From an uncultured Paracoccaceae bacterium (lineage in GTDB: Bacteria > Pseudomonadota > Alphaproteobacteria > Rhodobacterales > Rhodobacteraceae), in assembly GCA_913060475.1 (NCBI GenBank), contig CAJXSD010000004.1:1-64000 (forward strand): 64,000 nucleotides of DNA, given 5' to 3'. Made by a program: the position numbers and the translations under genes. How positions within the stretch are numbered: position 1 is the first letter of the stretch; every line of letters begins with the position of its first letter. Below, one piece after another: positions 1 to 64,000 of the stretch. Below the pieces are notes generated by a model that was not told the origin of the DNA, searched no databases, and saw nothing but the letters and a program-made list of their open reading frames with translations.

Positions 1-107
1 AATTATCGCGATTTATCACCTTGAGGTGGTTAATTATATCGAACATTACGGATTGGTCAGACTATAATAATGCAACAACGCCGATGCCACGCTGATCCAT
101 TGGCCCG

Positions 108-851
108 CTAGCGGCGCCACCTGACGTGGTACAGCGCCATGTAGGTCGGCGAAAGGTCGCGAATTTCATATCGGTTTGGCACATCATAGACCTGATGCTC
201 TGCGATTTCCTCAGGCTCTGCCGTGCCTTGGGTCCGGGAAAACACCACCTCTTTGGGATGAAAATCAGGGGGAAATTCGACCGCAAAGGTAATTTGCCCA
301 GTCGGTTCGGAAATGCGGTTATAGTGCCCCTCTTCAACTTGGCCAAAGGCGCCCCTGAATTCTGTGTTAATGGCGATCTGTGTGCTTTGACCAAATGTCA
401 ACGGCGGCGAAAGAGTAATGCCGAATTTATAGGTCCGCGCGGCAACTTTGACCGGATCAATCGTTTGTCCATTGATCATCACAGCCGGCAAGTCCCCATC
501 TGATACGTATTGTTCGCTAAAACTGGTCAATTCATCAGCAACGCACATCACGTCAACCCGTGTCAACAAATCAGCGTCGGTCAAATTGGGCCTAAGACGC
601 ATCGTTGTGTCCACATGATGCACAAAATATTTGAACATTCCCTTTAGGTAAAATGCCTCATAATCGCGCAGGGCGATAAAACCATCCCGCACTGAGGTTG
701 CCCCAAATTTTGCCAGCGTGTTTTGGGTATGCACTTTGACGGTTTCGACCGATATGCCCAATAATTTCGCAATTTCGGCACGGGTTGCGCCAACCACAAG
801 ATATGGCACGATCTGTTTTTCACGCGGCGTCAAATATGGTGGCGGCAGCAT
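108..851 (-). CDS. LuxR-type HTH protein with an unassigned C-terminal domain
   Basis: A 247-residue protein that begins almost at once with a LuxR/GerE helix-turn-helix (about residues 6-62, with LTPREKQ, then ETVKVHTQN and LAKFGATS). The HTH is N-terminal, unlike quorum-sensing LuxR or NarL-type regulators, where it is C-terminal. The remaining ~180 residues are soluble, without membrane segments, and I do not recognise a named domain; the region may sense a ligand or bind a partner. The start follows a weak GGGA site. The gene stands alone at the left edge with no recognisable partner. DNA binding is a strong inference from the motif; the target and signal are unknown. Confidence 0.8.
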   Translation of the reverse strand: MLPPPYLTPREKQIVPYLVVGATRAEIAKLLGISVETVKVHTQNTLAKFGATSVRDGFIALRDYEAFYLKGMFKYFVHHVDTTMRLRPNLTDADLLTRVDVMCVADELTSFSEQYVSDGDLPAVMINGQTIDPVKVAARTYKFGITLSPPLTFGQSTQIAINTEFRGAFGQVEEGHYNRISEPTGQITFAVEFPPDFHPKEVVFSRTQGTAEPEEIAEHQVYDVPNRYEIRDLSPTYMALYHVRWRR

Positions 852-976
852 TTCGGGTTCCCATCGTCTATCCCCCAGACAGGGAATATTGGCGTCCTAT
901 GCTGGTGCGTCGCGTTGATTTTGTCAAATGTCAATTCTGTGAATTTTACCGCACAAGGTTACGATCCAGTATCATC

Positions 977-1012
977 GTAAAACGCCTGCAGAATGGACTG
1001 CAGGCGTTTGAT
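977..1012 (-). terminator. Perfect 12-bp hairpin terminator after ccrM
   Basis: Perfect inverted repeat of 12 bp (980-991 with 998-1009) around a 6-base loop, followed on the minus strand by TTTT. It lies about 30 bases past the ccrM stop, so it probably ends the ccrM transcript and insulates the LuxR-type gene. The sequence on the other side is also T-rich (GATTTT), so it may work in both directions. Confidence 0.8.
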
Positions 1013-1038
1013 TTTCAAACATAGAAATCTGCGTCACC

Positions 1039-2163
<1,125 letters not shown>

Positions 2164-2218
2164 TCAATAATGCGGCGCATTTTTGCGCTCTCATTACCTG
2201 ACAGAATGAAACAAAGGT

Positions 2219-2246
2219 GATTCGCAGTCAATTTCTTTTTTGATTC
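2219..2246. promoter_or_regulatory. Two GANTC (CcrM) sites in the ccrM leader region
   Basis: GATTC occurs at 2219-2223 and again at 2242-2246, both within 92 bases upstream of the ccrM start at 2154. In Caulobacter, methylation of GANTC sites near the ccrM promoter feeds back on its transcription; the same arrangement here suggests a similar timer. The sites are directly visible; the function is inferred. Confidence 0.5.
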
Positions 2247-2256
2247 AAGGTGTTAA

Positions 2257-2871
2257 TTATTTTTCTTGATACAACATATTGTGGACCGGTCTGAACGAAC
2301 GTCTATGATGTGGTGTCACCCCTAGGCGCTGCAGGGCCTCTAGATGGTCCGTGGTGGGATAGCCCGCGTTTTTTGCCCATAAATAACCGGGAAATTCGGC
2401 ATCCAATTCGGCCATAATCGCATCGCGGGTCATTTTCGCAATAATCGATGCCGCCGCGATTGAGGCAGATTTTGCATCCCCTTTGACAACCGTTTCGTGT
2501 GATATTTGCAACACCTTGGGCGCCCGATTGCCGTCAATCAATACATAATCAGGCGGAACCGGCAGGTTTTCGATGGCACGCATCATGGCCAAATGGCTGG
2601 CCTGAAGTATATTGATGTCATCTATTTCTGCAACGGTGGCGTGCCCGATGCCCACCTGTGCCCGTGCAAGGATTTCATCATATAGCACCGCGCGTTTTTT
2701 GGCCGACAGTTTTTTGGAATCATTTAATCCATCCGGAATGTCGGCCGGGTTCAAAATAACAGCTGCCGCAGTCACAGGCCCGCACAAGGGGCCGCGCCCG
2801 ACCTCGTCAACGCCGGCAATGCAGGTAAACCCCACATCATAGGCGGCCTGTTCCAGTGCAAAATCAGGCAT
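2257..2871 (-). CDS. rnhB: Ribonuclease HII
   Basis: RNase HII of 204 residues, which cleaves RNA in RNA/DNA hybrids and removes misincorporated ribonucleotides. The signature GVDEVGRGPLCGPV, with the first two acidic active-site residues, starts at residue 20. Further conserved blocks are LIDGN, the SIAAASIIAKMTRD block, and GYPTTDHLEAL near the end. The chosen start (MPDFALEQ) overlaps the stop of the trans-sulfuration gene by 8 bases; the reading frame extends upstream, but that part lies inside the neighbour and shows no RNase H similarity. The rnhB-ccrM neighbourhood is common in alphaproteobacteria. Confidence 0.95.
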   Translation of the reverse strand: MPDFALEQAAYDVGFTCIAGVDEVGRGPLCGPVTAAAVILNPADIPDGLNDSKKLSAKKRAVLYDEILARAQVGIGHATVAEIDDINILQASHLAMMRAIENLPVPPDYVLIDGNRAPKVLQISHETVVKGDAKSASIAAASIIAKMTRDAIMAELDAEFPGYLWAKNAGYPTTDHLEALQRLGVTPHHRRSFRPVHNMLYQEK

Positions 2872-3988
2872 GCGATCCCCGCAACGCCTGATCCAGATCG
2901 TGCCACAGATCATCGACATGTTCGATGCCGATGGACAACCGCAGCAGATTTTCGGGAATCCCAGTATGCGGTTCAATTGTGTGGCGATGTTCGACCAAAC
3001 TTTCGACACCCCCCAATGATGTTGCCCGTTGAAACACCTGTAACCGGGCCAAGGTATCCAAGGCAGCCTGTCGGCCGCCTTGGACCAAAATGGACATCAA
3101 ATACCCAAATCCATGTTCCATTTGCACCCGTGCAACAGCGTGCTGGGGATGTTCGATCAAACCCGGATAATAAACACCTTGGACATGCGGGTGTTTTTCC
3201 AAACGCTCGGCCAGGTCTTGGGCATTTTTGCACATTTGCACAACGCGCACAGGCAAGGTCCGCAATGACCGCAACAACAGCCATGCTTCGAACGCGCCCA
3301 AAATTGCGCCTGCACCTTGCCGATCCTGGGCGATTTTGACCCATCTGTCATCGGGTGTTTTACAGGCCAGCGCGCCGGCCAGTAAATCGGAATGGCCGCT
3401 CATCGCTTTGGTTGCGGAATGCACGACAATATCGGCCCCGAACGACAATGGGCGCGACACAATCGGGGTTGCGGCCGTGCTGTCAACAACCAAACAGGCA
3501 TTGGGATACTGTGATCGAACCGATTTAATATCGGCCACCTTTAACCATGGATTAGACGGAATTTCCAAAAACACCAAATCAGGATGACACGCCGGAAAAC
3601 TGTTGGTCTGTGACAAATCAGCTTCAATCAGGTGAATACCCCACTGCGCGCAGTGGTCGCGGACCCAATGCGTGGTTCCCCAATAAATGCCCGACTGGAT
3701 CAACACGGTTTGCCCGGGTCTAAACGTTCGAAGGACCGCCGCGATGGCGGCCATGCCAGATGGAAACACCAAGGCCTCGGCCGCCTGTTCTAAATGCGCA
3801 ATCACAGCCTCGACATGACGCACAGTGTCGTTCTGGTCACGTCCATAGATATTTCTGTGATCCATCGGCACATTGTCTGCCCCGCGCAGATAGGTCGACG
3901 TCATATGTAAAACCGGCGCAACATCAGCCACCGCACCATCATGCCCACCCGCCTGTGCGCTGATTGTAAAGGGATGCTGTTTATTCAT
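2864..3988 (-). CDS. PLP-dependent trans-sulfuration enzyme (cystathionine beta-lyase type)
   Basis: Member of the Cys/Met metabolism PLP family, 374 residues. The PLP-binding lysine is K194 in HSATKAMSGHSD, and the cofactor aspartate lies in LVVDSTAATP. LVFPSGMAAI and a C-terminal SIGIEHVDDL block are also typical. Such enzymes form or split cystathionine in methionine and cysteine metabolism; sequence alone does not separate MetC (lyase), MetB (synthase) and gamma-lyase, but MetC-like is the likelier call. The chosen start (MNKQHPF) follows AGGGA at good spacing. rnhB is downstream with an 8-base overlap. An imperfect palindrome about 120 bases upstream may be an operator. Confidence 0.88.
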   Translation of the reverse strand: MNKQHPFTISAQAGGHDGAVADVAPVLHMTSTYLRGADNVPMDHRNIYGRDQNDTVRHVEAVIAHLEQAAEALVFPSGMAAIAAVLRTFRPGQTVLIQSGIYWGTTHWVRDHCAQWGIHLIEADLSQTNSFPACHPDLVFLEIPSNPWLKVADIKSVRSQYPNACLVVDSTAATPIVSRPLSFGADIVVHSATKAMSGHSDLLAGALACKTPDDRWVKIAQDRQGAGAILGAFEAWLLLRSLRTLPVRVVQMCKNAQDLAERLEKHPHVQGVYYPGLIEHPQHAVARVQMEHGFGYLMSILVQGGRQAALDTLARLQVFQRATSLGGVESLVEHRHTIEPHTGIPENLLRLSIGIEHVDDLWHDLDQALRGSHA

Positions 3989-4108
3989 TTTGGTATTCCC
4001 TGGATACAAATCGCATTTGTGACGCGACCCACACAAAATAGGCGATATCCGTCACTAAAACACCCATAAAGCAAAGCCCAAACACACGCAAATGGACAAT
4101 TTCGCCAC

Positions 4109-4184
4109 AAGTGGAGTGACGCCACTTATAGTGATTTTGCGAATTTACCCATCGCCCCTCGGACAAATTTGTGACCGCCGTCAC
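4109..4184. promoter_or_regulatory. Two palindromes upstream of the trans-sulfuration gene
   Basis: AAGTGG(7)CCACTT lies at 4109-4127 and GTGAC(4)GTCAC at 4171-4184, both in the region upstream of the gene that starts at 3988. Dyads like these are often repressor sites. No regulator is named by the motifs, so this is only a candidate operator region. Confidence 0.3.
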
Positions 4185-4388
4185 AGACCGGTGATCATGT
4201 CCTTTAATATCCTGCCTCTGGATGCGGGTGCTGTCTTTTTTGGTTCTTTGTGTGCGGTTATTGCGCGGTAACGTTCTGCTTTCTCCAACGAAATTGACAG
4301 TAATTCCACATGATAGTGTCAAGTATGAGGAGAAGAGCATGCAGGTAAAGAGGTCATATCTCTTGCAGAGTAAAAGAATGGTTACAGC

Positions 4389-4532
4389 ATGTTTGGACAA
4401 GTAAAATGTGTCTGTGTTGCGCTCACATTATCTGCGGTGGGCGCTTGCACCACACTTCCGTTTCCTGGTCCCTCTTTGACCACAGACTGTAAATTGTCAG
4501 CTCCTTATGGACAGAACGTGTTGAATTGCTAA
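4389..4532 (+). CDS. Candidate small lipoprotein (47 residues)
   Basis: Short frame coding 47 residues with a basic-hydrophobic start (MFGQVKCVCVALTL) and a lipobox-like SAVGAC ending at Cys20, followed by 27 residues with two further cysteines. The features fit a tiny lipidated protein of the entericidin or lysis-protein size class. Against it: no convincing Shine-Dalgarno site, an AT-rich decayed surrounding, and a G at the -2 lipobox position. It sits immediately left of an IS remnant. I cannot assign a family; it may be chance. Confidence 0.3.
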   Translation: MFGQVKCVCVALTLSAVGACTTLPFPGPSLTTDCKLSAPYGQNVLNC

Positions 4533-4574
4533 TGGAGGATTTTTGGTTCATCGTATTCTACTCAAGGAATGAAG

Positions 4575-4682
4575 ATGAACAAAAAATCCGAGAACACTAA
4601 ACAAGCCGCGGACCGTCTTGTTAAATGCATTCGCCGTCAAACTGTCCGTTGTCATATTTTTATGGACACGTCGCGTGATTAA
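4575..4682 (+). pseudogene. IS3-family OrfA, 5' fragment (plus orientation)
   Basis: A 35-codon frame. The first ~23 residues, MNKKSENTKQAADRLVKCIR and then RQT, match what I recall of the N-terminus of OrfA of an IS3-type element, which normally continues into a 'YSAEEKIRIVL' helix-turn-helix. Here the similarity stops abruptly and the frame ends at 4680-4682. It points away from the OrfB remnant on the other strand, so the element has been inverted or is a composite of two insertions. Family assignment is from memory of related elements. Confidence 0.5.
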
Positions 4683-4736
4683 TTAACGGAGTATTCTGGT
4701 TCATCTTGGTTTTGATCATGCCACTTTTATCGAGTG

Positions 4737-5624
4737 TTACAAGCGGCGTTGTTTGATTGTTTTGAGTTTGATTTTTCTCCTTTCGTTTAAGATGGCTTGA
4801 TCACGACCATAGTATTTATCGGCTGGCGTCACATTACAAATGGCCTCATGATATCGCTGATGGTTGTAATATTCGATAAATTGGCCGATTTGGCTCTCGA
4901 GATCACCTGGCAAATCGTAATTTTCCAAGAGCACACGGTTTTTCATCGTCTGATGCCACCTTTCGATTTTGCCTCGGGCTTGTGAATAAGGTTGGCTTGG
5001 TCGCAACCCGAAGCCTCAAGTGCCAGCTCAAGCGTATCCGTGAGGTCTTGGGCTTTCATCGTTGAACATAACTTCCACGCCACAATATAACGGCTGTAAT
5101 CGTCCAAAATCGTGCTCAGATAATACCAGCCCCAGCCGTTCGCCATTGTGCTTGAACCAATGGCGCATCAATAGCTCACTCTTGAAGTAAGTAAAATCGG
5201 TCTGCCACAGCTCATTAGGCCGTGTGGTTTTATCATGGAACTCATCGGCTGCACTGAGTGTCACGTATGCTGGTGCCGTGAGCAAATCACCCTCGCGCAG
5301 AATACGATAAGCCGAGCTCTCGCTGATAAAATAGCGCTTCTCATCGGTATATTTGATAGCCAATTCCCGCGCCGACAAATCTTCAGTCTCGAGTGCAAAT
5401 TCAATGAAGGCCTGGCGACGCACGTCGGAGATTTTGTTCCAAACCGATGTTGGGCGTGGTGATTGATCCCCAAGCGCATCGATGCCACCTTCAAGCCACA
5501 AATCATACCAGCGATAAAATGTTGATCTGGGAATATCGAGCATGGCTAGCGTTTGTTTGGTCGGTAAATGCGAAGCCTCAACGATCTTGATGATTTCCGC
5601 CTTTTCAGATGCTGAATATCTCAT
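4737..5624 (-). pseudogene. IS3-family OrfB transposase, frameshifted and deleted
   Basis: Reading on the minus strand, the first segment (5624-5180) carries an HTH start (MRYSASEKAEII, then RSTFYRWYDL) and leads to LWQTDFTYFK, which holds the first catalytic Asp of the rve/DDE domain. About 45 extra bases then break the frame. The protein resumes at NGWGWYYLSTILDDYSRYIV (5143-4990), and then jumps to RGKIERWHQTMKNRVLLENY (4983-4737). About 35 residues expected between LIHKP and GKIERW, including the second catalytic Asp (usually LSDNG), are missing. So there is one insertion, one deletion and two frame changes: the enzyme is dead. Confidence 0.9.
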
Positions 5625-5660
5625 TCCTCGCCACCCCCACCCGCTATCATGCTTTTTGAG
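5621..5660 (-). pseudogene. IS3-family OrfA, 3' fragment (minus orientation)
   Basis: Immediately upstream of OrfB, the minus strand reads MIAGGGGEE followed by a TGA that overlaps the OrfB ATG (ATGA). This matches the usual acidic tail of OrfA (KKSMIA then Gly/Asp/Glu) and its overlap with OrfB. The preceding CTCAAAAAG looks like the LKK codons with two bases missing before the ATG. The rest of OrfA is absent on this strand. Confidence 0.5.
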
Positions 5661-5673
5661 GTAAGGAGGATCA

Positions 5674-5698
5674 GGAATTGATCTGGGGGATCAATTCC
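5674..5698. repeat. Perfect 10-bp inverted repeat next to the IS remnant
   Basis: GGAATTGATC (5674-5683) and GATCAATTCC (5689-5698) around TGGGG. It lies just outside the OrfA 3' stub. It could be a deletion scar, an operator or a small hairpin. No T-run follows, so it is a poor terminator. The following ~185 bases up to the tRNA are AT-rich and hold no gene I can support. Confidence 0.6.
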
Positions 5699-5883
5699 CC
5701 GACGAACGATTTTCGAGGGTAAGTTCGGCCACGATCTTACCCTTTCAAAAATTTATTCAATCTTATGTTATACTTGGATAAAATAATCCGTTTTTTGTAA
5801 ACGCATTGTAAATTGTATTTTATAGAAACTCTAGCAAATACTTTACAACATGATGTATAAATATTTGTTATTTGTACAAAATA

Positions 5884-5960
5884 TGGTGACCCCGACAGGA
5901 TTCGAACCTGTAACCTGCCCCTTAGGAGGGGGCTGCTCTATCCAGTTGAGCCACGGGGTC
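5884..5960 (-). tRNA. tRNA-Arg (anticodon CCT)
   Basis: A complete cloverleaf on the minus strand. The acceptor stem is GACCCCG paired with CGGGGTC, with discriminator A and an encoded CCA at 5886-5884. The anticodon stem GCCCC/GGGGC encloses loop CTCCTAA, giving anticodon CCT, which reads the AGG arginine codon. The T-arm is ACAGG-TTCGAAT-CCTGT. Its length is 77 bases with CCA. The tRNA sits directly beside the IS remnant; tRNA genes often border inserted DNA, but no duplicated tRNA 3' end was seen here. Confidence 0.97.
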
Positions 5961-6046
5961 GATCATTGTTTATTATCGCCAAAGTTAAGGTATGTCATCC
6001 CGAAAGGCAAAAATATAAGACAGACTTGTGCTTGAACCAGCTGCTG

Positions 6047-6061
6047 GTTTTGCGCTAACGT
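6047..6061. promoter_or_regulatory. Possible LacI/GntR-type operator before the LacI gene
   Basis: GTTTTGCGCTAACGT is centred on GCGC about 35 bases before the likely start of the LacI-family gene. It resembles one good half (CGCTAAC) and one weaker half of the TGTTAGCGCTAACA-type operators bound by GntR-like LacI proteins, and suggests autoregulation. The dyad is imperfect. Confidence 0.35.
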
Positions 6062-6091
6062 AAATTACTGAAAGTGGATAGGAATTTATCG

Positions 6092-7117
6092 GTGGCACAG
6101 AACCAACATCGCCCCCTAACCCTGCGTGATGTGTCCGAGGCGTCGGGTGTGTCCGAAATGACCGTCAGCCGCGTTTTGCGTGGGCGTGGGGATGTATCGC
6201 CCGCCACACGCGAAAAGGTGTTAACAGCTGCCAAAGAATTGGGGTATGTGCCCAATAAAATTGCAGGGGCCTTGGCCAGTCAGCGGGTGAATTTGGTGGC
6301 CGTGATTATTCCATCCATGGCCAACATGGTGTTCCCCGAAGTGATGATGGGCATCAATTCCGTGTTAGAGGACACCGAATTACAGCCCGTGGTCGGCATT
6401 ACGGATTATCTGCCCGAGAAAGAAGAGAAAGTTCTGTATCAGATGCTGTCTTGGCGACCCTCGGGTATTATTATCGCAGGCTTGGAACATTCGGATGCTT
6501 CGCGGGCGATGTTGCAAAATTCGGGCATTCCGGTTGTCGAAATCATGGATGTTGACGGCACGCCCATCGACAGCGCCGTTGGTATTTCGCATCGCCGCGC
6601 AGGGCGTCAAATGGCCGAGGCAATCATAAAAGGTGGTTACAAAAACATCGGCTTTATGGGTACCAAAATGCCACTGGACCACCGCGCGCGCAAACGCTTC
6701 GAAGGTTTCACCCAAGCTTTGGCCCGATCCGGCATCGAAATTGTGGATCAGGAATTTTATTCGGGCGGGTCGGCATTGGCCAAGGGGCGTGACATGACCC
6801 GCGACATGATGGAACGGACACCAAACCTGGATTTTCTGTATTATTCCAATGACATGATTGGTGCTGGCGGTTTGTTACATTTATTGGCCCAAGGCATTTC
6901 AATTCCTGATACCGTTGGTTTAGCGGGCTTTAACGGTGTCGAATTATTGCAAGGTTTGCCAATGCAATTGGCAACGATGGATGCTTGCCGCCAAGACATC
7001 GGGAAAATTGCCGCTGAAATTATCGCGGATCGGACATCCGGTGAAACGGTCCGCCATGATAATATTGTTGAATTGCTGCCCAAATTGACGGTTGGCGACA
7101 CCCTGCGTTCCCTATAA
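6092..7117 (+). CDS. LacI-family transcriptional regulator (GntR-like)
   Basis: About 341 residues from a GTG at 6092, preceded by AGGA at 8-base spacing; a longer form from GTG 6074 is possible but has a poorer site. The N-terminal LacI HTH runs over residues 9-55 (TLRDVSEASGVSEMTVSRVL, then the hinge helix KIAGALASQ). A periplasmic-binding-protein-like sensor follows (VNLVAVIIPS, GAGGLLHLLAQGISIPDTV). The overall look is that of the gluconate repressor GntR group, so a sugar-acid ligand is plausible but unproven. No sugar-catabolic gene is adjacent. A candidate operator lies just upstream. Confidence 0.9.
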   Translation: MAQNQHRPLTLRDVSEASGVSEMTVSRVLRGRGDVSPATREKVLTAAKELGYVPNKIAGALASQRVNLVAVIIPSMANMVFPEVMMGINSVLEDTELQPVVGITDYLPEKEEKVLYQMLSWRPSGIIIAGLEHSDASRAMLQNSGIPVVEIMDVDGTPIDSAVGISHRRAGRQMAEAIIKGGYKNIGFMGTKMPLDHRARKRFEGFTQALARSGIEIVDQEFYSGGSALAKGRDMTRDMMERTPNLDFLYYSNDMIGAGGLLHLLAQGISIPDTVGLAGFNGVELLQGLPMQLATMDACRQDIGKIAAEIIADRTSGETVRHDNIVELLPKLTVGDTLRSL

Positions 7118-7130
7118 CGTCCCCACCCCA

Positions 7131-7157
7131 TAAAAGAAAAGGCCCCGATCCGGGGCC
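7131..7157 (-). terminator. Terminator after the DUF465 gene
   Basis: GGCCCCG (7141-7147) and CGGGGCC (7151-7157) around ATC. On the minus strand the stem is followed by TTTTCTTTT, placing it directly after the DUF465 stop at 7166. The plus-strand side lacks a T-run, so it serves mainly the minus gene and may also block read-through from the LacI gene. Confidence 0.8.
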
Positions 7158-7165
7158 TGACTGAA

Positions 7166-7330
7166 TTACGTACTCAGCTTATTTATTTCTTCTTTGATGC
7201 GTAATTTTCGTTTTTTCAGTTCGGTTATGTGGATATCGTCTGTCGCTGGCGATCGCTGTGCTTGTTCAATTTGTGTTGACAGGGCTTCGTGCTTTTTCTT
7301 TAATTCTTGAACGTGGCTGACAATACTCAT
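7166..7330 (-). CDS. DUF465/YdcH-family small coiled-coil protein
   Basis: 54 residues from ATG 7330, preceded by AAGGAG at ideal spacing. The sequence MSIVSHVQELKKKHEAL and the tail ITELKKRKLRIKEEINKL form a charged helical hairpin typical of the YdcH/DUF465 family, whose function is unknown. A second member of the family is at 35164-35388. The gene has its own terminator and lies alone between a LacI gene and a methyltransferase gene. It is easily missed for its size. Confidence 0.88.
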   Translation of the reverse strand: MSIVSHVQELKKKHEALSTQIEQAQRSPATDDIHITELKKRKLRIKEEINKLST

Positions 7331-7454
7331 CTAAGAACTCCTTATCGTTAGCCATTACAGTGCAACACATTTTTCAACGCCTGTCACGCCGCAGCTGCAC
7401 AGTCCCGTTTTGCGGTCCGGCAAAATATCGCCAATTGGGTCAAAATTTGGTCAC

Positions 7455-8216
7455 CTAGCCGCCAAACCACTGTAATAACGGTGCCCCGTCGCGCAGCGCA
7501 GCATTCACCATATCAGAATATCCATCCTCAAAATGACCGTGATGATCGCCCCTATGTAGAACAATGGGCGATTCGAGCCGCAGCGCAGCACGACCATTTT
7601 TGCGCGCATGCACAATCACCAATACCGCATCACGCCCCGCCCGTGGAATAATCGGGGTCACAACCACACTGCCCAAGGATTTCGGCAATGCGGCCAACAA
7701 CTGCGCCAATCCTGCAGCACGAAAAATGAAATGCGCGTATCCTTTGGGTTTCAACCGCTTGGCTGCGGTCTGTACCCAGACAGACAGATCAACTGACAAC
7801 CCCATCGCGGTTTCACGCCCCCGATCGCGCGCGGGCGTGGTTTCGTTTCTGTCAAAATACGGGGGATTCGCACAAACATGATCGAATTGGCGCGTGCGCA
7901 TCCCCACAGGCAGGGCCTGAATATCGGCGGTCACCACCTGAAATGGCAGGTCGTTATGTGCTGCATTTCGTCGCGCCAATTCGGCATAATCAGGTTGGAT
8001 TTCGACACCCACCAAATCGACATCGGCCACACGCCGCCCCAAACACAGCGACACGGCCCCAACGCCGCAGCCCAATTCCAACACCGATTGTCCCGCCTGT
8101 GCAGGAATGGTTGCGGCCAATAAAACCGGGTCAATACCAGCGCGATAGCCCTTGCTGGGTTGAAACAACTGGATCGCGCCCCCCAGAAAATCATCCTGCG
8201 TGATGTGCATAGCCAT
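7455..8216 (-). CDS. TrmN6-like SAM-dependent methyltransferase
   Basis: About 253 residues from ATG 8216; the frame opens earlier with TTG, and a third ATG is at 8210. The class I SAM fold shows motif I as VLELGCGVGAVSLCLG and the N6-adenine-type catalytic motif NPPYF, as in tRNA1(Val) A37 N6-methyltransferase (YfiC/TrmN6) and HemK relatives. The likely product is m6A in tRNA, but the substrate is inferred from family only. Its start overlaps the end of the DUF2007 gene, so the two are translated together. The gene pair is divergent from ispB. Confidence 0.85.
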   Translation of the reverse strand: MAMHITQDDFLGGAIQLFQPSKGYRAGIDPVLLAATIPAQAGQSVLELGCGVGAVSLCLGRRVADVDLVGVEIQPDYAELARRNAAHNDLPFQVVTADIQALPVGMRTRQFDHVCANPPYFDRNETTPARDRGRETAMGLSVDLSVWVQTAAKRLKPKGYAHFIFRAAGLAQLLAALPKSLGSVVVTPIIPRAGRDAVLVIVHARKNGRAALRLESPIVLHRGDHHGHFEDGYSDMVNAALRDGAPLLQWFGG

Positions 8217-8430
8217 CCGTTTCAATCGTTATTCCGGCCTGCTCTAGCACACGCACAGCTTGGGTATGATGCTGATCTGCGACCATAATACGCCGGGGCA
8301 ATACGCCAATCGAACCTTCTAGAACACTCATATTTACGTCGAACTCAAACACGGTTATATCATGTTCGTCCAAGACTGAGCGCACATAGGAAATCAGGAC
8401 AACGTCGTTGGTTTTCAGCAAAAGTTTCAT
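8191..8430 (-). CDS. DUF2007 domain protein
   Basis: 79 residues, MKLLLKTNDVVLISYVRSVL at the start and IMVADQHHTQAVRVLEQAGI towards the end. This is the small alpha/beta DUF2007 family, annotated as a putative signal-transducing or PII-like fold protein; its role is unknown. First gene of the two-gene unit with the methyltransferase (26-base overlap), transcribed away from ispB with 54 bases between the starts. Confidence 0.85.
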   Translation of the reverse strand: MKLLLKTNDVVLISYVRSVLDEHDITVFEFDVNMSVLEGSIGVLPRRIMVADQHHTQAVRVLEQAGITIETDGYAHHAG

Positions 8431-8484
8431 GTATTGGATCTAAAACGGGACCACGCAAAAGTCGAGGCCTAAGGGGATATACGG

Positions 8485-9486
8485 ATGACATTGGATCAAT
8501 TAACACGCAAACCACACGAAGCCCTAGCCACCATGTTAGAGCAGGAACTGGCGGCTGTGAACACATTGATCCAACAGCGCATGGCATCAAAACATGCCCC
8601 CCGCATCCCCGAGGTTACCGCGCATTTGGTCGGTGCAGGGGGCAAACGGTTGCGGCCCATGCTGACGCTGGCCAGTGCGCGTATATTTGACTATGATGGT
8701 CCCTATCACATCCACTTGGCCGCAACGGTCGAATTTATTCACACCGCGACATTGCTGCATGATGATGTCGTCGATGAAAGCGAACAGCGCCGTGGCCGCC
8801 CGACGGCCAACCTGTTGTGGGACAATAAATCATCGGTTTTGGTCGGGGATTATCTGTTTTCGCGTTCTTTCCAGTTGATGGTCGAAACGGGATCGTTGCA
8901 GGTCTTGGACATTTTGGCCAACGCATCCGCCACCATCGCCGAAGGCGAGGTGTTGCAGCTGACTGCATCGCAAAATTTGGCCACAACCGAAGACATTTAC
9001 CTGCAGGTCGTACGCGGCAAAACTGCTGCCCTGTTTTCAGCGGCAACACAGGTTGGCGGAATTATTTCCAACGCTGATCCTGACGCGTGTCAGGCGCTCT
9101 ATGATTATGGGGATGCTTTGGGCATCGCGTTCCAGATCGTTGATGATTTGCTAGATGTCGTGGGCGACGAAAAATCGACCGGCAAAAATGTGGGCGATGA
9201 TTTCCGCGAACGCAAACTGACCCTACCATTGATCAAGGCGATTGCCGCCGCCGATGATCACGAACGTGTGTTTTGGCGCCGAACCATTGAACAAGGCCAA
9301 CAGGTGGACGGGGATTTGGAACATGCAATTTCCCTGATGCACAAACACGGCGCGATTGCGGCCACCCGCCAAGAGGCAATCGATTGGTCAAACCGCGCCA
9401 AGGCCGCATTGACCAATCTGCCGCAGACAGACGTAACCCAGCTGCTGCACGATTTGTCAGACTATGTGGTCCATCGGATCGTGTAA
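8485..9486 (+). CDS. ispB: Polyprenyl (octaprenyl/decaprenyl) diphosphate synthase
   Basis: Trans-prenyltransferase of 333 residues that builds the long isoprenoid tail of ubiquinone from FPP and IPP. The first aspartate-rich motif is at residues 93-97 (LLHDDVVDE), followed by RRGRP; the second is QIVDDLLDVVGDEKSTGKN, and GGKRLRPML binds IPP. Length fits the IspB group, not short-chain IspA; in Rhodobacterales the product would probably be C50, but chain length cannot be read safely from sequence. It converges on ispE, another isoprenoid gene, with 8 bases between the ends. Confidence 0.95.
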   Translation: MTLDQLTRKPHEALATMLEQELAAVNTLIQQRMASKHAPRIPEVTAHLVGAGGKRLRPMLTLASARIFDYDGPYHIHLAATVEFIHTATLLHDDVVDESEQRRGRPTANLLWDNKSSVLVGDYLFSRSFQLMVETGSLQVLDILANASATIAEGEVLQLTASQNLATTEDIYLQVVRGKTAALFSAATQVGGIISNADPDACQALYDYGDALGIAFQIVDDLLDVVGDEKSTGKNVGDDFRERKLTLPLIKAIAAADDHERVFWRRTIEQGQQVDGDLEHAISLMHKHGAIAATRQEAIDWSNRAKAALTNLPQTDVTQLLHDLSDYVVHRIV

Positions 9487-9494
9487 CCTTAGGG

Positions 9495-10334
9495 TCATTC
9501 GCAACAGGTCTGCGCCATCGCGACCCACCACTTTGGTTGATCGCTGACAATATTGCGCGCCGCATGCTGACAGGCATCGTAATCATCAAACAGCGCAAAA
9601 CAGGTGGCCCCGGATCCAGACATGCGGACCAATTCGACACCATCCTGGCGCGATAATGTATCCAAAACATCCTGAATGACGGGGGCAATGTCCACCGCCG
9701 GTGGCTGCAGGTCGTTTCGTTGATCCCGCAACCATCCAATGGGGTCGGTTGTGATCTGTTTATTAACAGATAGGGGCGGGTTGGATTTGTTTGGCAGACG
9801 TCGAAACACATCAGGCGTTGATACCCCCACGCCAGGATTAACCAACAGATACCACCCCGCCCAGGCCCAATCCAGCGGATCAATCTGTTGGCCAATGCCG
9901 CGCATGCGCACTGTACCGCGCTGCAAACACACAGGCACATCCGCGCCCAGCCGCGTCATATGATCAACCGGCGGCAGGTCACAGCCCCAAAACTCTGCCA
10001 ACCCCACCAAGGTTGCCGCCGCATCGCTGGACCCCCCGCCAATGCCCGACGATGGGGGCAGTTTTTTGGTCAAATGAATATGCACATCAGGCGATTTAGA
10101 ATGGTACTGCGCCATCAAATCGACGGCCTTGGCAATCAAATTGCTGCGATCCAGCGGAACCATGGACCCAAACGGACCATCGGCGGTCAGTTTGAACCCG
10201 TCATGCGCCGAAATATGGATGTCATCGCCACAATTCAGCAAGACGACGGCCGAATCCAGTTCATGGTATCCATCGGCGCGCTGGCCGGTCACATGCAGCG
10301 CCAAATTCACCTTGGCGGGGGCAAAGATGTGCAT
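9495..10334 (-). CDS. ispE: 4-diphosphocytidyl-2-C-methyl-D-erythritol kinase
   Basis: GHMP-family kinase of 279 residues acting in the MEP route to IPP and DMAPP. It phosphorylates the 2-OH of CDP-methylerythritol. The ATP-binding glycine/serine loop PPSSGIGGGSSDA is at about residues 93-105. FAPAKVNLALHV at the N-terminus and MSGSGATCFALF near the C-terminus are also diagnostic. The ATG at 10334 overlaps the stop of the upstream TPR gene as TGATG, so expression is probably translationally coupled; a TTG three bases earlier is an alternative start. Confidence 0.96.
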   Translation of the reverse strand: MHIFAPAKVNLALHVTGQRADGYHELDSAVVLLNCGDDIHISAHDGFKLTADGPFGSMVPLDRSNLIAKAVDLMAQYHSKSPDVHIHLTKKLPPSSGIGGGSSDAAATLVGLAEFWGCDLPPVDHMTRLGADVPVCLQRGTVRMRGIGQQIDPLDWAWAGWYLLVNPGVGVSTPDVFRRLPNKSNPPLSVNKQITTDPIGWLRDQRNDLQPPAVDIAPVIQDVLDTLSRQDGVELVRMSGSGATCFALFDDYDACQHAARNIVSDQPKWWVAMAQTCCE

Positions 10335-12034
10335 CAATTATCCGCCACCTGATGAATAGGGTCCTGACCCTCTTGGATCAAGACCTGGTCCAGCCCGACG
10401 TCCAGTTTTTTGCGAATACGCTGCATGTCCTTCTCCTCGGGATCAAAGGAGAGCGCGCGCCGCCACTGAAACGCGGCCTCAAGCTTGCGGCCAACGGCCC
10501 AGTACACATCGCCCAAATGGTCGTTCACGATTGGATCAACGGGCATCAATTCGGCGGCCCGTTCCATATAGGGCAGTGCCTCTTGGAAACGGCCCAAACG
10601 GTAGAGACCCCATCCCATGCTGTCCACGATGTATCCGCTATCGGGGCTTTGACGGATGGCGCGATCAATCATGTCCAGCGCCTCGTCCAGATTTGTGCGC
10701 TGTTCGATCAGAGAATAGCCCAGATAGTTCAGAACCTGTGGCTGATCTGGATTCAGCGCTAGCGCCTTGCGAAAATCGCGTTCCGCTGCGGGCCACTGAT
10801 CTGATCGTTCATAGGAAATGGCGCGGGCGTAATGTAACCCCCATCGCGATTGATCTTGTGCGGCAAACAGGTCGATTGCCTGTGAATAGGCAGCGATAGC
10901 TTTGTCATAATCTTCGGCGCGGCGGGACAAATCCGCATACCCCATAAACGCCAGCGGACTGTCAGGAAACCGGCGCATCAGATTTTCCAAGACCTGCAGC
11001 GCGGCCTGATCCTGCCCCGCCGCATCCAGTGCATCCGCCCGTCCCAATTCCGCATTGTGATATTGCGGGTGATCGGGGGCAATTTTTGCGAATTCTTCAA
11101 TCGACAGGTCGTATTGCCCCAGTTCCTGCAGTGTCTGCGCCGCAATCAGGCGTGCAGGGACATGGTCCGGTGCCAAAAACTGGGCCAGCCGCGCATAGAT
11201 CAGGATGAAATTGGGATCGATATCAGCTGCTGAAATAAAGGTGGCAATCGCGTGATAGATTTCACCCGTGGCCTGCGCGAAATTTTGCGGCAAATACCCC
11301 ACAGGAACGGATTGATTGACTAAATATTTGCGAACTTCGATCAACTCTGGATCTAGGGGGGATGGGAAATAGGCATCGAACACCGCAACCGCGCGATCAA
11401 AATCGCCCCCATCCGCCAACATCAAAGCCCACAGCAATTGCGGCCGCGGCCCGAACCCGCCAAGGTCTGTTTTAAAATCCCCCATAATTTCAAGGGCGCG
11501 GGGATCGTTTTGTGCATAAAGGATCATCGCCGACTGCAAAATGGACAAATCCCGCAGGCCAGGTTCCTGCCCCAGCAATTCCAACGTGGCCAACGCGCCT
11601 GCGGTATCGCCCCTGCCCGCCTGTGCCCAAGCCAGCACCATTTGATCCACCAACGGATTAGCGGCAAAGCCCTTATCGAATAAATCAACCAGCTGATCAT
11701 AGGCCCCGCGGGACAACAAATCAGCGGTATGAATGATTTTCGCCACTTGCCAATCGCGCTGGTCGCCGGTGAATTGATCCGCCAATTCAATGGCATCCGC
11801 CACGCGCCCCAGCCCCACATAGGCCAACAATAAATTTTCCTGCGCGATCAAATTGTCAGGATCGACCATCATCGCGCGCCGGTTATAGGTGAACGATGCT
11901 GCAAAATCATTTGTCATGCTGGCCGCGCGCCCTGCCAAAAACGCACCCGATTTAACATCGGCCGCGGCTGGCAAACCCAGCAGCAAATTACCCAGTATCA
12001 CGGCAGTAATGGCAGACTTGGCGATTGCGCGCAT
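10334..12034 (-). CDS. Exported tetratricopeptide-repeat protein
   Basis: 566 residues with a Sec signal peptide (MRAIAKSAITAVILGNLLLG then LPAAAD, cleavage near residue 25) and TPR-like helical pairs through most of the mature part, clearest towards the C-terminus (LNPDQPQVLNYLGYSLIEQ, DSGYIVDSMGWGLYRLGRFQ, ALPYMERAAELMPVDPIVND). Such proteins act as periplasmic scaffolds; I cannot name a partner. Related TPR proteins are commonly found upstream of ispE in Rhodobacterales, which fits the TGATG overlap here. A bidirectional terminator isolates it from ETF-QO. Confidence 0.85.
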   Translation of the reverse strand: MRAIAKSAITAVILGNLLLGLPAAADVKSGAFLAGRAASMTNDFAASFTYNRRAMMVDPDNLIAQENLLLAYVGLGRVADAIELADQFTGDQRDWQVAKIIHTADLLSRGAYDQLVDLFDKGFAANPLVDQMVLAWAQAGRGDTAGALATLELLGQEPGLRDLSILQSAMILYAQNDPRALEIMGDFKTDLGGFGPRPQLLWALMLADGGDFDRAVAVFDAYFPSPLDPELIEVRKYLVNQSVPVGYLPQNFAQATGEIYHAIATFISAADIDPNFILIYARLAQFLAPDHVPARLIAAQTLQELGQYDLSIEEFAKIAPDHPQYHNAELGRADALDAAGQDQAALQVLENLMRRFPDSPLAFMGYADLSRRAEDYDKAIAAYSQAIDLFAAQDQSRWGLHYARAISYERSDQWPAAERDFRKALALNPDQPQVLNYLGYSLIEQRTNLDEALDMIDRAIRQSPDSGYIVDSMGWGLYRLGRFQEALPYMERAAELMPVDPIVNDHLGDVYWAVGRKLEAAFQWRRALSFDPEEKDMQRIRKKLDVGLDQVLIQEGQDPIHQVADN

Positions 12035-12074
12035 GGTGGTATCCTTTGTCCTTGATCAAAGGCTATCATCCTAT

Positions 12075-12121
12075 AAAAAACAATGCGAGGTCAAACAATT
12101 GCCTGACCCCGCATTTTTTTA
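12075..12121. terminator. Bidirectional terminator between ETF-QO and the TPR gene
   Basis: Arms AATGCGAGGTCA (12082-12093) and TGACCCCGCATT (12103-12114) pair with one mismatch around a 9-base loop. The plus side continues TTTTT and the minus side continues GTTTTTT, so the hairpin can stop transcription from either direction. On the minus strand it lies after ETF-QO (stop at 12167). Confidence 0.8.
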
Positions 12122-12166
12122 ATTCCCGCGCTGCCATCGGATCATCCCGATGCAGGCCGGCAAAGG

Positions 12167-13819
12167 TTACATATTCGGATAGTTCGGACCATCGCCACCT
12201 TGGGGTGTGACCCATGTGATATTCTGACTTGGATCCTTGATATCACAGGTTTTACAATGCACACAGTTTTGGAAATTGACGACAAAACGGGGGTCTTGGC
12301 CCTCTTCTTCGACGATTTCGTAAACACCGGCGGGGCAATACCGCTGCGCAGGTTCTGCATATTTTGGCAGGTTCACAGCGACAGGCACATTCGGATCGGA
12401 CAGACGCAAATGCGCGGGCTGTGATTCTTCGTGGTTGGTCATTGAAAACGACACGTTGGTCAATCGATCAAAGCTAAGCTTGCCATCGGGTTTGGGATAA
12501 TCAATGGGTTTGTGTTTATCGGCAGGTTCGGTCGATTGCGCATCGTTTTTGCCATGCTTTAACGTGCCCAACAATGAGAATTTGAAAATGCTTTGGAACC
12601 ACATATCAAATCCACCGATGGTCAATCCACCCAAGGGGCCGAACCGACCGTTCAGCGGGGCCACATTGCGCACGGTTTTCAAATCCTTGCCAACGGGGCC
12701 GTTGCGCAGCGCGGTGACATAATCGTCCAACACATCACCCTGGCGCCCTGCCGTGATCGCGGCAAAGGCTGCCTCGGCCGCCTCGATCCCCGAATGCATC
12801 GCGTTGTGGTTGCCCTTGATGCGCGGCAGGTTCACCAAACCGACAGAACAGCCCAGCAATGCCCCACCCGGGAACGCGGCCTGTGGCATTGATTGGAACC
12901 CACCCTTGGTCACAACGCGCGCGCCATAGGCCACGCGTTTGCCACCCTCAAGCAGCTTGGCGATTTTTGGGTGATGTTTGAACCGCTGGAATTCCATATA
13001 GGGGAACAAATGTGGGTTTTTGTAATTCAAATCGACGATATAGCCCACATACACTTGGTTGTTGTCCAAATGATAAACGAACGACCCCCCGCCGTTTTTC
13101 CACCCCAAGGGCCAGCCCATGGTGTGGGTCACTTCGCCCTGGTTGTGGTTTTCTGGTTTGACTTCCCAGATTTCTTTCATGCCGATGCCGAATTTTGGCA
13201 CGTCGCAATCGGCGTCCAGATTGTATTTTGCGATGATCTCTTTGGACAGGGATCCACGCGCACCTTCGGACAGGAACACATATTTGCCGTGCAATTCCAT
13301 GCCTGGTTCTGTGTCGGGGCCGATGGTCCCATCTGCCTCTAGGCCGAACACACCGGCAACCACGCCTTTCAATTCGCCATTATCGCCATAAACCAATTCG
13401 GAACAGGCCATGCCGGGGAAAATTTCGACACCCAATTCTTCGGCTTGTTCGGCCATCCAACGACACACATTGCCCATAGACACAATGTAATTGCCGTGGT
13501 TGTTCATCAATGGGGGCATCATCGCATTGGGCAAACGGATTTGGCCCGCCTCGCCCAAAACATAGAAATTATCCTCTTTTACCGGAACATTCAGCGGTGC
13601 GCCTTTGGCTTTCCAGTCGGGGATCAGACGGTCCAAACCTGATGGATCCAGTACCGCACCGGATAAAATATGCGCGCCAACCTCAGACCCTTTTTCCAGA
13701 ACGACAACGTCCAAATCACTGTCTAGTTGTTTCAACCGGATCGCGGCCGACAAACCGGCAGGGCCCGCACCGACGATGACAACGTCGTATTCCATGGTTT
13801 CGCGTTCAATTCCTGACAT
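12167..13819 (-). CDS. Electron transfer flavoprotein-ubiquinone oxidoreductase
   Basis: ETF-QO of 550 residues, a membrane-associated FAD and [4Fe-4S] enzyme that passes electrons from ETF (fatty and amino acid oxidation) to ubiquinone. The FAD-binding start is YDVVIVGAGPAGLSAAIRL near residue 10. The C-terminal ferredoxin-like segment has the four cluster cysteines: RYCPAGVYE, then NCVHCKTCDIKDPSQNI. The chosen ATG (MSGIERET) follows GGGGA at 9 bases; an ATG 15 bases earlier overlaps that site. etfAB are not in this window. Divergent from greA. Confidence 0.96.
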   Translation of the reverse strand: MSGIERETMEYDVVIVGAGPAGLSAAIRLKQLDSDLDVVVLEKGSEVGAHILSGAVLDPSGLDRLIPDWKAKGAPLNVPVKEDNFYVLGEAGQIRLPNAMMPPLMNNHGNYIVSMGNVCRWMAEQAEELGVEIFPGMACSELVYGDNGELKGVVAGVFGLEADGTIGPDTEPGMELHGKYVFLSEGARGSLSKEIIAKYNLDADCDVPKFGIGMKEIWEVKPENHNQGEVTHTMGWPLGWKNGGGSFVYHLDNNQVYVGYIVDLNYKNPHLFPYMEFQRFKHHPKIAKLLEGGKRVAYGARVVTKGGFQSMPQAAFPGGALLGCSVGLVNLPRIKGNHNAMHSGIEAAEAAFAAITAGRQGDVLDDYVTALRNGPVGKDLKTVRNVAPLNGRFGPLGGLTIGGFDMWFQSIFKFSLLGTLKHGKNDAQSTEPADKHKPIDYPKPDGKLSFDRLTNVSFSMTNHEESQPAHLRLSDPNVPVAVNLPKYAEPAQRYCPAGVYEIVEEEGQDPRFVVNFQNCVHCKTCDIKDPSQNITWVTPQGGDGPNYPNM

Positions 13820-13903
13820 CACAGATTTCCCCATAGCGAATGATAAATTTCCGAAATGGTTACCCTGTGTCGCAACCCTTCGTCAATCAGTTCGCGGCGT
13901 CAT

Positions 13904-13922
13904 AATGCCGCTTTGCGGCATT
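13904..13922. promoter_or_regulatory. Palindrome in the ETF-QO/greA divergent region
   Basis: AATGCCGC (13904-13911) TTT GCGGCATT (13915-13922), a perfect 8-bp dyad about 85 bases before the ETF-QO start and 195 before greA. No T-run follows. It could be an operator for either gene, or a small hairpin. The rest of the ~300-base gap shows no gene. Confidence 0.35.
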
Positions 13923-14116
13923 TCATTGCGTCATTCGTGCCTGTCGCGCATATAAATTACCCCTATGGAGCAAATTTCTGTGACCCGATGCGCCACATAT
14001 TCAACAAAGACTTGCAATCTGCACTGGAAAAGGGTGTGCTGCATTGCACTGGCGGTGCCGGTCGGATACACGTCATCAACACAGTTTCAGAAACGACACA
14101 GAACAACGGATCAAAA

Positions 14117-14587
14117 ATGGAAAAAATTCCAATGACCCGCGCGGGTCACACCGCATTAGAGGTTGAGTTAAAGCAATTAAAATCAGTCGAACGTCCTGCA
14201 ATCATTCAGGCGATCGCCGAAGCGCGCGAACACGGTGATTTATCGGAAAATGCGGAATACCATTCTGCCCGCGAAAAACAGAGCTTTATCGAAGGTCGGA
14301 TCAAGGAAATCGAAGGGATCCTATCGCTGGCCGAGGTGATCGATCCGTCAACATTGTCTGGCGCCATAAAATTCGGCGCAACCGTCACCGTCGTTGACGA
14401 AGACACAGACGAAGAAAAAACATGGCAAATCGTTGGCGAACACGAAGCCAACATTGAAAAGGGTTTGCTAAATGTGAAATCCCCCATCGCCCGTGCATTG
14501 ATCGGCAAAGAAGAAGGTGACAGCGTAGAAGTGCGTACACCAGGCGGTGAAAAAGCTTATGAAATTCTAAGCATCGTTTATAAATAG
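14117..14587 (+). CDS. greA: Transcription elongation factor GreA
   Basis: 156 residues, the normal GreA size. It enters the RNA polymerase secondary channel and stimulates cleavage of backtracked RNA. The N-terminal coiled coil carries [20 protein letters not shown], including the acidic tip residues (D and E of GDLSENAEY), and the C-terminal FKBP-like domain has [18 protein letters not shown]. The start is [10 protein letters not shown] at 14117; the reading frame is open about 260 bases further upstream, but that part has no GreA similarity. Confidence 0.97.
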
Positions 14588-14614
14588 CGAACGAAAGGCA
14601 GGGTCAGCGGCCCG

Positions 14615-15466
14615 ATGTTGGCTGGCCCCACCATCCCCACAACCACAAGGCGCACACCGGTGCTGGAAATTATTACGTTAGCAATTGTTGTTATTTGTGT
14701 TGCCCTATGCGCTGTCGTGATTTGGATTTTGCAATCGCAGGCAAATACGCTGCGCCAGCTTGCACATCAAAATCAGCAATTGCACATGATGCTGGGTGAT
14801 GTGCGCAAAACTCAGTCGCAAAACACCGCACTACTGCAAAAACTGGATCGCATGGCCGAACGGACTGGCACCGACGCCCCCCAAAAGGCGGTACCATCGC
14901 AGCCTGCCATCAGCTCCAAAGGTACATCACCTCAGCCTGATACGATCGACGAACCCAGACTGAATTTAGAGCCCCGAGACTTGGCCCCGAACATGAGTCT
15001 GAGTACCGAGGATTTTATCAACGCCTTGAATTTCCCGCAGCATGCAAATGACGCCACAGGATTTGGAATTTTGCGCCGCGCGCTTCGGGATCAAAGCTCG
15101 GCTCAGCTGGTGATTGCGGCCCAGGATATCCTGACCCTGATGAGTCAGGATGCGATTTACATGGATGATCTGCCCCCCGAACGTGCGCCTGCGGATTTGT
15201 GGCGGCGGTTCGCCCAAGGGGCACGGGGCAGTGATATGGATGCTTTGGGCGGGATCCGGGATCAAGACGTGATCGAAAAAATGTCCCAGCGTATGAAATC
15301 GGATCCGATTTTCCGCGATGCGGCGCACCATTTTTTACGTCTATTTGACCGCAATTTGTCAAAAATTGCCCAATCCGCCTCGGATGCGGACCTTGCTGCG
15401 CTGGCAAACACCCGAACTGCGCGGGCCTTTATGATTTTGGGTCGCGTGATGGGGACATTTCAGTGA
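14615..15466 (+). CDS. Membrane-anchored protein of unknown function
   Basis: 283 residues. One membrane span at about residues 16-39 (EIITLAIVVICVALCAVVIW) is followed by a coiled coil (residues 40-80, rich in Q, L and R) and a Pro/Ser linker, then a soluble helical domain from about residue 125 to the end. The layout, a short N-terminus, one helix and a cytoplasmic or periplasmic domain, recalls scaffold proteins of the divisome or secretion, but I recognise no family. It follows greA by 27 bases and is probably cotranscribed; it converges on truA. Confidence 0.75.
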   Translation: MLAGPTIPTTTRRTPVLEIITLAIVVICVALCAVVIWILQSQANTLRQLAHQNQQLHMMLGDVRKTQSQNTALLQKLDRMAERTGTDAPQKAVPSQPAISSKGTSPQPDTIDEPRLNLEPRDLAPNMSLSTEDFINALNFPQHANDATGFGILRRALRDQSSAQLVIAAQDILTLMSQDAIYMDDLPPERAPADLWRRFAQGARGSDMDALGGIRDQDVIEKMSQRMKSDPIFRDAAHHFLRLFDRNLSKIAQSASDADLAALANTRTARAFMILGRVMGTFQ

Positions 15467-15480
15467 TCTGATCAGCGTCC

Positions 15481-16248
15481 TTATTCAAAGGGATCGCTAT
15501 CGTATTTTACTTGGGCCAAATACAGTCCCTGCGGCGGGCTAACTGGCCCGCAGGCCGCGCGATTTTGCGTCTCAAGCGCGGATTTGACCTGTTCCGGCGA
15601 CCACGCACCAGATCCCACCCGTTCTAGTGTTCCCACAAAACTGCGCACCTGATTATGCAAAAACGACCGCGCCCGCACGTGAACCCGAATTTCTGGCCCC
15701 GATGGCCCATCTATCGGATCAATTCGCAATTCATCCAATGTTTTTACAGGGCTTTGTGCCTGACATATGGATGATCGAAACGTCGTGAAATCATGCCGCC
15801 CCAACAAATAATTTGCACCCTGCTGCATGGCATCAGGATCCAGCGCATGGTTGACCCGCCAGACCAACCCGTCATCATGAGTCACAGGGGCGCGGCGCAT
15901 GACGATCCGAAACAAATAACGGCGCTCAACCGCACTAAAGCGGGCATGCCAGTCATCATCAACCAAGGCGCAGGCGGTAATCGCAACAGGTTGCGGTTTC
16001 AGATGATAATTCAACGCCTCGGACAATCGAAACGGATCCCAGTTTTTGTCCAGATCACAATGGGCAACCTGGCCCGTGGCATGCACACCTGCATCGGTGC
16101 GCCCAGCCGCGGCAATCGTGTGATCGCGCGGTTCCAATTTTTTCAACGCGGCCTCGATCGCGCCCTGCACGGACGGATGTTCAGCCTGCCGTTGCCACCC
16201 CACAAACGGGGCACCGTGGTATTCAATTTTCATCGCGTATCTGGGCAT
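15481..16248 (-). CDS. truA: tRNA pseudouridine(38-40) synthase
   Basis: 255 residues, usual for TruA, which converts U38, U39 and U40 in the tRNA anticodon arm to pseudouridine. The catalytic aspartate lies in [17 protein letters not shown] at about residue 52. Other conserved pieces are [12 protein letters not shown] at the start, [13 protein letters not shown] and [17 protein letters not shown]. The gene is monocistronic between two plus-strand units. Confidence 0.96.
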
Positions 16249-16354
16249 AGCATGCGATTAAATCAAAATTAAACCATTGGAAAGGGTAATCCGGCACTAG
16301 GAAAGCCATATAAAAACACCTATTTCTAAGAAAAGACAGACTAGGATAGAATTA

Positions 16355-17770
16355 TTGGTCCTTTCGACAATCAGTGACGGCATGCAAGATGGGCTGCAAT
16401 CGATGCGCACGCAGATCGGCGACACCCTGTTCGGTGCGCCCATTCGGTTGGGTGTGACAGGTCTGGCACGATCTGGTAAAACCGTATTCATGACGTCCTT
16501 GATCGCAAATCTGCTGCATGCGGGGCGATTTCAACATGTCACAGCCTTTGGCCAGAACCGGGTCGAACTGGTGTATCTGCAACCACAACCCGACGATACG
16601 ATCCCGCGGTTTACCTATGAAACGCATCTAGCTGCGTTACAATCAACGCCACCGCGTTGGCCAGATAACACCAAGGGCATCAGCCAAATTCGCCTAAGCC
16701 TGAGGATAAAACCACATGGGTTTTTATCGGGTCTGCGCGGGGCCTATGTGCAGCATATTGATTTGGTGGATTATCCGGGCGAATGGCTGTTGGATTTGAC
16801 GCTGCTTGACAAATCCTTTGGTCAATGGTCCCGTGATATGTTGGACCGAATGGCGCGCCATAATTTCGGAACGGATTATCTGGCCCGCCTGTCCGATTGC
16901 GATCCTGACGGCGATTTCGATGAAACCACGGCACAAACTTTGGCGCAGTGTTACACACACAGCCTAGACCTGGCACGGATCGCAGGCATGGCAGACCTGA
17001 CGCCCGGACGTTTTTTGTTACCCGGTGATCTGGCCGGATCGCCCGTTTTGACATTTGCGCCCATGACGCTGGATCGCCGCGCCAAACGTGGCAGCCTGTA
17101 CCGTGAAATGGAACGCCGATACGATGCCTATAAATCCAAAGTTGTTCGGCCGTTTTTCCGCGATCATTTTTCCCAGATCGATCGTCAGGTTATTTTGCTG
17201 GACCTGCTTGGCGCATTGCACCAAGGCCCTGCTGCAACCCGCGACCTGCAAAACAGCCTTGCCGCGCTGTTACAGGCATTTCGCACGGGGCAAAATTCGA
17301 TGCTAAGTCGTTTGTTTTTGGGCAATCGCGTTGAAAAGATATTATTCGCTGCCACCAAAGCGGACCATATTCCGACATCGCAACACGACACAATGACAAA
17401 AACATTGCAGGCGTTGTTGGATCAGGCCCAGCGCAAGGCGCAGTTTTCCGGCGTTCAAACAGGTGCTATGTCCATCGCCAGTGTTCGCAGCACCACGGAT
17501 TTGCAACAAAAACACGATGGAAAACTGTTGGATCTGGTTCAGGGCACATTGCTGGAAACAGGCAAACATGTCGCGTTTCACGCAGGCGCATTGCCCGCAG
17601 ATCCACAACAGTTGTTGGCCGATTTAACCCAGGGAAAATCCGAATGGACCACCGCCGACTATAGCGCTGCAGGATTTGCACCACCGCCCAGCCCACTGCA
17701 AACCGGGCGGGGGATCGCGCATATCCGATTGGATCAAGCGGCTGAATTTTTGTTCGGCGACAGGCTATAG
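16355..17770 (+). CDS. ycjX: YcjX-family P-loop GTPase (DUF463)
   Basis: 471 residues from a TTG at 16355 (AGGA upstream at about 8 bases); ATG 16382 is an alternative without an SD. The Walker A motif GLARSGKT is at residues 36-43, and HIDLVDYPGEWLLDL resembles a GTPase switch-II/Walker B region. YcjX proteins are stress-linked P-loop NTPases of undefined biochemistry; in enterobacteria ycjX and ycjF follow the phage-shock genes and are sigma-32-induced. Here ycjF follows 10 bases later, keeping the pair without psp genes nearby. Confidence 0.92.
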   Translation: MVLSTISDGMQDGLQSMRTQIGDTLFGAPIRLGVTGLARSGKTVFMTSLIANLLHAGRFQHVTAFGQNRVELVYLQPQPDDTIPRFTYETHLAALQSTPPRWPDNTKGISQIRLSLRIKPHGFLSGLRGAYVQHIDLVDYPGEWLLDLTLLDKSFGQWSRDMLDRMARHNFGTDYLARLSDCDPDGDFDETTAQTLAQCYTHSLDLARIAGMADLTPGRFLLPGDLAGSPVLTFAPMTLDRRAKRGSLYREMERRYDAYKSKVVRPFFRDHFSQIDRQVILLDLLGALHQGPAATRDLQNSLAALLQAFRTGQNSMLSRLFLGNRVEKILFAATKADHIPTSQHDTMTKTLQALLDQAQRKAQFSGVQTGAMSIASVRSTTDLQQKHDGKLLDLVQGTLLETGKHVAFHAGALPADPQQLLADLTQGKSEWTTADYSAAGFAPPPSPLQTGRGIAHIRLDQAAEFLFGDRL

Positions 17771-17780
17771 GATACCGCCC

Positions 17781-18758
17781 ATGACCAAGGATAAACCCGT
17801 CATCATTCCGCTATCGGATCAAACCCCGCATCCCCACCCTGCTGAGGTTGCGGATGTAACAGACCCTGTCCCCGCCCCCATGCCGGTTTCGGCGCAGCAG
17901 GGTCGCGGGCTGTGGGGCTGGATTATGGGGCTGATCCTGACCTGTGTCGTCAGTTACATCAGCCTTGCGGCATGGGATTTTGCAACCCAACTGATTGCCC
18001 GCAACATCTGGTTGGGTTGGGGATTTACTGCGCTGCTGGGGGCCACAGCCCTGGCGATTTTGATTGCCATTTTCAAAGATATATTTGCCCTGCGCCGTTT
18101 GAAAAACGTGTCCGTTCTGCAAAAATCGGCCGCAAATGCAATCGCCTATTCCGATCCGGATTTGGCCCGCCGTACGACATCACAGATCGCCGCGCTGTAT
18201 CGCACCAGACCCGAATTACAGGAGGCAATAAAAACGCACAGGGCCATGCAGCCGGAATTAATTGACAGTTTTGCCATTATTGATGACACAGAACGCACCA
18301 TCATCGCGCGTCTGGACGCGCAGGCAACACGCGAAATTGAACGCGCCGCCCGACAGGTCGCAACCGTGACGGCATTGGTCCCCTTAGCCATGGCAGACGT
18401 GATCGCAGCGTTTTTCATCAACATCCGCATGATCCGCAACATCGCGGAAATCTATGCGGGCCGCGGTGGCCTGTTCAGCAGTTGGCGTTTGCTGCGCAGT
18501 GTTATGTCACACCTGATCACAACCGGTGCCGTCGCCATTGGGGATGACTGGCTGGGGCAGGTCTTTGGCAGTTCACTGTTGGCCAAATTATCGCGCCGCT
18601 TTGGCGAAGGAATGATAAACGGCGCCCTAACCGCCCGTGTGGGCCGCGCCGCGATCGAGGTGTGCCGCCCCCTAGATTTTCGTACCGAACCACACCCCAA
18701 GGTCGCACAGATTCTGCAACGCGCCCTAAGTGGCGTATTCGACACATCAGCAGATTAG
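17781..18758 (+). CDS. ycjF: YcjF-family membrane protein (DUF697, TIGR01620)
   Basis: 325 residues from ATG 17781 (AGGA upstream). A Pro-rich N-terminus (to about residue 45) is followed by two membrane helices (GLILTCVVSYISLAAWDF and GFTALLGATALAILIAIF), then a helical region and a DUF697 domain (VATVTALVPLAMADVIAAFF, IRMIRNIAEIYAG). It is the membrane partner of YcjX, and the 10-base spacing supports one operon. The function is unknown beyond association with envelope or heat stress in other bacteria. Its last 4 bases overlap the convergent GNAT gene. Confidence 0.9.
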   Translation: MTKDKPVIIPLSDQTPHPHPAEVADVTDPVPAPMPVSAQQGRGLWGWIMGLILTCVVSYISLAAWDFATQLIARNIWLGWGFTALLGATALAILIAIFKDIFALRRLKNVSVLQKSAANAIAYSDPDLARRTTSQIAALYRTRPELQEAIKTHRAMQPELIDSFAIIDDTERTIIARLDAQATREIERAARQVATVTALVPLAMADVIAAFFINIRMIRNIAEIYAGRGGLFSSWRLLRSVMSHLITTGAVAIGDDWLGQVFGSSLLAKLSRRFGEGMINGALTARVGRAAIEVCRPLDFRTEPHPKVAQILQRALSGVFDTSAD

Positions 18759-19267
18759 GGATCGCTGGGGTCGATTTTTTGAACCAAACCGGTGACACCC
18801 TGCCACGCGTCTGGCGTCAATTCATAGCCCAGGATCCGATCTGGGTTTGTGGGTGGCGGCATTTGAACCGCCTCAAGTTTCGAAAACCCAAACCGCGAAT
18901 AATAGGGCGCGTCCCCAACCAAAACCACACGGTCCCACCCCAAATCTTTGGCGATTTTCAGGCTTTCGCGAATCAAAATGCCGCCCAAACCTTCGCCCTG
19001 TCGGGTTGGGTGGACCGCCACGGGTCCCAACAACAGGGCCATGTGCTGACCAATCCGAATGGGCCAAAACCGGATCGCGCCGGCCAAGATCTGATCGGCA
19101 TCTCGGGCGGATAGGCATAATTCGCGCACGGGCGACACGTCATCGCGCAACCGATAGGATGACAGGGCCTCTCGACCAGGGGCAAAGCACAGATCATAGA
19201 GCGCCTCGACCTCCCACAGGTCAGCAACGGTTTCTTGACGAATTTCAAACACCGGCACGGCTCGCAT
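18755..19267 (-). CDS. GNAT-family N-acetyltransferase (YhbS-like)
   Basis: 170 residues with the GNAT acetyl-CoA site seen as LLGPVAVHPTRQGEGLGGIL and the following LIRESLKIAKDLGWDRVVLV; the segment GDAPYYSRFGF is typical of the YhbS subgroup. The substrate is not predictable. The gene converges on ycjF with a 4-base overlap and is divergent from the flavin reductase gene, with 64 bases between the starts. Confidence 0.88.
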   Translation of the reverse strand: MRAVPVFEIRQETVADLWEVEALYDLCFAPGREALSSYRLRDDVSPVRELCLSARDADQILAGAIRFWPIRIGQHMALLLGPVAVHPTRQGEGLGGILIRESLKIAKDLGWDRVVLVGDAPYYSRFGFSKLEAVQMPPPTNPDRILGYELTPDAWQGVTGLVQKIDPSDP

Positions 19268-19331
19268 TTACATTATTCGATAAAGCGACCTAACATGCCG
19301 CCAAGCCCAGATCAAACAGGAGTTTACAGGA

Positions 19332-19937
19332 ATGTTTTATCGCCCCGAAAACGGTCACGGATTGCCCCACAATCCATTCAACGCAATCGTGGCACCGCGC
19401 CCCATTGGTTGGGTTTCAACCCAAAACGCCCAAGGCCAATCAAACCTTGCACCCTATTCGTTCTTTAATGCTGTGGCCTACGTGCCGCCACAGGTCATGT
19501 TTGCGTCCACATCGGCAAAACCCGATCAAACGGACACCAAGGATAGCGTTGCGAATGTCCGCGAAACAGGGGTATTTTGTATCAATATGGTGTCATCGAA
19601 GATGCAAAATGAAATGAACGCCACCTCGGCCGCGGTGGCCCGTGACGTTGATGAATTCGATTTGGCCGATATCGCACGCGAAAAATGTCAGGTCATTGAC
19701 TGTTTTCGTGTGGCCCAAGCCCCGGCAGCGTTGGAATGCAAGCTGACCCAAATCGTGAAAATCCAAGGCGACAATAATTTCGTGGTCTTTGGCCAAGTCG
19801 TAGGGGTGCACCTGAAAGATGACTGTATCGTGGACGGAAAATTTGATGTCACGCGGGCGGAAATGTTGGCGCGATTGGGATACCAGGATTATACAACCGT
19901 GACCTCTGCGTTCACCCTGGCGCGGCCCACGACGTAA
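19332..19937 (+). CDS. Flavin reductase-like FMN-binding split-barrel protein
   Basis: 201 residues of the DIM6/NTAB flavin reductase family. Diagnostic parts are NPFNAIVAPRPIGWVSTQNA near the start, APYSFFNAVAYVPPQVMF and ETGVFCINMVS. Members bind FMN and either supply reduced flavin to a monooxygenase or work on their own substrates. No monooxygenase gene is next to it, so the partner is unknown. Monocistronic between the GNAT and argD. Confidence 0.9.
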   Translation: MFYRPENGHGLPHNPFNAIVAPRPIGWVSTQNAQGQSNLAPYSFFNAVAYVPPQVMFASTSAKPDQTDTKDSVANVRETGVFCINMVSSKMQNEMNATSAAVARDVDEFDLADIAREKCQVIDCFRVAQAPAALECKLTQIVKIQGDNNFVVFGQVVGVHLKDDCIVDGKFDVTRAEMLARLGYQDYTTVTSAFTLARPTT

Positions 19938-20138
19938 ACTTGCACTTGTATATTTGTTTCCCTTAGGGTATCCGACAATGCATGACCTGTTTGACCACCA
20001 CAATCGTACGACGCCGACTCCGCGCATGATCTCATGTGCGCTTGGTCGCGTTTATACAGTCAACCGTTTCATATTTCTCAACACACAGTCTAAATTTCGC
20101 CATAAATGTCGTTTTGGCACAACCACAAGGATCACCGA

Positions 20139-21311
20139 ATGATCGCCTCTGTTCTACCAACTTATGCACGCGCCCCGTTGAATTTCGTCTCCGGCCAAGG
20201 CTCTTGGTTAACCGAGGCTGACGGCCGACGCTTTCTCGATCTGGGCGCAGGCATTGCGGTAAACGCGTTGGGCCATGCCCACCCCGCCCTGGTGGCGGCC
20301 CTGACGGAACAGGCGCAAAAATTGTGGCATGTCTCAAACCTGTACCAAATTCCACAACAGCAAACGCTGGCCGATAAATTGGTTGCCGCGACCTTTGCGG
20401 ATACCGTGTTTTTCACAAACTCAGGGACGGAATCCTGCGAATTGGCAGTAAAAATGGCCCGCAAATATTGGTTCGACCAAGGCGCTCCACAGCGTACAGA
20501 AATCATCACCCTTAACGGGTCCTTTCATGGCCGTTCTTCTGCAGGTATCGCCGCCGCCGGATCTGAAAAAATGACCAAGGGGTTTGGCCCCCTCTTGCCC
20601 GGTTTCGTTCACATTGACTGGGCCGACCACGACGCCATTCAAACCGCAATCACCGAAAACACGGCTGCCATCCTCATCGAACCCGTCCAAGGCGAAGGCG
20701 GCATCCGACCCATCCCCACGCAATGCCTCATGGGTCTGCGCAAACTTTGTGATGACCACGGAATTCTGCTCATTTTTGACGAAGTGCAATGCGGCATGGG
20801 ACGGACCGGCAAACTCTTTGCCCACGAATGGTCGGGCATAACACCAGATATCATGATGGTCGCCAAGGGCATCGGCGGCGGCTTCCCCTTGGGCGCGGTC
20901 CTTGCTACCGAAACCGCGGCCTCCGGCATGACCGCCGGCACGCACGGCTCCACCTATGGCGGCAACCCTTTGGCCTGCGCCGTGGGCAATGCGGTTATGG
21001 ATATCGTCAACACACCCGAATTTCTGGATCAGGTCAATGCACGTGCAGGAACCTTCCGCCAAGGCCTGCAATCCCTCGTTGACACCAATCCAGATATCTT
21101 TGAATGCCAACGCGGATTGGGCCTGATGATTGGTCTAAAATGTCGCATCCCAAACACAGATCTCGTATCAGCCTGCTACAAACAGGACCTCCTTACCGTG
21201 CCCGCAGGCGACAATGTTCTGCGTCTCCTCCCGCCGCTTAACATCGACGAAACAGACATTCGCACGGCCATCGACCGCCTCGACGCTGCCGCAAAATCTC
21301 TCACACCCTAG
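20139..21311 (+). CDS. argD: Acetylornithine aminotransferase
   Basis: 390 residues from ATG 20139 with AAGGA upstream. A class III PLP aminotransferase, with substrate/PLP segments FFTNSGTESCELAVKMARKY and LIFDEVQCGMGRTGKLFAHE, and the PLP lysine in MMVAKGIGGGFPLGAVLA. It forms N-acetylornithine in arginine synthesis, and may also act in lysine synthesis (DapC). argF follows about 100 bases later, so the two belong to one pathway unit. Leucine codons are dominated by CTC, unlike most nearby genes. The assignment to ArgD over other class III enzymes rests on argF. Confidence 0.94.
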   Translation: MIASVLPTYARAPLNFVSGQGSWLTEADGRRFLDLGAGIAVNALGHAHPALVAALTEQAQKLWHVSNLYQIPQQQTLADKLVAATFADTVFFTNSGTESCELAVKMARKYWFDQGAPQRTEIITLNGSFHGRSSAGIAAAGSEKMTKGFGPLLPGFVHIDWADHDAIQTAITENTAAILIEPVQGEGGIRPIPTQCLMGLRKLCDDHGILLIFDEVQCGMGRTGKLFAHEWSGITPDIMMVAKGIGGGFPLGAVLATETAASGMTAGTHGSTYGGNPLACAVGNAVMDIVNTPEFLDQVNARAGTFRQGLQSLVDTNPDIFECQRGLGLMIGLKCRIPNTDLVSACYKQDLLTVPAGDNVLRLLPPLNIDETDIRTAIDRLDAAAKSLTP

Positions 21312-21312
21312 C

Positions 21313-21328
21313 TTTCATTTTTGCCAAA
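21313..21328 (+). repeat. TTTCATTTTTGCCAAA repeat, copy 1 (argD-argF gap)
   Basis: TTTCATTTTTGCCAAA immediately after the argD stop. The same 16 bases occur at 33338-33353 after trxB, and both are followed by a loosely similar CTACTC/ATACTC and a G-rich tail. Here the tail is followed by a GGGGC-AAA-GCCCC hairpin. The repeat looks like a dispersed intergenic element; its function is unknown. Confidence 0.7.
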
Positions 21329-21407
21329 CTACTCTGGGGGAATTGGCGGCACATTCATGTGTCGCCAAGGGGGCAAAGCCCCGGAACACACCACGAAAGA
21401 CACTCTT

Positions 21408-22334
21408 ATGAACCATTTTCTAGACATCCATACCACCTCGAAATCTGATCTGCGCCAGATGATTGATACCGCACGCGCCATGAAACAGGCCCGCCAATCC
21501 CTGCCCAAGGGCACGCCAGACGCGGATCAACCGCTTGCGGGTCAAATGGTGGCGCTGATCTTTGAAAAACCCTCGACCCGTACCCGTGTCAGCTTTGATG
21601 TGGGCGTACGCCAAATGGGGGGACAAACCATGGTTCTCTCTGGAGCAGATATGCAACTTGGCCACGGCGAAACCATCGCAGACACGGCCCGCGTTCTATC
21701 GCGCTACGTCGATCTGATCATGATCCGCACCTTCGAAGAGCAAACGCTCCACGAAATGGCAGAATATGCCTCTGTGCCCGTGATCAATGGCCTGACCAAT
21801 CGCACGCACCCTTGCCAAATCATGGCCGATATCATGACCTTCGAAGAACACCGCGGCCCCATTGCCGGCAAGAAAGTCGTTTGGTCCGGCGATGGAAACA
21901 ATGTGTTTGCCAGCTTTGCCCATGCCGCGGGGCAATTTGGCTTTGACATTACTTTTACAGGCCCAGAAACACTGGACCCAGACGATAAATTGCTTAGACA
22001 AGTCAAATCGCTCGGCGTCGACGTCACAATCGAACGCGATCCTGCTCAGGCTGTCATCGGGGCGGATTTGGTGGTAACGGACACCTGGGTGTCCATGCAT
22101 GATCCACAATCGGCGCGGGAACGGCGGCACAATCAATTGCGCCCCTATCAGGTCAATTCCGCATTAATGGCGCAGGCCAAACCAGATGCGCTGTTTATGC
22201 ATTGTCTCCCCGCGCATCGCGATGACGAAGCCACGTCCGAAGTCATGGACGGACCAAACTCAGTGATCTTCGACGAAGCAGAAAACCGCCTCCACGCACA
22301 AAAGGCAATCATGCGCTGGTGTTTGGGCCTCTAA
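21408..22334 (+). CDS. argF: Ornithine carbamoyltransferase
   Basis: 308 residues from ATG 21408. It makes citrulline from ornithine and carbamoyl phosphate. The carbamoyl-phosphate loop [11 protein letters not shown], the HPCQ motif in [14 protein letters not shown] and the ornithine motif [17 protein letters not shown] are all present. It follows argD after the repeat and hairpin. A strong terminator ends the unit. Base and codon composition (C-ending codons) matches argD rather than the surrounding genes. Confidence 0.97.
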
Positions 22335-22377
22335 GCGCCCGGTAACACCTGGCGCGTTACTGCCGCAGGCATGTAAC

Positions 22378-22419
22378 AGCCCGCATTGGGGGTCGATCCC
22401 CCAGTGCGGGCTTTCTTTT
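22378..22419 (+). terminator. Strong terminator after argF
   Basis: AGCCCGCATTGGGGG pairs with CCCCCAGTGCGGGCT around a 5-base loop (TCGAT), with one mismatched pair, followed by TTCTTTT. It lies 44 bases beyond the argF stop and separates it from the convergent SulP gene. Confidence 0.92.
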
Positions 22420-22433
22420 GCCGAATCGTTCGC

Positions 22434-24038
<1,605 letters not shown>

Positions 24039-24206
24039 AGAATGTCTTTCTGTTTGGTCTATGTGTTGGTGGCGTTGCTTAACGCATATGCGACGGGTTG
24101 AAAACCCGCAGCCCTCACAGAGATTTGAGAAATGTGAAATCTGCTTGGCCTTTGGGCGGTGGTATGGTTGATTACGACACAACATCCTAACCAAACGGGG
24201 GACATA

Positions 24207-25079
24207 ATGCGAAACGTAAAAATCGGGATCATCGGCGGATCGGGCCTATATGATATTGATGGTCTGGAAAGCCCGACTTGGGTGACCCAGGACACCCCTT
24301 GGGGCGCGCCGTCAGATCAAATTTTGACCGGTCGCCTGCAGGGTGTCGACATGGCATTTTTGCCACGTCACGGACGTGGGCATGTCCATTCGCCCACAAC
24401 GGTTCCCTATCGCGCCAACATCGATGCGTTAAAACGTTTGGGGGTGACAGATGTCATCAGCGTGTCCGCCTGCGGATCGTTTCGCGAACACATGGCACCG
24501 GGTGATTTTGTGATTGTGGATCAATTCATCGACCGCACCTTTGCGCGAGAAAAATCATTCTTTGGCACGGGCTGCGTGGCGCATGTATCTGTCGCGCATC
24601 CCACCTGTGCGCGCCTGTCAGACCTCTGTTTCCAGGCGGCCCGGGACGCAGGCATCACCGTCCACAAAGGCGGCACCTATCTGGCGATGGAGGGACCGCA
24701 GTTTTCCACAATTGCCGAATCCAAAATGTTTCGCGACAGCTGGGGTGCCGATGTGATCGGAATGACCAATATGCCCGAAGCCAAACTGGCCCGCGAGGCC
24801 GAGTTAGATTACGCATCCGTCGCCATGATCACCGATTATGACAGTTGGCATCCCGATCATGGGGCCGTCGATATCAACCAAATCCTTGCAACCCTGCAAG
24901 GCAACGGAACCAAAGCCCGCGATCTGGTGGCCCGCCTGCCTGCTTTACTGGGCGCCACCCGCGACGATTGCCCCCATTATTGTGACAAAGCGTTGGAATA
25001 TGCCATCATCACCGCTCCCGACAAACGCGACCCTGATGTGGTTGCCAAACTAGACGCCGTCGCTGGCCGCGTTTTATAG
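24207..25079 (+). CDS. mtnP: S-methyl-5'-thioadenosine phosphorylase
   Basis: 290 residues from ATG 24207 with GGGGGA upstream. PNP/UDP phosphorylase family: [14 protein letters not shown] at the start, [30 protein letters not shown] and [15 protein letters not shown]. It splits methylthioadenosine to adenine and methylthioribose-1-phosphate. The next gene (10 bases on) is apt, which salvages the released adenine, so the pair forms a short adenine-salvage unit. Divergent from SulP. Confidence 0.96.
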
Positions 25080-25089
25080 GATCCACAAT

Positions 25090-25620
25090 ATGAAAACCGT
25101 AAAAGATTACATCCGCACCATCGTCGATTTCCCCCACGAAGGGATCATGTTCCGCGATGTCACCACCCTGTTTTCCGACCCCCGCGGGTTTCGCATGGCG
25201 GTCGATCAAATGCTGCATCCCTATGCCGGTCTGCGTATAGACAAGGTTGTGGGCCTTGAGGCGCGTGGATTTATCCTGGGCGGGGCCATCGCACATCAGT
25301 TGGGCACAGGATTCGTCCCCATCCGCAAAAAGGGCAAACTGCCCGGTGTCACCATCAGCCAAGCCTATACATTGGAATATGGCGAGGCCATCGTTGAAAT
25401 ACATGACGATGCCATCACAGCCGGCGAACGCATTTTGTTGGTCGATGACCTTTTGGCGACTGGCGGCACAGCCGAGGCAGGGATCAAATTGGTCGAACGG
25501 TTGGGCGGCGAAATTGTCAGCTGTTCGTTCATCATCGATCTGCCCGCGCTAGGGGGCCGCCAGAAATTGGAATCGATGGGAATGGATGTGCAAATCTTGT
25601 GCGAATTTGACGGGCTTTAA
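25090..25620 (+). CDS. apt: Adenine phosphoribosyltransferase
   Basis: 176 residues. The PRPP-binding loop is [17 protein letters not shown], near residues 115-130. [20 protein letters not shown] at the start and [18 protein letters not shown] are typical of Apt. It converts adenine and PRPP to AMP. It lies 10 bases after mtnP, which releases adenine, and shares 4 bases with the convergent IMPACT-family gene. Confidence 0.97.
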
Positions 25621-25988
25621 CCCAATTCCCGATGTTCCAGATAGTGGCGCACACAATCTTGGACGCGGCGGAACCGATCGCCGCCTAAATGCGTGCCGCC
25701 AAACCAGCGGGTGACAATCACCACATGGTCGGTGATATTGTCCCGCTCTAGCATCCGCAAAATCACCATGCCCGCCCCAGATTCCCCATCATCGTTTTTG
25801 ATGGGGCCTTGGTCGCTGGAAATCATGGCCCATGTGTTGTGCGTCGCTTTGGCGAATTTTTTGTCGCGGGTTAGCTGTTTAATCACAGCCAAGGCATCCG
25901 ATTTGGACCGTGCGGGCGCGCCGGACACGGCGTATTTTGACCCGCGATCTGTTAAAACAGCGTCATATATTTGCAATTGCATCGACAT
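25617..25988 (-). CDS. IMPACT/YigZ-family protein, short form
   Basis: 123 residues matching the N-terminal UPF0029/IMPACT domain: [36 protein letters not shown] and [17 protein letters not shown]. Most YigZ proteins are about 200 residues with an additional C-terminal DUF1949 domain, which is missing here. The role of the family is unclear; IMPACT in eukaryotes modulates translation stress. Two in-frame ATGs (25988, 25982) are possible starts. Convergent with apt, 4-base overlap. Confidence 0.85.
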
Positions 25989-26071
25989 GACCCTTTGTCA
26001 CAGTTGGCGGGGCAAATGACAAGACGTCAAAAACACTTGAATCAGCTTGGCCATCAGGGCATTAACGCCCC

Positions 26072-26656
26072 ATGGCAAAGCTATATTTTCAATACTCGAC
26101 CATGAATGCAGGCAAATCGACCCTGTTGCTGCAGGCGGCCTATAATTATCAAGAACGCGGAATGGAACCCTATCTGCTGACCGCAGCCTTTGACGACCGT
26201 TCAGGTCGGGGGCAGATTGGATCCCGCATCGGCATTCAAACACCTGCCGATACATTTGCAGAAAACGATGATCTCTTTGCCAAGATTCAGGCCCGCATTG
26301 AACATGGCCCCTGCGCATGTGTGTTCATAGACGAAGCGCAATTTCTGTCCCCCGATCAGGTCTGGCAATTGGCGCGGATTGTGGATGATCTGAAAATTCC
26401 GGTCATGTGTTATGGTCTGCGGGTCGATTTTCAGGGCAACCTGTTTCCCGGATCGGCCACCTTGCTGGCACTGGCCGATGAAATGCGCGAAATTCGCACC
26501 ATTTGCCATTGCGGGAAAAAGGCAACGATGGTCATCCGCCAAGACGACCAAGGCCGCGCCATCACCCAAGGGGCCCAGGTGCAGATTGGCGGCAATGAAA
26601 CCTATGTATCCCTCTGCCGCCGCCATTGGCGACAGGCGGTGGGCGACACGGCCTAA
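26072..26656 (+). CDS. tdk: Thymidine kinase
   Basis: 194 residues of the type II (TK1-like) thymidine kinase. The P-loop MNAGKST is at residues 11-17. The lid/metal segment VFIDEAQFLSPDQVWQLARI and the zinc-binding cysteines (TICHCGKKATMV plus a late CRRHW) are present. It phosphorylates thymidine to dTMP for salvage. It converges with csaA by 4 bases. Confidence 0.96.
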   Translation: MAKLYFQYSTMNAGKSTLLLQAAYNYQERGMEPYLLTAAFDDRSGRGQIGSRIGIQTPADTFAENDDLFAKIQARIEHGPCACVFIDEAQFLSPDQVWQLARIVDDLKIPVMCYGLRVDFQGNLFPGSATLLALADEMREIRTICHCGKKATMVIRQDDQGRAITQGAQVQIGGNETYVSLCRRHWRQAVGDTA

Positions 26657-26991
26657 TGCATGCGCCCCCCGTTTGGCACAGCCTGATCGGGCGCGATTAA
26701 CACCACCCCACCCTCGGGATCCATGCAGCCTAGGACCAACACTTCGGACATGAATGGGCCGATTTGACGGGGTGGGAAATTGACCACTGCCATGACCTGT
26801 TTCCCGATCAATGACTCGGGCGTGTAATGGACGGTGACCTGGGCAGATGTTTTTCGCTCTCCGATCTCTGGCCCGAAATCGATCCACATTTTGATCGCCG
26901 GTTTGCGCGCCTCGGGAAAGGGTTCGGCCCGCACAACTGTGCCGACACGAATATCGACGGCCAAAAAATCATCAAAGCTAATTTCAGCCAT
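26653..26991 (-). CDS. csaA: CsaA-type tRNA-binding protein
   Basis: 112 residues made of one OB-fold tRNA-binding domain as in CsaA or the MetRS/EMAP II tail: FLAVDIRVGTVVRAEPF, then NFPPRQIGPFMSEVLVLG. CsaA has been proposed as a secretion-related chaperone in Bacillus, and binds tRNA in vitro; the physiological role is unsettled. Its start overlaps the end of proC by 8 bases, so it is probably cotranscribed with it. Confidence 0.9.
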   Translation of the reverse strand: MAEISFDDFLAVDIRVGTVVRAEPFPEARKPAIKMWIDFGPEIGERKTSAQVTVHYTPESLIGKQVMAVVNFPPRQIGPFMSEVLVLGCMDPEGGVVLIAPDQAVPNGGRMH

Positions 26992-27796
26992 TTGCCAATT
27001 CCCGCGATCGATCTGCAGCCGCCGCGACAGTTTTGTCGATCAATGGGGTCAGGCCGGATGTATCGTGCATCAAAACCTCTAGCCCTGCTTGGGTTGTGCC
27101 ATTCGGACTGGTCACATTGATCCGCAACTGGGTGGGTGTTTCGTCCGCTGCCTGCGCCAATGCGCCTGCGCCCGCCACCGTTGCCTTGGCCAATTGCATC
27201 GCCAATTCGGGGGACAGCCCCTGGGCCACACCCGCCTGCGCCAGTGCATCGATCATATAAAACACATAGGCGGGCCCAGATCCCGACACGCCGGTTACCG
27301 CATCCATCTGTTGTTCTGCGTCCAACCGAACCACCTGACCAATGGCGGACAAAAGATTTTCCGCCATTTGCAAATGATCTGCTGTGGCCTGTGCATTCCC
27401 GATCATTGCCGTGATGCCCTGGCCAATGGCTGCAGGGGTGTTGGGCATGGCCCGTACGATCGGTGTCAGCTGCCCTAGGATGGTTTGGAATGTTTCAATC
27501 GCCGTACCAGCCGCGATTGACAAAAACAACGTGTCCCCATTGCCCAAGGCCGGCAATGAGGGCAGGGCCGCGCCCATCATCTGCGGTTTTACGGCGACAA
27601 TCACGATTGCCGGGGACGCGGGTAAATCAACGTTGATATGAACGCCCTGCGCCTGCACCCATTCGGACGGGTTCGGATCCATCACCCATACCGCAGCCGG
27701 CGATAACCCTGATGCCAACCACCCCGCCAGCATGGCAGACCCCATTTTGCCGCAGCCCAGCAACACCAATCCGCGGCGTTCGATTTCTGAATACAT
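26984..27796 (-). CDS. proC: Pyrroline-5-carboxylate reductase
   Basis: 270 residues. The NAD(P)-binding Rossmann start GLVLLGCGKMGSAMLAGWL is near residue 9, and the substrate segment GVSGSGPAYVFYMIDALAQA and the C-terminal RINVTSPNGTTQAGLEVL are the ProC signature. It performs the last step of proline synthesis. The frame begins MYSEIERRG. It lies upstream of csaA in the same unit, and 30 bases downstream of the YbjN-type gene. Confidence 0.96.
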   Translation of the reverse strand: MYSEIERRGLVLLGCGKMGSAMLAGWLASGLSPAAVWVMDPNPSEWVQAQGVHINVDLPASPAIVIVAVKPQMMGAALPSLPALGNGDTLFLSIAAGTAIETFQTILGQLTPIVRAMPNTPAAIGQGITAMIGNAQATADHLQMAENLLSAIGQVVRLDAEQQMDAVTGVSGSGPAYVFYMIDALAQAGVAQGLSPELAMQLAKATVAGAGALAQAADETPTQLRINVTSPNGTTQAGLEVLMHDTSGLTPLIDKTVAAAADRSRELANG

Positions 27797-27825
27797 GTGC
27801 CCCTCAATCTTTGTTTGGGGTATTG

Positions 27826-28326
27826 TTACGCGCGACCGTACGCTTCTGCAATGGCGACCTGCAACGATTGTTGCGGGGTTTCATCACTGTAAACAGACAG
27901 CTGAAACGCGGGGTAAAACCGTTCTGAATTGAGTACCGCGTTCGAAATCATCGTATCAATTTGTTCAGCACTGGCGACCTGCCCGCCAGACAAAACCAAA
28001 CCATAGCGAAACACCATCAGTTTGTGTTCGGCCCAATAACTAAACGCACCGGCCCAACATTTTTCATTCACGGCGTTCACGGTTTCATACAGCTTGGGCA
28101 ACCGTTCCGCGGGCGGATCCATTTCAAATGTGCATATCATCCGCAGCGTCTCATCCGCCCCTGACCACGCCAAAGTGATGGAATAAATGCGCCACTGTCC
28201 CTGCACCGCCATTGCGATTTGGTTTTCTTCGATCCTGTCGAATTCCCAGTCGTGATGCGATGCAATGTTTTCAACGATGTCGATGGGATGAATGTCATCC
28301 TCAAGATACTGATCGGTCAATGCCAT
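27826..28326 (-). CDS. YbjN-domain protein
   Basis: 166 residues from ATG 28326 with AAAGGTGG upstream; the longer open frame beyond this start lacks similarity. The YbjN/type III secretion chaperone-like fold is suggested by HHDWEFDRIEENQIAMAVQ, YSITLAWSGADETLRMICTF and LMVFRYGLVLSGG. YbjN proteins modulate motility and stress survival in enterobacteria; the function here is unknown. In Rhodobacterales such a gene is commonly found just upstream of proC, as here. Confidence 0.85.
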   Translation of the reverse strand: MALTDQYLEDDIHPIDIVENIASHHDWEFDRIEENQIAMAVQGQWRIYSITLAWSGADETLRMICTFEMDPPAERLPKLYETVNAVNEKCWAGAFSYWAEHKLMVFRYGLVLSGGQVASAEQIDTMISNAVLNSERFYPAFQLSVYSDETPQQSLQVAIAEAYGRA

Positions 28327-28559
28327 AGCGCCACCTTTCGTTGCTAGCGATGGGATATGGCAGTATCCGCTATCGCTTGGTGTCTGCTCTAGGGACATGA
28401 AATATTTTAATGCCCCATACCAGATATGGTGCTGTGCTTTGGACGATAAGTAAAGCAAAATGTTCGAAATCATCACAATATGTTGTGGATAACCCTGACA
28501 TAGACACAAATTCCGAACACCAACGCGGGCCCGGTGCAGGCCCGACCCAGACCCGGTGC

Positions 28560-28590
28560 AAAAAAAACCGCCCACGGACTGCGGACGGTT
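28560..28590 (-). terminator. Terminator after ubiK
   Basis: AACCGTCC and GGGCGGTT (28590-28566 on the minus strand) with one mismatched pair, followed by eight T residues. It lies 21 bases past the ubiK stop. The remaining bases up to 28326 hold the YbjN promoter region and no gene. Confidence 0.85.
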
Positions 28591-28611
28591 CAATCGATTC
28601 TTTTGTGTCGC

Positions 28612-28863
28612 TTACTTTTTCGCCTGCTCGGCCTCTAACTGATCCAGTCGGGCGGCCAAGGCGATGTTTTCTTCGCGTGCCTTTTGCGCCATCAACCGGA
28701 CGGATTCGAATTCCTCGCGGGTGACAAAATTGCGATCGGCCAACCAACGGTCCAGCATCGATTTCATCGCTGTTTCCGCCTCGTCTTTGGCCCCTTGGGC
28801 CACGCCCATGGCGTTGGTCATCAATCGCGAAAAATCATCAAGCATTTTGTTTCTAGTTTGCAT
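28612..28863 (-). CDS. ubiK: UbiK-family ubiquinone biosynthesis accessory protein (BMFP)
   Basis: 83 residues from ATG 28863, preceded by GGAG; the open frame upstream is not similar. A helical, charged coiled-coil protein (LDDFSRLMTNAMGVAQGAKD, then FVTREEFESVRLMAQKAREE). UbiK of E. coli (YqiC) helps aerobic ubiquinone synthesis, binding UbiJ and lipids. Together with ispB elsewhere in the window it supports quinone supply. Divergent from lgt; ends with a strong terminator. Confidence 0.88.
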   Translation of the reverse strand: MQTRNKMLDDFSRLMTNAMGVAQGAKDEAETAMKSMLDRWLADRNFVTREEFESVRLMAQKAREENIALAARLDQLEAEQAKK

Positions 28864-28960
28864 TTCGCACTCCATTCCTTTTGTATCTATATAAGGGGAC
28901 TGATGACGAAAGTCACTAGCTTGACACCACATCATAAAAATGGGCAAACACGGGACCATC

Positions 28961-29833
28961 ATGATTGAATTTCCAAACATATCCCCCGAAATATTTTCCA
29001 TATCCTTGGGCGGTTTTGAATTTGCGCTGCGCTGGTATGCCCTGTCGTATATCGTGGGGATCTTGCTGTCATGGCGGATCATGGTCGCAGCCAGTACGCG
29101 GCCCCATCTGTGGCCGGACAACACCCCCCCTATGTCGCCCCGCCAGATCGAAGATTTCATCACCTACGCAGTGATCGGAATTGTGGTGGGGGGCCGTTTG
29201 GGGTTTGTTTTGTTTTATCAACCCGCCTATTACGCCGAAAACCCTATGGATATCATCAAGGTGTGGCAAGGCGGCATGGCCTTTCATGGTGGACTGGCCG
29301 GTGTGATCCTGGCCGCCTATCTGTATTTCAAATCACAAAATGTGCCGATTGGCCGTGGGGCTGACATGGTCGCGCTGTCAGTGCCATTGGGGTTGATGTT
29401 GGGCCGATTGGCGAATTTCATCAATGCCGAACTGTGGGGGCGTCCGACCGATATGCCGTGGGGGGTTATTTTCCCCGGCCAGGCGGCGCAAAGCTGCGGT
29501 GATATCATCGGGCTATGCGCCCGCCACCCGTCGCAATTATACCAAGCCACATTAGAAGGCATGCTACTGGCGATCGTGTTGGCATTTTTGGCATTTAGGC
29601 GTCAGGCTTTGATGAAAACGGGGTTGATTACGGGTGTGTTTTTCATCGGCTATGGGGTGGCACGCAGCTTTGTTGAACTGTTCCGTCAGCCCGACGCACA
29701 ATTCCAAAGCGTGGACAACCCGATAGGATATGCGGTCCAATTTTCGGGCATCGGTTTAACAATGGGCCAAGTGTTATCGATCCCGATGATTCTAGTGGGT
29801 TTGGCTTTGGTCATCAGGGCACTACGACGATGA
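28961..29833 (+). CDS. lgt: Prolipoprotein diacylglyceryl transferase
   Basis: 290 residues from ATG 28961; an earlier ATG at 28940 is possible. About seven membrane helices. The Lgt signature GRLANFINAELWGRPTD and the catalytic-region HGGLAG are both present; LRWYALSYIVGILLSW is typical of the N-terminus. It attaches diacylglycerol to the lipobox cysteine of exported lipoproteins, such as the candidates in this window at 38355 and 51780. First gene of an overlapping trio, lgt-midA-pgeF. Confidence 0.97.
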   Translation: MIEFPNISPEIFSISLGGFEFALRWYALSYIVGILLSWRIMVAASTRPHLWPDNTPPMSPRQIEDFITYAVIGIVVGGRLGFVLFYQPAYYAENPMDIIKVWQGGMAFHGGLAGVILAAYLYFKSQNVPIGRGADMVALSVPLGLMLGRLANFINAELWGRPTDMPWGVIFPGQAAQSCGDIIGLCARHPSQLYQATLEGMLLAIVLAFLAFRRQALMKTGLITGVFFIGYGVARSFVELFRQPDAQFQSVDNPIGYAVQFSGIGLTMGQVLSIPMILVGLALVIRALRR

Positions 29834-30894
29834 CGCCATTGGAACAGATTATTGCGAACGACATTCGCGCCAACGGCCCTATGACCGTGTCGCAGTATAT
29901 GGCGACCTGCCTGTTTCATCCAAATCATGGCTACTATACCCAATCGACGGTCTTTGGCAGTGGTGGCGATTTCATCACAGCCCCCGAGATTTCGCAAATG
30001 TTCGGCGAATTGGTCGGTCTGGCCCTGGCCCAGGCATGGATCGACGCAGGCCAGCCAAGGCGCAGTACGCTGCTGGAACTGGGGCCAGGCCGGGGCACAT
30101 TAATGGCCGATATTCTGCGTGCAACCGCAGGCATCCCCGGTTTCCATGCCGCGATGACAATGACCCTATGCGAAGCATCGCCCAAGCTGCGGGACATTCA
30201 AAAACAGACGCTTGCGGGCTATGATATCACCTGGATCAGTGATGTGGCCCAATTGGATGATGCCCCTTTGTTTTGTGTGGCGAACGAATTTTTCGACGCA
30301 CTGCCCATACGCCAATTCCAACGAAACGGGGGCCACTGGCATGAACGCACCGTTGGTTTGCAACAGGATGCATTGTGTTTTGGCCTGACCAAATCGCCAA
30401 CAGATTTGCCCCAGTTGACGGCCCGCATGGACGACACATCAGATGGCGACATCGTCGAAATTTGCCCACAAGCGGCCACAATATGCGCCCAAATCGGACA
30501 GGTCATAAACGCCCAAGGCGGTCTGGCCCTGATTTTTGACTATGGCGACTGGCGGTCCTTGGGGGATACGCTGCAAGCCCTGCGCAATCATGCCTATTGT
30601 GATCCACTGCAGACCCCGGGACAGGCCGACATCACCGCACAGGTCGATTTCGAAGCATTGGCACAGGCCACACCCTCGGCCTATTCGCGCCTCACCCCCC
30701 AAGGTGTCTGGCTGGAACGGCTGGGCATCACCGCACGCGCGCAAACATTGGCCCGTAACTTATCAGGCGATGCCCTGGATCAACACATCCAGGCACATCG
30801 CCGCTTGACGCACCCTGATGAAATGGGGACACTGTTCAAAGTTATGGCGTTGTTTCCAAAAACTACCAATCATCCCGTAGGGTTTGAACCATGA
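29830..30894 (+). CDS. MidA/NDUFAF7-family SAM-dependent methyltransferase
   Basis: 354 residues of the MidA family. GPMTVSQYMATCLFHPNHGYY at the start (typical N-terminus), LLELGPGRGTLMADILRA is the SAM motif I, and VANEFFDALPIRQF is the family signature. The mitochondrial homologue NDUFAF7 dimethylates an arginine of a complex I subunit; the bacterial substrate is not known. It overlaps lgt and pgeF by 4 bases each, so one operon with translational coupling is certain in form. Confidence 0.93.
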   Translation: MTPLEQIIANDIRANGPMTVSQYMATCLFHPNHGYYTQSTVFGSGGDFITAPEISQMFGELVGLALAQAWIDAGQPRRSTLLELGPGRGTLMADILRATAGIPGFHAAMTMTLCEASPKLRDIQKQTLAGYDITWISDVAQLDDAPLFCVANEFFDALPIRQFQRNGGHWHERTVGLQQDALCFGLTKSPTDLPQLTARMDDTSDGDIVEICPQAATICAQIGQVINAQGGLALIFDYGDWRSLGDTLQALRNHAYCDPLQTPGQADITAQVDFEALAQATPSAYSRLTPQGVWLERLGITARAQTLARNLSGDALDQHIQAHRRLTHPDEMGTLFKVMALFPKTTNHPVGFEP

Positions 30895-31643
30895 CACTAG
30901 AAATCATAACGTCCGATGCACTTGGCCCCATCCGACACGGTTTTTTTACACGCCGCGGCGGCGCATCGTCGGGGATTTTTGATGGATTAAACTGTGGCAC
31001 AGGCAGTTCAGATCAAACCGAAATTGTTGCGATCAACCGCCAGCGTGTTCAGCAGGCGATGGGGGATCACCCGCTCATATCCGTCCACCAAGTCCATTCG
31101 TCAGAGTGTATCATCGCTGAATCCGCCCTAACCGCCCCCGTCAAGGCAGACGCAATCGCCACAAATGTGTCGGGCCTGACCCTGACGGTGCTAACCGCAG
31201 ATTGCCAACCGATTCTGTTTCATGACGCCAAAAACGGCGTCATAGCGGCCGCTCACGCCGGATGGCGCGGGGCATTGGATGGCATTCTGACGGATACAAT
31301 CGAAAAAATGGAAACCCTAGGCGCGGAACGCCACCAAATTGTGGCCGTCATAGGACCGTGTATTTCGCAATCCGCTTACGAAGTGGGCCGCGAATTTCGC
31401 GACCATTTCTTGGCCACCGATCCAACGTTTGATCAATTTTTCAGCGCAGGGCAATCGCGCGACAAATATCAATTTAACCTACCCATGTTTGGCAAAGACA
31501 GGCTAGACGCCCTGGGATTGCGTCGTGCAGTCTGGACAGGTCACTGCACCTACTCGGACGCGCAGCGGTTTTATTCCTATCGTCGATCAACGCATTTGGG
31601 CCAGGCTGATTACGGCAGGTTAATATCCTGTATCACCCTGTGA
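30891..31643 (+). CDS. pgeF: Peptidoglycan editing factor (YfiH/PgeF, laccase-domain)
   Basis: 250 residues. The multicopper-oxidase-like fold signature is seen in HGFFTRRGGASSGIFDGLN, SVHQVHSSECI, LTADCQPILFHD and AAHAGWRGALDGI, and the tail YRRSTHLGQADYGRLISCI. PgeF hydrolyses wrongly incorporated L-Ser from peptidoglycan precursors in E. coli; older annotations call it laccase or purine nucleosidase. It ends the lgt-midA-pgeF operon and converges on the Lrp gene. Confidence 0.93.
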   Translation: MTLEIITSDALGPIRHGFFTRRGGASSGIFDGLNCGTGSSDQTEIVAINRQRVQQAMGDHPLISVHQVHSSECIIAESALTAPVKADAIATNVSGLTLTVLTADCQPILFHDAKNGVIAAAHAGWRGALDGILTDTIEKMETLGAERHQIVAVIGPCISQSAYEVGREFRDHFLATDPTFDQFFSAGQSRDKYQFNLPMFGKDRLDALGLRRAVWTGHCTYSDAQRFYSYRRSTHLGQADYGRLISCITL

Positions 31644-31651
31644 CTGACCCG

Positions 31652-32152
31652 TCAGGCGTCTTGGGCCAATCGGCTTTCTAAAACGTCAAAGGGCACGCCG
31701 GGTTCATTCTTTTCACCACGAATAACCAGCGATGTCTTGACCGATCCAACATTCGGCGCACGCAGTAAATCTTCGGTCAGGAAACTTTGGAAACTGCTTA
31801 AATCCGGCGCCACGCATTTCAGCATGAAATCGACTTCGCCGTTCAACATGTGGCATTCGCGCACCAATGGCCATGACTGGCAGCGCTCTTCAAATGCCCG
31901 CAAATCTGCCTCGGCTTGGCTTTGCAATCCGACCATTGCGAACACCTGCACCTCAAACCCCAGCGCACGGCTGTCGACGCGGGCGTGATAGCCCTTAATA
32001 AACCCCTGCTCTTCCAAGGCACGCACGCGACGCAAACAGGGCGGCGCAGATATCCCAACACGACGGGCCAATTCCACATTCGTCATGCGACCGTCGGCCT
32101 GCAATTCAGACAAAATCAAACGATCAATTGGGTCAAGTCTTGTCAAAGGCAT
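31652..32152 (-). CDS. Lrp/AsnC-family transcriptional regulator
   Basis: 166 residues from ATG 32152 with AAGGAA upstream. The HTH covers residues 8-55 (ILSELQADGRMTNVELARRV, PPCLRRVRALEEQGFI), followed by the RAM/AsnC effector domain (VMLQ-type core AMVGLQSQAEADLRAFEERC). It is divergent from trxB with 186 bases between, which suggests regulation of trxB or of itself. Effector probably an amino acid; not determinable. Confidence 0.9.
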   Translation of the reverse strand: MPLTRLDPIDRLILSELQADGRMTNVELARRVGISAPPCLRRVRALEEQGFIKGYHARVDSRALGFEVQVFAMVGLQSQAEADLRAFEERCQSWPLVRECHMLNGEVDFMLKCVAPDLSSFQSFLTEDLLRAPNVGSVKTSLVIRGEKNEPGVPFDVLESRLAQDA

Positions 32153-32338
32153 CAAATTGCGTTCCTTATTTTTCAGCTTGTTATAACACAACGCCATCCA
32201 TGCGCAATATTATTTCACATCAGCGCAACATTCTTTTGCACCCCTAAACCGTCGCCCACCTCGTAAAAATCCACTCTTTTCGTACAGACGACAAATGACT
32301 ATATGTCACGCAACGCAGATTTAACGAATAGGTCCGAT

Positions 32339-33280
32339 ATGTCCCAGACACGCCACACCAAAGTTTTAATCATCGGCTCCGGCCCCGCAGGCTATACCGC
32401 CGGCGTCTATGCCAGCCGCGCTATGTTGGAACCCATTTTGGTCCAAGGTATGGAACCCGGCGGCCAATTAACCACCACAACCGAAGTGGAAAATTGGCCC
32501 GGCGAAACCGAAATCCAAGGCCCCCAACTGATGGTGAATATGGAATCACATGCCCGTGCCATGGGCTGCGACGTTGTGACAGACCTCATCACGTCACTTG
32601 ACCTCAAACAACGCCCCTTTGTGGCGCAGAGCGACAGCGGCACAACCTATACCGCCGATGCCGTCATCTTGGCCACAGGCGCACGCGCAAAATGGTTGGG
32701 CCTCCCGTCCGAAGATGCCTTCAAAGGCTTTGGCGTCTCTGCCTGCGCCACCTGCGATGGCTTTTTCTACCGTGGCCAGGAAATCGTGGTCATCGGTGGC
32801 GGCAACACCGCAGTAGAAGAGGCCCTGTTCCTCACCAACTTCGCCTCCAAGGTCACACTTGTCCACCGCCGCGACACCCTGCGTGCCGAAAAAATCCTAC
32901 AGGATCGGTTGATAAAAAACCCAAAAATCGAAACACTTTGGTTCCATGAACTCGACGAAGTCATCGGAACATCTGACCCCAAAGGCGTCGAGGCGATCCG
33001 CGTCAAACACACCAAAACCGGCGAAACCACCGAAATTCCATGCAAAGGTGTATTTGTTGCCATTGGCCATGCGCCGGCCTCGGAACTGGTCACAGACCAA
33101 TTGGACACCCACTCCGGCGGCTATGTCTGGGTGGAACCCGGCACGACACGCACATCCATTCCCGGCGTCTTCGCCGCAGGTGACTTGACCGACATCCATT
33201 ACCGCCAGGCGGTCACCAGCGCCGGAATGGGCTGCATGGCGGCCCTCGACGCAGAACGCTGGCTCGCTGGGCAAGACTAA
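32339..33280 (+). CDS. trxB: Thioredoxin-disulfide reductase
   Basis: 313 residues. FAD site VLIIGSGPAGYTAGVYASR at the start, redox-active cysteines C136 and C139 in SACATCDGFFY, NADPH site VVIGGGNTAVEEALFL, and FAD-binding GVFAAGDLTD near the end. It reduces thioredoxin with NADPH. Start MSQTRHTK follows AATAGG. Codon use favours C-ending codons, more like argDF than the neighbours, and the TTTCATTTTTGCCAAA repeat follows the gene. Divergent from the Lrp-type regulator. Confidence 0.97.
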   Translation: MSQTRHTKVLIIGSGPAGYTAGVYASRAMLEPILVQGMEPGGQLTTTTEVENWPGETEIQGPQLMVNMESHARAMGCDVVTDLITSLDLKQRPFVAQSDSGTTYTADAVILATGARAKWLGLPSEDAFKGFGVSACATCDGFFYRGQEIVVIGGGNTAVEEALFLTNFASKVTLVHRRDTLRAEKILQDRLIKNPKIETLWFHELDEVIGTSDPKGVEAIRVKHTKTGETTEIPCKGVFVAIGHAPASELVTDQLDTHSGGYVWVEPGTTRTSIPGVFAAGDLTDIHYRQAVTSAGMGCMAALDAERWLAGQD

Positions 33281-33337
33281 AACCAACGGGGGCGCGTCCC
33301 AGAATTCCACCGCGCCCCATTCTCAAAACACCGTATC

Positions 33338-33353
33338 TTTCATTTTTGCCAAA
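33338..33353 (+). repeat. TTTCATTTTTGCCAAA repeat, copy 2 (after trxB)
   Basis: Identical over 16 bases to the copy at 21313-21328, followed by AATACTCCCGCCGGAGGC with a small CCGCCGG-type dyad. It lies between the trxB stop and the end of phzF, in the same orientation relative to the gene as copy 1. Confidence 0.7.
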
Positions 33354-33416
33354 AATACTCCCGCCGGAGGCTCCCACAGCGGCAAACCACACCGGCGCGC
33401 GACACTGCGCTGACCA

Positions 33417-34292
33417 TTACAACATCAGCGTACCGCTCATCAAAACATGGCCCGTTCCCGCAATCCGCACACCTGCAATTTGCTTTTGCGGTCCCAAAAC
33501 CTGAACCTGGGCTTGCCCTGGCCGGCCCAGCCAATGCCCCTGCTCCGCGATAAAATTACGCTCTTCAATCAACGCGTAGTGCCATAGATAGGCTGCCATC
33601 GCCCCCGTCGCTGACCCTGTGAACGGATCCTCTGGCGGATTGGGCGGTGCCATCAACAGCCGCGAAAACGTATCCCCAATATCTGTTGCGCCCTGTAATG
33701 TCACCCAAAACGGCTCCATAACACCAAGGGCGGCACCCGCCTTTTGAAACGCAGCCAGAGGTTTGGGCTGCAATGCCAGTCGGCGCAAAACATCATGGGA
33801 TTTCACGACCGCAATACAAAACGGCAGGCCCGTTGACACAATTTGCGGTGTCCCGATGATATCGCGTGCATCGATCCCCCCAATCGCGGCAATATTCGCA
33901 GGGTCAACTTTGGGTCCAAACTCTGGCGCGATTTGGGTCATAATAACCCGCGGCTGGCCAAAGCTTTGATCGATCTCGATTGGAATAATACCGGCCCCTG
34001 TTTCAAGTGTGATCCGCAAACCGGGCAATTTTTCGCGATGCAGCAATGACAACACCGTGGCCAGTGTTGGATGCCCAGCAAACGGAATTTCACCGCCCGC
34101 CAGAAAATACCGCACCCGAAAATCGGCGACCTGCGATGCGCCCACGAATGTACATTCCGTCAGCGATGTTTCACGCACAAAGGCACGGCACTGATCTTCG
34201 CCCAAATCCAAGGCGTCATGCACGACAGCGCAGCCGTTTCCACCAAACGGCTGATCTGTAAAGGCATCGATCCAATCACATTGATATTCCAT
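33417..34292 (-). CDS. PhzF-family isomerase
   Basis: 291 residues of the diaminopimelate-epimerase-fold PhzF family. The N-terminus YQCDWIDAFTDQPFGGNGCA and the block SLTECTFV carry the conserved acidic residue region; PEDPFTGSATGAMAAYLW is the C-lobe signature. Despite the name, most bacterial members have no phenazine role and act as isomerases or epimerases of unknown substrate. Single gene. The start at MEYQCDW was chosen over MRHLGG, 18 bases upstream. Confidence 0.92.
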   Translation of the reverse strand: MEYQCDWIDAFTDQPFGGNGCAVVHDALDLGEDQCRAFVRETSLTECTFVGASQVADFRVRYFLAGGEIPFAGHPTLATVLSLLHREKLPGLRITLETGAGIIPIEIDQSFGQPRVIMTQIAPEFGPKVDPANIAAIGGIDARDIIGTPQIVSTGLPFCIAVVKSHDVLRRLALQPKPLAAFQKAGAALGVMEPFWVTLQGATDIGDTFSRLLMAPPNPPEDPFTGSATGAMAAYLWHYALIEERNFIAEQGHWLGRPGQAQVQVLGPQKQIAGVRIAGTGHVLMSGTLML

Positions 34293-34370
34293 ACCACCAA
34301 GGTGTCGCAAAACAGCGCAACACGCAAATGTTTTGTGCCAGCGCCGACTTGGGCCGTTTAGCGATTTGAA

Positions 34371-34595
34371 TTAATGTACCGTGACCGGCGTCAAATCATT
34401 CTGGCGCGCCAAAATAAACGCCAGTTTTCGATCCCGTACCAATGCCAACCGTTCCCCTGCCTCGCTGTGCACGGCATAAACTTTGTTTTGGCTGGCCAAT
34501 TTTTCACGAATATCTTGTGGCAGGTCTTGGGTCGCGACCTCTTTGACATAGACGACCGCGTGTTTTGCCGATTGATTTAGATTTGCCTGCGCCAT
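34371..34595 (-). CDS. DUF1150 protein
   Basis: 74 residues (VYVKEVATQDLPQDIREKLA, VYAVHSEAGERLALVRDR). DUF1150 is a small alphaproteobacterial family often placed next to an Hsp20 gene; here it starts 1 base after the hsp20 stop, so a shared heat-shock operon is likely. Function unknown; a role with the small heat-shock protein is an inference from position. Confidence 0.88.
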   Translation of the reverse strand: MAQANLNQSAKHAVVYVKEVATQDLPQDIREKLASQNKVYAVHSEAGERLALVRDRKLAFILARQNDLTPVTVH

Positions 34596-34596
34596 G

Positions 34597-35013
34597 TTAT
34601 CCCCCGCGTTTTATTTTGATCGTTTGCACAACGGTGTCTGGCATGTTGATTGTTAAATCGACATGCAACAATCCGTTTTCCATGATCGCGTCGCCCACAT
34701 CCACACCATCGGCCAATACGAATGATCGCTGAAACTGGCGGGCCGCGATGCCGCGGTGCAAAAACACACGGTCCTGTACATCGTCGCGCTGACGTCCCCG
34801 AATGACCAATTGCCGATCCTCAACAGTGATCGCCAAATCGTTTTCCGAAAACCCGGCAACCGCAAGCGTAATGCGATAGGACCGGTTTGATGTTTGTTCG
34901 ATGTTATAGGGGGGATAACCTTCGTTGCCGGATTTCGCAGCGCGTTCCAGCAGGCGTTCCAATTGTTCGAAACCCAGCATATGTGGGTATGTTCCCAATG
35001 TCAGTTTTGTCAT
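34597..35013 (-). CDS. Hsp20/IbpA-type small heat-shock protein
   Basis: 138 residues with an alpha-crystallin domain: YPPYNIEQTSNRSYRITLAV, GFSENDLAITVEDRQLVIRG and a C-terminal VQTIKIKRGG with the IxI-type motif. It holds unfolding proteins for refolding by chaperones. Start MTKLTLGT with AAGGA at good spacing (the earlier MNKD start is weaker). Followed after 1 base by DUF1150. RpoH, encoded at 46.9 kb, is the likely activator. Confidence 0.93.
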   Translation of the reverse strand: MTKLTLGTYPHMLGFEQLERLLERAAKSGNEGYPPYNIEQTSNRSYRITLAVAGFSENDLAITVEDRQLVIRGRQRDDVQDRVFLHRGIAARQFQRSFVLADGVDVGDAIMENGLLHVDLTINMPDTVVQTIKIKRGG

Positions 35014-35163
35014 TGACACGTCCTTATTCAAGCGACAGTCCAGAATTCTGGCCCCAGTCTGGCGGCCTTATAAAAATATGGGTCCGAATTTTACGAAATG
35101 CAAGGGCTATGCAGACCGCATTGTGTTTTGTATTATGGACCCTCAATGATTCAGAGGATCGCA

Positions 35164-35388
35164 ATGAACGCGCCAACAGAATTTTCGATGAAATCAGATG
35201 ATGTCCTGCGTTTTGAATTGCAGGTGTTTCGCCAGGAACACCGTGATTTGGATGACGCGATCACGGCATTGGTTGAAAAGGGCACGGCAGATCAGCTGAC
35301 CTTGCAGCGCCTCAAGAAAAAAAAGTTGATGCTGAAGGACAAAATCGCCCTGATCGAGGACAGATTAACCCCCGATATTATTGCATAA
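35164..35388 (+). CDS. DUF465/YdcH-family protein
   Basis: 74 residues from ATG 35164 (AGAGGA upstream). Helical: FELQVFRQEHRDLDDAITAL, then LQRLKKKKLMLKDKIALIED. Longer than the 54-residue paralogue at 7166, with an extra N-terminal stretch. Function unknown. It lies 52 bases before purE, perhaps cotranscribed. Confidence 0.88.
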   Translation: MNAPTEFSMKSDDVLRFELQVFRQEHRDLDDAITALVEKGTADQLTLQRLKKKKLMLKDKIALIEDRLTPDIIA

Positions 35389-35440
35389 ATCAGCCAGATC
35401 ACTATAGTGCCGGCTTTATATGGGCAACAGGGCGATGAAC

Positions 35441-35932
35441 ATGTCACACACACCCCCCGTCGGTATCATTATGGGCAGCCAATCCGATTGGCCGACCATG
35501 AAATTGGCTGCTGATATTCTGGACGAATTGGGCATCGCCTATGAAACCAAGATTGTATCGGCCCATCGCACCCCTGATCGGTTGTGGGACTATGGCAAAT
35601 CGGCCGCGGATCGGGGACTGCAGGTTATTATTGCCGGTGCTGGCGGCGCCGCACACCTACCCGGAATGATGGCGTCAAAAACGCGCGTTCCCGTGATTGG
35701 CGTGCCGGTCCAGACCAAGGCACTGTCAGGGGTCGACAGCCTGTATTCTATCGTGCAAATGCCCAAAGGATACCCCGTCGCGACCATGGCCATCGGTGCC
35801 GCGGGCGCAGCAAATGCTGGTTTGATGGCCGCGGGTATTTTGGCATTACAGGACGCCGACCTGGCCCTGCGATTGGACGCGTGGCGCGCAGCGCTGTCTG
35901 CGTCGATCCCAGACGAACCGAAAGACGAATAA
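35441..35932 (+). CDS. purE: N5-carboxyaminoimidazole ribonucleotide mutase
   Basis: 163 residues. The class I PurE start [15 protein letters not shown] and the catalytic region [12 protein letters not shown] and [20 protein letters not shown] are present; [20 protein letters not shown] is conserved. It converts N5-CAIR to CAIR in purine synthesis. Of three ATGs (35420, 35435, 35441), the last has AGGG at the best spacing. purK begins at the base after its stop. Confidence 0.96.
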
Positions 35933-37000
35933 ATGCTGAAACAAGGCGCGACAATTGGAATTCTGGGCGGCGGACAGTTGGGGCGCATGTTGTCCGTTGC
36001 GGCCAGTCGTTTGGGATTCAAAACCTGTATTTTCGAACCCGGCGGCGATTGCCCTGCATCCCATGTGGCAAATTATCATTTTCAAGCCGCCTATGATGAT
36101 GCGGCTGCGTTGGAAAAATTTGCCAAATCGGTTGATGTGATTACCTATGAATTCGAAAACATCCCGACATCGGCGCTGGATATCCTAGAGGGATTTTGCC
36201 AGATCCATCCCAATCGTGAAACGCTGCGCGTGTCCCAGGATCGATTGACAGAAAAAGAGTTTCTGAACAATCTTGGCCTGAAAACGGCGCCCTATCAGGC
36301 GGTTGATACGCTGGCGGATCTACAGGACGCGGCGACGCGCATTGGGATGCCGGCGATTTTGAAAACACGCCGCTTTGGCTATGATGGCAAGGGCCAAGCC
36401 CGCATTAAATCAGCCGATGATGTGGCAGCGGCCCTTGACGATATGGCCGGCGCGCCCGCCATCCTAGAGGGATTTGTTGATTTCACACATGAGGTGTCCG
36501 TAATCGGTGCACGGGGGATGAATGGCGAAGTGTCCTGCTATGACCCCGGTGAAAACGTGCATCGCGACGGGATTTTGCACACCACTACGGTTCCCGCAAA
36601 CTTGACCGCGCACCAGCGGATGGATGCAGTATTGCTGACGGGGCAGATCCTGCGGGCCTTGGATTATGTGGGCGTGATGGGCGTTGAATTGTTCGTAACA
36701 CCCGCCGGATTGATCGTGAATGAAATTGCGCCACGGGTCCATAATTCTGGCCATTGGACACAAAATGGCTGCGCAATCGATCAATTCGAACAACACATCC
36801 GCGCCGTTGCAGGATGGCCCCTGGGCGATGGCACGCGACACAGTGATGTTGTCATGGAAAACCTGATCGGTCACGACATGGACCGATTGCCTGAGTTGGT
36901 TGCAGCCCCTGATGTGTCCCTACACCTTTATGGTAAAGCCGATGTAAAGGTGGGTCGCAAAATGGGTCACTTCAATCGTGTGATTACACGGGCAGAGTAG
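35933..37000 (+). CDS. purK: N5-carboxyaminoimidazole ribonucleotide synthase
   Basis: 355 residues, ATP-grasp enzyme that carboxylates AIR using bicarbonate and ATP. GILGGGQLGRMLSVAASRLG at the start, the ATP-grasp segment PAILKTRRFGYDGKGQARI, and VNEIAPRVHNSGHWTQNGC near the metal and ATP site. It starts at the base after the purE stop, so it is translationally linked. A weak hairpin follows its stop. Confidence 0.97.
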   Translation: MLKQGATIGILGGGQLGRMLSVAASRLGFKTCIFEPGGDCPASHVANYHFQAAYDDAAALEKFAKSVDVITYEFENIPTSALDILEGFCQIHPNRETLRVSQDRLTEKEFLNNLGLKTAPYQAVDTLADLQDAATRIGMPAILKTRRFGYDGKGQARIKSADDVAAALDDMAGAPAILEGFVDFTHEVSVIGARGMNGEVSCYDPGENVHRDGILHTTTVPANLTAHQRMDAVLLTGQILRALDYVGVMGVELFVTPAGLIVNEIAPRVHNSGHWTQNGCAIDQFEQHIRAVAGWPLGDGTRHSDVVMENLIGHDMDRLPELVAAPDVSLHLYGKADVKVGRKMGHFNRVITRAE

Positions 37001-37026
37001 CGCCCTGCGCCCCCATTTAGGGCGCT
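36999..37026 (+). terminator. Hairpin after purK
   Basis: AGCGCCCT (36999-37006) and AGGGCGCT (37019-37026), an 8-bp stem around 12 bases. The T-run is minimal (TTGTG), so it may be a weak terminator or an mRNA 3' stabiliser. It begins in the purK stop codon. Confidence 0.5.
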
Positions 37027-37077
37027 TGTGCGCTGCGGTGCCATAACTGGCCCCGCGGGGCGTTCCGATCAATGCGT

Positions 37078-38205
37078 TTACAGGGCAAGAAAACGTTCGG
37101 CCAATTCGCCTGTCACAAACGTCGGTTTGCCCGCCGCAAAGGTGCCTTGAATCTGCATTTTGTCGCGATGCACGACGATGAAATCTGCACGTTTACCAAC
37201 GGCAAGGGTTCCACGGTCATCCAGCCCCAATACCCCGGCTGGCCCTGCCGAAACCAGCCTGCTGGCATAGCCCCAGCCGCGCGTATCTGCAATTTGCTGC
37301 ATTGCTGCCCACAAAGATGGGTAATGATAATCCGAGGCCAAAGCTGTCACCAAATCATCAGCCACCAAGTCAACGGCGGATACATTATCCTTGTGCGATC
37401 CACCGCGCACAAAATTTGGTGCCCCCATTAATACAGGCCCCCGGGCCGCCGCCGCCGCCGCGCGGGTTTCGGGAAATTCGCAGATATGCGCACCCATTGC
37501 TGCATATGTTGCCCGTTGTTCAGGCGTGTGATCATCGTGGCTGCCCAACCGACACCCCTGATCCAGCAAACGGGTGGCAAATGCAGGCAAACCGGCCATA
37601 ACCTGCGTGTGTTGATCATGCAATTTCTGCAACATGGCCAGATGTTGGTCAGGGCTGCGTTTGGCTTTCAATGCTTGGCCATTCAGGCGCGGGGGTTTTT
37701 TGCCTTTGCGCAGGGCTTCGTGCGGTAAATGATCGTTAAAGACCACATAAGGCACGTTATAATCGCGCACCAAACCCAAAAATTGATCATATTGGTCCGT
37801 CATGTGAATTTCCATACGCAACTGCGCCACCAAAGCAGTTGGCACAGTGCGTTGAAATTCCTGCAGTGCGGGCAACAACACACCGGCGAATTCGGGGCCA
37901 CGCATGCCGCCTTCCCAGCTGAAAAACTGGGCCATGACGGCGGTGGTGATCCCGTTTGACGCCAATTCCGCATGGGCCGCGCGCAGGCCAGTTTGGATGT
38001 CTTTCAACATCCCACGCCGTTTGGCCAGATGATGTTCAAACCCGTCGCCATGTATGTCGACAATCCCCGGCAAGATCATAAAACCAGACAGATCAATTCG
38101 CCGCCCCACGGCGTCAACGGTTATGATACCCCCATCGGCAGAAAACGACCTTTGGACCAAATCGCCGTCAAATAAGACCTGAGAATTATGAAATGTCAGC
38201 TGCAT
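37078..38205 (-). CDS. phnM: PhnM-like amidohydrolase (RPnTP hydrolase)
   Basis: 375 residues of the PhnM branch of amidohydrolases: GIVDIHGDGFEHHLAKRRGM holds the metal-binding HxDxxE-like region, GSHDDHTPEQRATYAAMG and MGAPNFVRGGSHKDNVSA follow. In the C-P lyase pathway PhnM removes pyrophosphate from alpha-D-ribose 1-methylphosphonate 5-triphosphate. No other phn gene is in the window, so the gene is an orphan here and its real substrate is uncertain. It converges on purK. Confidence 0.9.
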   Translation of the reverse strand: MQLTFHNSQVLFDGDLVQRSFSADGGIITVDAVGRRIDLSGFMILPGIVDIHGDGFEHHLAKRRGMLKDIQTGLRAAHAELASNGITTAVMAQFFSWEGGMRGPEFAGVLLPALQEFQRTVPTALVAQLRMEIHMTDQYDQFLGLVRDYNVPYVVFNDHLPHEALRKGKKPPRLNGQALKAKRSPDQHLAMLQKLHDQHTQVMAGLPAFATRLLDQGCRLGSHDDHTPEQRATYAAMGAHICEFPETRAAAAAARGPVLMGAPNFVRGGSHKDNVSAVDLVADDLVTALASDYHYPSLWAAMQQIADTRGWGYASRLVSAGPAGVLGLDDRGTLAVGKRADFIVVHRDKMQIQGTFAAGKPTFVTGELAERFLAL

Positions 38206-38354
38206 CGGTGTTCCAATCCTGAATTATCTTGCCGATATCACCGACCAAACCAAAGGTCAAAATCAAAACAAAATTGTATCACGTTTAACAAATTTGCCGT
38301 GGACCGCTACTAAACTGGATTTTATTCTGCTCGCATTCAAAATGGGACATTCTA

Positions 38355-38957
38355 ATGAAAACAATATATTTAATCCCACCATGCCTATTAATCTCCGCGT
38401 GTAATTTGATTCCTGTCGAACCTGAACCCTATGAAGAAGTCATTCGAGAATTTTCTGAAGCTGCCTCCAGCGGCGATCTAGGCGAAATTGGGCTGGACGC
38501 ACAAGAGTCGCTGGACGCCCTTAGCAACGCAAAATTCACACCGGCACCATCCATTCCAGATACCGGCAGCGCCATGTACTTTGGTCACTTGGCTCTTGGT
38601 ACGCCGCAAGATGGCGCCTTGGGCGAATTGTCGATGAGTATTGATTTCAATAACACATCCATTTCAGGTCAAGCCAATAATTTCATTGATGAATACGCCA
38701 CACCAATCGATGGCCAGTTTGAAATTTTCGGGGGTTCGATAAACCGAAACGCCGACCCAGAACTCGACTGGCAGTTTGAGGTCTCGCTTGATGGTAATCT
38801 GGAATGGAATGGCATCGATTCCAGCAGTTATGGCCAATTGGTCGGCGATTTCTATGATGGTGATTCAGTTATCGGTGGTGAGGCAAATATACAGCTGTTG
38901 GATGACGCTGCGGACACCAGCTATTTAACAGGTGGGTTTTCTGTAATAAAACAATAG
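38355..38957 (+). CDS. Lipoprotein with a possible TbpB-like barrel
   Basis: 200 residues. Signal peptide with lipobox LISAC (Cys16), then an acidic linker, then a beta-rich domain. The repeating 'GxLSMSIDFNNTSISGQANNF ... GQFEIFGGSINR ... LVGDFYDGDSVIGGEANIQL' pattern resembles the C-terminal barrel of transferrin-binding-protein-B-like lipoproteins (VDFGNxTxSG, GxFYGPxAEEVGGxF). The fold call is tentative. It lies alone, has a pI-lowering acidic composition, and AT content above its neighbours. Iron or haem-carrier roles in other members are not shown here. Confidence 0.6.
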   Translation: MKTIYLIPPCLLISACNLIPVEPEPYEEVIREFSEAASSGDLGEIGLDAQESLDALSNAKFTPAPSIPDTGSAMYFGHLALGTPQDGALGELSMSIDFNNTSISGQANNFIDEYATPIDGQFEIFGGSINRNADPELDWQFEVSLDGNLEWNGIDSSSYGQLVGDFYDGDSVIGGEANIQLLDDAADTSYLTGGFSVIKQ

Positions 38958-39116
38958 GCCTGCGCATAGCCCCCGTTCAATCGCCGATATGCTGGAACAC
39001 GCCGTTTGCAGAAAGTGTATGATCTGTTTGATCACCTTTGGATTATTCATCATGAATGTGGGTGTGACGGGCAAAACAATGTGATCATCAAACCAAATTT
39101 CCCAAATTCTGTAAAC

Positions 39117-39145
39117 AAAAAGGGCCCGCCTAAGCGAGCCCTTTC
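39117..39145 (-). terminator. Terminator after groEL
   Basis: AAAGGGC (39144-39138) and GCCCTTT (39125-39119) with inner pairs and one mismatch; on the minus strand the stem is followed by TTTTTGTTT. It ends the groESL transcript 23 bases past groEL. Confidence 0.85.
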
Positions 39146-39167
39146 TAAAATTTTTCAGCTTGGCAGC

Positions 39168-40829
<1,662 letters not shown>

Positions 40830-40859
40830 CTAAATAAATTTCGTTAGTGTGTTTGCGAA

Positions 40860-41147
40860 TTAGGATAGGATGCCCATAATGTCGCTTTCTTTCATCATCA
40901 GCAGCTCTTGGCCGTCGACGGTAACTTCTGTGCCGGACCATTTACCGAACAGAACCTTGTCACCTTCTTTAACTGCCATAGCGATCAATTCGCCGCTGTC
41001 TTTGCGGGCGCCTTCGCCACATGCTACGACAACACCTTCGGCTGGTTTTTCTTTTGCGCTGTCTGGAATGATCAGACCACCAGCTGTTTTCTCTTCGCTT
41101 TCTACCCGACGAACGAGCACACGATCGTGAAGCGGTTTCAATGCCAT
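40860..41147 (-). CDS. groES: Co-chaperonin GroES
   Basis: 95 residues. [20 protein letters not shown] includes the mobile loop, and [16 protein letters not shown] the roof and barrel. It caps GroEL. AAGGAGCC precedes its ATG. Promoter with a CIRCE operator lies 50-110 bases upstream. Confidence 0.99.
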
Positions 41148-41195
41148 CTCTGAGGCTCCTTAGCAATATAACCTATGTTTAGATCTTTCGACCTA

Positions 41196-41222
41196 TTAGC
41201 ACTCACCCCGTGTGAGTGCTAA
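41196..41222. promoter_or_regulatory. CIRCE operator for groESL
   Basis: TTAGCACTC (41196-41204), 9-base spacer, GAGTGCTAA (41214-41222): an exact match to the CIRCE consensus TTAGCACTC-N9-GAGTGCTAA. It is the binding site of HrcA, which represses groESL without heat stress. hrcA itself is not in this window. It lies right after the predicted -10 box, at or just past the start of transcription. Confidence 0.98.
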
Positions 41223-41229
41223 CGCTGCA

Positions 41230-41258
41230 TAGTTAGGTAAGCAAAAGGGCCGAGTCAA
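41230..41258 (-). promoter_or_regulatory. Sigma-70-type promoter of groESL
   Basis: On the minus strand TTGACT (41258-41253), 17-base spacer, TAACTA (41235-41230). It is placed so that transcription would begin at the edge of the CIRCE element. Fits a vegetative promoter controlled by HrcA. The -35 box lies in the loop of the preceding terminator. Confidence 0.65.
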
Positions 41259-41269
41259 CACCCGGCCCC
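41243..41269 (-). terminator. Terminator after the M3 oligopeptidase gene
   Basis: On the minus strand GGGCCG...CGGCCC (41268-41263 with 41252-41247) followed by TTTTGC, 30 bases past the stop of the M3 oligopeptidase gene. The loop carries the groESL -35 box, so terminator and promoter occupy the same bases. Confidence 0.7.
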
Positions 41270-41297
41270 ATAGATTTTTCAAAAATTTTTAGTGCGC

Positions 41298-43310
41298 CTA
41301 GGCGGCCAAACCGCGGCCCCGTAACAACGCATCTACCTTGGGCAAACGACCCCTGAATGCGATGTATAAATCCTGGGGCAGCTGCGATCCACCCTGGGAT
41401 AAAATGTGGCGTTCCAGCGACGCAGCCATGTCCGCGTCAAAGGGGTTTTGTCGTTCGCTAAATGCCGCAAAGGCATCGGCGTCCATGACCTCGGCCCACA
41501 TATAGCTATAATAGGCACTGGCGTAGTAACCACCAGAAAACACATGGGCAAAATGGGGTGTCGCATGGCGCATTTCAATGGCCGTGGGCATGCCCATATC
41601 GCGCAGGATTTCGGCCTGGCGGTCCATCACGTCACCCGTTAACGGACCTTGGTGATATTCCAGATCCACCATGGCGCTGGCGATAAATTCAACGGTCGAA
41701 AACCCCATGTCATAATTTTGTGCCCCGATCACCCGATCCAAGAGATCCTGCGGAATTGGCGCACCCGTTTCACGATGCAACGCATGTTTTTGCATGACCT
41801 CTGGCACCATGGCCCAATGTTCATACAGCTGGCTGGGCAATTCCACAAAATCGCGGGGCACCGATGTGCCGGACACCATTTCATAGGTCACATTCGATAA
41901 CATCTGATGCAGGGCATGCCCAAATTCATGGAACAAGGTGCGCACATCATCGGCCGACAATAGCGCGGGCGTATCCTTGGCAAAGTTGCAGACATTGACC
42001 ACAATCGGTGATTGGACAGCGGGAAATTTCGCCTGCGCCTGAATGGCCGAACACCACGCACCCGACCGCTTGGACCCACGGGCAAAATAATCGCCAATGA
42101 AAATCGCGATATGTTCGCCCCCCCGCGTGACGGCCCACGCACGACAATCGGGGTGATACAGCGGCACATCAACGGGTTCGAATTCCAAACCGAACAGGCG
42201 ATTGGCGCAATCAAAGGCGGCATCAATCATGCGATCCAGTTGGAAATAGGGTTTGACCAATTCCTCGTCCAGATCATGTTCCGCTTGGCGGCGTTTTTCG
42301 GAATAATACCGCCAATCCCATGGCTGCAATGGGCCATCCACCCCATCGGCGCGCATCATTTGCGTCAAGATCTCTTGATCTGCCAATGCTTGCGATTTCG
42401 CTGGGCCCCAAACGTCCATCAACAGCTGGCGCACATTGTCAGAATTTTTCGCCATCTCTGTTTCCAGTTTATAGGCGGCAAAATTTTCATATCCCAGCAA
42501 CTGCGCCATTTCGTGACGTAAATTGATGCTTTCCGCGGCAATCGCGCGGTTATCTGTATCGCCGCCGCGTGCGCCACGGTTGGCCCATGCCCGCTGCGCT
42601 TGGCGGCGCAATTCGCGATTAGGGCTGAATTGCAAAAATGGCATCAACAATGACCGCGATGTCGTAATGATCGGCCCATCAACCCCACGTTCTGCCCCTG
42701 CCGCCTGTGCGGCACGGACCAGAAACTGCGGCAGTCCTGTCAAATCCTCGGGCTGCAATTCCATGTACCAATCGCGTTCATCTGACAACAGATTTTGCGA
42801 AAACTGGGTTCCTAGGGTGGCCAGGCGCTGCTTGATCTCTTTCATCCTATCTTTGGCCGCACCTGTCAGACCTGCACCGGCGCGTATCCATTGTTGATGT
42901 GTCAATTCCAAAACGCGCATCTGCTCTGCGGTCAAATCCAAATCCGCACGATTTTCATAAAGCGTATTGACCCGATCGAACAAAGGGCGCATCGCATAAA
43001 TTGCCGATGAATGTGCCGCCAAAGCAGGCGACATTTCACGCATGATCACTTCGCGTTTTTCGTTACTATGTGCGCCAGACATTGCATAGAACGCAGACAA
43101 GACACGGGTTAGGTCCTGTCCAGCCGACGTCATGGCATCAATGGTGTTGGCAAAGGTTGCAGGCGCCTCTTGCTGCGCAATAGCCTGCGTTTCGGATAAA
43201 TTCCGTTCCAACGCAATTTCAAAGGCCGGCAAAAAATCGTCATCCGAAATTTTGTCAAAGGCGGGAATATCAAACGGCGTATTCCATGGCTGTAACAATA
43301 TATTTGTCAT
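41298..43310 (-). CDS. M3-family oligopeptidase (OpdA/Dcp type)
   Basis: 670 residues with the zinc motif HEFGH in LFHEFGHALHQML and the downstream metal-ligand region of the thimet oligopeptidase family. It digests peptides of up to about 20 residues in the cytoplasm; Dcp (dipeptidyl carboxypeptidase) and OpdA are not distinguished safely, though length (~680) fits both. It ends just before the groESL terminator-promoter overlap. moeB starts immediately upstream (stop-to-start 3 bases apart). Confidence 0.93.
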   Translation of the reverse strand: MTNILLQPWNTPFDIPAFDKISDDDFLPAFEIALERNLSETQAIAQQEAPATFANTIDAMTSAGQDLTRVLSAFYAMSGAHSNEKREVIMREMSPALAAHSSAIYAMRPLFDRVNTLYENRADLDLTAEQMRVLELTHQQWIRAGAGLTGAAKDRMKEIKQRLATLGTQFSQNLLSDERDWYMELQPEDLTGLPQFLVRAAQAAGAERGVDGPIITTSRSLLMPFLQFSPNRELRRQAQRAWANRGARGGDTDNRAIAAESINLRHEMAQLLGYENFAAYKLETEMAKNSDNVRQLLMDVWGPAKSQALADQEILTQMMRADGVDGPLQPWDWRYYSEKRRQAEHDLDEELVKPYFQLDRMIDAAFDCANRLFGLEFEPVDVPLYHPDCRAWAVTRGGEHIAIFIGDYFARGSKRSGAWCSAIQAQAKFPAVQSPIVVNVCNFAKDTPALLSADDVRTLFHEFGHALHQMLSNVTYEMVSGTSVPRDFVELPSQLYEHWAMVPEVMQKHALHRETGAPIPQDLLDRVIGAQNYDMGFSTVEFIASAMVDLEYHQGPLTGDVMDRQAEILRDMGMPTAIEMRHATPHFAHVFSGGYYASAYYSYMWAEVMDADAFAAFSERQNPFDADMAASLERHILSQGGSQLPQDLYIAFRGRLPKVDALLRGRGLAA

Positions 43311-43313
43311 CTC

Positions 43314-44387
43314 TCACGATCCCTTATTCAGTGTAGCGTCTGCTAAATCGCCCGATCCACAAATCGGACAGTTCACATCTGCCTTGGTCCGGAATTTTCG
43401 CACATCGCTATAGAGTGCGTCATAAATCATCATTTCACCGATCAAAGGTTGACCCGCCCCTAAAATCAGCTTGATCGCTTCGCCTGCCATCATGGTACCA
43501 ATCACGCCCGGCAGCGGCGCGAAAACGCCAGCCTCGGCACAGCTGGGGACCAAACCTGCGGCGGGTTGTTGCGGGAAAACACATTGATAACAGGGGCCAG
43601 ACGTCGCAGGATGAAAGGTGCTGATTTGGCCTTCCCATTGACTAAGCGCGCCAGAAACCAGCGGCTTGCCCAGTTTCACGGCGCAGGCATTTGCCAGATA
43701 ACGGGTTTCGAAATTGTCAGACCCTTCGATGATGATGTCAAATTCCGCAAACAGATCGGCGGCGATGTCGGCGGTCAATCGTCGGTGATAGGGCTGCACC
43801 GTGATAAAGGGGTTTTGCGCCTGCATCATGGATTGTGCGGAAAAAACCTTGGGCGTACCGATGGCTGCGTCTTGGTGAATGACCTGTCGCTGCAGGTTGG
43901 AATTATCCACCACATCGTCATCAATCACCCCGATGGTTCCAACACCCGCCGCAGCCAGATATTGCAACGCAGGCGCACCCAGACCACCCGCACCAATGAC
44001 CAGAACGCGTGCGTTTTTTATTTTCTTTTGCCCCGCACCGCCAATTTCACGCATGACAATGTGGCGGGCATAGCGGTTTAATTCTGTGTCTGAAAATGTG
44101 CCTGTTTTTGGCTGCGCTGCCACATCGTTCGAAATGGATCGCGATTTCAGATAGGCCAGTCCACGGCCATAGCCTGCGATGATCACGGCAAATAACCCGA
44201 TCACGGCCCATAACCGCACATCCCCGCCCAGCGCCATGATCAACGGCGATGTGGGCGGCAACACAAAATGCGCCGCAACAATCGCCACATAAACAACGAT
44301 AAGCATGACCCACAAAACGCGTGCAGGCACGCCAAATCGTCGCGCCACGATCCACCAAATCACCGCCCCTGCGAAAATCGCAAACAT
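43314..44387 (-). CDS. moeB: MoeB/ThiF-type E1-like enzyme with N-terminal membrane domain
   Basis: 357 residues. About residues 1-80 hold two or three membrane helices (IFAGAVIWWIVARR, VLWVMLIVVYVAIVAAHFVL, VIGLFAVIIAGYGRGLAYL). The rest is a ThiF/MoeB domain: ATP site VLVIGAGGLGAPALQYLAAA, and zinc-binding CxxC pairs (GPCYQCVF and CPICGSGD). It activates MoaD or ThiS by C-terminal adenylation. Enterobacterial MoeB lacks a membrane domain. Overlaps dut in the form TAATG. The gene name is by family; it could serve ThiS or another ubiquitin-like protein. Confidence 0.88.
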   Translation of the reverse strand: MFAIFAGAVIWWIVARRFGVPARVLWVMLIVVYVAIVAAHFVLPPTSPLIMALGGDVRLWAVIGLFAVIIAGYGRGLAYLKSRSISNDVAAQPKTGTFSDTELNRYARHIVMREIGGAGQKKIKNARVLVIGAGGLGAPALQYLAAAGVGTIGVIDDDVVDNSNLQRQVIHQDAAIGTPKVFSAQSMMQAQNPFITVQPYHRRLTADIAADLFAEFDIIIEGSDNFETRYLANACAVKLGKPLVSGALSQWEGQISTFHPATSGPCYQCVFPQQPAAGLVPSCAEAGVFAPLPGVIGTMMAGEAIKLILGAGQPLIGEMMIYDALYSDVRKFRTKADVNCPICGSGDLADATLNKGS

Positions 44388-44851
44388 TAATGTTTCCCCG
44401 TTGATCCAAACCCGCCCGACCCGCGGGCAGTTTCATTTAGGGACGGCACAACCTGAAACTGGGCCTGCACCACAGGGGCCACAACCATTTGTGCAATCCG
44501 GTCACCATGTGCGATGTGAACAGTTTCCGTGCCCAGATTAATCACGATCACACCGACCTGACCGCGATAATCGCTGTCAATCGTGCCGGGCGCATTGGGG
44601 ATGGACAACCCTTGTTTTAGGGCCAAACCGGATCTGGGGCGAATTTGCACCTCGTATCCTTGGGGGACGGCCATGCATAGCCCCGTCGGGATCAACGCGC
44701 GCTGCATGGGGGCCAAGGTTACGCCATTGCCGCGCAGGTCTGTCGCAAAATTTGCGCGCAAATCGGCGCCTGCAGATCCTGATGTTTCATAACTGGGCAG
44801 GTCCAGCGTTTGATCCGCACCCTCGGCCCATTGAATTTCCAAATGTATCAT
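44387..44851 (-). CDS. dut: dUTP diphosphatase
   Basis: 154 residues. Motifs of trimeric dUTPases: AGADLRANF, RSGLALKQGLSI, GTIDSDYRGQVGVIVINLG, DRIAQMVVAPV, and the C-terminal GSGGFGSTG arm. It hydrolyses dUTP to dUMP. It overlaps coaBC by 4 bases and moeB by one, so the trio is an operon; the dut-coaBC neighbourhood is widespread in bacteria. Confidence 0.97.
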   Translation of the reverse strand: MIHLEIQWAEGADQTLDLPSYETSGSAGADLRANFATDLRGNGVTLAPMQRALIPTGLCMAVPQGYEVQIRPRSGLALKQGLSIPNAPGTIDSDYRGQVGVIVINLGTETVHIAHGDRIAQMVVAPVVQAQFQVVPSLNETARGSGGFGSTGKH

Positions 44852-46056
44852 CGGGGCTCCGCAGTGTTAAAATGATCGGCAATCGATTGGGCCAATTTTT
44901 GCCCTGTTTCTGTTTTGCTTAGACGTGGCCATGGGGTGACACCGGCCCCCGTAATTAAACTGACCTGATTTTCTGAACCACCCATAATTCCCGTTTCGGG
45001 CGACACATCATTGGCCACGATCCAATCGCACCCCTTGCGCTGGCGCTTGGCCTTGGCGTTTTCGATCACATCGTTCGTTTCAGCGGCGAACCCAACCACC
45101 AAATCAGGACGACCGGTCTGCAACTGGGATACCTGCGCCAAGATATCCGGATTTTCCGTCAGGCTTAATTCGGGCAAGGCGCCGGCCACCTTTTTCACTT
45201 TGTGCGATGACGCATTTTCAACGCGCCAATCGGCGACCGCTGCTGCGAAAACGGCCGCATCAACAGGTAGGTGATCTAGAACCGCTGCCATCATTTGCGC
45301 GGCCGTTTCCACGGAAATTTCCGTAACGCCCTGCGGCGTTGGCGCATCCGCCGGCCCCGTGACAAAAATCACATCGGCCCCCAAATCGCGCAGCGCTGTC
45401 GCGATGGCGGCACCCTGTGCGCCCGATGACCGGTTGGCAATATAGCGCACCGGATCAATCGGTTCATGTGTCGGACCAGAGGTGACCAGAACACGCCGCC
45501 CCGCCAGTGGCTTGGGCCCGAAATGCGCGGCAATCGCAGCCAGAATTTCGGCGGGCTCAGACATCCGACCCGCCCCAAATTCACCACAGGCCATACCGCC
45601 GACATCGGGCCCGACAAAGGCCACGCCATCTTGCTGCAACAGGGACACATTGCGCTGTGTTGCGGGGTGGTCCCACATGCGCACATTCATCGCGGGCACC
45701 ATCAGGACCGGCGTATCCGTGGCCAACAATACTGTGGTTGCCAAATCATTGGCATGACCCTGCGCAGCCTTGGCCATGATATCGGCCGTTGCCGGGGCCA
45801 CCACGATCAAATCGGCCGAACGGGATAATTGGATATGACCGATTTCCGATTCCTGTGTCAGGTCAAACAAATCCTGATGCACCGCCTGTCCTGCCAGCGA
45901 TGACACAGACAAAGGCGTGACAAATTCCGCGGCCGACCGCGTCATCACAGGCGTCACAGCCGCACCCGCATCGCGCAGCCTGCGGATCAGGTCCAACGAT
46001 TTATAGGCCGCAATGCCCCCTGTGATGATCAACAGAATTCGTTTGCCATTTAGCAT
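44848..46056 (-). CDS. coaBC: Bifunctional phosphopantothenoylcysteine decarboxylase/synthetase
   Basis: 402 residues. CoaC half (1-185): KRILLIITGGIAAYKSLDLI, the PXMNxxMW-type segment MVPAMNVRMWDHPATQRNV. CoaB half (190-402): GRRVLVTSGPTHEPIDPVRY, AAVADWRV. It carries pantothenate to 4'-phosphopantetheine for CoA. First in the coaBC-dut-moeB unit. Confidence 0.97.
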   Translation of the reverse strand: MLNGKRILLIITGGIAAYKSLDLIRRLRDAGAAVTPVMTRSAAEFVTPLSVSSLAGQAVHQDLFDLTQESEIGHIQLSRSADLIVVAPATADIMAKAAQGHANDLATTVLLATDTPVLMVPAMNVRMWDHPATQRNVSLLQQDGVAFVGPDVGGMACGEFGAGRMSEPAEILAAIAAHFGPKPLAGRRVLVTSGPTHEPIDPVRYIANRSSGAQGAAIATALRDLGADVIFVTGPADAPTPQGVTEISVETAAQMMAAVLDHLPVDAAVFAAAVADWRVENASSHKVKKVAGALPELSLTENPDILAQVSQLQTGRPDLVVGFAAETNDVIENAKAKRQRKGCDWIVANDVSPETGIMGGSENQVSLITGAGVTPWPRLSKTETGQKLAQSIADHFNTAEPR

Positions 46057-46120
46057 GTGCTCGCCCTCTTGGTTTACCCCTAACAGTATGGGGATAGCAG
46101 CACCCTGTGCAAGCGCGTTT

Positions 46121-46906
46121 TCACCCCCCTGCGGTAAAACCCGCGCAGGGATCGGGCCGTGTCACGGGTTCGGCTGTTAGGGTTTGATCAAACTGGCCAA
46201 AATCGGCAGCACCCGCTTCGTACAAGCCAAGGGCAAAGACGTTCAATTCGGGTCGCGCCGCAGCGATATAGACGGGCACGCCCCAATCCTTGCGGGCATG
46301 GCCATTGCCCGTGATCACCACCACCGGCGCGCCAAATTGATCCAATGCCGCAACGGCGGCCCGCGCCAAGACGGCATCGCGGTACCGCTGCAGATCAACC
46401 ATTATGGGCAACATTTCCCCGGGCATTGCATTGCAATGGGCCACCAACTGCGCCTGTTCACGCTGCATCTGCTGACCCGCATCCAATGGCTGATCCAAAC
46501 CAAACTGCGCCGCCTGCTGCGCCCCAAATGACGCCACAACGCCCTGCGCCATGACAGCACGCATATCATCACGTGGCACACCTGCCCCGATAATTGGACG
46601 GTTACCCACCGCATCAAACACCGGCGCATATATGTCAAAGCTGGGCCACCCCGATTGATCCCACTGGGTCACATCGCGAATGTCATCCGTGCTGCGGTTT
46701 GACAGGTCCATCACGGCCTGAGCCTGCTGGGGCGTTAGCATTTCAAAGACAACCGCGCTGGGGGCGATACGATCAATCCACTGGGCCTGAATGTCATGAT
46801 GGGTAGGATTGTCGTGAATTTCGCCCAACAAAAAAATGTCCTGCGCAGTCGCACTGACCGCACAGGACACTAAGCACACGAGAGTTAAGAAGGATTTCCT
46901 AAACAT
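46121..46906 (-). CDS. ChaN-family periplasmic haem-iron uptake protein
   Basis: 261 residues from ATG 46906; GTG 46909 would add one residue. Sec signal peptide (FLTLVCLVSCAVSATAQ). ChaN/DUF399 fold: IFLLGEIHDNPTHHDIQAQW, VFEMLTPQQAQAV, and VVVITGNGHARKDWGVP. Campylobacter ChaN binds haem and is implicated in iron uptake. The ATG overlaps the rpoH stop as TGATG, so translation may be coupled to a heat-shock sigma factor gene. A C is present in the signal-peptide region (VSCAVS) but the lipobox is poor; it may still be lipidated. Confidence 0.85.
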   Translation of the reverse strand: MFRKSFLTLVCLVSCAVSATAQDIFLLGEIHDNPTHHDIQAQWIDRIAPSAVVFEMLTPQQAQAVMDLSNRSTDDIRDVTQWDQSGWPSFDIYAPVFDAVGNRPIIGAGVPRDDMRAVMAQGVVASFGAQQAAQFGLDQPLDAGQQMQREQAQLVAHCNAMPGEMLPIMVDLQRYRDAVLARAAVAALDQFGAPVVVITGNGHARKDWGVPVYIAAARPELNVFALGLYEAGAADFGQFDQTLTAEPVTRPDPCAGFTAGG

Positions 46907-47781
46907 CACAAAAAGTGATGTAGCTCGTTCGAATTTTTTTCAAGATATTTTCGCATTTTTCCGTATGCCGCTGCCTCAAGCTGGCGAATACGCTCTTTGG
47001 ACAGGTTCAATTCCTGACCCAGACTTTCTAATGTACGGGGGCTATCAACCAACATACGTTCGCGCACAATCATCCGTTCACGATCATTGAGGGCAAATAA
47101 CGCATCCTTTAGCCATCCGCGCAGCTGATTTGTATCGTGCTTGTCCTCGACGATCAGATCAACCTGACTGCCTTCGTCTTCAATCAATTCGATCCATTCG
47201 CGGCCTTCTTCGTCTGTGGATTGCGTGGCGTTCAGCGAATAATCCGACCCTGATAGACGTCCATCCATCATTTGCACATCGCCCAGTGGCACGCCGATCT
47301 CTTCTGCGATCAGCTCGTGCAGCTTGTCACGTTCCAACGTTTCACCACGCGCCAAGGCTTCGCGTTCGAAATGGGCCTGAACGCGGCGCATGTTGAAAAA
47401 CAGGGATTTTTGCGAACTGGTGGACCCTGTGCGCACCAATGACCAATTGCGCATCACATAATCTTGGATCGACGCCTTGATCCACCAGACGGCATAGGTG
47501 GAAAACCGAACCCCGCGATCCGGGTCGAATTTGTCAGCGGCCTTCATCAACCCTAGACCTGCCTCTTGGATCAGGTCATTTGTGGGGGCGCCGTATCGTT
47601 TGAATTTAGACGCCATGGAAATCGCCAAACGCATATAGGCGTTGATCAGACGATGCAGCGCCTGTTCATCACGATGATCGCGCCATGCATAGGCCAGCTG
47701 CCGTTCTGTTTCCGCATCCAGTATTTCGGCCTTCATAGCGCGACGAGAAAGCGAACTTACATTACTGTTATCCAGAGCCAT
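46906..47781 (-). CDS. rpoH: RNA polymerase sigma-32 factor RpoH
   Basis: 291 residues from ATG 47781 with AGGGGA upstream; the earlier start at 47811 is weaker. Region 2: LINAYMRLAISMASKFKRYG, DLIQEAGLGLMKAADKFD, GVRFSTYAVWWIKASIQDYV; the RpoH box QKSLFFNMRR is present; region 4: LNDRERMIVRERML and ESLGQELNLSKERIRQLEAAAYG. It directs heat-shock transcription. Alphaproteobacteria often carry two or more rpoH genes; only this one is in the window. It overlaps chaN. Confidence 0.97.
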   Translation of the reverse strand: MALDNSNVSSLSRRAMKAEILDAETERQLAYAWRDHRDEQALHRLINAYMRLAISMASKFKRYGAPTNDLIQEAGLGLMKAADKFDPDRGVRFSTYAVWWIKASIQDYVMRNWSLVRTGSTSSQKSLFFNMRRVQAHFEREALARGETLERDKLHELIAEEIGVPLGDVQMMDGRLSGSDYSLNATQSTDEEGREWIELIEDEGSQVDLIVEDKHDTNQLRGWLKDALFALNDRERMIVRERMLVDSPRTLESLGQELNLSKERIRQLEAAAYGKMRKYLEKNSNELHHFL

Positions 47782-47989
47782 CTTAGTTCCCCTAAGGACT
47801 GTTTCAACCAAACGTTTGTTATTTTTTTAATTTCTTTACGTTTGGGTCCGCGCCTTGGATCAAAAAGGATGAAAAAAATTACCAACTTGCAGATTTTTCT
47901 GTGGAAATATTCAAGCCGATTAAAATTTCATATGAACCATTAACGATTTAGCAACCTTTCGCATTCTACACCTAGCCCAAGGGGGCCAG

Positions 47990-49499
47990 ATGATCACACG
48001 TGCATATAGCGTTTGCTTTGAAGGGATTGAGGCACGATTGGTAGAAATCGAATGCGTGGTGGCAAATGGGTTGCCCAATTTCACCATCGTGGGTCTGCCC
48101 GACAAAGCCATATCAGAGGCCCGCGAACGTATTCGCGCGGCACTGGGGGAATTGTCGATCGCGCTGCCCTCCAAACGGATCACCATCAATCTGATCCCCG
48201 CTGATCTGCCCAAAGAGGGGGCGCATCTGGATTTGCCCATCGCCTTGGCCATGTTGGCCGCCCTGGATATTGTGCCCCCCGAGGATGTCGAACGCCATTG
48301 CCATTGGTGAATTATCGCTGGACGGTCGGATCAATCCGGTTTCGGGCGCATTGCCCAGCGCCCTTAAGGCCGCGGAATTAGGCAAAGACATGTTTTGCCC
48401 TGCCCCCTGCGGCGCAGAGGCGGCCTGGATTGATGCAACCAAGGTAATCGCCGCTCCAACCCTGATGGGCCTGATCCATCATATGACGGGGCAAACAACC
48501 CTCGCCCCCGCCACGCCGCGCAGCAGCCACATTGCCCCCACTGGCCGCGATATGTCCGATGTCAAAGGACAAGAGCGCGCCAAACGTGCGTTGGAAATTG
48601 CGGCGGCAGGGCGGCACCATGTTTTGATGGTCGGCACGCCGGGATCTGGCAAATCGATGCTGGCGGCGCGGTTGCCATCGATCCTGCCCCCAATGACCGC
48701 CCAAGAAGCGTTGGAAACATCTATGATCCATTCGCTTGCGGGGACCTTGGGGGCGGACGGGTTGCAACACACACGCCCCTTTCGTGATCCGCACCACACG
48801 GCGTCAATGGCGGCCATCGTGGGGGGCGGACGCGGTGCAAAGCCCGGGGAAATTTCGTTGGCCCACAATGGTGTTCTGTTTTTGGACGAATTTCCCGAAT
48901 TCCCGCGTAATGTGCTGGAAACCCTGCGTCAACCATTGGAAACGGGCCAAGTGGTTGTGGCCCGTGCCAACGCGCATATTCAATAACCCTGTAAATTCAG
49001 CCTGATTGCAGCGGCAAACCCCTGCAAATGCGGATATCTGCCCGATCCGGATCAGGCCTGCAGTCGCGCGCCGCACTGTGGTCAGGATTATATGGCCCGT
49101 ATTTCGGGACCATTGCTGGATCGGTTTGATCTGCGTATTGATGTGCCGGCGGTGCATTATCCCGATTTGACCAACACGCAACCCAGCGAAGCCAGCGCAG
49201 ACATCGCATCCCGCGTCTTGGCTGCCCGAACACGGCAAAGCGAACGCTATGTCGGGCGCGCGCAGGTGATAACAAATGCGGATTTACAGGGCGCGGATTT
49301 GGAACACCTGATCAATCTGTGCCCCAACGCCGCAACATATTTCGACATGGCCGCCGAACGGCTGAAATTAACGGCACGCGGTTACCATCGCATTTTGCGG
49401 GTGGCCCGAACGATTGCCGATCTGGATGACGCACCACAGATCGAAAAACACCACCTTGCCGAAGCGATCAGTTTCCGAATGCCGCAAACGGCACCCTAG
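47990..49499 (+). pseudogene. comM: comM (YifB-type Mg-chelatase-like ATPase), broken
   Basis: The gene would code about 500 residues. It begins ITRAYSVCFEGIEARLVEIE after AAGGGGG. Near 48290 the frame shifts ([10 protein letters not shown] then stop; the correct continuation [11 protein letters not shown] is in the next frame). At 48984-48986 an in-frame TAA replaces a codon where the family has Tyr (HIQ*PCKF, expected HIxYPCKF). The C-terminal part then reads on to FRMPQTAP. Walker A GTPGSGKS and Walker [13 protein letters not shown] are intact. ComM is the branch-migration helicase of natural transformation. Two independent lesions make loss of function likely, unless the sequence has errors. 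Confidence 0.9.
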
Positions 49500-50431
49500 G
49501 CGCGCTTGGCCTCAATCACCTGCCAAATTTTTTCGGCCACGTTGATTCCGTCAAAACGTTCCAATTCCTGAATACCCGTGGGCGATGTGACGTTGATTTC
49601 GGTCAGGTAATCCCCGATGACGTCAATCCCGACAAAGATTTGGCCATGCTCGCGCAGAACGGGACCAATGGCGGCACAGATTTCGCGGTCGCGCGCGGTC
49701 AGTTCGACCTTCTCGGGGCGGCCGCCGACATGCATATTCGATCGCGTTTCACCGGCGGCGGGCACACGGTTGATTGCACCGATGGGTTCGCCGTCGATCA
49801 AAATGACCCGTTTGTCGCCCTGTGTCACCGCTGGCAAATATTTCTGGGCAATCAACGGTTCGCGGGAAAATCCAGTGAACAATTCAAACAGGGACGACAG
49901 ATTGCGATCCTCTTGGGTCAGGCGGAACACACCTGCGCCACCGTTACCGTACAGCGGTTTTACGATGATATCACCGTGCTGCTGTTTGAACGCACGCAGG
50001 CTGTCGATATCGCGTGCAATCATGGTGGGGGGTGTCAAGTCAGGAAATTTCAAGACCAACAGTTTTTCGGGGAAATTGCGCACCCAAAACGGGTCATTGA
50101 CCACCAAAGTTTTGGGATGCACCAGGTCCAGCAAATGCGTTGTGGTGATATAGTGCATGTCAAACGGCGGGTCCTGACGCAACCAAATCACGTCGAAATC
50201 GGCCAAATCGACGGTCGTCATTTCACCCAAAATTGCAGGGGCGTCTGCGACGCGTTGGACCTGCATGGGATATCCGCGCGCGGTCAAACGACCCTGGTCA
50301 AATGCCAGCTGATCGGGTCCATAATAAAACAGTTCATGACCGCGGGCCTGCGCCTCTTCTGCGATGCGAAAGGTGCTGTCTGCGTTGATATTGACCGATC
50401 CAATCGGATCCATTTGGAAAGCTATCTTCAT
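49496..50431 (-). CDS. gshB: Glutathione synthase
   Basis: 311 residues from ATG 50431. ATP-grasp enzyme that joins gamma-glutamylcysteine and glycine. [54 protein letters not shown] and [20 protein letters not shown] are characteristic. It provides the main thiol buffer in this group, alongside trxB elsewhere in the window. It overlaps the 3' end of the broken comM by 4 bases (convergent). Confidence 0.97.
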
Positions 50432-50495
50432 CGAATTCCCCAAGCCAGTGTTTAACCCTTAAATGACCTGTCTGACCCAATTTATCAATGGGCAT

Positions 50496-50864
50496 TTACA
50501 TCATCAAAAAATCAGCCAAGGCATTGGCGCGAATTTCCACCACACCGCGTTGGTCCACCAAAACCGCATCGAACCGCTGATGTTGGTCGGGCGTCTCGGT
50601 CAAATATGTCTGGGCGCTGGCAAATATCCGCTGTGCCTGGCGCGCCGTGATGCGCGCAGCAGCGCTGTCATGATCCTTGGCGGCTTTGACCTCGGCGAAA
50701 ATTACCGTATCATTCAGGCGCACAATCAAATCAATTTCGCCGCCCGCACCACGCCAGCGTTTTGCCAAAATCTGCGCACCCATCCCGAGATAGGCCTGTT
50801 CCGCGACGGTTTCCGCGACCTGCCCACGATGATAAGAAAGTTTACCGGTTGTTACCTGATCCAA
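50496..50864 (-). CDS. YraN/UPF0102 family protein
   Basis: About 122 residues from a TTG at 50864; the open frame extends to 50933 but that part overlaps rsmI. The YraN core RGQVAETVAEQAYLGMGAQI, GGEIDLIVRLNDTVIFAEVK is the restriction-endonuclease-like fold with D, E and K of its putative active site (EIDLI then EVK). The function is unknown. rsmI is upstream and gshB downstream. In enterobacteria the order is rsmI (yraL)-lpoA (yraM)-yraN; here lpoA has moved to the divergent side. Confidence 0.85.
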   Translation of the reverse strand: MDQVTTGKLSYHRGQVAETVAEQAYLGMGAQILAKRWRGAGGEIDLIVRLNDTVIFAEVKAAKDHDSAAARITARQAQRIFASAQTYLTETPDQHQRFDAVLVDQRGVVEIRANALADFLMM

Positions 50865-51708
50865 GTGCCAAGGCCATTTGATAGATTTCACGTTTAGGCC
50901 GGCCCATTGCCTGTGCCACGGCATCCGCCGCATCGCGCACAGACATTTGATCCAGCGCCTGTCTAAGCTGTGTTTCTATATCCTCGGGGTTAACAGATGA
51001 TGAATCTGCACGATCAATCAGAACCACAATTTCCCCTTTGACGGTCTGGCCGGCCAACCGCTGGGCCAGATCGGCCAGTGTGCCGCGTTGGATATCTTCG
51101 AATTTTTTGGTCAGTTCGCGCATGTACACGGCCTGACGGTCGCCGCCCAGGACATCCGCGGCATCCGCCAGCATCGCCGCTAAACGTTTGGGCGATTCAT
51201 AAAAGATTAATGTTGCCGGTATATCCATCAGATCAGCCAGCTTTTTGCGGCGTTGTGATTTGGAATTGGGCAAAAACCCCTCGAACAAAAAACGATCCGT
51301 CGGCAATCCAGCCAGGGTCAGCGCGGTGATGCAGGCGCTGGGGCCTGGTGCTGCGGTCACCAAGTGGCCCTGTGCAGCGACATCTTTGGACAGATGATAG
51401 CCGGGATCCGCGATCAGGGGCGTTCCGGCCTCAGAGGAATAGGCGACAGACAGGCCCTGTTCAATCCACTGCGTGATTTTTTCCCGCACGCGGTCGCCAC
51501 TGTGATCATGATAGGCAATCAGCGGCCGTTCGCGCAGCGCAATGCCATGTATATCCAGCAGCTTGCGCATGCTGCGCGTATCTTCTGCGGCGATGATGTC
51601 GGCGCTGGCCAATATATCCAAGGCCCGCAAAGTAATGTCCCGCGCCGTTCCAATCGGTGTTGCAACAAAATACAATCCAGCAGCTAATTTAACGTGTTTG
51701 TGATTCAT
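50842..51708 (-). CDS. rsmI: 16S rRNA (cytidine(1402)-2'-O)-methyltransferase
   Basis: 288 residues from ATG 51708 (AAAGGG upstream); the longer open frame upstream is antisense to lpoA. Tetrapyrrole methylase family: GLYFVATPIGTARDITLRAL, AEDTRSMRKLL, GTPLIADPGYHLSKDVAAQ, FEGFLPNSKSQRRKKL. It methylates C1402 of 16S rRNA in the decoding centre. It overlaps yraN by about 23 bases, and is divergent from lpoA. Confidence 0.95.
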   Translation of the reverse strand: MNHKHVKLAAGLYFVATPIGTARDITLRALDILASADIIAAEDTRSMRKLLDIHGIALRERPLIAYHDHSGDRVREKITQWIEQGLSVAYSSEAGTPLIADPGYHLSKDVAAQGHLVTAAPGPSACITALTLAGLPTDRFLFEGFLPNSKSQRRKKLADLMDIPATLIFYESPKRLAAMLADAADVLGGDRQAVYMRELTKKFEDIQRGTLADLAQRLAGQTVKGEIVVLIDRADSSSVNPEDIETQLRQALDQMSVRDAADAVAQAMGRPKREIYQMALALGSGNNR

Positions 51709-51779
51709 GGCTGGACCCTTTCGGATATGGATTCTATCGTCACCCAAGACACGTGGTAATGGGAATGGGAAACGAATTA

Positions 51780-52946
51780 ATGGTAAACAGCTTTCTTTCA
51801 GGGTTTTCAGGCATCCGCAAGGTTTTTGCGGTCGGGGCGTTGTTGGGGCTGATGGCCTGTGAACAAATGCCTGCCGTGCAACTGCCAAAACTGGATCGGA
51901 CAAAACCAATTCCGGTGGCCTTGTTGGTGCCAAAATCAGATGCAGATATCGCAGATCTCGCGCAATCATTGGAAAATGCCGCGCGACTGGCCGTTCAGGA
52001 ATCACCCGATGTCGCGATTGATTTGCGGGTCTATGACACCGCCGGTAATGAAGCCATCGCCGCCCAGATGGCACAGCAGGCGGTTGACGACGGGGCGCAA
52101 ATTATTCTGGGCCCATTGCGGGCTGAAACGTCAAATGCGGCGGCCGTTGCGGTTGCAGATGATGGCGTGAATGTGATCAGTTTTTCCAACAACCCCACAA
52201 TCGCCGGTGGTAACCTGTATGTTCTGGGCAAGACATTCGATAACACAGCCGAACGGTTATTGGAATTCGCCGCAGCCCAAGGCAAGTCGCGCGCCGTTGT
52301 CGTGTACCCCAACAACATAGAAGGCACATTCGGCCTACAAGCGTTTCGCAAAGCGGCCCAGAAATCAGGCGTCGCAATTGTCAGCGAACAAGGATTTGAA
52401 TTCAACGAAACGGCGGTTGTAAATGCGATCCCGATGATCCGTGCAGCGGTCGAAATTGAACAGGCTGATTTGTTACTGCTGACCTCGACCAGTTCGGGGG
52501 CGCTGCCATTATTGGCGCAGTTGCTGCCTGAAAATGGTTTGGACCCGATGGAAATTCAGTATGCTGGATTGGCACGCTGGGATGTCCCTGCACAGATGTT
52601 GGATCTGCCCGGTGTTCAAAATGGTTGGTTCGCCGTGCCTGACACCGCTGGCAGCGAAAATTTTGCAACCCGATACGAATTGGGCAATGGGACACGGCCG
52701 CATAATTTGGCGGGCTTGGCCTATGACGCGGTGTCGATTATCACGCAAATCGGACGCGGTGACGGCGGAGCGGTGCTATCTGCACAAAATTTAACCAATC
52801 CGAATGGGTTCCAAGGCGTCGATGGCATTTTCCGCTTGAAAAATGACGGCACAAACGAAAGAGCATTGTCGATTGCACAAATCATCGAAAAACAGGTAAC
52901 GATCCTTGACCCTGCCCCACGCGCCTTCTCAATCGGGGGATTTTAA
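51780..52946 (+). CDS. LpoA-like penicillin-binding protein activator lipoprotein
   Basis: About 388 residues from ATG 51780; earlier in-frame starts exist at 51753-51765. Signal sequence with lipobox GLMAC. The mature part is a periplasmic type-I binding-protein fold (IPVALLVPKSDADIADLAQS, IILGPLRAETSNAAAVAVAD, VVVYPNNIEGTFGLQAFRKA). The family contains the LpoA C-terminal domain that activates PBP1A, and its position beside rsmI and yraN matches the LpoA locus. The N-terminal TPR domain of E. coli LpoA is absent. glnD overlaps its end. Confidence 0.85.
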   Translation: MVNSFLSGFSGIRKVFAVGALLGLMACEQMPAVQLPKLDRTKPIPVALLVPKSDADIADLAQSLENAARLAVQESPDVAIDLRVYDTAGNEAIAAQMAQQAVDDGAQIILGPLRAETSNAAAVAVADDGVNVISFSNNPTIAGGNLYVLGKTFDNTAERLLEFAAAQGKSRAVVVYPNNIEGTFGLQAFRKAAQKSGVAIVSEQGFEFNETAVVNAIPMIRAAVEIEQADLLLLTSTSSGALPLLAQLLPENGLDPMEIQYAGLARWDVPAQMLDLPGVQNGWFAVPDTAGSENFATRYELGNGTRPHNLAGLAYDAVSIITQIGRGDGGAVLSAQNLTNPNGFQGVDGIFRLKNDGTNERALSIAQIIEKQVTILDPAPRAFSIGGF

Positions 52947-55716
52947 TCCCGACTGCATCACGCCAACCTTGGATTCAGGCGGTCTGATTTGCCCGCCCGA
53001 AGATATCTTTGATGTGGGTGCATTTTATCACGCGACCTTGGCACAGGCCGGTGACATGCCGGCCGATGATCTGCGCAAATTGGTGATTTCCGATCTGCGC
53101 ACACGCCGCAAAGCGGGAATGGATCGGATAAAAGCGGCCTTTATCGAAAATCCGCGATCTGCCACGCAGGCGATCCGCAGTTATACATGGTTGACGGATT
53201 GTTTGGTGAAATCTGTCTGGGTCACAGCCAGCGCATATTTGCACCCTGTTCATACCCCGACCGAGGGCGAAAAATTATCGGTTTTGGCAGTCGGCGGATA
53301 TGGACGCGGCGAAATGGCCCCGTTCAGCGATGTCGATTTGCTGTTTCTGACCCCGTACAAAGTGACCCCATGGGCCGAAACCGTGGTCGAAAGCATGCTA
53401 TATATGCTGTGGGATCTGCGATTAAAGGTGGGGCATTCCACCCGCACCGTGTCCGATTGCATCCGCCTGGGCAAAGAGGATTTCACCATCCGCACCGCTA
53501 TGTTGGAACATCGCCACATTTGCGGCGAAGCACCCCTAGCGCAGGATTTGGACACCCGCCTGACACAGGACCTGTTCCAAGGCACCGAACGCGAATTTGT
53601 CGAGGCCAAATTAACCGAACGCGATGCACGCCACACCAAACAGGGCGGCCAACGCTATATGGTCGAACCCAACGTAAAAGAGGGCAAGGGCGGCCTGCGC
53701 GACCTGCAATCGCTGTTTTGGATCGCAAAATATGTCCACCACGTCGAAACTACCGCCGAACTTGTGGCCAAGGGCGTGTTCCAACCCGACGAATACGCCA
53801 CATTTGTCCGTGCCGAAAATTTCCTGTGGGCGGTACGCTGCCATTTGCATTTGCTGACGGGGCGGGCAACCGAACAGTTGTCGTTTGATTTACAGGTCCA
53901 AGTGGCCCAATCGATGCAATACGCGAACCGCGAAGGGCGCCGTTCGGTGGAAATATTCATGCAAGATTATTTCCGCCACGCCACACGTGTTGGGGATTTA
54001 ACGCGGATTATCCTAACCGCGCTTGAGGCGACGCATGCCAAGGATGCGCCCCTGTTGGAACGAATTTTCCGCAAACGTCCCCGCATCTCCCCCGACTATC
54101 GCGTGGTACATAATCGCTTGGCCTTGAAATCGCCCGAAACCTTTATTCAGGATAAATTAAACATTCTGCGTATTTTCGAAGAGGCCCTGCGCACTGGATT
54201 GTTGATCCACCCCGATGCCATGCGGTTAATTTCTGCGAATTTGGATAAAATCGACGATGACATGCGCAATGATCCAACGGCACAGCGCATTTTTGTGGAT
54301 TTGCTGTTAAAACACGGCAATCCGGAACGCGCATTGCGGCGGATGAACGAATTGGGGGTTTTGTCGGCCTTTATCCCCGAATTTGAACCGATTGTGGCGA
54401 TGATGCAATTCAATATGTATCACAGCTACACGGTCGACGAACACACGATCCAATGTATTTCGAACTTGGCCGAAATTGAACGCGGCGAATTGCAAGAGGA
54501 ATTGCCAATCGCGTCGTCCATCTTGGCCGAGGGGATCAATCGCAAGGTGATCTATGTGGCCCTGCTGTTGCACGACATTGGCAAAGGCCGCCCAGAAGAC
54601 CATTCGATCCTGGGCGCAAAAATCGCCCGCAAAGTTGCCCCAAGGTTGGGGTTATCCACAGACGAGGTCGAAACCATCGAATGGTTGGTCCGCTATCACC
54701 TGTTGATGTCCGACATGGCGCAAAAACGCGATATCGCAGACCCCCGCACCGTTCGCGATTTCGCACGTGCTGTGAAAACTGTGAAACGGCTGGACCTGCT
54801 GACCGTGTTGACAGTCTGCGATATTCGCGGCGTTGGTCCAAACACGTGGAACAACTGGAAAGCGGCTTTGATCCGCGCGCTTTATCGTCAGACCCGACTG
54901 GTACTAGAGGACGGGATGGAGGCCGTGACCCGCGAAAACCGTGGGGCCGAGGCGCAAACAGCCCTGCAACAGGCATTGGGCGATTGGCCCGACGCGGACC
55001 TGACAATAGAAATGGACCGCCACTATGCCCCCTATTGGCAGGGGTTGCATGTGACCGCGCATGTGGTTTTTGCCAATCTGCTGCGCGGCATTGAAACCGA
55101 TGAAATTCGGCTGGATCTGCACCCTGATATTGAACGCGACGCCACGCGGATCTGTTTCGCGCTGGTTGATCACCCCGGTATTTTTTCACGCCTTGCCGGT
55201 GCCTTGGCCCTGGTGGGGGCAAATGTTGTTGACGCCCGCACCTATACGTCCAAAGACGGCTATGCAACGGCGGCCTTTTGGGTTCAGGATGGCGACGAAG
55301 GCCCCTATGAAAGCAGCCGCCTGCCCCGCCTGCGCAGCATGATCGAAAAAACCCTAAAAGGCGAAGTGATCGCCCGTGATGCGATCCAAGAGAAAGACAA
55401 ATTCAAAAAACGCGAAAAGGCGTTTCGTGTGTCCACCTCGGTCACGTTTGATAATGATGGATCCGAAATCTATACCATCATCGAGGTTGATACACGCGAC
55501 CGCCCCGGTTTGTTATACGATCTGACGCGCACTTTGGCGAATATGAACATCTATATTGCCTCGGCCGTTATTGCGACCTATGGCGAACAGGTGGTAGACA
55601 CGTTTTACGTCAAAGACATGTTTGGGTTAAAGTTTTACAATGAAACCAAACAACGCGCCATCGAACGCAATCTGCGCGACGCCATCACCAAGGGCGTCGA
55701 ACGCGCCCAAGGATAA
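52906..55716 (+). CDS. glnD: Bifunctional [protein-PII] uridylyltransferase/uridylyl-removing enzyme
   Basis: 936 residues if it starts at TTG 52906, which overlaps lpoA by 41 bases; another TTG is at 52969 and the first ATG is 50 codons in, so the start is uncertain. Order of domains: nucleotidyltransferase (GGYGRGEMAPFSDVDLLFL, near residue 125), GlnD central domain (KEGKGGLRDLQSLFWIAKYV), HD domain (LLLHDIGKGRPEDHS), then two ACT domains (VDHPGIFSRLAGALALVGAN and DTRDRPGLLYDLTRTLANMN). It senses glutamine and modifies PII to control nitrogen metabolism. The PII gene is not here. Confidence 0.95.
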   Translation: MTLPHAPSQSGDFNPDCITPTLDSGGLICPPEDIFDVGAFYHATLAQAGDMPADDLRKLVISDLRTRRKAGMDRIKAAFIENPRSATQAIRSYTWLTDCLVKSVWVTASAYLHPVHTPTEGEKLSVLAVGGYGRGEMAPFSDVDLLFLTPYKVTPWAETVVESMLYMLWDLRLKVGHSTRTVSDCIRLGKEDFTIRTAMLEHRHICGEAPLAQDLDTRLTQDLFQGTEREFVEAKLTERDARHTKQGGQRYMVEPNVKEGKGGLRDLQSLFWIAKYVHHVETTAELVAKGVFQPDEYATFVRAENFLWAVRCHLHLLTGRATEQLSFDLQVQVAQSMQYANREGRRSVEIFMQDYFRHATRVGDLTRIILTALEATHAKDAPLLERIFRKRPRISPDYRVVHNRLALKSPETFIQDKLNILRIFEEALRTGLLIHPDAMRLISANLDKIDDDMRNDPTAQRIFVDLLLKHGNPERALRRMNELGVLSAFIPEFEPIVAMMQFNMYHSYTVDEHTIQCISNLAEIERGELQEELPIASSILAEGINRKVIYVALLLHDIGKGRPEDHSILGAKIARKVAPRLGLSTDEVETIEWLVRYHLLMSDMAQKRDIADPRTVRDFARAVKTVKRLDLLTVLTVCDIRGVGPNTWNNWKAALIRALYRQTRLVLEDGMEAVTRENRGAEAQTALQQALGDWPDADLTIEMDRHYAPYWQGLHVTAHVVFANLLRGIETDEIRLDLHPDIERDATRICFALVDHPGIFSRLAGALALVGANVVDARTYTSKDGYATAAFWVQDGDEGPYESSRLPRLRSMIEKTLKGEVIARDAIQEKDKFKKREKAFRVSTSVTFDNDGSEIYTIIEVDTRDRPGLLYDLTRTLANMNIYIASAVIATYGEQVVDTFYVKDMFGLKFYNETKQRAIERNLRDAITKGVERAQG

Positions 55717-55732
55717 CATATAGGGTTAACAT

Positions 55733-57262
55733 ATGCTGCGATCCATCATGACAGTGGGATTTTGGACCTTGCTCAGCCGTGTGCTGGGCATGGTTCGCGA
55801 AATCTTGCTGTTTGCCTTGATTGGCGCGGGTCCGGTAATGGACGCCTTTGTCGCGGCCTTTCGCCTGCCCAATATGTTTCGCCGTTTCTTTGCCGAAGGG
55901 GCATTTAACGCGGCATTTGTGCCGATGTTTTCCAAACGTTTGGCCGATGATCGCGATGCGATCGGATTTGCCAATCAGGCGATGGGGGGATTGGCATTTA
56001 CCGTATTGATCCTGACGGCCGTTGCGATGATTTTTATGCCCGCCCTTGTCTGGATCACGGCCAGCGGGTTTGCAGGGGATGCGCGTTTTGATATGACGGT
56101 CGATTTTGGTCGCATCATGTTTCCCTATATCCTGTTGATTTCCTCGGCCGCGCTGTTGTCGGGGGCGTTAAATGCCAAGGGCCATTTTGCCGTGGCCGCG
56201 GCGGCACCTGTGTTTTTGAATATCTTGGTGATCGCGGCGCTGGGGCTGTCATGGGTCATGGACGGGCGGCATATATCCTATCTGATCTGGTCAATCCCCG
56301 TGGCAGGCGTGGTGCAACTGGTCATGGTCTGGGTCGCCTGTCACAAGGCTGGCCTGCCTATCACCCTATCGCGGCCCCGCCTGTCGCCTGATATGAAACA
56401 CCTGATCCGCATTGCGGTTCCGGCCGCCTTGGCCAATGGGGTGGTGCAGGTCAATTTATTGGTGGGGCAATTGGTATCGTCACAATACACCGGTGCGGTC
56501 AGTTGGTTGTATGGTGCCGATCGATTGTATCAATTGCCTTTGGGTGTTGTTGGCATCGCCGTGGGATTGGTATTGCTTCCCGAATTGTCCAAGCGACTGC
56601 AAACACATGATGATGCAGGGGCCAAAGATGCATTCAATCGCGGCACCGAAATTGCCCTGGCGCTGACGCTGCCTGCGGCGGTCGCATTGTGTGTGATCCC
56701 TGTTCCATTGACCTCTATGCTGTATGAATATGGTGCGACAGGCCGCGACGACATTGTGGCCATCGCGTTGGCCACCGCGATTTATGGTCTGGGTTTGCCG
56801 GCGTTCATTTTGCAAAAACTGTTGCAACCGCTGTTTTTTGCCCGCGAAGACACCAAAACACCGTTTCGCTTTGCTGTGTGGTCGATGATCGTGAACGCGG
56901 CCCTTGCACTGGGCCTGATGCCTTGGCTGGGCTGGATATCGGCAGCGGTCGCCACGACCCTATCATCATGGGTGATGGTCGCCCTTTTGGCGGGGTCTGC
57001 CCGCAGATTTGGCGATGTGGCGCGCCTAAGCCCGACAGTAAAATCCCGTATCCTAAGGATGTGTATCGCATCCGCGATCATGGGGGGCAGCCTGTGGTGT
57101 GTGGCAACCCTTGGGCAGGGCTATGCCGGCCAAGCCCCCATTCGGATCGCCTTGGCGCTGGGGTTAATCATCCTGGGCGTGGTGGTCTATGGCGCAGCCG
57201 GACGCAGATTGGGTGCGTTTGACGTGCACGACATCAAATCCAGCCTACGCCGCCGCGGCTAA
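55733..57262 (+). CDS. murJ: Lipid II flippase MurJ
   Basis: 509 residues with 12-14 membrane helices. GFWTLLSRVLGMVREILLFA, AFVAAFRLPNMFRRFFAEGA, FNAAFVPMF and LYQLPLGVVGIAVGLVLLP are MurJ/MviN hallmarks. It flips lipid II to the outer face for peptidoglycan assembly. It follows glnD by 16 bases; glnD-murJ adjacency is common in alphaproteobacteria. Converges on the rhomboid gene. Confidence 0.96.
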   Translation: MLRSIMTVGFWTLLSRVLGMVREILLFALIGAGPVMDAFVAAFRLPNMFRRFFAEGAFNAAFVPMFSKRLADDRDAIGFANQAMGGLAFTVLILTAVAMIFMPALVWITASGFAGDARFDMTVDFGRIMFPYILLISSAALLSGALNAKGHFAVAAAAPVFLNILVIAALGLSWVMDGRHISYLIWSIPVAGVVQLVMVWVACHKAGLPITLSRPRLSPDMKHLIRIAVPAALANGVVQVNLLVGQLVSSQYTGAVSWLYGADRLYQLPLGVVGIAVGLVLLPELSKRLQTHDDAGAKDAFNRGTEIALALTLPAAVALCVIPVPLTSMLYEYGATGRDDIVAIALATAIYGLGLPAFILQKLLQPLFFAREDTKTPFRFAVWSMIVNAALALGLMPWLGWISAAVATTLSSWVMVALLAGSARRFGDVARLSPTVKSRILRMCIASAIMGGSLWCVATLGQGYAGQAPIRIALALGLIILGVVVYGAAGRRLGAFDVHDIKSSLRRRG

Positions 57263-57269
57263 GCCCGCA

Positions 57270-57956
57270 TCAATCCCGCCGAATGGCCGCCAAAATGCGG
57301 CGCAATCCCCCAGGGGCCACGAAAAACGATACGCCAAACCCCACAACAAACGCCGCCAAATCGGCGATCCATGTTGCGTTGGAGCCAAATAGCATCCCAA
57401 ACACCAACTGCACGCCCATCAACATGGCAATCAACGTAAACGCCTGCGCCTGCGGCCCTTGGCCCGCACGCAATGCCACCCAGTTCAGAAAAGAATAGGC
57501 CCCGATCAATCCATAAATTCCAACGAAACTGCCAAACAGCCATTGCGTATCAGGGGCAAACACCGAAAACGCCAAGGCACCTGCGATTGTTGATAGAAAA
57601 TAGATCACCAAAATGGCCCATTCGGCAAACACCTGTCCAACCATACGTCCCATGGCCAACAACAATGCAATGGCAACCCCTGCCCCCACAGTGGACGCAT
57701 TCACAAACGAATAGCTGACAAAACGGACCAATAATTCGGTCGGATATTGTCCCTGTTCTAACATCCACCCCAAAACCGCAGGCGTCAGCGCATAATCGCT
57801 GACCGCAGCATTGCGCCATCCGATGGCGGATGCGTCGCCCAAGATCCCCATATTTCCCAAAACGAAAATTACCTCGATCCCGGCGATAAAGACGAACAAT
57901 CCCATAATGACCGACGGCATTGGGTTCAGGATAGGTTGGGGGCGATTTTGATCCAT
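57270..57956 (-). CDS. Rhomboid-fold membrane protein lacking the catalytic Ser and His
   Basis: 228 residues with about six membrane helices and a soluble N-terminus of ~12 residues. The rhomboid core is recognisable (FVGIYGLIGAYSFLNWVA and TWIADLAAFVVGFGVSF). At the GxSG position there is G142-S143-F144-V145, so the catalytic Ser is Phe144. The HxxG-type His of the sixth helix is Asp199. Unless the alignment shifts, this is an inactive rhomboid relative (pseudoprotease) or a different family with similar fold. Divergent from trpS by 75 bases. Confidence 0.7.
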   Translation of the reverse strand: MDQNRPQPILNPMPSVIMGLFVFIAGIEVIFVLGNMGILGDASAIGWRNAAVSDYALTPAVLGWMLEQGQYPTELLVRFVSYSFVNASTVGAGVAIALLLAMGRMVGQVFAEWAILVIYFLSTIAGALAFSVFAPDTQWLFGSFVGIYGLIGAYSFLNWVALRAGQGPQAQAFTLIAMLMGVQLVFGMLFGSNATWIADLAAFVVGFGVSFFVAPGGLRRILAAIRRD

Positions 57957-58031
57957 TGGGTCCTCTTGCTTGACGTGGTATGGCCCTAGGGTTAGACGGT
58001 TTGCAACAAAACTTCTAGTCGGAGAATATAG

Positions 58032-59069
58032 ATGACTGATGCGGCGACCACAGACGTAAACGCCAAATTCACCCCGCGCGTGTTTTCCGGGATAAAACCA
58101 TCGGGTGGTTTGACCTTGGGCAATTACCTAGGCGCGATCAAACGCTTTGTTGATATGCAGGGTGGCGATTTTGAAACCATCTATTGCGTGGTCGATCTGC
58201 ATGCGATCACCGTTTGGCAGGATCCAACCGAATTGCGCAACACCACCCGCGAGGTTGCCGCAGGGTTCATCGCATCGGGCATCGATCCGGAACAATCTGT
58301 CCTGTTTAACCAATCCCAAGTCAGCCAACATGCCGAACTGGGATGGTTGTTTAACTGTGTGGCCCGTGTCGGCTGGATGAACCGCATGACACAGTTCAAA
58401 GACAAGGCGGGCAGCAATGCCGAAAAGGTATCTTTGGGCCTATATGCCTATCCATCCCTGATGGCGGCGGATATTTTGCTCTATCATGCGACCCATGTCC
58501 CTGTGGGCGAGGATCAAAAACAGCACGTCGAATTGACCCGCGATATTGCGCAGAAATTCAATCACGATTTCAAGGTGGATTTTTTCCCCGAAACAAACCC
58601 CGTCATCGAAGGCCCCGCAACGCGGGTTATGAACCTGCGCGATGGGGCCAAGAAAATGTCCAAATCCGGCGAAAGCGATATGGAACGCATCAACATGACC
58701 GATGATGCCGACACCATTGCCAAGAAATTCAAAAAGGCCAAGACCGATCCAGAACCACTGCCAGACACCTTGGACGGACTGGCAGGCCGACCCGAGGCAC
58801 GCAATCTGGTCGATATTTACGCCGCCCTGTCCGATCAAACGTCCCAGCAGGTCATTGCCGAATATGCGGGGGCCGGTTGGGGCAAATTCAAACCCGCGCT
58901 GGCGGATTTGGCGGTCGACAAACTGGCCCCGATTTCCACGGAAATGTCGCGCCTGATGGCGGATCCAGCGGAAATCGATCGCATTCTGGCCCGCGGTGCA
59001 GAACGCGCACGCGCCATCGCGCAGCCCGTTTTGCAACAGGCCTATGACATTGTGGGGTTCGTGCGCTAA
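58032..59069 (+). CDS. trpS: Tryptophanyl-tRNA synthetase
   Basis: 345 residues of class I aminoacyl-tRNA synthetases. [20 protein letters not shown] contains the HIGH-like motif; [10 protein letters not shown] is the KMSKS loop. [19 protein letters not shown] and [16 protein letters not shown] are also conserved. It charges tRNA-Trp. A strong terminator follows. Start at 58032 has GGAGAATATAG upstream. Confidence 0.97.
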
Positions 59070-59102
59070 CCTGCGCCGCCCCTTTGTTTATTTTTGCACA
59101 TT

Positions 59103-59126
59103 AGCCCTGCATTTGCGGGGCTTTTG
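59103..59126 (+). terminator. Terminator after trpS
   Basis: AGCCCTGCA (59103-59111) TT TGCGGGGCT (59114-59122) followed by TTTTG: a 9-bp stem with one mismatched pair. It lies about 35 bases past the trpS stop. Confidence 0.88.
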
Positions 59127-59183
59127 TTTATTTGCGCAATAGTTCAGGGTGTATATGAATTCACAACACCCCAAGGACACATA

Positions 59184-59678
59184 ATGACACCCGTACATCC
59201 CCAAACCCGCATCGGACATATCCACCTAAAGGTATCAGACCTAGAGCGTGCCATCGCGTTTTATTCCGGCGTCTTGGGATTTGAGGTGACCCAACGCTAT
59301 GGCAGGGGGGCCGCGTTTTTGTCGGCTGGTGGATATCACCACCACATCGGATTGAATACATGGGACAGTCTGGGCGCAGGCCCGGCCCCACAGGGGTACC
59401 CTGGCCTATATCACACCGCATTCCTGTATCCCGATCGCGCAAATCTGGCCGATGCCTTGCGACGGGTTGTGGCCGCGGGCATTCCAATTCAGGGGGCCGC
59501 CGATCATGGCGTCAGCGAAGCGATCTATATCAACGACCCCGACGGAAATGGCGTCGAATTATATCGGGACCGCCCCGAACACGAATGGCCACGCGATGCA
59601 GATGGCAATTTGCAAATGGTCAACGCGCCGCTAGACTTGGATGCGCTTTTGTCCGAGGCGCCCCAACCTTTAACTTGA
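59184..59678 (+). CDS. VOC-family (glyoxalase/dioxygenase fold) protein
   Basis: 164 residues from ATG 59184 (AAGGA upstream). Two VOC half-domains: HIHLKVSDLERAIAFYSGVL with YHHHIGLNTW (His ligands), and YHTAFLYPDRANLADALRR with DPDGNGVELYRDRP (Glu ligand). The family is like catechol-2,3-dioxygenase/glyoxalase; the reaction is unknown. Monocistronic, behind the trpS terminator and before usp. Confidence 0.9.
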   Translation: MTPVHPQTRIGHIHLKVSDLERAIAFYSGVLGFEVTQRYGRGAAFLSAGGYHHHIGLNTWDSLGAGPAPQGYPGLYHTAFLYPDRANLADALRRVVAAGIPIQGAADHGVSEAIYINDPDGNGVELYRDRPEHEWPRDADGNLQMVNAPLDLDALLSEAPQPLT

Positions 59679-59738
59679 CACAGCTAGGGACCTGACGGCA
59701 CACTGCCCCCTGCGAAATCGCTAAGAATGGGGACGCAG

Positions 59739-60194
59739 ATGCGTAAATTTCTGGTCGTATTGGACGACAGTCGCGAATGTCTGAACGCGATGCGGTTTGC
59801 CGCCATGCGTGCGAAAAAATCAGGGGGCGGCGTGTCGATTTTGTCGGTGATCCCCCCGGATGAATTCAATCACTGGATCGGGGTTGGCGACATTATGCGC
59901 CAAGAGGCCCGCGAACGAATCGAGGCGCATTACGAGGTGTTCGCCAAATGGATGCGGGATCGGCAAAACATTAATCCCGAACTGCACATCCGCGAAGGCG
60001 AGGCCGTTACCGAAATCTTGGCACATATCGAATCTGACCCCGAAATTGGCATTCTGGTTTTAGGGGCGGGTATCGACAAAAAAGGCCCCGGCCCCCTGGT
60101 CAGCCAGTTATCAAAAAACGCAGGGACCCTGCCCTGCCCGATAACTATTGTGCCTGGCAATCTGACCAAAGACCAACTAGAAGCATTGACTTAG
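59739..60194 (+). CDS. UspA-family universal stress protein
   Basis: 151 residues from ATG 59739 (GGGGA upstream; the ATG at 59727 is weaker). KFLVVLDDSRECLNAMRFAA at the start and the C-terminal ILVLGAGIDKKGPGPL, where the usual UspA ATP loop would be Gly-x-x-Gly-x9-Gly-Ser/Thr. The final PITIVPGNLT is typical. The function is a stress-linked nucleotide-binding protein in general; the trigger is unknown. An Irr-box-like dyad begins inside its stop codon region. Confidence 0.88.
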   Translation: MRKFLVVLDDSRECLNAMRFAAMRAKKSGGGVSILSVIPPDEFNHWIGVGDIMRQEARERIEAHYEVFAKWMRDRQNINPELHIREGEAVTEILAHIESDPEIGILVLGAGIDKKGPGPLVSQLSKNAGTLPCPITIVPGNLTKDQLEALT

Positions 60195-60206
60195 AACTAT
60201 TCTAAG
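60190..60206. promoter_or_regulatory. Irr-box (ICE)-like operator upstream of nfu
   Basis: CTTAGAA-CTA-TTCTAAG: a perfect 7-bp dyad around 3 bases. It contains TTAGAA-N3-TTCTAA, the core of the iron control element bound by Irr in alphaproteobacteria as I recall it. It lies 4 bases upstream of a candidate -35 box for the Fe-S scaffold gene nfu, where an iron-responsive regulator makes sense. The dyad is directly visible; Irr binding is inferred. irr itself is not in the window. Confidence 0.65.
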
Positions 60207-60209
60207 AAC

Positions 60210-60238
60210 TTGACATTCTAGGGCGGCGCTTGCATATC
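60210..60238 (+). promoter_or_regulatory. Candidate promoter of nfu
   Basis: TTGACA (60210-60215), 17-base spacer, CATATC (60233-60238). The -35 box is ideal and the -10 weak (3 of 6). Placed between the Irr-like box and the nfu ATG at 60264. Confidence 0.45.
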
Positions 60239-60263
60239 TGTTGCAACTTGCGGAGGCAGCATC

Positions 60264-60824
60264 ATGTTTATTCAAACCGAATCCACACCGAACCCGGCAA
60301 CACTGAAATTCCTACCTGGCTTGACTGTGCTTGAGGATGGAACAGCTGATTTCCCATCCGCCGATGGGGCAGACGCATCACCCTTGGCGCAGCGCATATT
60401 TGCTGTGAACGGGGTCAGCGGCGTGTTCTTGGGGCGGGATTTTGTGACCGTGACCAAATTGGATGATGTCGACTGGGATCATATCAAACCATCGCTACTG
60501 GGCGCGATTATGGAACATTTCCAATCCGGTCAGCCTGCGTTGATCGGTGCAGGTGCTGCAGAACACGGCGATAACCACGATGGCGAAGATGCCGAAATCG
60601 TAGGCCAGATCAAAGAATTACTAGACACCCGCGTCCGCCCCGCAGTCGCCCAAGACGGCGGCGACATCACGTTTCATGGATTCGAAAAGGGCATCGTTTA
60701 TCTGCAAATGAAAGGCGCCTGCGCGGGCTGCCCATCATCCACCATGACGTTGAAAATGGGCATCGAAAATCTGCTGCGCCATTACATCCCCGAAGTGGCC
60801 GAGGTGCGCCCCGTTGGCCTGTGA
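60264..60824 (+). CDS. nfuA: NifU/Nfu-family Fe-S cluster carrier
   Basis: 186 residues with the N-terminal Nfu_N domain (MFIQTESTPNPATLKFLPGL, GVSGVFLGRDFVTVTK) and the C-terminal NifU domain with the Fe-S cysteines C153 and C156 (GACAGCPSSTMTLKMGIENL). It delivers [4Fe-4S] clusters to apo-proteins, like eukaryotic NFU1. GGAGG precedes the ATG. tsaB overlaps its end. An Irr-like dyad upstream points to iron-dependent control. Confidence 0.95.
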   Translation: MFIQTESTPNPATLKFLPGLTVLEDGTADFPSADGADASPLAQRIFAVNGVSGVFLGRDFVTVTKLDDVDWDHIKPSLLGAIMEHFQSGQPALIGAGAAEHGDNHDGEDAEIVGQIKELLDTRVRPAVAQDGGDITFHGFEKGIVYLQMKGACAGCPSSTMTLKMGIENLLRHYIPEVAEVRPVGL

Positions 60825-61419
60825 CCCCGTCATAATCGCATTTGACACATCGGCCGCGCATTGCGCGGCCTCTGTTCTTGTGGGGGACCAAATTCGCGCC
60901 AGCATCGTGCGATCGATGGCCAAGGGCCAAGCAGAAACCATCCCGTTACTGTTGGATGATGTCCTAGAACAGGCGGGGCAAACTTGGAACACTGTCAACG
61001 CCATTGCCGTTGGAACGGGACCTGGTAATTTTACGGGGATCCGTATCTCGGTCTCGTTGGCGCGGGGCTTGGCACTGGCCCGCGCTCTTCCGGCGATTGG
61101 GGTCACGCAGTTTGATGCGGCATGGGCCACGGTTGACGCAAATGTGGTGGCCACGGTCAGCGCCCCCCGCGATCAGGTTTATTTTGCCGCACGTGATCAG
61201 GGCACAGATAGCGCCAAACTGGGCGCGCCGTGCGATGCTGCAGCATTGGGACTGCCCGTTTTACCGCCGTTGAACGCACAAACATTGGTCGAACACATCG
61301 CACAGGTCGGCCGCCACCGCCTGTTACAGGGCCACCCAAACAGCCGTCCGGTACCATTTTACATCAAACCCGCAGACGCAGCACCGTCACGCGACATTGT
61401 CCCCCAGCGATTGACATGA
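60814..61419 (+). CDS. tsaB: tRNA threonylcarbamoyladenosine synthesis protein TsaB
   Basis: 201 residues from TTG 60814, overlapping the nfu end by 11 bases; no ATG lies near. VIIAFDTSAAHCAASVLVGD and AIAVGTGPGNFTGIRISVSL (the TsaB signature) are present. It partners TsaD in making t6A37 on ANN-reading tRNAs. rimI overlaps its stop as ATGA. The last third is short compared with TsaB of about 230 residues. Confidence 0.94.
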   Translation: MACDPVIIAFDTSAAHCAASVLVGDQIRASIVRSMAKGQAETIPLLLDDVLEQAGQTWNTVNAIAVGTGPGNFTGIRISVSLARGLALARALPAIGVTQFDAAWATVDANVVATVSAPRDQVYFAARDQGTDSAKLGAPCDAAALGLPVLPPLNAQTLVEHIAQVGRHRLLQGHPNSRPVPFYIKPADAAPSRDIVPQRLT

Positions 61420-61847
61420 CCCCCGAAAAAATGGCCGACCTGCACCACGAATCAGGACCTGACCAGCGACCTTGGACGGCCCAAGAATATGCCAGGGCGC
61501 TAGCTGATCCTAACTGTGTTGTTGTGACACAAACGACTGGTTTTGCCATTGGAACAGTTGTCATGGAGCAGGCCGAATTGCATATGATTATCGTCGATCA
61601 AAATGCCCGCCGCAGTGGCGTTGGACGCAGCCTCTTGGACCAGTTCCAACAGATCTGCATCAGCAAGGGTGCTGAAAGCATCGTATTAGAGGTCAGCACC
61701 GAAAATACAGTGGCCAAATCATTTTATTTGGCTCGTGGATTTCACCATGTTGGGACCCGAAAAAAGTATTATAAAACCCAAAATGGCGCATTTACTGATG
61801 CCCTTGTGTTATCAAAATCATTGAAATCAAACGAAAACCCAAGCTGA
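61416..61847 (+). CDS. rimI: RimI-like ribosomal-protein N-acetyltransferase
   Basis: 143 residues from ATG 61416 overlapping tsaB. GNAT motif A IIVDQNARRSGVGRSLLDQF and LEVSTENTVAKSFYLARGFH. RimI acetylates the N-terminus of ribosomal protein S18 and sits after tsaB in many bacteria. The exact substrate here is by synteny. Confidence 0.9.
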   Translation: MTPEKMADLHHESGPDQRPWTAQEYARALADPNCVVVTQTTGFAIGTVVMEQAELHMIIVDQNARRSGVGRSLLDQFQQICISKGAESIVLEVSTENTVAKSFYLARGFHHVGTRKKYYKTQNGAFTDALVLSKSLKSNENPS

Positions 61848-61957
61848 CCTTGCGTCAGGTGAGAAAAACGGGTTGACCATTCGCCCAGATAACGTCCTAA
61901 ATACCGTATCCAAAATTAAAAGAACCAGACTGAGTCTGTAATCTGTGGGAGAGAACC

Positions 61958-62947
61958 ATGACATTTATGAAAAAATTGCTAGGCGCGACAACAGCGTTGG
62001 TTGTTGGCGCGGGCGCAGCGATTGCTGAACCTGCGTTGATTTTCGATTTGGGCGGCAAGTTCGACAAATCATTCAACGAAATGGCATTCACTGGCGCAAA
62101 GCGCTGGGCTGACGAAACAGGCAATTCATTCCGTGAAATCGAACTGCAATCCGAAGCGCAGCGTGAACAGGCTCTGCGTCGTTTCGCAGAAGCGGGCGCA
62201 AACCCAATCGTAATGGCGGGCTTTGCCTTTGCATCAGCGTTGGAAACCGTTGCGGATGAATATCCAGACACAAAATTCGCGATCATCGACATGGTCGTTG
62301 ACAAACCAAACGTGCGTTCCGTTGTGTTCAACGAACACGAAGGGTCATATCTGGTCGGTATGATGGCGGCGCAAGCGTCGAAATCAGGCACCGTTGGGTT
62401 CATCGGTGGCATGGACATCCCGTTGATCCGTAAATTCGCCTGCGGCTATGTCCAAGGCGCCAAAGCGGTCAATCCAAATGCAACCGTCATTCAAAACATG
62501 ACCGGCACAACACCTGCCGCATGGAACGACCCGGTCAAGGGATCTGAATTGACCAAAGCACAAATCGCCCAAGGCGCAGACGTTGTTTATGCAGCGGCAG
62601 GCGGAACAGGCGTTGGTGTTCTGCAAACCGCCGCAGACGAAGGCATTCTGTCCATCGGCGTCGACAGCAACCAAAACTATATGCACCCAGGTAAAGTTCT
62701 GACATCCATGATGAAACGCGTGGACAATGCCGTTTATGATGCCTTTACCCAAGGTGAGAATCTGGAAACAGGGTTTAACGTTATGGGTCTTTCCAATGGT
62801 GGCGTAGGCTACGCGATGGATGACAATAACGCATCCCTTGTCAGCGCAGATATGCAAGCCGCCGTTGACGCAGCCGCAGCTGCAATCGGGGCCGGCGAAA
62901 TCACTGTGCATGACTACATGTCAGACAACAGCTGCCCAGTAGAATAA
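61958..62947 (+). CDS. BMP-family (PnrA-like) ABC transporter substrate-binding protein
   Basis: 329 residues with a Sec signal peptide (KKLLGATTALVVGAGAAIA). BMP domain: ALIFDLGGKFDKSFNEMAFT, GTVGFIGGMDIPLIRKFACG, VVYAAAGGTGVGVLQTAADE. BMP proteins of this kind bind nucleosides, and the cotranscribed ATPase supports an importer. GGGAGA precedes the ATG, and CAGACT-G-AGTCTG (61926-61938) lies just upstream as a possible operator. No lipobox, as expected for a Gram-negative. Confidence 0.93.
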   Translation: MTFMKKLLGATTALVVGAGAAIAEPALIFDLGGKFDKSFNEMAFTGAKRWADETGNSFREIELQSEAQREQALRRFAEAGANPIVMAGFAFASALETVADEYPDTKFAIIDMVVDKPNVRSVVFNEHEGSYLVGMMAAQASKSGTVGFIGGMDIPLIRKFACGYVQGAKAVNPNATVIQNMTGTTPAAWNDPVKGSELTKAQIAQGADVVYAAAGGTGVGVLQTAADEGILSIGVDSNQNYMHPGKVLTSMMKRVDNAVYDAFTQGENLETGFNVMGLSNGGVGYAMDDNNASLVSADMQAAVDAAAAAIGAGEITVHDYMSDNSCPVE

Positions 62948-62950
62948 AAA

Positions 62951-64000
62951 ATGGCAGCGGTGCAATCTCAGGGGCGACAGGAAACTGTCGCCCCAGCCAT
63001 TGAGCTTGTTGGTATTTCAAAAGCCTTTGGCCCAGTTCAAGCAAACAAAGACATTTCAATTCGGGTAATGCCGGGAACCATCCATGGGATTATCGGCGAA
63101 AATGGTGCGGGCAAATCCACACTGATGTCCATTTTATATGGTTTTTACAAAGCGGACGCCGGCGAAATTTTCATCCATGGCAAGCGAACTCAAATTCCGG
63201 ACAGCCAAGCCGCCATTTCAGCGGGCATTGGGATGGTCTTCCAACATTTTAAGTTGGTCCAGAATTTCAGCGTTCTGGAAAACATCATTCTTGGCGCAGA
63301 GGACGGCGCATTACTACGCCCGTCCTTGGGCAAAGCGCGCAAAATTTTGGCAGATTTGGCCGAGGAATACGAATTAGATGTTGATCCAGATGCGTTGATC
63401 CAAGATTTATCTGTGGGACATCAGCAACGGGTCGAAATCCTAAAAGCGCTGTATCGCCAGGCGGATATTTTGATCTTGGATGAACCCACCGGCGTTTTGA
63501 CCCCATCCGAGGCGGACCAGTTGTTCCGCATTCTGGGCCGTCTGCGCGAAGAGGGTAAAACCATCATCCTAATCACGCATAAACTGCGCGAAATTATGGA
63601 TATCACGAATACGGTGTCCGTGATGCGTCGTGGACAAATGACGGCAACGGTTAAGACGGCTGAAACCAATCCCGAACATCTGGCCGAATTGATGGTCGGC
63701 CGCAAAGTGTTGTTGCGCGTTGATAAACAACCCGCGCAACCGGGCGCACCGATCCTGGAAATTGAAAACCTGCGGGTTCGTGACGATGCAGGCGTAGAAC
63801 GGATCAAGGGAATTTCCCTGTCCCTGCGCGCGGGCGAAGTGTTAGGGATCGCAGGCGTTGCAGGCAACGGGCAATCCGAATTGCTAGAGGTTCTGGGCGG
63901 TTACATGCCCGCCACCGGCACCCTGCGCATGATGGGATCAGAATTACCCCTGACTGGCCCCAACAGCGACGGCAAATCCCGCCGCGCCGCGGGCATTGCC
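62951..64000 (+). CDS. ABC transporter ATP-binding protein, nucleoside-type (partial)
   Basis: 350 residues before the window edge, beginning MAAVQSQGRQ 3 bases after the BMP gene. First ABC domain: GIIGENGAGKSTLMSILYGF (Walker A), LSVGHQQRVEILKALYRQAD (signature LSVGH), ILILDEPTGVLTPSEADQL (Walker B). The second domain starts near residue 275 (SLRAGEVLGIAGVAGNGQSE). The two-ABC layout with a BMP protein is as in YufO/NupA importers; permeases probably follow outside. The 3' end is cut. Confidence 0.93.
   Translation, partial: MAAVQSQGRQETVAPAIELVGISKAFGPVQANKDISIRVMPGTIHGIIGENGAGKSTLMSILYGFYKADAGEIFIHGKRTQIPDSQAAISAGIGMVFQHFKLVQNFSVLENIILGAEDGALLRPSLGKARKILADLAEEYELDVDPDALIQDLSVGHQQRVEILKALYRQADILILDEPTGVLTPSEADQLFRILGRLREEGKTIILITHKLREIMDITNTVSVMRRGQMTATVKTAETNPEHLAELMVGRKVLLRVDKQPAQPGAPILEIENLRVRDDAGVERIKGISLSLRAGEVLGIAGVAGNGQSELLEVLGGYMPATGTLRMMGSELPLTGPNSDGKSRRAAGIA

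Follow-up and report, generated by a model that had tools for sequence, protein, structure and literature searches.

The iron exporter gene mbfA is a verified target of Irr in related bacteria. In S. meliloti and R. sphaeroides the iron control element (ICE) of mbfA is promoter-proximal, shows the core TTAGAA-N3-TTCTAA and lies over the core promoter or the start site (PMC7540006, PMC3413700); mutation of the TTCTAA half derepresses the S. meliloti promoter (PMC7540006). Two further boxes of R. sphaeroides that Irr binds in vitro precede the transcription start by about 40-50 nt, at ccpA, which encodes a cytochrome c peroxidase, and at P3, an internal suf promoter in iscS (PMC3413700, PMC6956336). 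Transcription of ccpA starts about 40 nt downstream of its box, and under iron limitation the irr mutant shows a 1.8-fold increase in it (PMC3413700). At P3, Irr binds TTAGAAATATTCTAGA in vitro, the box is about 50 nt upstream of the start, and iron dependence is seen when Irr is missing (PMC6956336). The promoter of iscR-suf, which like nfu serves Fe-S biogenesis, carries the same exact core in the genome studied here and in four relatives; yet no in vitro binding of R. sphaeroides Irr to the iscR P2 region was detected, although a box is predicted there, and IscR dominates at this promoter (PMC6956336), so sequence agreement with the box does not by itself establish that Irr binds.

The window analyzed here (the whole stretch of 64 kb) contains a box of the same type upstream of the Fe-S cluster carrier gene nfu. 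It is a perfect 7-3-7 palindrome, CTTAGAA-CTA-TTCTAAG, at 60190-60206, identified by direct reading, weight matrix and conservation and assigned to neither strand; the arms CTTAGAA (60190-60196) and TTCTAAG (60200-60206) are separated by the spacer CTA (60197-60199), and the core TTAGAA-N3-TTCTAA extends from 60191 to 60205. An earlier note on this DNA had described the dyad as perfect and as beginning within the usp stop region, and direct reading bears out both points: the stop codon TAG (60192-60194) falls within the left arm. The ICE core given in the note agrees with the S. meliloti mbfA element (PMC7540006) and the R. sphaeroides iscS site (PMC6956336). Its distance of 4 bases to the TTGACA box is correct when counted from start to end and has to be amended for the intervening bases, which are three. 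Half-site-like sequences, CTAGAA at 60178-60183 and TTCTAG at 60216-60221, flank the box and may be extra half-sites or chance.

The nfu promoter (60210-60238, forward strand), identified by direct reading and conservation, consists of the -35 box TTGACA (60210-60215), a 17-nt spacer and the -10 box CATATC (60233-60238). Because CATATC differs strongly from TATAAT, this promoter escaped a generic sigma-70 scan; its conservation reveals it. Transcription is predicted to start at about 60245, which would place the center of the box at about -47. This geometry appears comparable to that of ccpA and iscS-P3, whose genes differ from nfu, whereas the mbfA elements cover the core promoter or start site and the nfu box of most genomes closely precedes the -35.

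Profile searches upheld the gene names proposed in the earlier note, all on the forward strand: usp, a universal stress protein (59727-60194; PF00582, 1.5e-11), nfu (60264-60824, ATG at 60264; Pfam PF08712 Nfu_N, 2.8e-32, and PF01106 NifU, 3e-29), tsaB, a subunit for t6A tRNA modification whose start overlaps the nfu stop (60814-61419; TIGR03725, 109.5 bits, cut-off 69.3), and a rimI-like N-acetyltransferase gene whose start overlaps the tsaB stop (61416-61847; TIGR01575, 3.2e-23, 82.3 bits, slightly under its NCBIfam cut-off of 86.4). The Fe-S role given to nfu also holds, with the correction that a carrier fits better than a primary scaffold.

The window contains a single copy of the 12 defined core bases, as the note had stated, and the same box is present elsewhere in the genome. 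The 2.54-Mb assembly shows three exact cores, against about 0.08 expected from base composition, and none of the backwards control pattern. They precede nfu, mbfA (NCBIfam FeExpMbfA, 549 bits) and iscR (Rrf2/IscR). When two mismatches are allowed, about one chance match is expected per window, so the exactness of the nfu core matters. A symmetrised weight matrix, a check proposed in the note, supported its reading. The matrix was built from nine mbfA and iscR boxes, taken from four relatives as well as from this genome, and nfu sites were kept out of it. It gave the nfu dyad 22.5 bits and the runner-up place in the window 10.4, while the maxima of simulated 64-kb sequences were 12.3 +/- 2.5, the largest being 18.4. 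A one-mismatch core was found inside iscS (G000 C11:20163-20177; L090 1501-1515), at a gene position that corresponds to the R. sphaeroides P3 site, which suggests that an internal suf promoter may exist in this genome too. Most other one-mismatch sites are inside unrelated ORFs and are probably chance. One such box, TAAGAA-N3-TTCTAA, is directly followed by the start codon of a peroxiredoxin-like gene (G000 C7:90581-90595; L088); it may also be chance.

The genome encodes an Irr protein with matches to the IrrA family NF045678 (199 bits, cut-off 150) and to NF045677 (195 bits, cut-off 170), and it shares with Irr of R. sphaeroides the reported HPH motif (PMC3413700). A second FUR-family gene is znu-linked and of Zur type, and no third FUR-family protein was found in the assembly, which is 81% complete. 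An Irr query detected no Fur/Mur gene, a possible neighbor on the downstream side of rimI, in the 80 relative loci described below.

Another check proposed in the note, conservation of the dyad upstream of nfu, came out in its favor and was carried out on 80 Rhodobacterales nfu loci, the closest matches to the query, to which two less biased surveys were added; the relatives share ancestry and the counts are not independent. A box with up to two mismatches was found within 250 nt upstream of nfu in 72 of the 80 loci, and seven control palindromes gave 0-10 in the same test. The matrix score exceeded the simulated mean maximum in 72 of 80 nfu upstream regions, and in none of the 800 control windows that these loci supplied. 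The core is located 3 nt before TTGA in 58 of 69 relatives, sometimes 4-6 nt, and TTGACN-N17-CATAT is present in 66 of the 72 box-bearing relatives and is also kept in most relatives without a box. The consensus of the nfu box is asymmetric, TTTAGAA-YNR-TTCYAA(A): in 68% of relatives the right arm has C as its fourth base (TTCCAA), and the left half is still TTAGAA. This asymmetric preference next to the -35 box is seen across L006-L085. Relatives also bear boxes at iscR and mbfA, the iscR core being exact in four of them; among the few genomes compared, exact boxes are found mainly at nfu, iscR and mbfA.

The family survey comprised 296 genomes, nearly one per genus, and used the strict composite TTAGAA-N3-TTCYAA-N(1-8)-TTGA, which was found in 205 of them. 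Thirty composite sites were looked at: 27 precede nfu, two iscR and one another gene. Twenty genomes without the strict composite at nfu showed a degenerate or shifted box there (9) or none (11), and most of the 11 keep TTGAC...CATAT. Among the 9 is G316, a same-genus genome with the composite at iscR, which shows TTAGAATTGGTCTAA at the same place before nfu. In the order-level draw, 97 of 121 genomes showed the composite, all of them of the same family. About 20-25% of the family have no box, and irr is kept in nearly all genomes surveyed; a comparison of box and irr presence within the family was uninformative, as 48 of 50 genomes show a strong Irr match and box-less genomes mostly keep Irr.

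Outside the family the distribution was different. Among 116 nfu upstream regions read in a class-wide sample, both Rhodobacteraceae have the nfu box, whereas no box with up to two mismatches was found in 69 other Alphaproteobacteria with a strong Irr, in 34 without Irr or in 11 with a weak Irr match (the Irr-bearing G178 was counted among the Irr-less genomes; its nfu upstream region has no box and the result is unchanged). Absence from all 69 Irr-bearing genomes outside the family makes the nfu link a family-level acquisition, retained in most genera, and places it outside the ancestral alphaproteobacterial Irr regulon.

The best explanation is that the dyad is an operator for Irr, a regulator of the Fur family that responds to iron and heme, at the nfu-tsaB-rimI promoter, which we consider very probable. 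The support computed here consists of motif identity, the same motif at mbfA, iscR and iscS, the irr gene, lineage conservation and a fixed promoter geometry; the dyad is a promoter-proximal palindrome of an iron-related gene, in a genome with irr and with boxes at known targets, and is conserved at orthologs. Irr is thus expected, judging from the sequence, to bind at nfu. The motif assignment made in the note is well supported; the site has the features of a conventional Irr operator and would add a gene to the known iron-control network, and no new kind of control. Our literature search found no paper naming nfu as an Irr target; the survey of Rodionov et al. 2006, reportedly the original comparative one of Irr boxes, was outside this search and may have predicted it. 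The main additions of the present analysis are the family-restricted origin of the link, the shared target set of nfu, iscR and mbfA, and the relocated boxes, which speak for repression.

In three lineages the box is shifted onto the core promoter. The L058 dyad, TTGGAA-N3-TTCCAA, is between the -35 and -10 of nfu, that of L013 starts at the -10 and extends downstream, and that of L298 is much further downstream than is usual, at -42 relative to the nfu ATG. These positions would fit blocking of the polymerase, and together with the published ccpA, iscS-P3 and mbfA data they favor repression by Irr under low iron or heme. Given that Irr binds, repression of nfu is probable. Under low iron or heme, active Irr would bind the box beside the -35 and hold nfu transcription down; heme or iron would inactivate Irr, and nfu would rise with mbfA and isc-suf. 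Oxidative stress probably would also inactivate Irr.

The opposite direction, in which Irr docks beside the -35 box, contacts RNA polymerase and raises nfu at low iron together with isc-suf, is considered doubtful. The 3-nt gap between core and TTGA in most relatives is a rigid geometry typical of activators and could equally suit one; many transcripts are lowered in the R. sphaeroides Irr mutant, for which its authors propose activator effects (PMC3413700), and the ICE is described in both positive and negative control, at least in the title of Rudolph et al. 2006 as cited in PMC3413700. However, the relocated boxes fit blocking better, and ccpA, of similar geometry, goes up and not down without Irr (PMC3413700). 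The three relocated boxes are natural variants useful for separating the two directions, and the nfu box itself is a ready test of repression vs activation at the box-next-to--35 geometry.

It is quite improbable that the dyad is bound not by Irr but by a different regulator of iron or other metals (Mur/Fur, IscR or a further member of the Fur family). Operators of the Fur family resemble one another, a separate site is present at iscR, and in Rhodobacter isc-suf is under the control of IscR (PMC6956336). Nevertheless, the nfu motif matches both the Irr-requiring ICE of S. meliloti (PMC7540006) and the Irr-bound iscS site of R. sphaeroides (PMC6956336), the Mur target sitA is not bound by R. 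sphaeroides Irr (PMC3413700), and Irr and the znu-linked Zur are the sole FUR-family genes found in this incomplete assembly. The IscR and Mur readings were judged solely by the fit of the dyad to the ICE.

Still less probable is an RNA hairpin, acting as a usp terminator or a 5' leader structure and not as a protein site, which could account for the overlap with the usp stop and for an RNA fold z of -1.8 in this region. It is contradicted by the AT-rich stem, which lacks a following T-run and is not called by the terminator scan, by the persistence of the box at nfu where usp is 0.6-2.6 kb off or not found in the locus, and by the frequent TTCCAA right arm, which disrupts pairing in the RNA and is not compensated in the left arm; in addition, the dyad is upstream of the predicted nfu start and would be outside the nfu mRNA. 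A chance palindrome, for which only the match expected at two mismatches could speak, is ruled out by conservation, since the exact match, its genome-wide rarity and its fixed position across the family leave this reading a negligible probability.

With Irr as the preferred regulator, the Fe-S carrier Nfu would belong to the same Irr regulon as MbfA and IscR-Suf in marine bacteria that are abundant worldwide. Together, nfu, iscR and mbfA would make up a compact core regulon, open to testing, that serves the iron economy of roseobacters. Concerning the downstream genes, 66 of 79 relatives have tsaB no more than 60 nt away from nfu, and in most of them rimI is next after tsaB, the gene order being kept; co-transcription of nfu-tsaB-rimI is plausible, and nfu transcription would read through into tsaB and rimI. 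The coupling of iron to t6A modification and S18 acetylation proposed in the earlier note would have its basis in gene overlap and conserved gene order, and effects of iron on TsaB and RimI would follow only if no internal promoter compensates. The wider reading, that Irr has been rewired onto the three genes in Rhodobacteraceae so that iron or heme status sets Fe-S delivery and the supply of TsaB and RimI, is unlikely; if true, the supply of TsaB (t6A37) and RimI would link the iron response to translation through an arm found in Rhodobacteraceae only. Four relatives (L017, L030, L062 and L083) show a same-strand ORF of 140-154 amino acids with CHC-DCRR type motifs between nfu and tsaB, at about +550 to +1015 from the nfu start. 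This inserted ORF of several roseobacters presumably encodes a GFA/CENP-V family protein.
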